A DNA stretch of 64,000 nucleotides, taken from assembly GCA_023053545.1 (NCBI GenBank), contig JAKZAN010000093.1, positions 57,895 through 121,894 of the forward strand. The letters run 5' to 3'. Below the pieces are notes generated by a model that saw only the letters and a list, made by a program, of their open reading frames with translations, did not search any database and was not told the origin of the DNA. The position numbers and the translations under genes are program-made. The stretch is from Lepidurus packardi. Lineage: Eukaryota; Arthropoda; Branchiopoda; Notostraca; Triopsidae. Below are positions 1-64,000 of the stretch, in pieces. The first letter of the stretch is position 1, and each line of letters starts with the position of its first letter.

Positions 1-1841
1 TTAATTAATTACAGACTTAATTAAATCCTTACAGACTGAATGAATTCCTTATGGACTGAATTAATTCCTTACGGACTTAATTAATCGTTTACGGACTGAA
101 TTAATTCCTTACGGACTGAATTAATTCCTTACTGACTGAATTAATTCCTTACGGACTGAATTAATTCCTTACGGACTGAATTAATTCCTTACGGACTGAA
201 TTAATTCCTCAATTCCTTAATTAATTCCTTACGGACTGAATTAATTTCATCCGGACTGAATTAATTCATTACGCACTTAATTAATCCATTACGGACTGAA
301 TTATTTCCTTACGTATTGAAGTTATTCCTTACGGACTGAATTAATTCCTTACGGACTGAATTAATTCCTTACGGACTGAATTAATACCTTACGGACATAA
401 TTTATTCCTTACGGACTGATTTAAATCCACACGGACTTAGTTAATTCCTTACGAACTTAATTAATTTCTTACGGACTGAATCAATTCATTACAGACTTAA
501 TTTATCCATTACGGACTTAATTAATTCATTACGGACTTAATTAATTCCTTACGGACTGAACTAATTCCTTACGGACTGAATTAATTCCTTACGGAATGAA
601 TTATTTTCTTACGGACTGAATTAATTCTTTAGGATTGATTGAATTCCTTTCTTACTGAATCAATTCATTACAGACTTAATTTATCCATTACGGACTTAAT
701 TAATACATTACGGACTGAATTATTTCCTTACGTACTGAAGTTATTCCTTACGGACTGAATTAATTCCTTACGGACTGAATTAATTCCCTACGGACTGAAT
801 TAATTCCTTACGGACTGAATTAATTCCTTAATTCCTTAATTAATTCCTTACGGACTGAATTAATTTCATCCGGACTGAATTATTTCCTTACGTTTTGAAG
901 TTATTCCTTACGGACTGAATTAATTCCTTACGGACTGAATTAATTCCTTATGGACTGAATTAATACCTTACGGACTGAATTAAATCCTTACGGACTGAAT
1001 TAATTCCTTACGGACTTAATTAATTCCTTACGGACTGAATTAATTCATTACGGACTGAATTAATACCTTATGGACTGAATTAAATCCATACGGACTTAGT
1101 TAATTCCTTACGAACTTAATTAATTTCTTACGGACTGAATCAATTTATTACAGACTTAATTTATCCATTACGGACTTATTTAATTCTTTACGGACTTAAT
1201 TAATTCCTTACGAACTTAATTAATTCCTTACGTACTTAATTAATTCCTTACGGTGTGAATTAATTCCGTACGGATTTAATTAATTCCTTACGGACTGAAT
1301 TAATTCCTTACGGACTAAATTAATTCATTACGGACTGAATTTATTCCTTACGGACTGAATTATTTCCTTACGGACTGAATTAATTCTTTAGGATTGATTG
1401 AATTCCTTTCTTACTGAAAAAATTCCTTACGGACTGAATTAATTTCTTAATTAATTCCTTACGGACTGAATTAATTTCATACGGACTGAATTAATTCATT
1501 ACGGACATAATTAATTCCTTACGGACTGATTTAAATCCATACGGACTTAGTTAATTCCTTACGGACTTAATTAATTCTTTACGGACTGAATTAATTCATT
1601 ATGGACTGAATTAATTCCTTACGAACTTAATTAATTCCTTACGAAATGAATTAATTAGTTACGGACTGAATTAATTTCTTACGGACTGAATCAATTCATT
1701 ACAGACTTAATTTATCCATTACGGACTTAATTAATTCATTACGGACTTAATTAATTCCTTACGGACTGAACTAATTCCTTACGGACTGAATTAATTCCTT
1801 ACGGAATGAATTATTTTCTTACGGACTGAATTAATTCTTTA
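1..1841. repeat. Mosaic block, paralogue of 6244-8323
   Basis: The run of variants at 1-640 (ACAGAC, AAATCC, GAATGAATTCC, TTATGG, TCGTTTACGG, CCTCAATTCC, then the CATCCGG/ACGCAC cassette) recurs from 6244 in the same order, offset 6,243 bp, with few substitutions and a 1-bp loss near 6724. The S sites 631, 1390 and 1841 correspond to 6873, 7572 and 8323. The S intervals differ by exactly 60 bp (759 versus 699) and 300 bp (451 versus 751), that is 3 and 15 monomers. Confidence 0.85.
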
Positions 1842-2579
1842 GGATTGATTGAATTCCTTTCTTACTGAATTAATTCATTACAGACTTAATTAATCCATTA
1901 CGGACTGAATTATTTCCTTACGTACTGAAGTTATTCCTTACGGACTGAATTAATTCCTTACGGACTGAATTAATTCCTTAATTCCTTAATTAATTCCTTA
2001 CGGACTGAATTAATTTCATCCGGACTGAATTATTTCCTTACGTTTTGAAGTTATTCCTTACGGACTGAATTAATTCCTTACGGACTGAATTAATTCCTTA
2101 TGGACTGAATTAATACCTTACGGACTGAATTAAATCCTTACGGACTGAATTAATTCCTTACGGACTTAATTAATTCCTTACGGACTGAATTAATTCATTA
2201 CGGACTGAATTAATACCTTACGGACTGAATTAAATCCTTTCGGACTGAATTAATTCCTTACGGACTTAATTAATTCCTTACGGACTGAATTAATTCATTA
2301 CGGACTGAATTAATTCCTTACGGACTGAATTAATTCCTTACGGACCTAATTAATTCCTTACGGACGGAATTAATTCTTTACGGACTTAATTAATTCCTTA
2401 CGAACTTAATTAATTCCTTACGTACTTAATTAATTCCTTACGGTCTGAATTAATTCCGTACGGATTTAATTAATTCCTTACGGACTGAATTAATTCCTTA
2501 CGGACTGAATTAATTCATTACGGACTGAATTTATTCCTTACGGACTGAACTATTTCCTTACGGACTGAATTAATTCTTT

Positions 2580-4061
2580 AGGATTGATTGAATTCCTTTC
2601 TTACTGAAAAAATTCCTTACGGACTGAATTAATTTCTTAATTAATTCCTTACGGACTGAATTAATTTCATACGGACTGAATTAATTCATTACGGACTGTA
2701 TTAACCCATTACGGACTGAATTAATTCCTTACGGGATTAATTAATTCCTTACGTACTGAATTAATTCCTTACGGACTGAATTAATTCCTTACGGACTGAA
2801 TTAGTTCCTTACGGACGGAATTAATTCTTTAGGATTGATTGAATTCCTTTCTTACTGAATTAATTCCTTACGGATTGAATTAATTTCATACGGACTGAAT
2901 TAATACCTTACGGACTGAATTAATTTCATCCGGACTGAATTAATTCATTAAGCACTTAATTAATCCATTACGGACTGAATTATTTCCTTACGTATTGAAG
3001 TTATTCCTTACGGACTGAATTAATACCTTACGGACTGAATTAAATCCTTACGGACTGAATTAATTCCTTACGGACTTAATTAATTCCTTACGGTCTGAAT
3101 TAATTCATTACGGACTGAATTAATTCCCTACGGACTGAATTAATTCCTTACTGACCTAATTAATTACTTACGGACGGAATTAATTCCTTACGAACTTAAT
3201 TAATTCCTTACGTACTTAATTAATTCCTTACGGTCTGAATTAATTCCGTACGGATTTAATTAATTCCTTACTGACTGAATTAATTCCTTACGGACTGAAT
3301 TAATTCATTATGGACTTAATTAATTCCGTAAGGAATGAATGAATTAATTACGGACTGGAATAATTCCTTACGGACTAAATTAATTCCTTACGAACTGAAT
3401 TAATTCCTAACGGACTGAATTAATTCCTTACGGACTGAATTAATTCCTTAATTAATTCCTTACGGACTGAATTAATTCCTTACGGACTGAATTACTTCCT
3501 TACGGACTGAATTAATTCCTCAATTCCTTAATTAATTCCTTACGGACTGAATTAATTTCATCCGGACTGAATTAATTCATTACGCACTTAATTAATCCAT
3601 TACGGACTGAATTATTTCCTTACGTATTGAAGTTATTCCTTACGGACTGAATTAATTCCTTACGGACTGAATTAATTCCTTACGGACTTAATTAATAAAT
3701 TACGGACTGAATTATTTCCTTACGTACTGAAGTTATTCCTTACGTATTGAAGTTATTCCTTACGGACTGAATTAATTCCTTACGGACTGAATTAATTCCT
3801 TACGGACTGAATTAATACCCTACGGACATAATTAATTCCTTACGGACTGATTTAAATCCATACGGACTTAGTTAATTCCTTCCGAATTTAATTAATTTCT
3901 TACGGACTGAATCAATTCATTACAGACTTAATTTATCCATTACGGACTTAATTAATTCATTACGGACTTAATTAATTCCTTACGGACTGAACTAATTCCT
4001 TACGGACTGATTTAATTCCTTACGGAATGAATTATTTTCTTACGGACTGAATTAATTCTTT
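2580..4061. repeat. 1,482-bp HOR, copy 1 of 2
   Basis: Runs from the S site at 2580 to the next equivalent S at 4062. It contains an internal S at 2831 (251 bp in), a TTCCTTAATTAATTCC junction near 3446, and the CATCCGG/ACGCAC cassette near 3550. Every landmark recurs 1,482 bp later, and the length is not a multiple of 20 because it includes two S elements and partial monomers. Differences from copy 2 are scattered single bases, for example AACCC near 2704 versus AATCC in copy 2. Confidence 0.9.
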
Positions 4062-5543
4062 AGGATTGATTGAATTCCTTTCTTACTGAAAAAATTCCTT
4101 ACGGACTGAATTAATTTCTTAATTAATTCCTTACGGACTGAATTAATTTCATACGGACTGAATTAATTCATTACGGACTGTATTAATCCATTACGGACTG
4201 AATTAATTCCTTACGGGATTAATTAATTCCTTACGTACTGAATTAATTCCTTACGGACTGAATTAATTCCTTACGGACTGAATTAGTTCCTTACGGACGG
4301 AATTAATTCTTTAGGATTGATTGAATTCCTTTCTTACTGAATTAATTCCTTACGGATTGAATTAATTTCATACGGACTGAATTAATACCTTACGGACTGA
4401 ATTAATTTCATCCGGACTGAATTAATTCATTAAGCACTTAATTAATCCATTACGGACTGAATTATTTCCTTACGTATTGAAGTTATTCCTTACGGACTGA
4501 ATTAATACCTTACGGACTGAATTAAATCCTTACGGACTGAATTAATTCCTTACGGACTTAATTAATTCCTTACGGTCTGAATTAATTCATTACGGACTGA
4601 ATTAATTCCCTACGGACTGAATTAATTCCTTACTGACCTAATTAATTACTTACGGACGGAATTAATTCCTTACGAACTTAATTAATTCCTTACGTACTTA
4701 ATTAATTCCTTACGGTCTGAATTAATTCCGTACGGATTTAATTAATTCCTTACTGACTGAATTAATTCCTTACGGACTGAATTAATTCATTATGGACTTA
4801 ATTAATTCCGTAACGAATGAATGAATTAATTACGGACTGGAATAATTCCTTACGGACTAAATTAATTCCTTACGAACTGAATTAATTCCTAACGGACTGA
4901 ATTAATTCCTTACGGACTGAATTAATTCCTTAATTAATTCCTTACGGACTGAATTAATTCCTTACGGACTGAATTACTTCCTTACGGACTGAATTAATTC
5001 CTCAATTCCTTAATTAATTCCTTACGGACTGAATTAATTTCATCCGGACTGAATTAATTCATTACGCACTTAATTAATCCATTACGGACTGAATTATTTC
5101 CTTACGTATTGAAGTTATTCCTTACGGACTGAATTAATTAATTACGGACTGAATTAATTCCTTACGGACTTAATTAATAAATTACGGACTGAATTATTTC
5201 CTTACGTACTGAAGTTATTCCTTACGTATTGAAGTTATTCCTTACGGACTGAATTAATTCCTTACGGACTGAATTAATTCCTTACGGACTGAATTAATAC
5301 CCTACGGACATAATTAATTCCTTACGGACTGATTTAAATCCATACGGACTTAGTTAATTCCTTCCGAATTTAATTAATTTCTTACGGACTGAATCAATTC
5401 ATTACAGACTTAATTTATCCATTACGGACTTAATTAATTCATTACGGACTTAATTAATTCCTTACGGACTGAACTAATTCCTTACGGACTGATTTAATTC
5501 CTTACGGAATGAATTATTTTCTTACGGACTGAATTAATTCTTT
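4062..5543. repeat. 1,482-bp HOR, copy 2 of 2
   Basis: Tandem partner of 2580-4061, with S sites at 4062, 4313 and 5544 preserving the 251 + 1,231 bp spacing exactly. Beyond 5544 the sequence departs: a short 139-bp S-to-S interval leads to 5683. Small differences include AATTAATTACGG near 5147 where copy 1 has ATTCCTTACGG, with no change in length. Confidence 0.9.
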
Positions 5544-6243
5544 AGGATTGATTGAATTCCTTTCTTACTGAATTAATTCATTACAGACTTAATTAATCCA
5601 TTACGGACTGAATTAATTCCTTACGGACTGAATTAATTCCTTACGGAAGGAATTATTTCCTTACGGACTGAATTAATTCTTTAGGATTGATTGAATTCCT
5701 TTCTAACTGAAAAAATTCCTTACGGACTGAATTAATTCCTTAATTAATTCCTTACGGACTGAATTAATTTCATACGGACTGAATTAATTCATTACTTACT
5801 TAATTAATCGATTACAGACTGAATTAATTCCTTACGTACCTAACTTATTCCTTACGGACTGAATTAATTCCTTACGGACTGAATTAACTCCTTACGGACT
5901 GAATTAATTCCTTACGGACTGAATTAATACCTTACGGACTGAATTAATTCCTTACGGACTGAATTAATTCCTTACTGACTGAATTAATTCCTTACGGACT
6001 GAATTAATTCCTTTCGGACTGAATTAATTCCTTACGGACTGAATTAATTCCTTACGGACTTAATTAATTCCTTACGTACTTAATTAATTCCTTACGGTCT
6101 GAATTAATATCGTACGGATTTTATTAATTCCTTACGGACTGAATTAATTCCTTACGAACTGAATTATTTCCTTACGGACTGAATTAATTCCTTACGGACT
6201 GAATTATATCCTTACGGACTGAATTACTTCCTTACGGACTGAA

Positions 6244-8323
6244 TTAATTAATTACAGACTTAATTAAATCCTTACAGACTGAATGAATTCCTTATGGACT
6301 GAATTAATTCCTTACGGACTTAATTAATCGTTTACGGACTGAATTAATTCCTTACGGACTGAATTAATTCCTTACTGACTGAATTAATTCCTTACGGACT
6401 GAATTAATTCCTTACGGACTGAATTAATTCCTTACGGACTGAATTAATTCCTCAATTCCTTAATTAATTCCTTACGGACTGAATTAATTTCATCCGGACT
6501 GAATTAATTCATTACGCACTTAATTAATCCATTACGGACTGAATTATTTCCTTACGTATTGAAGTTATTCCTTACGGACTGAATTAATTCCTTACGGACT
6601 GAATTAATTCCTTACGGACTGAATTAATACCTTACGGACATAATTAATTCCTTACGGACTGATTTAAATCCACACGGACTTAGTTAATTCCTTACGAACT
6701 TAATTAATTTCTTACGGACTGAACCATTCATTACAGACTTAATTTATCCATTACGGACTTAATTAATTCATTACGGACTTAATTAATTCCTTACGGACTG
6801 AACTAATTCCTTACGGACTGAATTAATTCCTTACGGAATGAATTATTTTCTTACGGACTGAATTAATTCTTTAGGATTGATTGAATTCCTTTCTTACTGA
6901 ATTAATTCATTACAGACTTAATTAATCCATTACGGACTGAATTATTTCCTTACGTACTGAAGTTATTCCTTACGGACTGAATTAATTCCTTACGGACTGA
7001 ATTAATTCCTTACGGACTGAATTAACTCCTTACGGACTGAATTAATTCCTTACGGACTGAATTAATACCTTACGGACTGAATTAATTCCTTACGGACTGA
7101 ATTAATTCCTTACTGACTGAATTAATTCCTTACGGACTGAATTAATTCCTTTCGGACTGAATTAATTCCTTACGGACTGAATTAATTCCTTACGGACTTA
7201 ATTAATTCCTTACGGACTGAATTAATTCATTACGGACTGAATTAATACCTTATGGACTGAATTAAATCCATACGGACTTAGTTAATTCCTTACGAACTTA
7301 ATTAATTTCTTACGGACTGAATCAATTTATTACAGACTTAATTTATCCATTACGGACTTAATTAATTCTTTACGGACTTAATTAATTCCTTACGAACTTA
7401 ATTAATTCCTTACGTACTTAATTAATTCCTTACGGTGTGAATTAATTCCGTACGGATTTAATTAATTCCTTACGGACTGAATTAATTCCTTACGGACTGA
7501 ATTAATTCATTACGGACTGAATTTATTCCTTACGGACTGAATTATTTCCTTACGGACTGAATTAACTCTTTAGGATTGATTGAATTCCTTTCTTACTGAA
7601 AAAATTCCTTACGGACTGAATTAATTTCTTAATTAATTCCTTACGGACTGAATTAATTTCATACGGACTGAATTAATTCATTACGGACATAATTAATTCC
7701 TTACGGACTGATTTAAATCCATACGGACTTAGTTAATTCCTTACGGACTTAATTAATTCTTTACGGACTGAATTAATTCATTATGGACTGAATTAATTCC
7801 TTACGAACTTAATTAATTCCTTACGAAATGAATTAATTAGTTACAGACTGAATTAATTTCTTACTTACTGAATCAATTCATTACAGACTTAATTTATCCA
7901 TTACGGACTTAATTAATTCATTACGGACTTAATTAATTCCTTACGGACTGAATTAATTTCATACGGACTGAATTAATTCATTACGGACATAATTAATTCC
8001 TTACGGACTGATTTAAATCCATACGGACTTAGTTAATTCCTTACGGACTTAATTAATTCTTTACGGACTGAATTAATTCATTATGGACTGAATTAATTCC
8101 TTACGAACTTAATTAATTCCTTACGAAATGAATTAATTAGTTACGGACTGAATTAATTTCTTACTTACTGAATCAATTCATTACAGACTTAATTTATCCA
8201 TTACGGACTTAATTAATTCATTACGGACTTAATTAATTCCTTACGGACTGAACTAATTCCTTACGGACTGAATTAATTCCTTACGGAATGAATTATTTTC
8301 TTACGGACTGAATTAATTCTTTA
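6244..8323. repeat. Second copy of the 1-1841 block
   Basis: Same variant order as 1-1841. It differs by loss of three monomers between its first two S sites and by a 300-bp internal duplication (see 7628-8252). Lying 6.24 kb downstream with a 1,482-bp tandem duplication between the two copies, it makes 1-8323 look like one large HOR that was internally expanded later. Confidence 0.85.
7628..8252. repeat. Exact 300-bp tandem duplication (15 monomers)
   Basis: 7628-7927 recurs at 7928-8227, and the match continues to 8252. The order ACGGACATAA, GATTTAAATCC, ACGGACTTAG, TTATGG, ACGAAATG, TTAGTTAC, ACTTACTG repeats at an offset of exactly 300 bp. The one difference I see is ACAGAC near 7852 versus ACGGAC near 8152. 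The paralogous block near 1440-1740 has a single copy, so the duplication postdates the 6.24-kb duplication. Confidence 0.9.
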
Positions 8324-9440
8324 GGATTGATTGAATTCCTTTCTTACTGAATTAATTCATTACGGACTTAATTAATCCATTACGGACTGAATTAATTCAT
8401 TACGGACTTAATTAATCCATTACGGACTGAATTATTTCCTTAATTCCTTAATTAATTCCTTACGGACTGAATTAATTTCATCCGGACTGAATTATTTCCT
8501 TACGGGCTGAATTAATTCCTTACGGACCTAATTAATTCCTTACGGACGGAATTAATTCTTTACGGACTTAATTAATTCCTCACGAACTTAATTAATTCCT
8601 TACGTACTTAATTAATTCCTTACGGTCTGAATTAATTCCGTACGGATTTAATTAATTCCTTACGGACTGAATTAATTCCTTACGGACTGAATTAATCCAT
8701 TATGCACGTAATTAATTCCGTAAGGAATGAATGAATTAATTACGGACTGAAATAATTCCTTACGGACTAAATTAATTCCTTACGAACTGAATTAATTCCT
8801 TACGGACTGAATTAATTCCTTACGGACTGAATTAATTCCTTACGGACTGAATTAATTCCTTACGGACTGAATTAATTCCTTACGGACTGAATTAGTTCCT
8901 TACGGACTGAATTAATTCTTTAGGATTGATTGAATTCCTTTCTTACTGAATTAATTCCTTACGGACTAAATGAATTCCTTACGGACTGAATTAATTTCAT
9001 ACGGACTGAATTAATACCTTACAGACTGAATTAATACCTTACGGACTGAATTAAATCCTTACGGACTGAATTAATTCCTTACGGACTGAATTAATACCTT
9101 ACGGACTGAATTAAATCCTTACAGACTGAATTAATTCCTTACGGACTGAACTAATTCCTTAATTCCTTAATTAATTCCTTACGGACTGAATTAATTTCAT
9201 CCGGACTGAATTTATTCATTACGTATTGAAGTTATTCCTTACGGACTGAATTAATTCCTTACGGACTGAATTAATTCCTGACGGACTGAATTAATACCTT
9301 ACGGACTGAATTAAATCCTTACGGACTGAATTAATTCATTACGGACTTAATTAATTCCTTACGGACTGAACTAATTCCTTACGGACTGAATTAATTCCTT
9401 ACGGAATTAATTATTTTCTTACGGACTGAATTAATTCTTT
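8323..9440. repeat. 1.12-1.16 kb HOR, copy 1 of 3 (1,118 bp)
   Basis: Begins at S 8323 and includes a second S at 8922. After the first S comes a doublet of CATTACGGACTTA/ATCCATTACGG monomers, then CCTTAATTCC, CATCCGG, ACGGGCTG, ACGGACGG and a CCGTAAGGAAT dyad near 8718. It is 40 bp, or two monomers, shorter than the next copy. Confidence 0.9.
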
Positions 9441-10598
9441 AGGATTGATTGAATTCCTTTCTTACTGAATTAATTCATTACGGACTTATTTAATCCATTA
9501 CGGACTGAATTAATTCATTACGGACTTAATTAATCCATTACGGACTGAATTATTTCCTTAATTCCTTAATTAATTCCTTACGGACTGAATTAATTTCATC
9601 CGGACTGAATTATTTCCTTACGGGCTGAATTAATTCCTTACGGACCTAATTAATTCCTTACGGACGGAATTAATTCTTTACGGACTTAATTAATTCCTCT
9701 CGAACTTAATTAATTCCTTACGTACTTAATTAATTCCTTACGGTCTGAATTAATTCCGTACGGACTTAATTAATTCCTTACGGACTGAATTAATTCCTTA
9801 CGGACTGAATTAATCCATTATGCACGTAATTAATTCCGTAAGGAATGAATGAATTAATTACGGACTGAAATAATTCCTTACGGACTAAATTAATTCCTTA
9901 CGAACTGAATTAATTCCTTACGGACTGAATTAATTCCTTACGGACTGAATTAATTCCTTACGGACTTAATTAATTCCTTACGGACTGAATTAATTCCTTA
10001 CGGACTGAATTAATTCCTTACGGACTGAATTAGTTCCTTACGGACTGAATTAATTCTTTAGGATTGATTGAATTCCTTTCTTACTGAATTAATTCCTTAC
10101 GGACTAAATGAATTCCTTACGGACTAAATTAATTTCATTCGGACTGAATTAATACCTTACGGACTGTATTAATTCCTTACGGACTGAATTAATACCTTAC
10201 GGACTGAATTAAATCCTTACGGACTGAATTAATTCCTTACGGACTGAATTAATACCTTACGGACTGAATTAAATCCTTACAGACTGAATTAATTCCTTAC
10301 GGACTGAACTAATTCCTTAATTCCTTAATTAATTCCTTACGGACTGAATTAATTTCATCCGGACTGAATTTATTCATTACGTATTGAAGTTATTCCTTAC
10401 GGACTGAATTAATTCCTTACGGACTGAATTAATTCCTTACGGACTGAATTAATACCTTACGGACTGAATTAAATCCTTACGGACTTAATTAATTCATTAC
10501 GGACTTAATTAATTCCTTACGGACTGAACTAATTCCTTACGGACTGAATTAATTCCTTACGGAATGAATTATTTTCTTACGGACTGAATTAATTCTTT
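9441..10598. repeat. 1.12-1.16 kb HOR, copy 2 of 3 (1,158 bp)
   Basis: S sites at 9441 and 10060 match 8323 and 8922 of copy 1. It has extra monomers, including GGACTGTATT near 10160. CCTCTCGAAC near 9695 replaces the CCTCACGAAC of copy 1 and is shared with copy 3, so copies 2 and 3 are the closer pair. Confidence 0.9.
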
Positions 10599-11540
10599 AG
10601 GATTGATTGAATTCCTTTCTTACTGAATTAATTCATTACGGACTTATTTAATCCATTACGGACTGAATTAATTCATTACGGACTTAATTAATCCATTACG
10701 GACTGAATTATTTCCTTAATTCCTTAATTAATTCCTTACGGACTGAATTAATTTCATCCGGACTGAATTATTTCCTTACGGGCTGAATTAATTCCTTACG
10801 GACCTAATTAATTCCTTACGGACGGAATTAATTCTTTACGGACTTAATTAATTCCTCTCGAACTTAATTAATTCCTTACGTACTTAATTAATTCCTTACG
10901 GTCTGAATTAATTCCGTACGGACTTAATTAATTCCTTACGGACTGAATTAATTCCTTACGGACTGAATTAATCCATTATGCACGTAATTAATTCCGTAAG
11001 GAATGAATGAATTAATTACGGACTGAAATAATTCCTTACGGACTAAATTAATTCCTTACGAACTGAATTAATTCCTTACGGACTGAATTAATTCCTTACG
11101 GACTGAATTAATTCCTTACGGACTTAATTAATTCCTTACGGACTGAATTAATTCCTTACGGACTGAATTAATTCCTTACGGACTGAATTAGTTCCTTACG
11201 GACTGAATTAATTCTTTAGGATTGATTGAATTCCTTTCTTACTGAATTAATTCCTTACGGACTAAATGAATTCCTTACGGACTGAATTAATTTCATTCGG
11301 ACTGAATTAATACCTTACGGACTGTATTAATTCCTTACGGACTGAATTAATACCTTACGGACTGAATTAAATCCTTACGGACTGAATTAATTCCTTACGG
11401 ACTGAATTAATACCTTACGGACTGAATTAAATCCTTACAGACTGAATTAATTCCTTACGGACTGAACTAATTCCTTAATTCCTTAATTAATTCCATACGG
11501 ACTGAATTAATTTCATCCGGACTGAATTTATTCATTACGC
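10599..11540. repeat. 1.12-1.16 kb HOR, copy 3 of 3 (truncated)
   Basis: S sites at 10599 and 11218 sit 1,158 bp after those of copy 2, and it shares the CCTCTCGAAC variant. Beyond about 11540 it leaves the family: ACGCACTTAATTCTTCC replaces the ACGTATTGAAG expected here. That marks the edge of this HOR block. Confidence 0.85.
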
Positions 11541-12447
11541 ACTTAATTCTTCCATTACGGACTGAATTAATTCCTTAAGGACTGTATTAATTCCTTACGG
11601 ACTGAATTAATACCTTACGGACTGAATTAAATCCTTACGGACTGAATTAATTCCTTACGGACTGAATTAATACCTTACGGACTGAATTAAATCCTTACAG
11701 ACTGAATTAATTCCTTACGGACTGAATTAATTCTTTACGGACAGAATTAATTCCTTACGGACTGAATTAATTCCTTAATTCCTTAATTAATTCCTTACGG
11801 ACTGAATTAATTTCATCCGGACTGAATTAATTCATTACGCACTTAGTTAATCCATTACGGACTGAATTAATTCCTTACGGACTGTATTAATTCCTTACGG
11901 ACTGAATTAATACCTTACGGACTGAATTAAATCCTTACGGACTGAATTAATTCCTTACGGACTTAATTAATTCCTTACGGACTTAATTAATTCCTTACGG
12001 ACTGAATTAATTCATTACGGACTGAATTAATTCATTACGGACTGAATGAATACCTTACGGACTGAATTAAATCCTTACGGACTGAACTAATTCCTTAATT
12101 CCTTAATTAATTCCTTACGGACTGAATTAATTTTATCCGGACTGAATTAATTCATTACGCACTTAATTCTTCCATTACGGACTGAATTAATTCCTTAAGG
12201 ACTGAATTTATTCCTTACGGACTGAATTATTTCCTTACGGACTGAATTAATTCTTTAGGATTGATTGAATTCCTTTCTTACTGAAAAAATTCCTTACGGA
12301 CTGAATTAATTTCTTAATTAATTCCTTACGGACTGAATTAATTTCATACGGACTGAATTAATTCATTACGGACTTTATTAATCCATTACGGACTGAATTA
12401 ATTCCTTACGGACTGAATTAGTTCCTTACGGACTGAATTAATTCTAT
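11541..12447. repeat. Divergent linker block between HOR families
   Basis: Monomers with ATACC/AAATCC pairs, two CCTTAATTCC junctions (near 11774 and 12094) and TTAATTCTTCC near 12160. It has one S at 12257 followed by the A-run. The part from about 12010 recurs at 59.31 kb (47,294-bp offset at the S sites). No regular internal HOR is visible. Confidence 0.7.
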
Positions 12448-12554
12448 AGGATTGATTGAATTCCTTTCTTACTGAATTAATTCCTTACGGACTGAATTAA
12501 TTCTATAGGATTGATTGAATTCCTTTCTTACTGAATTAATTCCTTACGGACTGA
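12448..12554. repeat. 59-bp tandem duplication of marker S
   Basis: Two S elements of the rare CTATAGG subtype begin at 12448 and 12507, 59 bp apart, so one 39-bp S plus one 20-bp monomer was duplicated. The paralogue at 59742 has only one copy, so the duplication is local to this site. Confidence 0.85.
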
Positions 12555-13544
12555 ATGAATTTCATCCGGAATGAATTAATTCATTAGGCACTTAATTAAT
12601 CCATTACGGACTGAGTTATTTCCTTACGTATTGAAGTTATTTCTTACGGACTGAATTAATTCCTTACGGACTGAATTAATACCTTACGGACTGAATTAAA
12701 TCCTTACGGACTAAATTAATTCCTTACGGACTTAATTAATTCCTTACGGACTGAATTAATTCATTACGGACTGAATTAATTCCTTACGGACTGAATTAAT
12801 TCCTTACGGACCTAATTAATTCCTTACGGACGGAATTAATTCCTTACGGACTGAATGAGTTCCTTACGGACTGAATTAATTCTTTAGGATTTATTGAATT
12901 CCTTTCTTACTTAATTAACTACTTACGGACTGAATGAATTCCTTACGGACTGAATTAATTCCTTACGGACTGTATTAATTCCTTACGGACTGAATTAATA
13001 CCTTACTGACTGAATTAAATCCTTACGGACTGAATTAATTCATTACGGACTGAATTAATTCATTACGGACTGAATTAATACCTCACGGACTGAATTAAAT
13101 CCTTACGGACTGAATTAATTCCTTACGGACTTAATTAATTCCTTACGGACTGAATTAATTCATTACGGACTGAATTAATTCCTTACGGACTGAATTAATT
13201 CCTTACGGACCTAATTAATTCCTTACGGACCTAATTAATTAATTACGGACGGAATTAATTCTTCACGGACTTAATTAATTCCTTACGGTCTGAATTAATT
13301 CCGTACGGATTTAATTAATTCTTTACGGACTGAATTAATTCCTTACGGACTGAATTAATTCATTATGGACTTAATTAATTCCGTAAGGAATGAATGAATT
13401 AATTACGGACTGAAATAATTCCTTACGGACTAAATTAATTCCTTACGGACTGAATTAATTCCTTACGGACTGAATTAATTCCTTAAGGACTGAATTAATT
13501 CCTTACGGACTGAATTTTTTCCTTACGGACTGAATTAATTCTTT
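12555..13544. repeat. Linker block with the GGATTTATTG S subtype
   Basis: Ordinary monomers with AGGCAC near 12575, GAGTTATTTCC and TATTGAAG near 12615-12635, the S subtype at 12886, CCTCACGG near 13082, paired ACGGACCTAA/ACGGACGGAA monomers and a CCGTAAGGAAT dyad near 13381. The last ~400 bp enters the next HOR family. Confidence 0.7.
13381..13403. repeat. Inverted-monomer dyad, example of dozens
   Basis: CCGTAAGGAATGAATGAATTAATTACGG-type element. The fragment CCGTAAGGAAT is the reverse complement of ATTCCTTACGG from the consensus, so a piece of monomer stands in inverted orientation. TCCGTAA and TTACGGA make 7-bp arms around a loop of about 16-20 nt. Other examples start near 3326, 4808, 8718, 9836, 10994, 14374, 15326, 16018, 17735, 20498, 20918, 21669, 22769, 23719, 25859, 26279, 27649, 28069, 30342, 31160, 32060, 32859, 33329, 35252, 36862 and 60296. 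Degraded forms: CCGTAATAAATG (16945, 40495, 42009, 46662, 59175), CCGTAACGAAT (4808, 29862), CCGTATGG (34652). Confidence 0.85.
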
Positions 13545-14496
13545 AGGATTGATTGAATTCCTTTCTTACTGAATTAATTCATTACGGACTTATTTAATCC
13601 ATTACGGACTGAATTATTTCCTTACGGACTTAATTAAATCCTTACAGACTGAATTAATTCCTTATGAACTTAATTAATTCCCTTAAGGAATAAATTAATT
13701 AATTACGGACTGAAATAATTCCTTACGGACTGAATTAATTCCTTACGGACTAAATTAATTCTTTAATTAATTCCGTACGGACTGAATTAATTTCATACGG
13801 ACTGAATTAATTCATTTCGGACTTAATTAATCGATTACGGACTGAATTAATTCCTTACGTAATGAACTTATTCCTTACGGACTGAATTAATTCCTTACGG
13901 ACTGAATTAATTCCTTACGGACTGTATTAATTCCTTACGGACTGAATTAATTCCTTACGGACTGAATTAATACCTTACGGACTGAATTAATTCATTACGG
14001 ACTGAATTAATTCATTACGGACTGAATTAATACCTCACGGACTGAATTAAATCCTTACGGACTGAATTAATTCCTTACGGACTGAATTAATTCCTTACGG
14101 ACTTAATTAATTCCTTACGGACTGAATTAATTCATTACGGACTGAATTAATTCCTTACGGACTGAATTAATTCCTTACGGACCTAATTAATTCCTTACGG
14201 ACGGAATTAATTCCTTACGGACCTAATTAATTAATTACGGACGGAATTAATTCTTCACGGACTTAATTAATTCCTTACGGTCTGAATTAATTCCGTACGG
14301 ATTTAATTAATTCTTTACGGACTGAATTAATTCCTTACGGACTGAATTAATTCATTATGGACTTAATTAATTCCGTAAGGAATGAATGAATTAATTACGG
14401 ACTGAATTAATTCCTTACGGACTGAATTAATTCCTTACGGACTGAATTAATTCCTTACGGACTGAATTTTTTCCTTACGGACTGAATTAATTCTTT
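13545..14496. repeat. 0.95-0.99 kb HOR, copy 1 of 3 (952 bp)
   Basis: S at 13545 is followed by CATTACGGACTTATTT, TTATGAACTT and the marker CCCTTAAGGAATAAATT near 13680, then CGATTACGG, ACGTAATGAAC, CCTCACGG and ACGGACCTAA/ACGGACGGAA monomers. The same order restarts at 14497 and 15489. Confidence 0.88.
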
Positions 14497-15488
14497 AGGA
14501 TTGATTGAATTCCTTTCTTACTGAATTAATTCATTACGGACTTATTTAATCCATTACGGACTGAATTATTTCCTTACGGACTTAATTAAATCCTTACAGA
14601 CTGAATTAATTCCTTATGAACTTAATTAATTCCCTTAAGGAATAAATTAATTAATTACGGACTGAAATAATTCCTTACGGACTGAATTAATTCCTTACGG
14701 ACTAAATTAATTCTTTAATTAATTCCGTACGGACTGAATTAATTTCATACGGACTGAATTAATTCATTTCGGACTTAATTAATCGATTACGGACTGAATT
14801 AATTCCTTACGTAATGAACTTATTCCTTACGGACTGAATTAATTCCTTACGGACTGAATTAATTCCTTACGGACTGTATTAATTCCTTACGGACTGAATT
14901 AATTCCTTACGGACTGAATTAATACCTTACGGACTGAATTAATTCATTACGGACTGAATTAATTCATTACGGACTGAATTAATACCTCACGGACTGAATT
15001 AAATCCTTACGGACTGAATTAATTCCTTACGGACTTAATTAATTCCTTACGGACTGAATTAATTCATTACGGACTGAATTAATTCCTTACGGACTGAATT
15101 AATTCCTTACGGACCTAATTAATTCCTTACGGACGGAATTAATTCCTTACGGACCTAATTAATTAATTACCGACGGAATTAATTCTTTACGGACTTAATT
15201 AATTCCTTACGTACTTAATTAATTCCTTACGGTCTGAATTAATTCCGTACGGATTTAATTAATTCCTTACGGACTGAATTAATTCCTTACGGACTGAATT
15301 AATTCATTATGGACTTAATTAATTCCGTAAGGAATGAATGAATTAATTACGGACTGAAATAATTCCTTACGGACTAAATTAATTCCTTACGGACTGAATT
15401 AATTCCTTACGGACTGAATTAATTCCTTACGGACTGAATTAATTCCTTACGGACTGAATTTTTTCCTTACGGACGGAATTAATTCTTT
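14497..15488. repeat. 0.95-0.99 kb HOR, copy 2 of 3 (992 bp)
   Basis: Same variant order as 13545-14496 but exactly 40 bp (two monomers) longer. It has its own changes, such as CCGACGG near 15170. Confidence 0.88.
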
Positions 15489-15925
15489 AGGATTGATTGA
15501 ATTCCTTTCTTACTGAATTAATTCATTACGGACTTATTTAATCCATTACGGACTGAATTATTTCCTTACGGACTTAATTAAATCCTTACAGACTGAATTA
15601 ATTCCTTATGAACTTAATTAATTCCCTTAAGGAATAAATTAATTAATTACGGACTGAAATAATTCCTTACGGACTGAATTAATTCCTTACGGACTAAATT
15701 AATTCTTTAATTAATTCCGTACGGACTGAATTAATTTCATACGGACTGAATTAATTCATTTCGGACTTAATTAATCGATTACGGACTGAATTAATTCCTT
15801 ACGTAATGAACTTATTCCTTACGGACTGAATTAATTCCTTACGGACTGAATTAATTCCTTACGGACTGAATTAATTCCTTACGGACTGAATTAATTCCTT
15901 ACGGACTGAATTAATACCTTACGGA
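15489..15925. repeat. 0.95-0.99 kb HOR, copy 3 of 3 (truncated)
   Basis: Follows copies 1 and 2 through CCCTTAAGGAATA and ACGTAATGAAC, then leaves the family at about 15926, where ACGGATTTAA appears instead of ACGGACTGAA. The junction falls inside a monomer without shifting the register. Confidence 0.82.
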
Positions 15926-17107
15926 TTTAATTAATTCCTTACGGTCTGAATTAATTCCGTACGGATTTAATTAATTCCTTACGGACTGAATTAATTCATT
16001 ATGGACTTAATTAATTCCGTAAGGAATGAATGAATTAATTACGGACTGAAAGAATTCCTTACGGACTGAATTAATTCCTTACGAACTGAATTAATTCCTT
16101 ACGGAGTGAATGAATTCCTTACGGACTGAATTAATTCCTTACGGACTGAATGAGTTCCTTACGGACTGAATTAATTCTTTAGGATTTATTGAATTCCTTT
16201 CTTACTGAATTAACTACTTACGGACTGAATGAATTCCTTACGGACTGAATTAATTCCTTACGGACTGAATTAATTCCTTACGTACTGAATTAATACCTTA
16301 CGGATTTAATTAATTCCTTACGGTCTGAATTAATTCCGTACGGATTTAATTAATTCCTTACGGACTGAATTAATTCCTTACTGACTGAATTAATTCCTTA
16401 CGGACTGAATTAATTCCTTACGGACTGAATTAATTCCTTAATTCCTTAATTCCTTAATTAATTCCTTACGGACTGAATTAATTTCATCCGGACTGAATTA
16501 ATTCATTACGCACTTAATTAATCCATTACGGACTGAATTATTTCCTTACGTATGGAAGTTATTCCTTACGGACTGAATTAATTCCTTACGGACTGAATCA
16601 ATTCCTTACGGACTGAATTAATACCTTACGGACTGAATTAAATCCTTACGGACTGAATTAATTCCTTACGGACTTAATTAATTCCTTACGGACTGAATTA
16701 ATTCATTACGGACTGAATTAATTCCTTACGGACTGAATTAATTCCTTACGGGCCTAATTAATTCCTTACGGACGGAATTAATTCTTTACGGACTTAATTA
16801 ATTCCTTACGGACTTAATTAATTCCTTACGTACTTAATTAATTCCTTACGGTCTGAATTAATTCCGTACGGGTTTAATTAATTCCTTACGGACTGAATTA
16901 ATTCCTTACGGACTGAATTAATTCATTATGGACTTAATTAATTCCGTAATAAATGAATGAATTAATTACGGATTGAAATAATTCCTTACGGACTAAATTA
17001 ATTCCTTACGAACTGAATTAATTCCTTACGGACTGAATTAATTCCTTACGGACTGAATTAATTCCTTATGGACTGAATTATTTCCTTACGGACTGAATTA
17101 ATTCTTT
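15926..17107. repeat. Linker block with 8-bp expansion and GTATGGAAG cassette
   Basis: Contains the GGATTTATTG S subtype at 16181, three copies of TCCTTAAT at 16435-16458, and the CATCCGG/ACGCAC cassette in its GTATGGAAG subtype near 16550. That subtype recurs near 18864, 24855 and 60662. It also has ACGGGCCTAA, CCGTACGGGTTT and the degraded dyad CCGTAATAAATG near 16945. Confidence 0.7.
16435..16458. repeat. TCCTTAAT 8-bp microrepeat, 3 units
   Basis: Partial-monomer junction. Most junctions of this kind have two TCCTTAAT units; this one has three. It precedes a CATCCGG/ACGCAC cassette. Confidence 0.88.
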
Positions 17108-18278
17108 AGGATTGATTGAATTCCTTTCTTACTGAAAAAATTCCTTACGGACTGAATTAATACCTTAATTAATTCCTAACGGACTGAATTAATTCCTTAC
17201 GGACTGAATTAATTCCTTAATTCCTTAATTAATTCCTTACGGACTGAATTAATTTCATCCGGACTGAATTAATTCATTACGCACTTAAAGAATCCATTAC
17301 GGACTGAATTAATTCCTTACGGACTGTATTAATTCCTTACGGACTGAATTAATTCCTTACGGACTTAATTAATTCCTTACGGACTGAATTAATTCATTAC
17401 GGACTGAATTAATTTATTACGGACTGAATTAATACCTCACGGACTGAATTAAATCCTTACGGACTGAATTAATTCCTTACGGACATAATTAATTCCTTAC
17501 GGACTGAATTAATTCATTACGGACTGAATTAATTCCTTACGGACTGAATTAATTCCTTACGGACCTAATTAATTCCTTACGGACGGAATTAATTCTTTAC
17601 GGACTTAATTAATTCCTTACGGACTTAATTAATTCCTTACGTACTTAATTAATTCCTTACGGTCTGAATTAATTCCGTACGGATTTAATTAATTCCTTAC
17701 GGACTGAATTAATTCATTATGGACTTAATTAATTCCGTAAGGAATGAATTAATTAATTACGGACTGAAATAATTCCTTACGGACTAAATTAATTCCTTAC
17801 GGACTGAATTAATTCCTTACGGACTGTATTAATTCCTTACGGACTGAATTAATACCTTACGGACTGAATTAAATCCTTACGGACTGAATTAATTCCTTAC
17901 GGACTTAATTAATTCCTTACGGACTTAATTAATTCTTTACGGACTGAATTATTTCATTACGGACTGAATTAATTCATTACGGACTGAATTAATACCTCAC
18001 GGACTGAAACAAATCCTTATGGACTGAATTAATTCCTTACGGACTTAATTAATTCCTTACGGACTGAATTAATTAATTACGGACTGAATTAATTCCTTAC
18101 GGAATGAATGAATTAATTACGGACTGAAATAATTCCTTACGGACTAAATTAATTCCTTACGGACTGAATTAATTCCTTACGGACTGAATTAATTCCTTAC
18201 GGACTGAATTAATTCCTTACGGACTGAATTAATTCCTTACGGACTGAATTATTTCCTTACGGACTGAATTAATTCTTT
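17108..18278. repeat. 1,171-bp module, first of the 17-19 kb / 23-25 kb pair
   Basis: Starts at an A-run S and carries CCTAACGG near 17175 and the rare GAAACAAATCCTTATGG near 18006. The same module occupies 23093-24263 at an offset of 5,985 bp, with GAAAC at 23991. The two share total length and end variants but differ in monomer order in part of the middle, near 17.3 versus 23.3 kb, so one has been patched. Confidence 0.75.
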
Positions 18279-19278
18279 AGGATTGATTGAATTCCTTTCT
18301 TACTGAATTAATTCATTACGGACTTAATTAATCCATTACGGACTGAATTATTTCCTTACGGACTTAATTAAATCCTTACAGACTGAATTAATTCCTTATG
18401 GACTTAATTAATTCCCTTAAGGAATGAATTAATTAATTACGGACTGAAATAATTCCTTACGGACTGAATTAATTCCTTACGGACTAAATTAATTATTTAA
18501 TTAATTCCGTACGGACTGAATTAATTTCATACGGACTGAATTAATTCATTTCGGACTTAATTAATCGATTACGGACTGAATTAATTCCTTACGTAATGAA
18601 CTTATTCCTTACGGATTTAATTAATTCCTTACGGTCTGAATTAATTCCGTACGGATTTAATTAATTCCTTACGGACTGAATTAATTCCTTACTGACTGAA
18701 TTAATTCCTTACGGACTGAATTAATTCCTTACGGACTGAATTAATTCCTTAATTCCTTAATTCCTTAATTAATTCTTTACGGACTGAATTAATTTCATCC
18801 GGACTGAATTAATTCATTACGCACTTAATTAATCCATTACGGACTGAATTATTTCCTTACGTATGGAAGTTATTCCTTACGGACTGAATTAATTCCTTAC
18901 GGACTGAATCAATTCATTACGGACTGAATTAATACCTTACGGACTGAATTAAATCCTTACGGACTGAATTAATTCCTTACGGACTTAATTAATTCCTTAC
19001 GGACTGAATTAATTCATTACGGACTGAATTAATTCCTTACGGACTGAATTAATTCCTTACGGGCCTAATTAATTCCTTACGGACGGAATTAATTCTTTAC
19101 GGACTTAATTAATTCCTTACGGACTTAATTAATTCCTTACGTACTTAATTAATTCCTTACGGTCTGAATTAATTCCGTACGGGTTTAATTAATTCCTTAC
19201 GGACTGAATTAATTCCTTACGGACTGAATTAATTCCTTACGGACTGAATTATTTCCTTACGGACTGAATTAATTCTTT
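18279..19278. repeat. 1.0-kb module, pair of 24264-25271
   Basis: S at 18279, then CATTACGGACTTAATTAATCC, the CCCTTAAGGAATG marker near 18415, CGATTACGG, ACGTAATGAAC, three TCCTTAAT units at 18746-18769 and the GTATGGAAG cassette. The copy at 24264 is 8 bp longer because it has a fourth TCCTTAAT. The first ~470 bp is also shared with 61891-62350. Confidence 0.85.
18746..18769. repeat. TCCTTAAT 8-bp microrepeat, 3 units
   Basis: Same junction as at 16435 and the counterpart of the four-unit version at 24731, preceding the GTATGGAAG cassette. Confidence 0.88.
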
Positions 19279-19909
19279 AGGATTGATTGAATTCCTTTCT
19301 TACTGAAAAAATTCCTTACGGACTGAATTAATTCCTTAATTAATTCCTTACGGACTGAATTAATTTCATACAGACTGAATTAATTCCTTACGGACTGAAT
19401 TAATTCCTTACGGACTGAATTAATTCCTTAATTCCTTAATTAATTCCTTTCGGACTGAATTAATTTCATCCGGACTGAATTAATTCCTTACGGACTTAAT
19501 TAATTCCTTACGGACTGAATTAATTCATTACGGACTGAATTAATTCATTACGGACTGAATTAATACCTCACGGACTGAATTAAATCCTTACGGACTGAAT
19601 TAATTCCTTACGGACTTAATTAATTCCTTACGGACTGAATTAATTCATTACGGACTGAATTAATTCCTTACGGACTGAATTAATTCCTTACGGACCTAAT
19701 TAATTCCTTACGGACGGAATTAATTCTTTACGGACTTAATTAATTCCTTACGGACTTAATTAATTCCTTACGTACTTAATTAATTCCTTACGGTCTGAAT
19801 TAATTCCGTACGGATTTAATTAATTCCTTACGGACTGAATTAATTCCTTACGGACTGAATTAATTCCTTACGGACTGAATTATTTCCTTACGGACTGAAT
19901 TAATTCTTT
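19279..19909. repeat. 631-bp shortened relative of the 1,171-bp module
   Basis: Begins like 19910 and 25272 (A-run S, then CATACAGACTG near 19370) but reaches the next S after 631 bp instead of 1,171. The missing 540 bp is 27 monomers, consistent with unequal exchange in register. Confidence 0.75.
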
Positions 19910-21080
19910 AGGATTGATTGAATTCCTTTCTTACTGAAAAAATTCCTTACGGACTGAATTAATTCCTTAATTAATTCCTTACGGACTGAATTAATTTCAT
20001 ACAGACTGAATTAATTCCTTACGGACTGTATTAATTCCTTACGGACTGAATTAATTCCTTAATTCCTTAATTAATTCCTTACGGACTGAATTAATTTCAT
20101 CCGGACTGAATTAATTCCTTACGGACTTAATTAATTCCTTACGGACTGAATTAATTCATTACGGACTGAATTAATTCATTACGGACTGAATTAATACCTC
20201 ACGGACTGAATTAAATCCTTACGGACTGAATTAATTCCTTACGGACTTAATTAATTCCTTACGGACTGAATTAATTCATTACGGACTGAATTAATTCCTT
20301 ACGGACTGAATTAATTCCTTACGGACCTAATTAATTCCTTACGGACGGAATTAATTCTTTACGGACTTAATTAATTCCTTACGGACTTAATTAATTCCTT
20401 ACGTACTTGATTAATTCCTTACGGTCTGAATTAATTCCGTACGGATTTAATTAATTCCTTACGGACTGAATTAATTCATTATGGACTTAATTAATTCCGT
20501 AAGGAATGAATGAATTAATTACGGACTGAAATAATTCCTTACGGACTAAATTAATTCCTTACGGACTGAATTAATTCCTTACGGACTGTATTAATTCCTT
20601 ACGGACTGAATTAATACCTTACGGACTGAATTAAATCCTTACGGACTGAATTAATTCCTTACGGACTTAATTAATTCCTTACGGACTTAATTAATTCTTT
20701 ACGGACTGAATTAATTCATTACGGACTGAATTAATTCATTACGGACTGAATTAATACCTCACGGACTGAATTAAATCCTTACGGACTGAATTAATTCATT
20801 ACGGACTGAATTAATTCCTTACGGACTGAATTAATTCCTTACGGACCTAATTAATTCCTTACGGACGGAATTAATTCTTTACAGACTTAATTAATTCATT
20901 ATGGACTTAATTAATTCCGTAAGGAATGAATGAATTAATTACGGACTGAAATAATTCCTTACGGACTAAATTAATTCCTTACGGACTGAATTAATTCCTT
21001 ACGGACTGAATTAATTCCTTACGGACTGAATTAATTCCTTACGGACTGAATTATTTCCTTAGGGACTGAATTAATTCTTT
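19910..21080. repeat. 1.17-1.25 kb module, copy 1 of 3
   Basis: Exactly 1,171 bp between S sites. It carries CATACAGACTG, CCTTAATTCC, CCTCACGG, ACGTACTTGATT near 20402, two CCGTAAGGAAT dyads near 20498 and 20918, and TTAGGGACTG at the end near 21061. The same order is found at 25272-26442 and 27003-28253. Confidence 0.87.
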
Positions 21081-22188
21081 AGGATTGATTGAATTCCTTT
21101 CTTACTGAATTAATTCATTACGGACTTAATTAATCCATTACGGACTGAATTATTTCCTTACGGACTTAATTAAATCCTTACAGACTGAATTAATTCCTTA
21201 TGGACTTAATTAATTCCCTTAAGGAATGAATTAATTAATTACGGACTGAAATAATTCCTTACGGACTGAATTAATTCCTTACGGACTAAATTAATTCTTT
21301 AATTAATTCCGTACGGACTGAATTAATTTCATACGGACTGAATTAATTCATTTCGGACTTAATTAATCGATTACGGACTGAATTAATTCCTTACGTAATG
21401 AACTTATTCCTTACGGACTGAATTAATTCCTTACGGACTGAATTAATTCCTTACGGACTGAATTAATTCCTTACGGACTGAATTAATACCTTACGGATTT
21501 AATTAATTCCTTACGGTCTGAATTAATTCTTTACGGACTTAATTAATTCCTTACGGACTTAATTAATTCCTTACGTACTTAATTAATTCCTTACGGTCTG
21601 AATTAATTCCGTACGGATTTAATTAATTCCTTACGGACTGAATTAATTCATTATGGACTTAATTAATTCCGTAAGGAATGAATGAATTAATTACGGACTG
21701 AAATAATTCCTTACGGACTAAATTAATTCCTTACGGACTGAATTAATTCCTTACGGACTGTATTAATTCCTTACGGACTGAATTAATACCTTACGGACTG
21801 AATTAAATCCTTACGGACTGAATTAACTCCTTACGGACTTAATTAATTCCTTACGGACTGAATTAATTCCGTACGGATTTTATTAATTCCTTACGGACTG
21901 AATTAATTCCTTACGAACTGAATTAATTCCTTACTGACTGAATTAATTCCTTACGGACTGAATGAATTCCTTACGGACTGAATTAATTCCTTACGGACTG
22001 AATTAATTCCTTAATTCCTTAATTAATTCCTTACGGACTGAATTAATTTCATCCGGACTGAATTAATTCATTACGCACTTAATTAATCCATTACGGACTG
22101 AATTATTTCCTTACGTATTGAAGTTATTCCTTACGGACTGAATTAATTCCTTACGGACTGAATTAATTCCTTACGGACTGAATTAATT
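21081..22188. repeat. 1.1-kb segment duplicated at 28254-29361
   Basis: Offset 7,173 bp throughout, checked at S (21081/28254) and at ACGAACTG (21913/29086). It contains CCCTTAAGGAATG, CGATTACGG, ACGTAATGAAC, CCGTACGGATTTTATT and the CATCCGG/ACGCAC cassette. I saw no length change along 1,108 bp. Confidence 0.88.
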
Positions 22189-23092
22189 TCATCCGGACTG
22201 AATTAATTCATTACGCACTTAATTAATCCATTACGGACTGAATTAATTCCTTACGGACTGTATTAATTCCTTACGGACTGAATTAATTCCTTACGGACTT
22301 AATTAATTCCTTACGGACTGAATTAATTCATTACGGACTGAATTAATTCATTACGGACTGAATTAATACCTCACGGACTGAATTAAATCCTTACGGACTG
22401 AATTAATTCCTTACGGACTTAATTAATTCCTTACGGACTGAATTAATTCATTACGGACTGAATTAATTCCTTACGGACTGAATTAAATCCTTACGGACTG
22501 AATTAATTCCTTACGGACTTAATTAATTCCTTACGGACTGAATTAATTCATTACGGACTGAATTAATTCCTTACGGACTGAATTAATTCCTTACGGACCT
22601 AATTAATTCCTTACGGACGGAATTAATTCTTTACGGACTTAATTAATTCCTTACGGACTTAATTAATTCCTTACGTACTTAATTAATTCCTTACGGTCTG
22701 AATTAATTCCGTACGGATTTAATTAATTCCTTACGGACTGAATTAATTCATTATGGACTTAATTAATTCCGTAAGGAATGAATGAATTAATTACGGACTG
22801 AAATAATTCCTTACGGACTAAATTAATTCCTTACGGACTGAATTAATTCCTTACGGACTGTATTAATTCCTTACGGACTGAATTAATACCTTACGGACTG
22901 AATTAAATCCTTACGGACTGAATTAATTCCTTACGGACTTAATTAATTCCTTACGGACTTAATTAATTCCTTACGGACTGAATTAATTCCTTACGAACTG
23001 AATTAATTCCTTACGGACTGAATTAATTCCTTACGGACTGAATTAATTCCTTGTGGACTGAATTATTTCCTTACGGACTGAATTAATTCTTT
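22189..23092. repeat. Linker block after the 7,173-bp-offset duplication
   Basis: Second CATCCGG/ACGCAC cassette near 22190, CCTCACGG near 22372, ACGGACCTAA/ACGGACGGAA near 22597, a dyad near 22769, and TTGTGGACTG near 23051, a double change not seen elsewhere. No S until 23093. Confidence 0.7.
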
Positions 23093-24263
23093 AGGATTGA
23101 TTGAATTCCTTTCTTACTGAAAAAATTCCTTACGGACTGAATTAATTCCTTAATTAATTCCTAACGGACTGAATTAATTCCTTACGGACTGAATTAATTC
23201 CTTAATTCCTTAATTAATTCCTTACGGACTGAATTAATTTCATCCGGACTGAATTAATTCATTACGCACTTAATTAATCCATTACGGACTGAATTAATTC
23301 ATTACGGACTGAATTAATACCTCACGGACTGAATTAAATCCTTACGGACTGAATTAATTCCTTACGGACTTAATTAATTCCTTACGGACTGAATTAATTC
23401 ATTACGGACTGAATTAATACCTCACGGACTGAATTAAATCCTTACGGACTGAATTAATTCCTTACGGACTTAATTAATTCCTTACGGACTGAATTAATTC
23501 ATTACGGACTGAATTAATTCCTTACGGACTGAATTAATTCCTTACGGACCTAATTAATTCCTTACGGACGGAATTAATTCTTTACGGACTTAATTAATTC
23601 CTTACGGACTTAATTAATTCCTTACGTACTTAATTAATTCCTTACGGTCTGAATTAATTCCGTACGGATTTAATTAATTCCTTACGGACTGAATTAATTC
23701 ATTATGGACTTAATTAATTCCGTAAGGAATGAATGAATTAATTACGGACTGAAATAATTCCTTACGGACTAAATTAATTCCTTACGGACTGAATTAATTC
23801 CTTACGGACTGTATTAATTCCTTACGGACTGAATTAATACCTTACGGACTGAATTAAATCCTTACGGACTGAATTAATTCCTTACGGACTTAATTAATTC
23901 CTTACGGACTTAATTAATTCCTTACGGACTGAATTATTTCATTACGGACTGAATTAATTCATTACGGACTGAATTAATACCTCACGGACTGAAACAAATC
24001 CTTATGGACTGAATTAATTCCTTACGGACTTAATTAATTCCTTACGGACTGAATTAATTAATTACGGACTGAATTAATTCCTTACGGAATGAATGAATTA
24101 ATTACGGACTGAAATAATTCCTTACGGACTAAATTAATTCCTTACGGACTGAATTAATTCCTTACGGACTGAATTAATTCCTTACGGACTGAATTAATTC
24201 CTTACGGACTGAATTAATTCCTTACGGACTGAATAATTTCCTTACGGAGTGAATTAATTCTTT
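23093..24263. repeat. 1,171-bp module, second of the 17-19 kb / 23-25 kb pair
   Basis: Counterpart of 17108-18278 at offset 5,985, with the same total length, CCTAACGG near the start and GAAACAAATCC at 23991. Between about 23280 and 23450 the monomer order differs from the partner: two CCTCACGG/AAATCC sets lie close together. Confidence 0.75.
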
Positions 24264-25271
24264 AGGATTGATTGAATTCCTTTCTTACTGAATTAATTCA
24301 TTACGGACTTAATTAATCCATTACGGACTGAATTATTTCCTTACGGACTTAATTAAATCCTTACAGACTGAATTAATTCCTTATGGACTTAATTAATTCC
24401 CTTAAGGAATGAATTAATTAATTACGGACTGAAATAATTCCTTACGGACTGAATTAATTCCTTACGGACTAAATTAATTCTTTAATTAATTCCGTACGGA
24501 CTGAATTAATTTCATACGGACTGAATTAATTCATTTCGGACTTAATTAATCGATTACGGACTGAATTAATTCCTTACGTAATGAACTTATTCCTTACGGA
24601 TTCAATTAATTCCTTACGGTCTGAATTAATTCCGTACGGATTTAATTAATTCCTTACGGACTGAATTAATTCCTTACTGACTGAATTAATTCCTTACGGA
24701 CTGAATTAATTCCTTACGGACTGAATTAATTCCTTAATTCCTTAATTCCTTAATTCCTTAATTAATTCTTTACGGACTGAATTAATTTCATCCGGACTGA
24801 ATTAATTCATTACGCACTTAATTAATCCATTACGGACTGAATTATTTCCTTACGTATGGAAGTTATTCCTTACGGACTGAATTAATTCCTTACGGACTGA
24901 ATCAATTCCTTACGGACTGAATTAATACCTTACGGACTGAATTAAATCCTTACGGACTGAATTAATTCCTTACGGACTTAATTAATTCCTTACGGACTGA
25001 ATTAATTCATTACGGACTGAATTAATTCCTTACGGACTGAATTAATTCCTTACGGGCCTAATTAATTCCTTACGGACGGAATTAATTCTTTACGGACTTA
25101 ATTAATTCCTTACGGACTTAATTAATTCCTTACGTACTTAATTAATTCCTTACGGTCTGAATTAATTCCGTACGGGTTTAATTAATTCCTTACGGACTGA
25201 ATTAATTCCTTACGGACTGAATTAATTCCTTACGGACTGAATTATTTCCTTACGGACTGAATTAATTCTTT
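24264..25271. repeat. 1.0-kb module, pair of 18279-19278
   Basis: 1,008 bp. Same variant order as 18279-19278, including CCCTTAAGGAATG, ACGTAATGAAC and GTATGGAAG, with an extra 8-bp TCCTTAAT unit at 24731-24762. It has ACGGATTCAATT near 24596 where the partner has ACGGATTTAATT. Confidence 0.87.
24731..24762. repeat. TCCTTAAT 8-bp microrepeat, 4 units
   Basis: Four perfect units. The extra unit accounts for the whole 8-bp length difference between the modules at 18279 and 24264, consistent with replication slippage. Confidence 0.9.
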
Positions 25272-26442
25272 AGGATTGATTGAATTCCTTTCTTACTGAA
25301 AAAATTCCTTACGGACTGAATTAATTCCTTAATTAATTCCTTACGGACTGAATTAATTTCATACAGACTGAATTAATTCCTTACGGACTGAATTAATTCC
25401 TTACGGACTGAATTAATTCCTTAATTCCTTAATTAATTCCTTACGGACTGAATTAATTTCATCCGGACTGAATTAATTCCTTACGGACTTAATTAATTCC
25501 TTACGGACTGAATTAATTCATTACGGACTGAATTAATTCATTACGGACTGAATTAATACCTCACGGACTGAATTAAATCCTTACGGACTGAATTAATTCC
25601 TTACGGACTTAATTAATTCCTTACGGACTGAATTAATTCATTACGGACTGAATTAATTCCTTACGGACTGAATTAATTCCTTACGGACCTAATTAATTCC
25701 TTACGGACGGAATTAATTCTTTACGGACTTAATTAATTCCTTACGGACTTAATTAATTCCTTACGTACTTAATTAATTCCTTACGGTCTGAATTAATTCC
25801 GTACGGATTTAATTAATTCCTTACGGACTGAATTAATTCATTATGGACTTAATTAATTCCGTAAGGAATGAATGAATTAATTACGGACTGAAATAATTCC
25901 TTACGGACTAAATTAATTCCTTACGGACTGAATTAATTCCTTACGGACTGTATTAATTCCTTACGGACTGAATTAATACCTTACGGACTGAATTAAATCA
26001 TTACGGACTGAATTAATTCCTTACGGACTTAATTAATTCCTTACGGACTTAATTAATTCTTTACGGACTGAATTAATTCATTACGGACTGAATTAATTCA
26101 TTACGGACTGAATTAATACCTCACGGACTGAATTAAATCCTTACGGACTGAATTAATTCATTACGGACTGAATTAATTCCTTACGGACTGAATTAATTCC
26201 TTACGGACCTAATTAATTCCTTACGGACGGAATTAATTCTTTACAGACTTAATTAATTCATTATGGACTTAATTAATTCCGTAAGGAATGAATGAATTAA
26301 TTACGGACTGAAATAATTCCTTACGGACTAAATTAATTCCTTACGGACTGAATTAATTCCTTACGGACTGAATTAATTCCTTACGGACTGAATTAATTCC
26401 TTACGGACTGAATTATTTCCTTAGGGACTGAATTAATTCTTT
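25272..26442. repeat. 1.17-1.25 kb module, copy 2 of 3
   Basis: 1,171 bp, the same length as 19910-21080, with the same markers: CATACAGACTG, CCTCACGG, two dyads near 25859 and 26279, and TTAGGGACTG near 26423. A private change is AAATCATTACGG near 25997. Confidence 0.87.
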
Positions 26443-27002
26443 AGGATTGATTGAATTCCTTTCTTACTGAATTAATTCATTACGGACTTAATTAATCCAT
26501 TACGGACTGAATTATTTCCTTACGGACTTAATTAAATCCTTACAGACTGAATTAATTCCTTATGGACTTAATTAATTCCCTTAAGGAATGAATTAATTAA
26601 TTACGGACTGAAATAATTCCTTACGGACTGAATCAATTCCTTACGGACTGAATTAATACCTTACGGACTGAATTAAATCCTTACGGACTGAATTAATTCC
26701 TTACGGACTTAATTAATTCCTTACGGACTGAATTAATTCATTACGGACTGAATTAATTCCTTACGGACTGAATTAATTCCTTACGGGCCTAATTAATTCC
26801 TTACGGACGGAATTAATTCTTTACGGACTTAATTAATTCCTTACGGACTTAATTAATTCCTTACGTACTTAATTAATTCCTTACGGTCTGAATTAATTCC
26901 GTACGGGTTTAATTAATTCCTTACGGACTGAATTAATTCCTTACGGACTGAATTAATTCCTTACGGACTGAATTATTTCCTTACGGACTGAATTAATTCT
27001 TT
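26443..27002. repeat. 560-bp shortened module
   Basis: Starts as the 24264 family (CATTACGGACTTAATTAATCC, CCCTTAAGGAATG near 26578), then jumps near 26630 to GACTGAATCAATTCC and ACGGGCCTAA, skipping the segment with the CATCCGG cassette. A fusion of two parts of the 1.0-kb module. Confidence 0.75.
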
Positions 27003-28253
27003 AGGATTGATTGAATTCCTTTCTTACTGAAAAAATTCCTTACGGACTGAATTAATTCCTTAATTAATTCCTTACGGACTGAATTAATTTCATACAGACT
27101 GAATTAATTCAACAAGGACTGAATTAATTCCTTACGGACTGAATTAATTCCTTAATTCCTTAATTAATTCCTTACGGACTGAATTAATTTCATCCGGACT
27201 GAATTAATTCCTTACGGACTTAATTAATTCCTTACGGACTGAATTAATTCATTACGGACTGAATTAAGTCATTACGGACTGAATTAATACCTCACGGACT
27301 GAATTAAATCCTTACGGACTGAATTAATTCCTTACGGACTTAATTAATTCCTTACGGACTGAATTAATTCATTACGGACTGAATTAATTCCTTACGGACT
27401 GAATTAATTCCTTACGGACCTAATTAATTCCTTACGGACGGAATTAATTCTTTACGGACTTAATTAATTCCTTACGGACTTAATTAATTCCTTACGTACT
27501 TGATTAATTCCTTACGGTCTGAATTAATTCCTTACGGACTTAATTAATTCCTTACGTACTTGATTAATTCCTTACGGTCTGAATTAATTCCGTACGGATT
27601 TAATTAATTCCTTACGGACTGAATTAATTCATTATGGACTTAATTAATTCCGTAAGGAATGAATGAATTAATTACGGACTGAAATAATTCCTTACGGACT
27701 AAATTAATTCCTTACGGACTGAATTAATTCCTTACGGACTGTATTAATTCCTTACGGACTGAATTAATACCTTACGGACTGAATTAAATCCTTACGGACT
27801 GAATTAATTCCTTACGGACTTAATTAATTCCTTACGGACTTAATTAATTCTTTACGGACTGAATTAATTCATTACGGACTGAATTAATTCATTACGGACT
27901 GAATTAATACCTCACGGACTGAATTAAATCCTTACGGACTGAATTAATTCATTACGGACTGAATTAATTCCTTACGGACTGAATTAATTCCTTACGGACC
28001 TAATTAATTCCTTACGGACGGAATTAATTCTTTACAGACTTAATTAATTCATTATGGACTTAATTAATTCCGTAAGGAATGAATGAATTAATTACGGACT
28101 GAAATAATTCCTTACGGACTAAATTAATTCCTTACGGACTGAATTAATTCCTTACGGACTGAATTAATTCCTTACGGACTGAATTAATTCCTTACGGACT
28201 GAATTAATTCCTTACGGACTGAATTATTTCCTTAGGGACTGAATTAATTCTTT
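27003..28253. repeat. 1.17-1.25 kb module, copy 3 of 3 (1,251 bp)
   Basis: Same as 19910-21080 but 80 bp, or four monomers, longer. Sixty of these come from a duplicated three-monomer stretch around 27481-27590 holding ACGTACTTGATT twice. Private change: AATTCAACAAGGACTG near 27110, an unusually altered monomer. Confidence 0.85.
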
Positions 28254-29361
28254 AGGATTGATTGAATTCCTTTCTTACTGAATTAATTCATTACGGACTT
28301 AATTAATCCATTACGGACTGAATTATTTCCTTACGGACTTAATTAAATCCTTACAGACTGAATTAATTCCTTATGGACTTAATTAATTCCCTTAAGGAAT
28401 GAATTAATTAATTACGGACTGAAATAATTCCTTACGGACTGAATTAATTCCTTACGGACTAAATTAATTCTTTAATTAATTCCGTACGGACTGAATTAAT
28501 TTCATACGGACTGAATTAATTCATTTCGGACTTAATTAATCGATTACGGACTGAATTAATTCCTTACGTAATGAACTTATTCCTTACGGACTGAATTAAT
28601 TCCTTACGGACTGAATTAATTCCTTACGGACTGAATTAATTCCTTACGGACTGAATTAATACCTTACGGATTTAATTAATTCCTTACGGTCTGAATTAAT
28701 TCTTTACGGACTTAATTAATTCCTTACGGACTTAATTAATTCCTTACGTACTTAATTAATTCCTTACGGTCTGAATTAATTCCGTACGGATTTAATTAAT
28801 TCCTTACGGACTGAATTAATTCATTATGGACTTAATTAATTCCGTAAGGAATGAATGAATTAATTACGGACTGAAATAATTCCTTACGGACTAAATTAAT
28901 TCCTTACGGACTGAATTAATTCCTTACGGACTGTATTAATTCCTTACGGACTGAATTAATACCTTACGGACTGAATTAAATCCTTACGGACTGAATTAAC
29001 TCCTTACGGACTTAATTAATTCCTTACGGACTGAATTAATTCCGTACGGATTTTATTAATTCCTTACGGACTGAATTAATTCCTTACGAACTGAATTAAT
29101 TCCTTACTGACTGAATTAATTCCTTACGGACTGAATGAATTCCTTACGGACTGAATTAATTCCTTACGGACTGAATTAATTCCTTAATTCCTTAATTAAT
29201 TCCTTACGGACTGAATTAATTTCATCCGGACTGAATTAATTCATTACGCACTTAATTAATCCATTACGGACTGAATTATTTCCTTACGTATTGAAGTTAT
29301 TCCTTACGGACTGAATTAATTCCTTACGGACTGAATTAATTCCTTACGGACTGAATTAATT
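28254..29361. repeat. Second copy of the 21081-22188 segment
   Basis: Offset 7,173 bp from 21081-22188 with the register preserved. After 29361 it continues into a CCTTAATTCC junction and a further CATCCGG cassette that the first copy lacks. Confidence 0.88.
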
Positions 29362-31360
29362 CCTTAATTCCTTAATTAATTCCTTACGGACTGAATTAAT
29401 TTCATCCGGACTGAATTAATTCATTACGCACTTAATTAATCCATTACGGACTGAATTAATTCCTTACGGACTGTATTAATTCCTTACGGACTGAATTAAT
29501 TCCTTACGGACTTAATTAATTCCTTACGGACTGAATTAATTCATTACGGACTGAATTAATTCATTACGGACTGAATTAATACCTCACGGACTGAATTAAA
29601 TCCTTACGGACTAAATTAATTCCTTACGGACTTAATTAATTCCTTACGGACTGAATTAATTCATTACGGACTGAATTAATTCCTTACGGACTGAATTAAT
29701 TCCTTACGGACCTAATTAATTCCTTACGGACGGAATTAATTCTTTACGGACTTAATTAATTCCTTACGTACTTAATTAATTCCTTACGGTCTGAATTAAT
29801 TCCGTACGGATTTAATTAATTCCTTACGGACTGAATTAATTCATTATGGACTTAATTAATTCCGTAACGAATGAATGAATTAATTACTTACTGAAATAAT
29901 TCCTTACGGACTAAATTAATTCCTTACGGACTGAATTAATTCCTTACGGACTGAATTAATTCCTTACGGACTGAATTAATTCCTTACGGACTGAATTATT
30001 TCCTTACGGACTTAATTAATTCTTTAGGATTGATTGAATTCCTTTCTTACTGAATTAATTCATTACGGACTTAATTAATCCATTACGGACTGAATTATTT
30101 CCTTACGGACTTAATTAAATCCTTACAGACTGAATTAATTCCTTACGGATTTAATTAATTCCTTACGGACTGAATTAATTCCTTACGGACTGAATTAATT
30201 CCTTACGGACTGAATTAATACCTTACGGATTTAATTAATTCCTTACGGTCTGAATTAATTCCGTACGGATTTAATTAATTCCTTACTCACTGAATTAATT
30301 CCTTACGGTCTGAATTAATTCATTATGGACTTAATTAATTCCGTAAGGAATGAATGAATTAATTACGGACTGAAATAACTCCTTACGGACTGAATTAATT
30401 CCTTACGAACTGAATTAATTCCTTACGGACTGAATTAATTCCTTACGGACTGAATTAATTCCTTACGGACTGAATTAATTCCTTACGGACTGAATTAATT
30501 CCTTACGGACTGAATTAATTCTTTAGGATTTATTGAATTCCTTTCTTACTGAATTAACTACTTAAGGACTGAATGAATTCCTTACGGACTGAATTAATTC
30601 CTTACGGAATTAATTAATTCCTTACGTACTTAATTAATTCCTTACGGTCTGAATTAATTCCGTACGGATTTTATTAATTCCTTACGGACTGAATTAATAC
30701 CTTACGGACTGAATTAAATCCTTACGGACTGAATTAATTCCTTACGGACTTAATTAATTCCTTACGGACTTAATTAATTCCTTACGGACTGAATTAATTC
30801 ATTACGGACTGAATTAATTCATTACGGACTGAATTAATACCTCACGGACTGAATTAAATCCTTACGGACTGAATTAATTCCTTACGGAATTAATTAATTC
30901 CTTACGAAATGAACTTATTCCTTACGGACTGAATTAATTCCTTACGGACTGAATTAATTCCTTACGGACTGAATTAATTCCTTACGGACTGAATTAATTC
31001 CTTACGGACTGAATTAATTCCTTACGGACTGAATTAATACCTTACGGATTTAATTAATTCCTTACGGTCTGAATTAATTCCGTACGGATTTAATTAATTC
31101 CTTACGGACTGAATTAATTCCTTACGGACTGAATTAATTCATTATGGACTTAATTAATTCCGTAAGGAATGAATTAATTAATTACGGACTGAAATAATTC
31201 CTTACGGACTGAATTTATTCCTTACGAACTGAACTAATTCCTTACGGACTGAATTAATTCCTTACGGATTGAATTAATTCCTTACGGAATTATTTAATTC
31301 CTTACGTACTTAATTAATTCCTTACGGGCTGAATTAATTCCGTACGGATTTTATTAATTC
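29362..31360. repeat. Transitional block with S subtypes at 30026 and 30525
   Basis: Mixed monomers: dyads near 29862 (CCGTAACGAAT), 30342 and 31160; ACTTACTGAAATAA near 29886; ACGAAATGAACTTATT near 30904. The region from 30525 on starts to use the variants typical of the 31-59 kb family (ACTTAC, ACGTACTGAA, CCGTACGG). No clean tandem period is visible. Confidence 0.65.
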
Positions 31361-34300
31361 CTTACGGACTGAATTAATTCCTTACGAACTGAATTAATTC
31401 CTTACTGACTTAATTAATTCCTTACGGACTGAATTAATTCTTTACGGACTTAATTAATTCCTTACGGACTTAATTAATTCCTTACGTACTTAATTAATTC
31501 CTTACGGTCTGAATTAATTCCGTACGGATTTAATTAATTCCTTACGGACTGAATTAATTCCTTACGAACTGAATTAATTCCTTACTGACTGAATTAATTC
31601 CTTACGGACTGAATGAATTCCTTACGGACTGAATTAATTCCTTACGGACTGAATTTATTCCTTAATTCCTTAATTAATTCCTTACGGACTGAATTAATTT
31701 CATCCGGACTGAATTAATTCATTACGCACTTAATTAATCCATTACGGACTGAATTATTTCCTTACGTATTGAAGTTATTCCTTACGGACTGAATTATTTC
31801 CTTACGTATTGAAGTTATTCCTTACGGACTGAATTAATTCCTTACGGACTGAATTAATACCTTACGGAATGAATTAAATCCTTACGGACTGAATTAATTC
31901 CTTACTTACTTAATTAATTCCTTACGGACTGAATTAATACCTTACGGACTGAATTAATTCCTTACGGTCTGAATTAATTCCGTACGGATTTAATTAATTC
32001 CTTACGGACTGAATTAATTCCTTACGGACTGAATTAATTCATTATGGACTTAATTAATTCCGTAAGGAATGAATGAATTAATTACGGACTGAAATAACTC
32101 CTTACGGACTGAATTAATTCCTTACGAACTGAATTAATTCCTTACGGACTGAGTTAATTCCTTACGGACTGAATTAATTCCTTACGGACTGAATTAATTC
32201 CTTACGGACTGAATTAATTCTTTAGGATTTATTGAATTCCTTTCTTACTGAATTAACTACTTACGGACTGAATGAATTCCTTACGGACTGAATTAATTCC
32301 TTACGGAATTAATTAATTCCTTACGTACTTAATTAATTCCTTACGGTCTGAATTAATTCCGTACGGATTTTATTAATTCCTTACGGACTGAATTAATTCC
32401 TTACGAACTGAATTAATTCCTTACTGACTGAATTAATTCCTTACGGACTGAATGAATTCCTTACGGACTGAATTAATTCCTTACGGACTGAATTAATTCA
32501 TTACGCACTTAATTAATCCATTACGGACTGAATTATTTCCTTACGTATTGAAGTTATTCCTTACGGACTGAATTAATTCCTTACGGACTGAATTAATTCC
32601 TTACGGACTGAATTAATACCTTACGGACTGAATTAAATCCTTACGGACTGAATTAATTCCTTACTTACTTAATTAATTCCTTACGGACTGAATTAATTCT
32701 TTACGGACTTAATTAATTCCTTACGGACTTAATTAATTCCTTACGTACTTAATTAATTCCTTACGGTCTGAATTAATTCCGTACGGATTTAATTAATTCC
32801 TTACGGACTGAACTAATTCCTTACGGACTGAATTAATTCATTATGGACTTAATTAATTCCGTAAGGAATGAATGAATTAATTACGGACTGAAATAATTCC
32901 TTACGGACTAAATTAATTCCTTACGGACTGAATTAATTCCTTACGGACTGTATTAATTCCTTACGGACTGAATTAATACCTTACGGACTGAATTAATACC
33001 TCACGGACTGAATTAAATCCTTATGGACTGAATTAATTCCTTACGGAATTAATTAATTCCTTACGAAATGAACTTATTCCTTACGGACTGAATTAATTCC
33101 TTACGGACTGAATTAATTCCTTACGGACTGAATTAATTCCTTACGGACTGAATTAATTCCTAACGGACTGAATTAATTCCTTACGGACTGAATTAATTCC
33201 TTACGGACTGAATTAATACCTTACGGATTTAATTAATTCCTTACGGTCTGAATTAATTCCGTACGGATTTAATTAATTCCTTACGGACTGAATTAATTCC
33301 TTACGGACTGAATTAATTCATTATGGACTTAATTAATTCCGTAAGGAATGAATTAATTAATTACGGACTGAAATAATTCCTTACGGACTGAATTAATTCC
33401 TTACGGACTGAATTAATTCCTTACGGAATTAATTAATTCCTTACGTACTTAATTAATTCCTTACGGGCTGAATTAATTCCGTACGGATTTTATTAATTCC
33501 TTACGGACTGAATTTATTCCTTACTAACTGAATTAATTCCTTACTGACTTATTTAATTCCTTACGGACTGAATTAATTCTTTACGGACTTAATTAATTCC
33601 TTACGGACTTAATTAATTCCTTACGTACTTAATTAATTCCTTACGGTCTGAATTAATTCCGTACGGATTTAATTAATTCCTTACGGACTGAATTAATTCC
33701 TTACGTACTGAATTAATTCCTTACTGACTGAATTAATTCCTTACGGACTGAATGAATTCCTTACGGACTGAATTAATTCCTTACGGACTGAATTTATTCC
33801 TTAATTCCTTAATTAATTCCTTACGGACTGAATTAATTTCATCCGGACTGAATTAATTCATTACGCACTTAATTAATCCATTACGGACTGAATTATTTCC
33901 TTACGTATTGAAGTTATTCCTTACGGACTGAATTAATTCCTTACGGACTGAATTAATACCTTACGGACTGAATTAAATCCTTACGGACTGAATTAATTCC
34001 TTACTTACTTAATTAATTCCTTACGGACTGAATTAATTCTTTACGGACTGAATTAATTCCTTACGGACTAAATTAATTCCTTACGTACTTAATTAATTCC
34101 TTACGGTCTGAATTAATTCCGTACGGATTTCATTAATTCCTTACGGACTGAATTAATTCCTTACGGACTGAATTAATTCCTTACGGACTGAATTATTTCC
34201 TTACGGGCTGAATTAATTCCTTAATTAATTCCTTACGGACTGAATTAATTTCATACGGACTGAATTAATTCATTACGGACTTAATTAATATATTACGGAC

Positions 34301-36365
34301 TGAATTAATTCATTACGCACTTAATTAATCCATTACGGACTGAATTATTTCCTTACGTATTGAAGTTATTCCTTACGGACTGAATTAATTCCTTACGGAC
34401 TGAATTAATTCCTTACGGACTGAATTAATACCTTACGGACTGAATTAAATCCTTACGGACTGAATTATTTCCTTACTTACTTAATTAATTCCTTACGGAC
34501 TGAATTAATTCTTTACGGACTTAATTAATTCCTTACGTACTTAATTAATTCCTTACGGTCTGAATTAATTCCGTACGGATTTAATTAATTCCTTACGGAC
34601 TGAACTAATTCCTTACGGACTGAATTAATTCATTATGGACTTAATTAATTCCGTATGGAATGAATGAATTAATTACGGACTGAAATAATTCCTTACGGAC
34701 TAAATTAATTCCTTACGGACTGAATTAATTCCTTACGGACTGTATTAATTCCTTACGGACTGAATTAATACCTTACGGACTGAATTAAATCCTTACGGAC
34801 TGAATTAATTCCTTACGGACTTAATTAATTCCTTACGGACTTAATTAATTCCTTACGGACTGAATTAATTCATTACGGACTGAATTAATTCATTACGGAC
34901 TGAATTAATACCTCACGGACTGAATTAAATCCTTATGGACTGAATTAATTCCTTACGGAATTAATTAATTCCTTACGAAATGAACTTATTCCTTACGGAC
35001 TGAATTAATTCCTTACGGACTGAATTAATTCCTTACGGACTGAATTAATTCCTTACGGACTGAATTAATTCCTAACGGACTGAATTAATTCCTTACGGAC
35101 TGAATTAATTCCTTACGGACTGAATTAATACCTTACGGATTTAATTAATTCCTTACGGTCTGAATTAATTCCGTACGGATTTAATTAATTCCTTACGGAC
35201 TGAATTAATTCCTTACGGACTGAATTAATTCATTATGGACTTAATTAATTCCGTAAGGAATGAATTAATTAATTACGGACTGAAATAATTCCTTACGGAC
35301 TGAATTTATTCCTTACGAACTGAATTAATTCCTTACGGACTGAATTAATTCCTTACGGACTGAATTAATTCCTTACGGAATTAATTAATTCCTTACGTAC
35401 TTAATTAATTCCTTACGGGCTGAATTAATTCCGTACGGATTTTATTAATTCCTTACGGACTGAATTAATTCCTTACGAACTGAATTAATTCCTTACTGAC
35501 TTAATTAATTCCTTACGGACTGAATTAATTCCTTACGGACTTAATTAATTCCTTACGGACTTAATTAATTCCTTACGTACTTAATTAATTCCTTACGGTC
35601 TGAATTAATTCCGTACGGATTTAATTAATTCCTTACGGACTGAATTAATTCCTTACGTACTGAATTAATTCCTTACTGACTGAATTAATTCCTTACGGAC
35701 TGAATGAATTCCTTACGGACTGAATTAATTCCTTACGGACTTAATTTATTCCTTAATTCCTTAATTAATTCCTTACGGACTGAATTAATTTCATCCGGAC
35801 TGAATTAATTCATTACGCACTTAATTAATCCATTACGGACTGAATTATTTCCTTACGTATTGAAGTTATTCCTTACGGACTGAATTAATTCCTTACGGAC
35901 TGAATTAATACCTTACGGACTGAATTAAATCCTTACGGACTGAATTAATTCCTTACTTACTTAATTAATTCCTTACGGACTGAATTAATTCTTTACGGAC
36001 TTAATTAATTCCTTACGGACTAAATTAATTCCTTACGTACTTAATTAATTCCTTACGGTCTGAATTAATTCCGTACGGATTTCATTAATTCCTTACTTAC
36101 TGAATTAATTCCTTACGGACTGAATTAATTCCTTACGGACTGAATTATTTCCTTACGGACTGAATTAATTCCTTAATTAATTCCTTACGGACTGAATTAA
36201 TTCATTACGGACTTAATTAATATATTACGGACTGAATTAATTCCTTACGTACTGAACTTATTCCTTACGGACTGAATTAATTCTTACGGACTGAATTAAT
36301 TCCTTACGGACTGAATTAATTCCTTACGGACTGAATTAATTCCTTACGGACTGAATTAATTCTTT
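31361..36365. repeat. Founder-like block for the 36-59 kb HOR family
   Basis: About 5 kb with one S site (32224, GGATTTATTG subtype). Segments recur in order further on: 31.36-32.7 kb matches 42.25-43.54 and 46.9-48.19 kb, and 33.4-36.4 kb matches 44.0-45.0 and 48.7-49.8 kb. S at 32224 corresponds to 43065 and 47715. Diagnostic monomers are ACTTACTTAA, ACGTATTGAAG, CCGTACGGATTT, ATATATTACGG near 34290 and 36220, and a 19-bp monomer (AATTCTTACGG) near 36282. It ends 243 bp before the first A/T island, so it looks like the island HOR in its long form. Confidence 0.78.
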
Positions 36366-36608
36366 AGGATTGATTGAATTCCTTTCTTACTGAATTAATT
36401 GCTTACGGACTGAATTAATTCCTTACGGACTGAATTAATTTCATACGGACTGAATTAATTCATTACGGACTGAATTAATTTCATACGGACTGAATTAATT
36501 CATTACGGACTTAATTAATCCATTACGGACTGAATTAATTTCATACGGACTGAATTAATTCATTACGGACTGAACTTATTCCTTACGGACTTAATCAATT
36601 CCGTAAGG

Positions 36609-36711
36609 ATTAAATAATTAATTTATTAATTATTAATTAATAATTAATAATTAACTATTATAATTATTAATAAATTAATAAATAATTATTAATTAATTAA
36701 TTAATTAATTA
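36609..36711. repeat. A/T island 1 (103 bp)
   Basis: Pure A/T except for one C at 36655 that no other island has. The 28-bp perfect palindrome lies at 36623-36650. The arms TCCGTAA just upstream and TTACGGA at its right end form a 7-bp inverted repeat around the island. S lies 243 bp upstream. The right end is a (TTAA)n run that passes into ordinary satellite. Confidence 0.93.
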
Positions 36712-39120
36712 CGGACTGAAATAATTCCTTACGGACTGAATTAATTCCTTAATTAATTCCTTACGGACTGAATTAATTTCATACGGACTAAATTAATTCA
36801 TTACGGACTTAATTAAATCCTTACAGACTGAATTAATTCCTTATGGACTTAATTAATTCCGTAAGGAATGAATTAATTAATTACGGACTGAAATAATTCC
36901 TTACGAAATGAATTAATTCCTTACGGACTGAATTAATTCCTTACGGACTGAATTAATTCTTTAATTAATTCCTTACGGACTGAATTAATTTCATACGGAC
37001 CGAATTAATTCATTTCGGACTTAATTAATCGATTACGGACTGAATTAATTCCTTACGGACTGAATTAATTCCTTACACACTGAATTAATTCCTTACGGCC
37101 TGAATTAATTCCTTACGGACTGAATTAATACCTTACGGACTGAATTAAATCCTTACGGACTGAATTAATTCCTTACGGACTGAATTAGTTCTTTACGGAC
37201 TGAATTAATTCCTTACGGATTTTATTAATTCCTTACGGACTGAATTAATTCATTTCGGAATGAAGAAATTCCTTACGAACTGAATTAATTCCGTTCGGAT
37301 TTTATTAATTCCTTACGGACTGAATTAATTCATTACGGACTGAAATAATTCCTTAAGGACTGAATTAATTAATTACGGACTGAATTAATTCCTTAATTAA
37401 TTCCTTACGGACTGAATTAATTTCATACGGACTGAATTAATTCATTACGGACTTAATTAATCGATTACGGACTGAATTAATTCCTTACGTACTGAACTTA
37501 TTCCTTACGGACTGAATTAATTCCTTACGGACTGAATTAATTCCTTACGGACTGAATTAATTCCTTACGGACTGAATTAATACCTTACGGACTGAATTAA
37601 ATCCTTACGGACTGAATTAATTCCTTACGGACTGAATTAATTCCTTACGGACTGAATTAATTCCTTACTGACGGAATTAATTCCTTACGGACTGAATTAA
37701 TTCCTTACGGACTGAATTAATTCCTTACGGATTTAATTAATTCCTTACGGACTTATTTAATTCCTTACGTACTTAATTAATTCCGTAAGGAATGAATTAA
37801 TTAATTACGGACTGAAATAATTCCTTACGGACTGAATTTATTCCTTACGAACTGAATTAATTCCTTACGCACTGAATTAATTCCTTACGGACTGAATTAA
37901 TTCCTTACGGAATTAATTAATTCCTTACGTACTTAATTAATTCCTTACGGGCTGAATTAATTCCGTACGGATTTTATTAATTCCTTACGGACTGAATTAA
38001 TTCCTTACGAACTGAATTAATTCCTTACTGACTTAATTAATTCCTTACGGACTTAATTAATTCCTTACGTACTTAATTAATTCCTTACGGTCTGAATTAA
38101 TTCCGTACGGATTTAATTAATTCCTTACGGACTGAATTAATTCCTTACGTACTGAATTAATTCCTTACTGACTGAATTAATTCCTTACGGACTGAATGAA
38201 TTCCTTACGGACTGAATTAATTCCTTACGGACTGAATTTATTCCTTAATTCCTTAATTAATTCCTTACGGACTGAATTAATTTCATCCGGACTGAATTAA
38301 TTCATTACGCACTTAATTAATCCATTACGGACTGAATTATTTCCTTACGTATTGAAGTTATTCCTTACGGACTGAATTAATTCCTTACGGACTGAATTAA
38401 TACCTTACGGACTGAATTAAATCCTTACGGACTGAATTAATTCCTTACTTACTTAATTAATTCCTTACGGACTGAATTAATTCTTTACGGACTTAATTAA
38501 TTCCTTACGGACTAAATTAATTCCTTACGTACTTAATTAATTCCTTACGGTCTGAATTAATTCCGTACGGATTTCATTAATTCCTTACTTACTGAATTAA
38601 TTCCTTACGGACTGAATTAATTCCTTACGGACTGAATTATTTCCTTACGGACTGAATTAATTCCTTAATTAATTCCTTACGGACTGAATTAATTTCATAC
38701 GGACTGAATTAATTCATTACGGACTTAATTAATATATTACGGACTGAATTAATTCCTTACGTACTGAACTTATTCCTTACGGACTGAATTAATTCTTACG
38801 GACTGAATTAATTCCTTACGGACTGAATTAATTCCTTACGGACTGAATTAATTCCTTACGGACTGAATTAATTCTTTAGGATTGATTGAATTCCTTTCTT
38901 ACTGAATTAATTGCTTACGGACTGAATTAATTCCTTACGGACTGAATTAATTTCATACGGACTGAATTAATTCATTACGGACTGAATTAATTTCATACGG
39001 ACTGAATTAATTCATTACGGACTTAATTAATCCATTACGGACTGAATTAATTTCATACGGACTGAATTAATTCATTACGGACTGAACTTATTCCTTACGG
39101 ACTTAATCAATTCCGTAAGG
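36712..39120. repeat. Satellite between islands 1 and 2
   Basis: After the island: ACGGACTGAAATAA, CATACGGACTAAATT, a short dyad CCGTAAGGAATG near 36862, ACGAAATG, ACACACTG near 37077 and GGCCTG near 37099. This post-island order (about 550 bp) is conserved after every island. From about 37800 the sequence repeats 35.2-36.6 kb (ACTTACTTAA, ATATATTACGG, the 19-bp monomer) and leads to S 38878 and island 2. Confidence 0.82.
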
Positions 39121-39223
39121 ATTAAATAATTAATTTATTAATTATTAATTAATAATTAATAATTAATTATTATAATTATTAATAAATTAATAAATAATTA
39201 TTAATTAATTAATTAATTAATTA
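39121..39223. repeat. A/T island 2 (103 bp)
   Basis: 100% A/T, the same 103-bp short form as island 1 but without the C. Palindrome at 39135-39162; arms TCCGTAA at 39112-39118 and TTACGGA at 39221-39227. S lies 243 bp upstream. It starts 2,512 bp after island 1. Confidence 0.94.
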
Positions 39224-39240
39224 CGGACTGAAATAATTCC

Positions 39241-42200
39241 TTACGGACTGAATTAATTCCTTAATTAATTCCTTACGGACTGAATTAATTTCATACGGAC
39301 TAAATTAATTCATTACGGACTTAATTAAATCCTTACAGACTGAATTAATTCCTTATGGACTTAATTAATTCCGTAAGGAATGAATTAATTAATTACGGAC
39401 TGAAATAATTCCTTACGAAATGAATTAATTCCTTACGGACTGAATTAATTCCTTACGGACTGAATTAATTCTTTAATTAATTCCTTACGGACTGAATTAA
39501 TTTCATACGGACCGAATTAATTCATTTCGGACTTAATTAATCGATTACGGACTGAATTAATTCCTTACGGACTGAATTAATTCCTTACACACTGAATTAA
39601 TTCCTTACTGCCTGAATTAATTCCTTACTGACTGAATTAATACCTTACGGACTGAATTAAATCCTTACGGACTGAATTAATTCCTTACGGACTGAATTAG
39701 TTCTTTACGGACTGAATTAATTCCTTACGGACTGAATTAATTCCTTACGGACTGAATTAGTTCCTTAAGGACTGAATTAATTCCTTACGGACTGAATTAA
39801 TTCCTTTCGGACTTAGTTAATTCCTTTCGGACTTAGTTAATTCCTTACGTACTTAATTAATTCCTTACGGTCTGAATTAATTCCGTACGGATTTTATTAA
39901 TTCCTTACGGACTGAATTAATTCATTTCGGAATGAAGAAATTCCTTACGAACTGAATTAATTCCGTTCGGATTTTATTAATTCCTTACGGACTGAATTAA
40001 TTCATTACGGACTGAAATAATTCCTTACGGACTGAATTAATTAATTACGGACTGAATTAATTCCTTAATTAATTCCTTACGGACTGAATTAATTTCATAC
40101 GGACTGAATTAATTCATTACGGACTTAATTAATCGATTACGGACTGAATTAATTCCTTACGTACTGAACTTATTCCTTACGGACTGAATTAATACCTTAC
40201 GGACTGAATTAAATCCTTACGGACTGAATTAATTCCTTACGGACTGAATTAATTCCTTACGGACTGAATTAATTCCTTACTGACGGAATTAATTCCTTAC
40301 GGACTGAATTAATTCCTTACGGACTGAATTAATTCCTTACGGATTTAATTAATTCCTTACGGACTTATTTAATTCCTTACGTACTTAATTAATTCCTTAC
40401 GGTCTGAATTAATTCCTTACGGGTTTAATTAATTCCTTACGGACTGAATTAATTCCTTACGGACTGAATTAATTCATTATGGACTAAATTAATTCCGTAA
40501 TAAATGAATGAATTAATTACGGACTGAAATAATTCCTTACGGACTAAATTAATTCCTTACGAACTGAATTAATTCCTTACGGACTGAATTAATTCCTTAC
40601 GGACTGAATTAATTCCTTATGGACTGAATTATTTCCTTACGGACTGAATTAATTCTTTAGGATTGATTGAATTCCTTTCTTACTGAAAAAATTCCTTACG
40701 GACTGAATTAATTCCTTAATTAATTCCTTACGGACTGAATTAATTTCATACGGACTAAATTAATTCATTACGGACTTAATTAAATCCTTACAGACTGAAT
40801 TAATTCCTTATGGACTTAATTAATTCCGTAAGGAATGAATTAATTAATTACGGACTGAAATAATTCCTTACGAAATGAATTAATTCCTTACGGACTGAAT
40901 TAATTCCTTACGGACTGAATTAATTCTTTAATTAATTCCTTACGGACTGAATTAATTTCATACGGACCGAATTAATTCATTTCGGACTTAATTAATCGAT
41001 TACGGACTGAATTAATTCCTTACGGACTGAATTAATTCCTTACACACTGAATTAATTCCTTACGGCCTGAATTAATTCCTTACGGACTGAATTAATACCT
41101 TACGGACTGAATTAAATCCTTACGGACTGAATTAATTCCTTACGGACTGAATTAGTTCTTTACGGACTGAATTAATTCCTTACGGACTGAATTAATTCCT
41201 TACGGACTGAATTAGTTCCTTAAGGACTGAATTAATTCCTTACGGACTGAATTAATTCCTTTCGGACTTAGTTAATTCCTTTCGGACTTAGTTAATTCCT
41301 TACGTACTTAATTAATTCCTTACGGTCTGAATTAATTCCGTACGGATTTTATTAATTCCTTACGGACTGAATTAATTCATTTCGGAATGAAGAAATTCCT
41401 TACGAACTGAATTAATTCCGTTCGGATTTTATTAATTCCTTACGGACTGAATTAATTCATTACGGACTGAAATAATTCCTTACGGACTGAATTAATTAAT
41501 TACGGACTGAATTAATTCCTTAATTAATTCCTTACGGACTGAATTAATTTCATACGGACTGAATTAATTCATTACGGACTTAATTAATCGATTACGGACT
41601 GAATTAATTCCTTACGTACTGAACTTATTCCTTACGGACTGAATTAATTCCTTACGGACTGAATTAATTCCTTACGGACTGAATTAATTCCTTACGGACT
41701 GAATTAATACCTTACGGACTGAATTAAATCCTTACGGACTGAATTAATTCCTTACGGACTGAATTAATTCCTTACGGACTGAATTAATTCCTTACTGACG
41801 GAATTAATTCCTTACGGACTGAATTAATTCCTTACGGACTGAATTAATTCCTTACGGATTTAATTAATTCCTTACGGACTTATTTAATTCCTTACGTACT
41901 TAATTAATTCCTTACGGTCTGAATTAATTCCTTACGGGTTTAATTAATTCCTTACGGACTGAATTAATTCCTTACGGACTGAATTAATTCATTATGGACT
42001 AAATTAATTCCGTAATAAATGAATGAATTAATTACGGACTGAAATAATTCCTTACGGACTAAATTAATTCCTTACGAACTGAATTAATTCCTTACGGACT
42101 GAATTAATTCCTTACGGACTGAATTAATTCCTTATGGACTGAATTATTTCCTTACGGACTGAATTAATTCTTTAGGATTGATTGAATTCCTTTCTTACTG
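39241..42200. repeat. 1,455/1,515-bp tandem duplication without an island
   Basis: The post-island module occurs twice in tandem. ACACACTG at 39587 recurs at 41042 (offset 1,455) and S at 40659 recurs at 42174 (offset 1,515). The 60-bp difference is three extra monomers near 41640. Only copy 1 is preceded by an island; copy 2 begins after an A-run S. Shared markers are TTCGGACTTAGTT twice in a row, GAAGAAATTCC, CCGTTCGG and the degraded dyad CCGTAATAAATG. Confidence 0.82.
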
Positions 42201-45200
42201 AAAAAATTCCTTACGGACTGAATTAATTCCTTAATTAATTCCTTACGGACTGAATTAATTCCTTACGAACTGAATTAATTCCTTACTGACTTAATTAATT
42301 CCTTTCGGACTGAATTAATTCTTTACGGACTTTATTAATTCCTTACGGACTTAATAAATTCCTTACGTACTTAATTAATTCCTTACGGTCTGAATTAATT
42401 CCGTACGGATTTAATTAATTCCTTACGGACTGAATTAATTCCTTACGAACTGAATTAATTCCTTACTGACTGAATTAATTCCTTACGGACTGAATGAATT
42501 CCTTACGGACTGAATTAATTCCTTACGGACTGAATTTATTCCTTAATTCCTTAATTAATTCCTTACGGACTGAATTAATTTCATCCGGACTGAATTAATT
42601 CATTACGCACTTAAATAATCCATTACGGACTGAATTATTTCCTTACGTATTGAAGTTATTCCTTACGGACTGAATTAATTCCTTACGGACTGAATTAATA
42701 CCTTACGGAATGAATTAAATCCTTACGGACTGAATTAATTCCTTACTTACTTAATTAATTCCTTACGGACTGAATTAATACCTTACGGACTGAATTAATT
42801 CCTTACGGTCTGAATTAATTCCGTACGGATTTAATTAATTCCTTACGGACTGAATTAATTCCTTACGGACTGAATTAATTCATTATGGACTTAATTAATT
42901 CCGTAAGGAATGAATGAATTAATTACGGACTGAAATAACTCCTTACGGACTGAATTAATTCCTTACGAACTGAATTAATTCCTTACGGACTGAGTTAATT
43001 CCTTACGGACTGAATTAATTCCTTACGGACTGAATTAATTCCTTACGGACTGAATTAATTCTTTAGGATTTATTGAATTCCTTTCTTACTGAATTAACTA
43101 CTTACGGACTGAATGAATTCCTTACGGACTGAATTAATTCCTTACGGAATTAATTAATTCCTTACGTACTTAATTAATTCCTTACGGTCTGAATTAATTC
43201 CGTACGGATTTTATTAATTCCTTACGGACTGAATTAATTCCTTACGAACTGAATTAATTCCTTACTGACTGAATTAATTCCTTACGGACTGAATGAATTC
43301 CTTACGGACTGAATTAATTCCTTACGGACTGAATTAATTCATTACGCACTTAATTAATCCATTACGGACTGAATTATTTCCTTACGTATTGAAGTTATTC
43401 CTTACGGACTGAATTAATTCCTTACGGACTGAATTAATTCCTTACGGACTGAATTAATACCTTACGGACTGAATTAAATCCTTACGGACTGAATTAATTC
43501 CTTACTTACTTAATTAATTCCTTACGGACTGAATTAATTCATTACGGACTGAATTAATTCATTACGGACTGAATTAATACCTCACGGACTGAATTAAATC
43601 CTTATGGACTGAATTAATTCCTTACGGAATTAATTAATTCCTTACGAAATGAACTTATTCCTTACGGACTGAATTAATTCCTTACGGACTGAATTAATTC
43701 CTTACGGACTGAATTAATTCCTTACGGACTGAATTAATTCCTAACGGACTGAATTAATTCCTTACGTACTGAATTAATTCCTTACGGACTGAATTAATAC
43801 CTTACGGATTTAATTAATTCCTTACGGTCTGAATTAATTCCGTACGGATTTAATTAATTCCTTACGGACTGAATTAATTCCTTACGGACTGAATTAATTC
43901 ATTATGGACTTAATTAATTCCGTAAGGAATGAATTAATTAATTACGGACTGAAATAATTCCTTACGGACTGAATTTATTCCTTACGAACTGAATTAATTC
44001 CTTACGGACTGAATTAATTCCTTACGGACTGAATTAATTCCTTACGGAATTAATTAATTCCTTACGTACTGAATTAATTCCTTACGAACTGAATTAATTC
44101 CTTACTGACTTAATTAATTCCTTACGGACTGAATTAATTCTTTACGGACTTAATTAATTCCTTACGGACTTAATTAATTCCTTACGTACTTAATTAATTC
44201 CTTACGGTCTGAATTAATTCCGTACGGATTTAATTAATTCCTTACGGACTGAATTAATTCCTTACGTACTGAATTAATTCCTTACTGACTGAATTAATTC
44301 CTTACGGACTGAATGAATTCCTTACGGACTGAATTAATTCCTTACGGACTGAATTTATTCCTTAATTCCTTAATTAATTCCTTACGGACTGAATTAATTT
44401 CATCCGGACTGAATTAATTCATTACGCACTTAATTAATCCATTACGGACTGAATTATTTCCTTACGTATTGAAGTTATTCCTTACGGACTGAATTAATTC
44501 CTTACGGACTGAATTAATACCTTACGGACTGAATTAAATCCTTACGGACTGAATTAATTCCTTACTTACTTAATTAATTCCTTACGGACTGAATTAATTC
44601 TTTACGGACTTAATTAATTCCTTACGGACTAAATTAATTCCTTACGTACTTAATTAATTCCTTACGGTCTGAATTAATTCCGTACGGATTTCATTAATTC
44701 CTTACGGACTGAATTAATTCCTTACGGACTGAATTAATTCCTTACGGACTGAATTATTTCCTTACGGACTGAATTAATTCCTTAATTAATTCCTTACGGA
44801 CTGAATTAATTTCATACGGACTGAATTAATTCATTACGGACTTAATTAATATATTACGGACTGAATTAATTCCTTACGTACTGAACTTATTCCTTACGGA
44901 CTGAATTAATTCTTACGGACTGAATTAATTCCTTACGGACTGAATTAATTCCTTACGGACTGAATTAATTCCTTACGGACTGAATTAATTCTTTAGGATT
45001 GATTGAATTCCTTTCTTACTGAATTAATTGCTTACGGACTGAATTAATTCCTTACGGACTGAATTAATTTCATACGGACTGAATTAATTCATTACGGACT
45101 GAATTAATTTCATACGGACTGAATTAATTCATTACGGACTTAATTAATCCATTACGGACTGAATTAATTCATTACGGACTGAACTTATTCCTTACGGACT

Positions 45201-46823
45201 TAATCAATTCCGTAAGGATTAAATAATTAATTTATTAATTATTAATTAATAATTAATAATTAATTATTATAATTATTAATAAATTAATAAATTAATAAAT
45301 AATTATTAATTAATTAATTAATTAATTACGGACTGAAATAATTCCTTACGGACTGAATTAATTCCTTAATTAATTCCTTACGGACTGAATTAATTTCATA
45401 CGGACTAAATTAATTCATTACGGACTTAAATAAATCCTTACAGACTGAATTAATTCCTTATGGACTTAATTAATTCCGTAAGGAATGAATTAATTAATTA
45501 CGGACTGAAATAATTCCTTACGAAATGAATTAATTCCTTACGGACTGAATTAATTCCTTACGGACTGAATTAATTCTTTAATTAATTCCTTACGGACTGA
45601 ATTAATTTCATACGGACCGAATTAATTCATTTCGGACTTAATTAATCGATTACGGACTGAATTAATTCCTTACGGACTGAATTAATTCCTTACACACTGA
45701 ATTAATTCCTTACGGCCTGAATTAATTCCTTACGGACTGAATTAATACCTTACGGACTGAATTAAATCCTTACGGACTGAATTAATTCCTTACGGACTGA
45801 ATTAGTTCCTTACGGACTGAATTAATTCCTTACGGACTGAATTAATTCCTTACGGACTGAATTAGTTCCTTAAGGACTGAATTAATTCCTTACGGACTGA
45901 ATTAATTCCTTTCGGACTTAGTTAATTCCTTACGTACTTAATTAATTCCTTACGGTCTGAATTAATTCCGTACGGATTTTATTAATTCCTTACGGACTGA
46001 ATTAATTCATTTCGGAATGAAGAAATTCCTTACGAACTGAATTAATTCCGTTCGGATTTTATTAATTCCTTACGGACTGAATTAATTCATTACGGACTGA
46101 AATAATTCCTTACGGACTGAATTAATTAATTACGGACTGAATTAATTCCTTAATTAATTCCTTACGGACTGAATTAATTTCATACGGACTGAATTAATTC
46201 ATTACGGACTTAATTAATCGATTACGGACTGAATTAATTCCTTACGTACTGAACTTATTCCTTACGGACTGAATTAATTCCTTACGGACTGAATTAATTC
46301 CTTACGGACTGAATTAATTCCTTACGGACTGAATTAATACCTTACGGACTGAATTAAATCCTTACGGACTGAATTAATTCCTTACGGACTGAATTAATTC
46401 CTTACGGACTGAATTAATTCCTTACTGACGGAATTAATTCCTTACGGACTGAATTAATTCCTTACGGACTGAATTAATTCCTTACGGATTTAATTAATTC
46501 CTTACGGACTTATTTAATTCCTTACGTACTTAATTAATTCCTTACGGTCTGAATTAATTCCTTACGGTCTGAATTAATTCCGTACGGGTTTAATTAATTC
46601 CTTACGGACTGAATTAATTCCTTACGGACTGAATTAATTCATTATGGACTAAATTAATTCCGTAATAAATGAATGAATTAATTACGGACTGAAATAATTC
46701 CTTACGGACTAAATTAATTCCTTACGAACTGAATTAATTCCTTACGGACTGAATTAATTCCTTACGGACTGAATTAATTCCTTATGGACTGAATTATTTC
46801 CTTACGGACTGAATTAATTCTTT
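42174..46823. repeat. 4,650-bp island HOR, copy 1
   Basis: From S 42174 to S 46824. Includes S 43065 (GGATTTATTG subtype), S 44995, island 3, the post-island module and CCGTAATAAATG near 46662. The next copy starts with the same sequence 4,650 bp later (S 46824, ACGAAC at 46915 versus 42265). Confidence 0.87.
45218..45328. repeat. A/T island 3 (111 bp)
   Basis: First long-form island: an extra ATTAATAA unit (8 bp) follows the centre, relative to islands 1 and 2. Palindrome at 45232-45259. S lies 223 bp upstream because one 20-bp monomer with CATACGG is missing here, the only island with this spacing. Confidence 0.94.
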
Positions 46824-49800
46824 AGGATTGATTGAACTCCTTTCTTACTGAAAAAATTCCTTACGGACTGAATTAATTCCTTAATTAATTCCTTACGGAC
46901 TGAATTAATTCCTTACGAACTGAATTAATTCCTTACTGACTTAATTAATTCCTTACGGACTGAATTAATTCTTTACGGACTTAATTAATTCCTTACGGAC
47001 TTAATTAATTCCTTACGTACTTAATTAATTCCTTACGGTCTGAATTAATTCCGTACGGATTTAATTAATTCCTTACGGACTGAATTAATTCCTTACGAAC
47101 TGAATTAATTCCTTACTTACTGAATTAATTCCTTACGGACTGAATGAATTCCTTACGGACTGAATTAATTCCTTACGGACTGAATTTATTCCTTAATTCC
47201 TTAATTAATTCCTTACGGACTGAATTAATTTCATCCGGACTGAATTAATTCATTACGCACTTAAATAATCCATTACGGACTGAATTATTTCCTTACGTAT
47301 TGAAGTTATTCCTTACGGACTGAATTAATTCCTTACGGACTGAATTAATACCTTACGGAATGAATTAAATCCTTACGGACTGAATTAATTCCTTACTTAC
47401 TTAATTAATTCCTTACGGACTGAATTAATACCTTACGGACTGAATTAATTCCTTACGGTCTGAATTAATTCCGTACGGATTTAATTAATTCCTTACGGAC
47501 TGAATTAATTCCTTACGGACTGAATTAATTCATTATGGACTTAATTAATTCCGTAAGGAATGAATGAATTAATTACGGACTGAAATAACTCCTTACGGAC
47601 TGAATTAATTCCTTACGAAATGAATTAATTCCTTACGGACTGAGTTAATTCCTTACGGACTGAATTAATTCCTTACGGACTGAATTAATTCCTTACGGAC
47701 TGAATTAATTCTTTAGGATTTATTGAATTCCTTTCTTACTGAATTAACTACTTACGGACTGAATGAATTCCTTACGGACTGAATTAATTCCTTACGGAAT
47801 TAATTAATTCCTTACGTACTTAATTAATTCCTTACGGTCTGAATTAATTCCGTACGGATTTTATTAATTCCTTACGGACTGAATTAATTCCTTACGAACT
47901 GAATTAATTCCTTACTGACTGAATTAATTCCTTACGGACTGAATGAATTCCTTACGGACTGAATTAATTCCTTACGGACTGAATTAATTCATTACGCACT
48001 TAATTAATCCATTACGGACTGAATTATTTCCTTACGTATTGAAGTTATTCCTTACGGACTAAATTAATTCCTTACGGACTGAATTAATTCCTTACGGACT
48101 GAATTAATACCTTACGGACTGAATTAAATCCTTACGGACTGAATTAATTCCTTACTTACTTAATTAATTCCTTACGGACTGAATTAATTCTTTACGGACT
48201 TAATTAATTCCTTACGGACTTAATTAATTCCTTACGTACTTAATTAATTCCTTACGGTCTGAATTAATTCCGTACGGATTTAATTAATTCCTTACGGACT
48301 GAACTAATTCCTTACGGACTGAATTAATTCATTATGGACTTAATTAATTCCGTAAGGAATGAATGAATTAATTACGGACTGAAATAATTCCTTACGGACT
48401 AAATTAATTCCTTACGGACTGAATTAATTCCTTACGGACTGTATTAATTCCTTACGGACTGAATTAATACCTTACGGACTGAATTAAATCCTTACGGACT
48501 GAATTAATTCCTTACGGACTTAATTAATTCCTTACGGACTTAATTAATTCCTTACGGACTTAATTAATTCCTTACGGACTGAATTAATTCATTACGGACT
48601 GAATTAATTCATTACGGACTGAATTAATACCTCACGGACTGAATTAAATCCTTATGGACTGAATTAATTCCTTACGGAATTAATTAATTCCTTACGAAAT
48701 GAACTTAGTCCTTACGGACTGAATTAATTCCTTACGGACTGAATTAATTCCTTACGGACTGAATTAATTCCTTACGGACTGAATTAATTCCTAACGGACT
48801 GAATTAATTCCTTACGGACTGAATTAATTCCTTACGGACTGAATTAATACCTTACGGATTTAATTAATTCCTTACGGTCTGAATTAATTCCGTACGGATT
48901 TTATTAATTCCTTACGGACTGAATTAATTCCTTACGAACTGAATTAATTCCTTACTGACTTAATTAATTCCTTACGGACTGAATTAATTCTTTACGGACT
49001 TAATTAATTCCTTACGGACTTAATTAATTCCTTACGTACTTAATTAATTCCTTACGGTCTGAATTAATTCCGTACGGATTTAATTAATTCCTTACGGACT
49101 GAATTAATTCCTTACGTACTGAATTAATTCCTTACTGACTGAATTAATTCCTTACGGACTGAATGAATTCCTTACGGACTGAATTAATTCCTTACGGACT
49201 GAATTTATTCCTTAATTCCTTAATTAATTCCTTACGGACTGAATTAATTTCATCCGGACTGAATTAATTCATTACGCACTTAATTAATCCATTACGGACT
49301 GAATTATTTCCTTACGTATTGAAGTTATTCCTTACGGACTGAATTAATTCCTTACGGACTGAATTAATACCTTACGGACTGAATTAAATCCTTACGGACT
49401 GAATTAATTCCTTACTTACTTAATTAATTCCTTACGGACTGAATTAATTCTTTACGGACTTAATTAATTCCTTACGGACTAAATTAATTCCTTACGTACT
49501 TAATTAATTCCTTACGGTCTGAATTAATTCCGTACGGATTTAATTAATTCCTTACGGACTGAATTAATTCCTTACGGACTGAATTAATTCCTTACGGACT
49601 GAATTATTTCCTTACGGACTGAATTAATTCCTTAATTAATTCCTTACGGACTGAATTAATTTCATACGGACTGAATTAATTCATTACGGACTTAATTAAT
49701 ATATTACGGACTGAATTAATTCCTTACGTACTGAACTTATTCCTTACGGACTGAATTAATTCTTACGGACTGAATTAATTCCTTACGGACTGAATTAATT

Positions 49801-50760
49801 CCTTACGGACTGAATTAATTCCTTACGGACTGAATTAATTCTTTAGGATTGATTGAATTCCTTTCTTACTGAATTAATTGCTTACGGACTGAATTAATTC
49901 CTTACGGACTGAATTAATTTCATACGGACTGAATTAATTCATTACGGACTGAATTAATTTCATACGGACTGAATTAATTCATTACGGACTTAATTAATCC
50001 ATTACGGACTGAATTAATTTCATACGGACTGAATTAATTCATTACGGACTGAACTTATTCCTTACGGACTTAATCAATTCCGTAAGGATTAAATAATTAA
50101 TTTATTAATTATTAATTAATAATTAATAATTAATTATTATAATTATTAATAAATTAATAAATTAATAAATAATTATTAATTAATTAATTAATTAATTACG
50201 GACTGAAATAATTCCTTACGGACTGAATTAATTCCTTAATTAATTCCTTACGGACTGAATTAATTTCATACGGACTAAATTAATTCATTACGGACCTAAT
50301 TAAATCCTTACAGACTGAATTAATTCCTTATGGACTTAATTAATTCCGTAAGGAATGAATTAATTAATTACGGACTGAAATAATTCCTTACGAAATGAAT
50401 TAATTCCTTACGGACTGAATTAATTCCTTACGGACTGAATTAATTCTTTAATTAATTCCTTACGGACTGAATTAATTTCATACGGACCGAATTAATTCAT
50501 TTCGGACTTAATTAATCGATTACGGACTGAATTAATTCCTTACGGACTGAATTAATTCCTTACACACTGAATTAATTCCTTACGGCCTGAATTAATTCCT
50601 TACGGACTGAATTAATACCTTACGGACTGAATTAAATCCTTACGGACTGAATTAATTCCTTACGGACTGAATTAGTTCCTTACGGACTGAATTAATTCCT
50701 TACGGACTGAATTAATTCCTTACGGACTGAATTAGTTCCTTAAGGACTGAATTAATGCCT
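46824..50760. repeat. 4,650-bp island HOR, copy 2 (truncated)
   Basis: S sites 46824, 47715 and 49845 with island 4. It keeps the 891-bp S-to-S interval exactly, but the next interval is 2,130 rather than 1,930 bp (ten extra monomers, 48.18-48.6 kb). Near 50760 the post-island module breaks off and joins sequence like 48.27 kb (TTACTTACTTAA, then CCGTACGGATTT twice), a recombination junction that shortens the next unit. Private change: S at 46824 reads GAACTCC instead of GAATTCC. Confidence 0.85.
50088..50198. repeat. A/T island 4 (111 bp)
   Basis: 100% A/T, long form, palindrome at 50102-50129, S 243 bp upstream. It starts 4,870 bp after island 3, which is the 4,650-bp HOR plus 220 bp (11 monomers). 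Confidence 0.94.
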
Positions 50761-51661
50761 TACGGACTGAATTAATTCCTTACTTACTTAATTAATTCCT
50801 TACGGTCTGAATTAATTCCGTACGGATTTAATTAATTCCTTACGGTCTGAATTAATTCCGTACGGATTTAATTAATTCCTTACGGACTGAACTAATTCCT
50901 TACGGACTGAATTAATTCATTATGGACTTAATTAATTCCGTAAGGAATGAATGAATTAATTACGGACTGAAATAATTCCTTACGGACTAAATTAATTCCT
51001 TACGGACTGAATTAATTCCTTACGGACTGTATTAATTCCTTACGGACTGAATTAATACCTTACGGACTGAATTAAATCCTTACGGACTGAATTAATTCCT
51101 TACGGACTTAATTAATTCCTTACGGACTTAATTAATTCCTTACGGACTGAATTAATTCATTACGGACTGAATTAATTCATTACGGACTGAATTAATACCT
51201 CACGGACTGAATTAAATCCTTATGGACTGAATTAATTCCTTACGGAATTAATTAATTCCTTACGAAATGAACTTATTCCTTACGGACTGAATTAATTCCT
51301 TACGGACTGAATTAATTCCTTACGGACTGAATTAATTCCTTACGGACTGAATTAATTCCTAACGGACTGAATTAATTCCTTACGGACTGAATTAATTCCT
51401 TACGGACTGAATTAATACCTTACGGATTTAATTAATTCCTTACGGTCTGAATTAATTCCGTACGGATTTAATTAATTCCTTACGGGCTGAATTAATTCCT
51501 TACGGACTGAATTAATTCATTATGGACTTAATTAATTCCGTAAGGAATGAATTAATTAATTACGGACTGAAATAATTCCTTACGGACTGAATTTATTCCT
51601 TACGAACTGAATTAATTCCTTACGGACTGAATTAATTCCTTACGGACTGAATTAATTCCTT
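50761..51661. repeat. Recombinant satellite leading into the 2.4-kb HOR
   Basis: Follows the 48.27-49.0 kb order: a dyad near 50938, ATACC/AAATCC, CCTCACGG, ACGAAATGAACTTATT near 51264, CCTAACGG, CCGTACGGATTT. The CCGTACGG monomer and its neighbour are doubled at the entry, 50.80-50.88 kb. Confidence 0.75.
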
Positions 51662-54060
51662 ACGGAATTAATTAGTTCCTTACGTACTTAATTAATTCCT
51701 TACGGGCTGAATTAATTCCGTACGGATTTTATTAATTCCTTACGGACTGAATTAATTCCTTACGAACTGAATTAATTCCTTACTGACTTAATTAATTCCT
51801 TACGGACTGAATTAATTCTTTACGGACTTAATTAATTCCTTACGGACTTAATTAATTCCTTACGTACTTAATTAATTCCTTACGGTCTGAATTAATTCCG
51901 TACGGATTTAATTAATTCCTTACGGACTGAATTAATTCCTTACGTACTGAATTAATTCCTTACTGACTGAATTAATTCCTTACGGACTGAATGAATTCCT
52001 TACGGACTGAATTAATTCCTTACGGACTGAATTTATTCCTTAATTCCTTAATTAATTCCTTACGGACTGAATTAATTTCATCCGGACTGAATTAATTCAT
52101 TACGCACTTAATTAATCCATTACGGACTGAATTATTTCCTTACGTATTGAAGTTATTCCTTACGGACTGAATTAATTCCTTACGGACTGAATTAATACCT
52201 TACGGACTGAATTAAATCCTTACGGACTGAATTAATTCCTTACTTACTTAATTAATTCCTTACGGACTGAATTAATTCTTTACGGACTTAATTAATTCCT
52301 TACGGACTAAATTAATTCCTTACGTACTTAATTAATTCCTTACGGTCTGAATTAATTCCGTACGGATTTAATTAATTCCTTACGGACTGAATTAATTCCT
52401 TACGGACTGAATTAATTCCTTACGGACTGAATTATTTCCTTACGGACTGAATTAATTCCTTAATTAATTCCTTACGGACTGAATTAATTTCATACGGACT
52501 GAATTAATTCATTACGGACTTAATTAATATATTACGGACTGAATTAATTCCTTACGTACTGAACTTATTCCTTACGGACTGAATTAATTCTTACGGACTG
52601 AATTAATTCCTTACGGACTGAATTAATTCCTTACGGACTGAATTAATTCCTTACGGACTGAATTAATTCTTTAGGATTGATTGAATTCCTTTCTTACTGA
52701 ATTAATTGCTTACGGACTGAATTAATTCCTTACGGACTGAATTAATTTCATACGGACTGAATTAATTCATTACGGACTGAATTAATTTCATACGGACTGA
52801 ATTAATTCATTACGGACTTAATTAATCCATTACGGACTGAATTAATTTCATACGGACTGAATTAATTCATTACGGACTGAACTTATTCCTTACGGACTTA
52901 ATCAATTCCGTAAGGATTAAATAATTAATTTATTAATTATTAATTAATAATTAATAATTAATTATTATAATTATTAATAAATTAATAAATTAATAAATAA
53001 TTATTAATTAATTAATTAATTAATTACGGACTGAAATAATTCCTTACGGACTGAATTAATTCCTTAATTAATTCCTTACGGACTGAATTAATTTCATACG
53101 GACTAAATTAATTCATTACGGACTTAATTAAATCCTTACAGACTGAATTAATTCCTTATGGACTTAATTAATTCCGTAAGGAATGAATTAATTAATTACG
53201 GACTGAAATAATTCCTTACGAAATGAATTAATTCCTTACGGACTGAATTAATTCCTTACGGACTGAATTAATTCTTTAATTAATTCCTTACGGACTGAAT
53301 TAATTTCATACGGACCGAATTAATTCATTTCGGACTTAATTAATCGATTACGGACTGAATTAATTCCTTACGGACTGAATTAATTCCTTACACACTGAAT
53401 TAATTCCTTACGGCCTGAATTAATTCCTTACGGACTGAATTAATACCTTACGGACTGAATTAAATCCTTACGGACTGAATTAATTCCTTACGGACTGAAT
53501 TAGTTCCTTACGGACTGAATTAATTCCTTACGGACTGAATTAATTCCTTACGGACTGAATTAGTTCCTTAAGGACTGAATTAATTCCTTACGGACTGAAT
53601 TAATTCCTTTCGGACTTAGTTAATTCCTTACGTACTTAATTAATTCCTTACGGTCTGAATTAATTCCGTACGGATTTTATTAATTCCTTACGGACTGAAT
53701 TAATTCATTTCGGAATGAAGAAATTCCTTACGAACTGAATTAATTCCGTTCGGATTTTATTAATTCTTTCGGACTGAATTAATTCATTACGGACTGAAAT
53801 AATTCCTTACGGACTGAATTAATTAATTACGGACTGAATTAATTCCTTAATTAATTCCTTACGGACTGAATTAATTTCATACGGACTGAATTAATTCATT
53901 ACGGACTTAATTAATCGATTACGGACTGAATTAATTCCTTACGTACTGAACTTATTCCTTACGGACTGAATTAATTCCTTACGGACTGAATTAATTCCTT
54001 ACGAACTGAATTAATTCCTTACGGACTGAATTAATTCCTTACGGACTGAATTAATTCCTT
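51662..54060. repeat. 2.4-kb island HOR, copy 1 (2,399 bp)
   Basis: Measured between ACGGAATTAATTAGTT landmarks. Contains the CATCCGG/ACGCAC cassette, ACTTACTTAA, ATATATTACGG, the 19-bp AATTCTTACGG monomer, S 52673, island 5, the post-island module and TTCGGAATGAAGAAATT. It closes near 54000 by joining CGTACTGAACTTATT to ACGAACTG, a junction that copies 2 and 3 inherit or approach. Confidence 0.92.
52916..53026. repeat. A/T island 5 (111 bp)
   Basis: 100% A/T, long form, palindrome at 52930-52957, S 243 bp upstream. Member of the young 2.4-kb HOR. Confidence 0.94.
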
Positions 54061-56439
54061 ACGGAATTAATTAGTTCCTTACGTACTTAATTAATTCCTT
54101 ACGGGCTGAATTAATTCCGTACGGATTTTATTAATTCCTTACGGACTGAATTAATTCCTTACGAACTGAATTAATTCCTTACTGACTTAATTAATTCCTT
54201 ACGGACTGAATTAATTCTTTACGGACTTAATTAATTCCTTACGGACTTAATTAATTCCTTACGTACTTAATTAATTCCTTACGGTCTGAATTAATTCCGT
54301 ACGGATTTAATTAATTCCTTACGGACTGAATTAATTCCTTACGTACTGAATTAATTCCTTACTGACTGAATTAATTCCTTACGGACTGAATGAATTCCTT
54401 ACGGACTGAATTAATTCCTTACGGACTGAATTTATTCCTTAATTCCTTAATTAATTCCTTACGGACTGAATTAATTTCATCCGGACTGAATTAATTCATT
54501 ACGCACTTAATTAATCCATTACGGACTGAATTATTTCCTTACGTATTGAAGTTATTCCTTACGGACTGAATTAATTCCTTACGGACTGAATTAATACCTT
54601 ACGGACTGAATTAAATCCTTACGGACTGAATTAATTCCTTACTTACTTAATTAATTCCTTACGGACTGAATTAATTCTTTACGGACTTAATTAATTCCTT
54701 ACGGACTAAATTAATTCCTTACGTACTTAATTAATTCCTTACGGTCTGAATTAATTCCGTACGGATTTAATTAATTCCTTACGGACTGAATTAATTCCTT
54801 ACGGACTGAATTAATTCCTTACGGACTGAATTATTTCCTTACGGACTGAATTAATTCCTTAATTAATTCCTTACGGACTGAATTAATTTCATACGGACTG
54901 AATTAATTCATTACGGACTTAATTAATATATTACGGACTGAATTAATTCCTTACGTACTGAACTTATTCCTTACGGACTGAATTAATTCTTACGGACTGA
55001 ATTAATTCCTTACGGACTGAATTAATTCCTTACGGACTGAATTAATTCTTTAGGATTGATTGAATTCCTTTCTTACTGAATTAATTGCTTACGGACTGAA
55101 TTAATTCCTTACGGACTGAATTAATTTCATACGGACTGAATTAATTCATTACGGACTGAATTAATTTCATACGGACTGAATTAATTCATTACGGACTTAA
55201 TTAATCCATTACGGACTGAATTAATTTCATACGGACTGAATTAATTCATTACGGACTGAACTTATTCCTTACGGACTTAATCAATTCCGTAAGGATTAAA
55301 TAATTAATTTATTAATTATTAATTAATAATTAATAATTAATTATTATAATTATTAATAAATTAATAAATTAATAAATAATTATTAATTAATTAATTAATT
55401 AATTACGGACTGAAATAATTCCTTACGGACTGAATTAATTCCTTAATTAATTCCTTACGGACTGAATTAATTTCATACGGACTAAATTAATTCATTACGG
55501 ACTTAATTAAATCCTTACAGACTGAATTAATTCCTTATGGACTTAATTAATTCCGTAAGGAATGAATTAATTAATTACGGACTGAAATAATTCCTTACGA
55601 AATGAATTAATTCCTTACGGACTGAATTAATTCCTTACGGACTGAATTAATTCTTTAATTAATTCCTTACGGACTGAATTAATTTCATACGGACCGAATT
55701 AATTCATTTCGGACTTAATTAATCGATTACGGACTGAATTAATTCCTTACGGACTGAATTAATTCCTTACACACTGAATTAATTCCTTACGGCCTGAATT
55801 AATTCCTTACGGACTGAATTAATACCTTACGGACTGAATTAAATCCTTACGGACTGAATTAATTCCTTACGGACTGAATTAGTTCCTTACGGACTGAATT
55901 AATTCCTTACGGACTGAATTAATTCCTTACGGACTGAATTAGTTCCTTAAGGACTGAATTAATTCCTTACGGACTGAATTAATTCCTTTCGGACTTAGTT
56001 AATTCCTTACGTACTTAATTAATTCCTTACGGTCTGAATTAATTCCGTACGGATTTTATTAATTCCTTACGGACTGAATTAATTCATTTCGGAATGAAGA
56101 AATTCCTTACGAACTGAATTAATTCCGTTCGGATTTTATTAATTCTTTCGGACTGAATTAATTCATTACGGACTGAAATAATTCCTTACGGACTGAATTA
56201 ATTAATTACGGACTGAATTAATTCCTTAATTAATTCCTTACGGACTGAATTAATTTCATACGGACTGAATTAATTCATTACGGACTTAATTAATCGATTA
56301 CGGACTGAATTAATTCCTTACGTACTGAACTTATTCCTTACGGACTGAATTAATTCCTTACGGACTGAATTAATTCCTTACGAACTGAATTAATTCCTTA
56401 CGGACTGAATTAATTCCTTACGGACTGAATTAATTCCTT
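54061..56439. repeat. 2.4-kb island HOR, copy 2 (2,379 bp)
   Basis: Same order as copy 1. It is exactly one monomer shorter, lost between the 19-bp monomer near 54988 and S 55052. I saw no other length difference and very few substitutions. Confidence 0.92.
55295..55405. repeat. A/T island 6 (111 bp)
   Basis: 100% A/T, long form, palindrome at 55309-55336, S 243 bp upstream, 2,379 bp after island 5. No difference from island 5 is visible. Confidence 0.94.
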
Positions 56440-58780
56440 ACGGAATTAATTAGTTCCTTACGTACTTAATTAATTCCTTACGGGCTGAATTAATTCCGTA
56501 CGGATTTTATTAATTCCTTACGGACTGAATTAATTCCTTACGAACTGAATTAATTCCTTACTGACTTAATTAATTCCTTACGGACTGAATTAATTCTTTA
56601 CGGACTTAATTAATTCCTTACGGACTTAATTAATTCCTTACGTACTTAATTAATTCCTTACGGTCTGAATTAATTCCGTACGGATTTAATTAATTCCTTA
56701 CGGACTGAATTAATTCCTTACGTACTGAATTAATTCCTTACTGACTGAATTAATTCCTTACGGACTGAATGAATTCCTTACGGACTGAATTAATTCCTTA
56801 CGGACTGAATTTATTCCTTAATTCCTTAATTAATTCCTTACGGACTGAATTAATTTCATCCGGACTGAATTAATTCATTACGCACTTAATTAATCCATTA
56901 CGGACTGATTTATTTCCTTACGTATTGAAGTTATTCCTTACGGACTGAATTAATTCCTTACGGACTGAATTAATACCTTACGGACTGAATTAAATCCTTA
57001 CGGACTGAATTAATTCCTTACTTACTTAATTAATTCCTTACGGACTGAATTAATTCTTTACGGACTTAATTAATTCCTTACGGACTAAATTAATTCCTTA
57101 CGTACTTAATTAATTCCTTACGGTCTGAATTAATTCCGTACGGATTTAATTAATTCCTTACGGACTGAATTAATTCCTTACGGACTGAATTAATTCCTTA
57201 CGGACTGAATTATTTCCTTACGGACTGAATTAATTCCTTAATTAATTCCTTACGGACTGAATTAATTTCATACGGACTGAATTAATTCATTACGGACTTA
57301 ATTAATATATTACGGACTGAATTAATTCCTTACGTACTGAACTTATTCCTTACGGACTGAATTAATTCTTACGGACTGAATTAATTCCTTACGGACTGAA
57401 TTAATTCCTTACGGACTGAATTAATTCCTTACGGACTGAATTAATTCTTTAGGATTGATTGAATTCCTTTCTTACTGAATTAATTGCTTACGGACTGAAT
57501 TAATTCCTTACGGACTGAATTAATTTCATACGGACTGAATTAATTCATTACGGACTGAATTAATTTCATACGGACTGAATTAATTCATTACGGACTTAAT
57601 TAATCCATTACGGACTGAATTAATTTCATACGGACTGAATTAATTCATTACGGACTGAACTTATTCCTTACGGACTTAATCAATTCCGTAAGGATTAAAT
57701 AATTAATTTATTAATTATTAATTAATAATTAATAATTAATTATTATAATTATTAATAAATTAATAAATTAATAAATAATTATTAATTAATTAATTAATTA
57801 ATTACGGACTGAAATAATTCCTTACGGACTGAATTAATTCCTTAATTAATTCCTTACGGACTGAATTAATTTCATACGGACTAAATTAATTCATTACGGA
57901 CTTAATTAAATCCTTACAAACTGAATTAATTCCTTATGGACTTAATTAATTCCGTAAGGAATGAATTAATTAATTACGGACTGAAATAATTCCTTACGAA
58001 ATGAATTAATTCCTTACGGACTGAATTAATTCCTTACGGACTGAATTAATTCTTTAATTAATTCCTTACGGACTGAATTAATTTCATACGGACCGAATTA
58101 ATTCATTTCGGACTTAATTAATCGATTACGGACTGAATTAATTCCTTACGGACTGAATTAATTCCTTACACACTGAATTAATTCCTTACGGCCTGAATTA
58201 ATTCCTTACGGACTGAATTAATACCTTACGGACTGAATTAAATCCTTACGGACTGAATTAATTCCTTACGGACTGAATTAGTTCCTTACGGACTGAATTA
58301 ATTCCTTACGGACTGTATTAATTCCTTACGGACTGAATTAGTTCCTTAAGGACTGAATTAATTCCTTACGGACTGAATTAATTCCTTTCGGACTTAGTTA
58401 ATTCCTTACGTACTTAATTAATTCCTTACGGTCTGAATTAATTCCGTACGGATTTTATTAATTCCTTACGGACTGAATTAATTCATTTCGGAATGAAGAA
58501 ATTCCTTACGAACTGAATTAATTCCGTTCGGATTTTATTAATTCTTTCGGACTGAATTAATTCATTACGGACTGAAATAATTCCTTACGGACTGAATTAA
58601 TTAATTACGGACTGAATTAATTCCTTAATTAATTCCTTACGGACTGAATTAATTTCATACGGACTGAATTAATTCATTACGGACTTAATTAATCGATTAC
58701 GGACTGAATTAATTCCTTACGTACTGAACTTATTCCTTACGGACTGAATTAATTCCTTACGGACTGAATTAATTCCTTAC
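56440..58780. repeat. 2.4-kb island HOR, copy 3 (incomplete)
   Basis: Follows copy 1 through S 57451 and island 7, with isolated changes: GACTGATTTATT near 56906, ACAAACTG near 57916, GACTGTATT near 58315. Near 58781 it fails to enter ACGAACTG and continues instead like 37.5 and 41.7 kb. Confidence 0.9.
57694..57804. repeat. A/T island 7 (111 bp)
   Basis: 100% A/T, long form, palindrome at 57708-57735, S 243 bp upstream, 2,399 bp after island 6. Last island in the window. Confidence 0.94.
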
Positions 58781-59309
58781 GGACTGAATTAATTCCTTAC
58801 GGACTGAATTAATACCTTACGGACTGAATTAAATCCTTACGGACTGAATTAATTCCTTACGGACTGAATTAATTCCTTACGGACTGAATTAATTCCTTAC
58901 TGACGGAATTAATTCCTTACGGACTGAATTAATTCCTTACGGACTGAATTAATTCCTTACGGATTTAATTAATTCCTTACGGACTTATTTAATTCCTTAC
59001 GTACTTAATTAATTCCTTACGGTCTGAATTAATTCCTTACGGACTTAATTAATTCCTTACGGACTTAATTAATTCCTTACGGTCTGAATTAATTCCGTAC
59101 GGGTTTAATTAATTCCTTACGGACTGAATTAATTCCTTACTGACTGAATTAATTCATTATGGACTAAATTAATTCCGTAATAAATGAATGAATTAATTAC
59201 GGACTGAAATAATTCCTTACGGACTAAATTAATTCCTTACGAACTGAATTAATTCCTTACGGACTGAATTAATTCCTTACGGACTGAATTAATTCCTTAC
59301 GGACTGAAT
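58781..59309. repeat. Exit from the island HOR family
   Basis: Continues the post-island order of 41.7-42.1 kb (CTGACGG, ACGGACTTATTT, CCGTACGGGTTT, CCGTAATAAATG near 59175). From about 59310 it switches to the 12-kb type family. The switch falls inside canonical monomers, so its exact base cannot be fixed. Confidence 0.72.
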
Positions 59310-60480
59310 TAATTCATTACGGACTGAATTAATTCATTACGGACTGAATTAATACCTTACGGACTGAATTAAATCCTTACGGACTGAACTAATTCCTTAA
59401 TTAATTCCTTACGGACTGAATTAATTTTATCCGGACTGAATTAATTCATTACGCACTTAATTCTTCCATTACGGACTTAATTAATTCCTTAAGGACTGAA
59501 TTTATTCCTTACGGACTGAATTATTTCCTTACGGACTGAATTAATTCTTTAGGATTGATTGAATTCCTTTCTTACTGAAAAAATTCCTTACGGACTGAAT
59601 TAATTTATTAATTAATTCCTTACGGACTGAATTAATTTCATACGGACTGAATTAATTCATTGCGTACTTTATTAATCCATTACGGACTGAATTAATTCCT
59701 TACGGACTGAATTAGTTCCTTACGGACTGAATTAATTCTATAGGATTGATTGAATTCCTTTCTTACTGAATTAATTCCTTACGGACTGAATGAATTCCTT
59801 ACGGACTGAATTAATTTCATACGGACTGAATTAATACCTTACGGACTGAATTAATTTCATCCGGAATGAATTAATTCATTAGGCACTTAATTAATCCATT
59901 ACGGACTGAGTTATTTCCTTACGTATTGAAGTTATTTCTTACGGACTGAATTAATTCCTTACGGACTGAATTAATACCTTACGGACTGAATTAAATCCTT
60001 ACGGACTAAATTAATTCCTTACGGACTTAATTAATTCCTTACGGACTGAATTAATTCATTACGGACTGAATTAATTCCTTACGGACTGAATTAATTCCTT
60101 ACGGACCTAATTAATTCCTTACGGACGGAATTAATTCTTTACGGACTTAATTAATTCCTTACGAACTTAATTAATTCCTTACGTACTTAATTAATTCCTT
60201 ACGGTCTGAATTAATTCCGTACGGATTTAATTAATTCCTTACGGTCTGAATTAATTCCTTACGGACTGAATTAATTCATTATGGACTTAATTAATTCCGT
60301 AAGGAATGAATGAATTAATTACGGACTGAAATAATTCCTTACTGACTAAATTAATTCCTTACGAACTGAATTAATTCCTTACGGACTTAATTAATTCCTT
60401 ACGGACTGAATTAATTCCTTACGGACTGTATTAATTCCTTACGGACTTAATTAGTACCTTACGGACTGAATTAATTCTTT
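59310..60480. repeat. Paralogue of 12.0-12.9 kb, 47,294 bp away
   Basis: S 59551 (A-run) and S 59742 (CTATAGG subtype) match 12257 and 12448 at the same offset of 47,294 bp. Shared rare variants are TTAATTTTATCCGG, CACTTAATTCTTCC, TTAAGGACTGAATTTATT and ATTAGGCACTTAA. After 59742 the two diverge in length: the 59-bp S duplication at 12.4 kb is absent here and extra monomers are present. Confidence 0.85.
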
Positions 60481-61890
60481 AGGATTGATTGAATTCCTTT
60501 CTTACTGAATTAATTCCTTACGGACTGAATTAATTCCTTACGGACTGAATTAATTCCTTAATTCCTTAATTAATTCCTTACGGACTGAATTAATTTCATC
60601 CGGACTGAATTAATTCATTACGCACTTAATTAATCCATTACGGACTGAATTATTTCCTTACGTATGGAAGTTATTCCTTACGGACTGAATTAATTCCTTA
60701 CGGACTGAATCAATTCCTTACGGACTGAATTAATACCTTACGGACTGAATTAAATCCTTACGGACTGAATTAATTCCTTACGGACTTAATTAATTCCTTA
60801 CGGACTGAATTAATTCATTACGGACTGAATTAATTCCTTACGGACTGAATTAATTCCTTACGGGCCTAATTAATTTCTTACGGACGGAATTAATTCTTTA
60901 CGGACTTAATTAATTCCTTACGGACTTAATTAATTCCTTACGTACTTAATTAATTCCTTACGGTCTGAATTAATTCCGTACGGGTTTAATTAATTCCTTA
61001 CGGACTGAATTAATTCCTTACGGACTGAATTAATTCCTTACGGACTGAATTATTTCCTTACGGACTGAATTAATTCTTTAGGATTGATTGAATTCCTTTC
61101 TTACTGAAAAAATTCCTTACGGACTGAATTAATTCCTTAATTAATTCCTTACGGACTGAATTAATTTCATACAGACTGAATTAATTCCTTACGGACTGAA
61201 TTAATTCCTTACGGACTGAATTAATTCCTTAATTCCTTAATTAATTCCTTACGGACTGAATTAATTTCATCCTGACTGAATTAATTCATTACGCACTTAA
61301 TTAATCCATTACGGACTGAATTAATTCCTTACGGACTGTATTAATTCCTTACGGACTGAATTAATTCCTTACGGACTTAATTAATTCCTTACGGACTGAA
61401 TTAATTCATTACGGACTGAATTAATTCATTACGGACTGAATTAATACCTCACGGACTGAATTAAATCCTTACGGACTGAATTAATTCCTTACGGACTTAA
61501 TTAATTCCTTACGGACTTAATTAATTCCTTACGGACTTAATTAATTCCTTACGGACTGAATTAATTCATTACGGACTGAATTAATTCATTACGGACTGAA
61601 TTAATACCTCACGGACTGAAATAAATCCTTATGGACTGAATTAATTCCTTACGGACTTCATTAATTCCTTACGGACTGAATTAATTCATTACGGACTGAA
61701 TTAATTCCTTACGGAATGAATGAATTAATTACGGACTGAAATAATTCCTTACGGACTAAATTAATTCCTTACGGACTGAATTAATTCCTTACGGACTGAA
61801 TTAATTCCTTACGGACTGAATTAATTCCTTACGGACTGAATTAATTCCTTACGGACTGAATTATTTCCTTACGGACTGAATTAATTCTTT
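60481..61890. repeat. Block related to 16.4-18.3 kb
   Basis: S at 60481 and 61080. It carries the GTATGGAAG cassette near 60662, ACGGGCCTAA, CCGTACGGGTTT and CATACAGACTG near 61170. GGACTGAAATAAATCCTTATGG around 61618 matches the GAAACAAATCC monomer at 18006 at an offset of 43,612 bp, the same offset as S 61891 to 18279. Confidence 0.78.
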
Positions 61891-62350
61891 AGGATTGATT
61901 GAATTCCTTTCTTACTGAATTAATTCATTACGGACTTAATTAATCCATTACGGACTGAATTATTTCCTTACGGACTTAATTAAATCCTTACAGACTGAAT
62001 TAATTCCTTATGGACTTAATTAATTCCCTTAAGGAATGAATTAATTAATTACGGACTGAAATAATTCCTTACGGACTGAATTAATTCCTTACGGACTAAA
62101 TTAATTCTTTAATTAATTCCGTACGGACTGAATTAATTTCATACGGACTGAATTAATTCATTTCGGACTTAATTAATCGATTACGGACTGAATTAATTCC
62201 TTACGTAATGAACTTATTCCTTACGGATTTAATTAATTCCTTACGGTCTGAATTAATTCCGTACGGAATTAATTAATTCCTTACGGACTGAATTAATTCC
62301 TTACTGACTGAATTAATTCCTTACGGACTGAATTAATTCCTTACGGACTG
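61891..62350. repeat. Paralogue of 18279-18740, 43,612 bp away
   Basis: S, CATTACGGACTTAATTAATCC, TTATGGACTT, CCCTTAAGGAATG near 62026, CGATTACGG and ACGTAATGAAC all in the order of 18.28-18.74 kb. The following junction has two TCCTTAAT units where 18.7 kb has three. Confidence 0.83.
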
Positions 62351-62358
62351 AATTAATT

Positions 62359-64000
62359 CCTTAATTCCTTAATTAATTCCTTACGGACTGAATTAATTTC
62401 ATCCGGACTGAATTAATTCATTACGCACTTAATTAATCCATTACGGACTGAATTAATTCCTTACGGACTGTATTAATTCCTTACGGACTGAATTAATTCC
62501 TTACGGACTTAATTAATTCCTTACGGACTGAATTAATTCATTACGGACTGAATTAATTCATAACGGACTGAATTAATACCTCACGGACTGAATTAAATCC
62601 TTACGGACTGAATTAATTCCTTACGGACTTAATTAATTCATTACGGACTGAATTAATTCATTACGGACTGAATTAATTCCTTACGGACTGAATTAATTCC
62701 TTACGGACCTAATTAATTCCTTACGGACGGAATTAATTCTTTACGGACTTAATTAATTCCTTACGGACTTAATTAATTCCTTACGTACTTAATTAATTCC
62801 TTACGGTCTGAATTAATTCCGTACGGATTTAATTAATTCCTTACGGACTGAATTAATTCATTACGGACTGAATTAATTCCTTACGGACTGAATTAATTCC
62901 TTACGGGCCTAATTAATTCCTTACGGACGGAATTAATTCTTTACGGACTTAATTAATTCCTTACGGACTTAATTAATTCCTTACGTACTTAATTAATTCC
63001 TTACGGTCTGAATTAATTCCGTACGGGTTTAATTAATTCCTTACGGACTGAATTAATTCCTTACGGACTGAATTAATTCCTTACGGACTGAATTATTTCC
63101 TTACGGACTGAATTAATTCTTTAGGATTGATTGAATTCCTTTCTTACTGAAAAAATTCCTTACGGACTGAATTAATTCCTTAATTAATTCCTTACGGACT
63201 GAATTAATTTCATACAGACTGAATTAATTCCTTACGGACTGAATTAATTCCTTACGGACTGAATTAATTCCTTAATTCCTTAATTAATTCCTTACGGACT
63301 GAATTAATTTCATCCGGACTGAATTAATTCATTACGCACTTAATTAATCCATTACGGACTGAATTAATTCCTTACGGACTGTATTAATTCCTTACGGACT
63401 GAATTAATTCCTTACGGACTTAATTAATTCCTTACGGACTGAATTAATTCATTACGGACTGAATTAATTCATTACGGACTGAATTAATACCTCACGGACT
63501 GAATTAAGTCCTTACGGACTGAATTAATTCCTTACGGACTTAATTAATTCATTACGGACTGAATTAATTCATTACGGACTGAATTAATTCCTTACGGACT
63601 GAATTAATTCCTTACGGACCTAATTAATTCCTTACGGACGGAATTAATTCTTTACGGACTTAATTAATTCCTTACGGACTTAATTAATTCCTTACGTACT
63701 TAATTAATTCCTTACGGTCTGAATTAATTCCGTACGGATTTAATTAATTCCTTACGGACTGAATTAATTCATTACGGACTGAATTAATTCCTTACGGACT
63801 GAATTAATTCCTTACGGGCCTAATTAATTCCTTACGGACGGAATTAATTCTTTACGGACTTAATTAATTCCTTACGGACTTAATTAATTCCTTACGTACT
63901 TAATTAATTCCTTACGGTCTGAATTAATTCCGTACGGGTTTAATTAATTCCTTACGGACTGAATTAATTCCTTACGGACTGAATTAATTCCTTACGGACT
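62359..64000. repeat. 911-bp tandem duplication, second copy cut by window end
   Basis: Copy 1 is 62359-63269 and copy 2 starts at 63270. Offset 911 bp is verified at the CCTTAATTCC junction (62359/63270), CTCACGG (62582/63493) and ACGGGCCTAA (62903/63814). Copy 1 contains S 63123. Copy 2 runs off the end before its S. Near 62571 copy 1 has CATAACGG where copy 2 has CATTACGG. Confidence 0.88.

Follow-up and report, generated by a model that had tools for sequence, protein, structure and literature searches.

The seven A/T islands in this satellite array of Lepidurus packardi very probably descend from one rare, local expansion of an A/T run, which then spread together with the repeat block around it, so that the islands would be passengers in the evolution of the satellite. 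Their number, placement and sequence identity can be explained without any function. Below, we describe the islands and the array that carries them, the ordinary satellite site from which they would have arisen, the copying of the blocks in which they lie, and the properties that might have suggested a role.

A 20-bp satellite with seven A/T islands

The window, i.e., the whole stretch of DNA that was analyzed, makes up the final 64,000 bases of C82, a contig of 121,894 bases in an assembly of 108,557,554 bases and 344 contigs. It is filled from end to end by a tandem array of a 20-bp monomer, TTAATTCCTTACGGACTGAA. When three exact consecutive monomers (60 bases) were searched for in the assembly, we obtained 11,683 matches, compared to none for the reversed control. 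Using the density on C82 (172 three-monomer matches per 121,894 bases), this gives a rough estimate of ~8.3 Mb for the whole satellite. Sites among the matches listed include the end of C1, the first 22 kb of C2 as well as its position 165 kb, and the first 22 kb of C4. The monomer, searched as six rotations/strands, was absent from the open-access literature that was searched, and the satellite may therefore be undescribed in open-access text. Among the best-ranked literature matches, judged by their titles and the starts of their abstracts, there was no paper on such A/T islands, and no Rfam family matched the 64-kb window at gathering thresholds. As a kind of sequence, the satellite is familiar. 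The islands and the S marker cores that precede them are as follows (window positions).

36609..36711, plus strand: A/T island 1, 103-bp form, with a sole C at 36655
39121..39223, plus strand: A/T island 2, 103-bp form
45218..45328, plus strand: A/T island 3, 111-bp form with the extra 8-bp unit ATTAATAA; its S marker is 223 bp upstream
50088..50198, plus strand: A/T island 4, 111-bp form
52916..53026, plus strand: A/T island 5, 111-bp form
55295..55405, plus strand: A/T island 6, 111-bp form
57694..57804, plus strand: A/T island 7, 111-bp form; with CCGTAA and TTACGG on its two sides, it folds on paper into a stem bearing two hairpins
57451..57463, plus strand: S marker core AGGATTGATTGAA before island 7
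36366, 38878, 44995, 49845, 52673 and 55052: S marker cores before islands 1 to 6

The preliminary description had reported seven islands of 103 or 111 bp, with one C in the first, and we could confirm each of them. Islands 2 to 7 consist of A and T only, the two length forms differ by a single 8-bp unit (ATTAATAA), and successive islands are spaced by 2,512, 6,097, 4,870, 2,828, 2,379, and 2,399 bp. Apart from the islands, no A/T run of the window exceeds 22 bp. A random sequence with the same GC content would be expected to contain ~4e-13 runs of at least 103 bp per 64 kb, which is an unfair null for a repeat. The reported setting of the islands also held up for the most part. The S marker core lies 243 bp ahead of six islands and 223 bp ahead of the one at 45218, as described; it is not specific to islands, since C82 has 85 occurrences of the 13-letter core, 51 of which are in the window. 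That the same order of monomers follows each island for ~550 bp is a fair account, with 21 of 21 copy pairs agreeing over 480 to 2,028 bp with three mismatches at most. The statement that islands are the only stretches that are not monomer is roughly right: only islands leave 122 to 130 bp without any of six consensus words, but many degenerate monomers leave 25 to 62 bp.

The satellite on C82 flips orientation once, with 41 kb in minus followed by 81 kb in plus orientation. The switch is at C82:41065-41219, 16.7 kb before the window, and a motif found there resembles the unexpanded site described in the next section. Two further orientation changes were seen on C1 (C1:14014300-14030100), each at an insertion of DNA other than the satellite; on visual inspection, these look like a putative LTR retrotransposon and part of its terminal repeat. 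We considered the unexpanded site as a general pivot for inversions and rejected this idea, with such a motif at one of the three orientation changes (C82) and the other two (C1) at non-satellite inserts. Macro-dyad satellite arrays are stated to be documented in Tribolium only (excerpt of PMC13081366). The 20-bp satellite is found at one end of C1, C2, and C4, while a second A/T-rich satellite, containing AAATTTC words, is found at the starts of C3, C6, and C65. C65 carries the 20-bp satellite at its opposite end, and the two satellites may be neighbors at chromosome ends. C3, which starts with the AAATTTC satellite, ends in TTAGG repeats, and C4 terminates in CCTAAC-rich DNA, which hints at chromosomes with a satellite at one end and a telomere at the other. 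Elsewhere in the assembly, a COX1 copy on a 10.7-Mb contig has one stop under the invertebrate mitochondrial code; this copy and the TTAGG repeats of C3 are the two signs that give the assembly an arthropod-like character. Large contigs (C1, C2, C4, C5, C6, C21, and C38) hold numerous COX1 matches containing TGA codons, which look like nuclear copies of mitochondrial DNA, and three COX1-like frames without stops (C52, C214, and C43) may be bacterial. Histone genes form long tandem clusters with repeated spacing on C2, C3, and C9.

The unexpanded site and the rarity of islands

Elsewhere in the satellite, the locus that carries the island is unexpanded and reads CCGTAAGGAATGAATTAATTAATTACGG. 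This unexpanded ("empty") site belongs to a pair of variant monomers, TTAATTCCGTAAGGAATGAA and TTAATTAATTACGGACTGAA, which are three and two substitutions away from the consensus, keep perfect 20-bp register, and contain a 13-bp A/T run. The idea that CCGTAAGG is a flipped CCTTACGG, i.e., an inverted monomer, was rejected because three substitutions in register suffice and no inversion is needed. Together with its right flank, the unexpanded site was found at 4,469 places in the assembly at two mismatches or fewer (reversed control, 0); C82 accounts for 100 of these places, 51 of which are in the window. Its 38-base form has 15 exact matches in the window, and each island has an exact unexpanded site 252 or 260 bp after its own start, as exemplified by island 7.

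57954..57991, plus strand: exact unexpanded site, one of 15 in the window

In island copies, the island stands in place of the site's inner A/T run, the one G of the site included. In contrast to the abundance of unexpanded sites, islands are rare: the search of the whole assembly that the preliminary description had proposed yielded 12 (seven on C82, four on C77, and one on C105). A 35-base piece of the left half of the island had exact matches at 10 places and one-mismatch matches at two others (control, 0), and two more matches, with three mismatches on the opposite strand, were at these two one-mismatch places. A 35-base piece of the right half matched exactly at the same 12 islands, with two three-mismatch matches on the opposite strand at the last two; its reversed control likewise gave 12 matches, and the count is therefore of little help in judging specificity. 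For neither piece was there a relative outside the 12 islands at three mismatches or fewer in the assembly. Searching from the borders, we found at least 28 A/T bases after CGTAAGG at 15 places, corresponding to the 12 islands and three unrelated T-rich runs, and 27 A/T bases before TTACGGAC at 12 places, all of which are islands. Piece and border searches thus agree on a total of 12, a count that rests on assembled sequence in which copies may have been missed or collapsed. Partial matches on C48, C65, C49, C68, and C4 were rejected as islands since five such places, upon inspection, have the right flank only and no island.

The island copies have the flank letter TAATCAATTCCGTAAGG in common. 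An exact 27-base flank marker was found at 43 places (675 at one mismatch or fewer), 12 of which are the island copies. We inspected all of the other 31 sites, over 361 bases each, and found an island in none of them. The longest A/T run at these sites is 13 bp in 25 cases, 10 bp in five, and 17 bp in one, a copy on C134 in which the G adjoining the run is replaced by T. This copy shows how the run can lengthen, and we do not claim that it is an ancestor of the islands. No A/T run of 28 to 102 bp was found between island borders in the assembly by the searches from both borders, whose reach excludes runs of 18 to 27 bp and runs broken by G/C near both borders. Stepwise growth is therefore not seen, and a single larger event, such as a template switch or filler repair, is equally possible.

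The lack of runs of intermediate length would also suit the insertion of a small mobile element or the capture of foreign A/T DNA, which we nevertheless regard as highly improbable. Six of the seven window copies are devoid of G and C, the two 35-base pieces lack the relatives elsewhere in the assembly that mark a transposable element, and the site has lost its own G while its A/T words run on at both ends of the island. Any A/T target site duplication would look identical to these A/T words of the unexpanded site. An assembly artefact might be suspected as low-complexity repeats are hard to assemble, but it is scarcely credible given that the islands come in two lengths and two sequence types, are spread over three contigs, and have consistent flanks.

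The preferred scenario, a local expansion followed by block copying, would thus begin with the common variant monomer pair and its 13-bp run, which a G-to-T change next to the run could extend to 17 bp, as seen in the one other copy on C134. In one copy, the run would then have grown to ~100 to 110 bp, by slippage or by fold-back copying of ATTA-like units. The expanded form, of which there are now two sequence types, two lengths, and 12 copies, would have been spread by unequal exchange or break-induced copying of blocks that measure ~2.4 to 2.8 kb, some of the spacings being wider.

Repeated blocks and comparison of island copies

Kilobase-long identities between the neighborhoods of different islands are evident in the window. 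The longest of those listed here is a block of 1,920 bp that is repeated letter for letter.

52610..54529, plus strand: 1,920-bp block with island 5, identical to 54989-56908
54989..56908, plus strand: the 1,920-bp block again, here containing island 6

Another exact self-repeat spanning islands, of 1,417 bp, is found at 48879 and 51707. Self-identities at islands have a mean of 1,096 bp, compared to 608 bp for circularly shifted positions, a value reached by 1.6% of the shifts; since the islands form one local cluster, this test has little independent weight. When the window on C82 was compared to C77:90001-126001, we observed a chain of long exact matches with an offset drifting from 15.9 to 28 kb. 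These homologous stretches, which are either alleles or paralogues, carry seven and three islands, respectively, with the fourth C77 island outside the compared part. The islands thus show all three features of a higher-order-repeat variant of a satellite: repetition within the array together with their neighbors, unexpanded homologues, and a copy number that differs between homologous arrays. In such arrays, higher-order repeats grow by unequal exchange or break-induced replication (excerpt of PMC8997354). The likeness to this process, as outlined in that excerpt, is that a variant monomer is carried in duplicated, near-identical blocks whose number differs between homologous stretches. The difference is that the island variant is about five monomers long and breaks the 20-bp register.

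That islands sit amid the longest self-identities of the window, with its longest exact self-repeats at island blocks, would also be expected of a self-promoting element, in which forks stalled at the A/T stretch would lead to break-induced copying of the block that contains it. Fork stalling does figure in a published model of higher-order-repeat growth (excerpt of PMC8997354), and fork stalling in vitro has been reported for the A/T-rich repeat of FRA16B, which has a 33-bp unit (excerpt of PMC9714581). If this were true, we would be looking at a young local burst of higher-order repeats caught near its start. We consider it very unlikely, since an exact repeat of 1,220 bp (at 20969 and 28142) contains no island, the assembly total is only 12 copies, and the hairpin potential of the islands, detailed in the next section, equals that of shuffles with the same 3-letter words.

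Are islands better kept than their surroundings? We aligned ten copies (seven from C82 and three from C77) with 700 bp on each side. From ~310 bp before to ~80 bp after the island there is no substitution in ~390 flank columns, 67 of which hold gaps. Inside the island, there is one variable column and an 8-column gap corresponding to one ATTAATAA unit. The second island type is represented by the copies at C77:66.9 kb and C105:41.3 kb, which are 97.6% alike over 1.19 kb. Comparing the C105 copy to the one at 57694, we found two differences between the types among 111 island positions and five among the 270 positions downstream. Of 312 aligned positions upstream, 15 are different, in addition to 16 gap columns, while the nearest ~180 are identical. 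These upstream differences are all far from the island, where the gapped alignment pairs different monomers. Island and flank differences are comparable, and the island is therefore no better kept than its surroundings; extra conservation was found neither in the ten-copy alignment nor in the comparison of the two types.

Melting, folding, and the question of function

The islands were described as homologous to one another, which is right, and as easy to unwind, which was borne out by nearest-neighbor stability. They have values of -0.85 to -0.86 kcal/mol per step, compared to a mean of -1.19 (SD 0.02) for the rest of the window, in which the least stable 100 bp reach -1.11. The islands are thus predicted to melt easily, as would be expected of a replication origin or DNA unwinding element. 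The predicted fold, two hairpins on a short stem, has an energy of -25.9 kcal/mol and a z score of -5.3 relative to dinucleotide shuffles. The best ungapped arm is 26 bp with three mismatches, another is 37 bp with seven, and the arm score is reached by 1.7% (111-bp form) and 5% (103-bp form) of dinucleotide shuffles. Relative to 3-mer shuffles, the fold shows no excess (z -0.24 and +0.45), and with shuffles preserving 3-, 4-, and 5-mers, the effect is gone in all three island forms tested (z -0.43 to +1.21). The hairpin potential is therefore a by-product of ATTA-like words, and a hairpin or cruciform as a selected structure, strong as it appeared against dinucleotide shuffles, was dropped.

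How do islands compare to other A/T-rich or dyad-bearing DNA, as presented in excerpts of the cited sources? In humans, FRA16B and FRA10B are A/T-rich minisatellites that have expanded (PMC9714581), and what they have in common with the islands is A/T-rich DNA grown by repeat expansion. Unlike the islands, which are ~100 bp long with irregular short units and no known fragility, they have units of 33 and ~42 bp extending over kilobases (PMC9714581). Palindromic A/T-rich repeats (PMC3197554) share with the islands their A/T richness and, on paper, their self-complementarity. The islands differ from them (PMC3197554) in that their arm is 26 bp with three mismatches and that 3-mer-preserving shuffles fold just as well, i.e., self-complementarity beyond word content was not found. 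Finally, the array has short inverted words and an orientation change in common with dyad-bearing centromeric satellites (PMC8997354; Tribolium madens, PMC13081366), whereas the islands are too few to be the dyad element of this satellite.

An origin, a scaffold attachment site, or an AT-hook binding site had initially been suggested as possible roles of the islands. Any of these, or a DNA unwinding element, would make the island a functional element kept by selection. Such a reading might be favored by the islands being by far the least stable 100-bp stretches of the window and by the near identity of the seven window copies, among which a single C and a single 8-bp unit are the sole differences. 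We nonetheless judge it very unlikely, and on sequence grounds these roles appear unsupported: there are 12 copies on three contigs versus 4,469 unexpanded sites in a satellite estimated at 8 Mb, the flanks are as alike as the islands, and homologous stretches carry seven versus three copies. Twelve copies also make it unlikely that the islands serve the satellite in a general way. The conserved placement would arise by itself from the copying of a larger repeat block. Judged from their sequence, the islands look ordinary for satellite DNA, with no sign of a special function.

Taken together with the expansion and block copying proposed above, these findings caution against taking the conserved placement of an element within a satellite, on its own, as evidence of function. 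Since unexpanded sites, one slightly longer run, expanded forms, and block copies coexist in one assembly, the array offers a clear case of a satellite gaining and spreading an internal variant.
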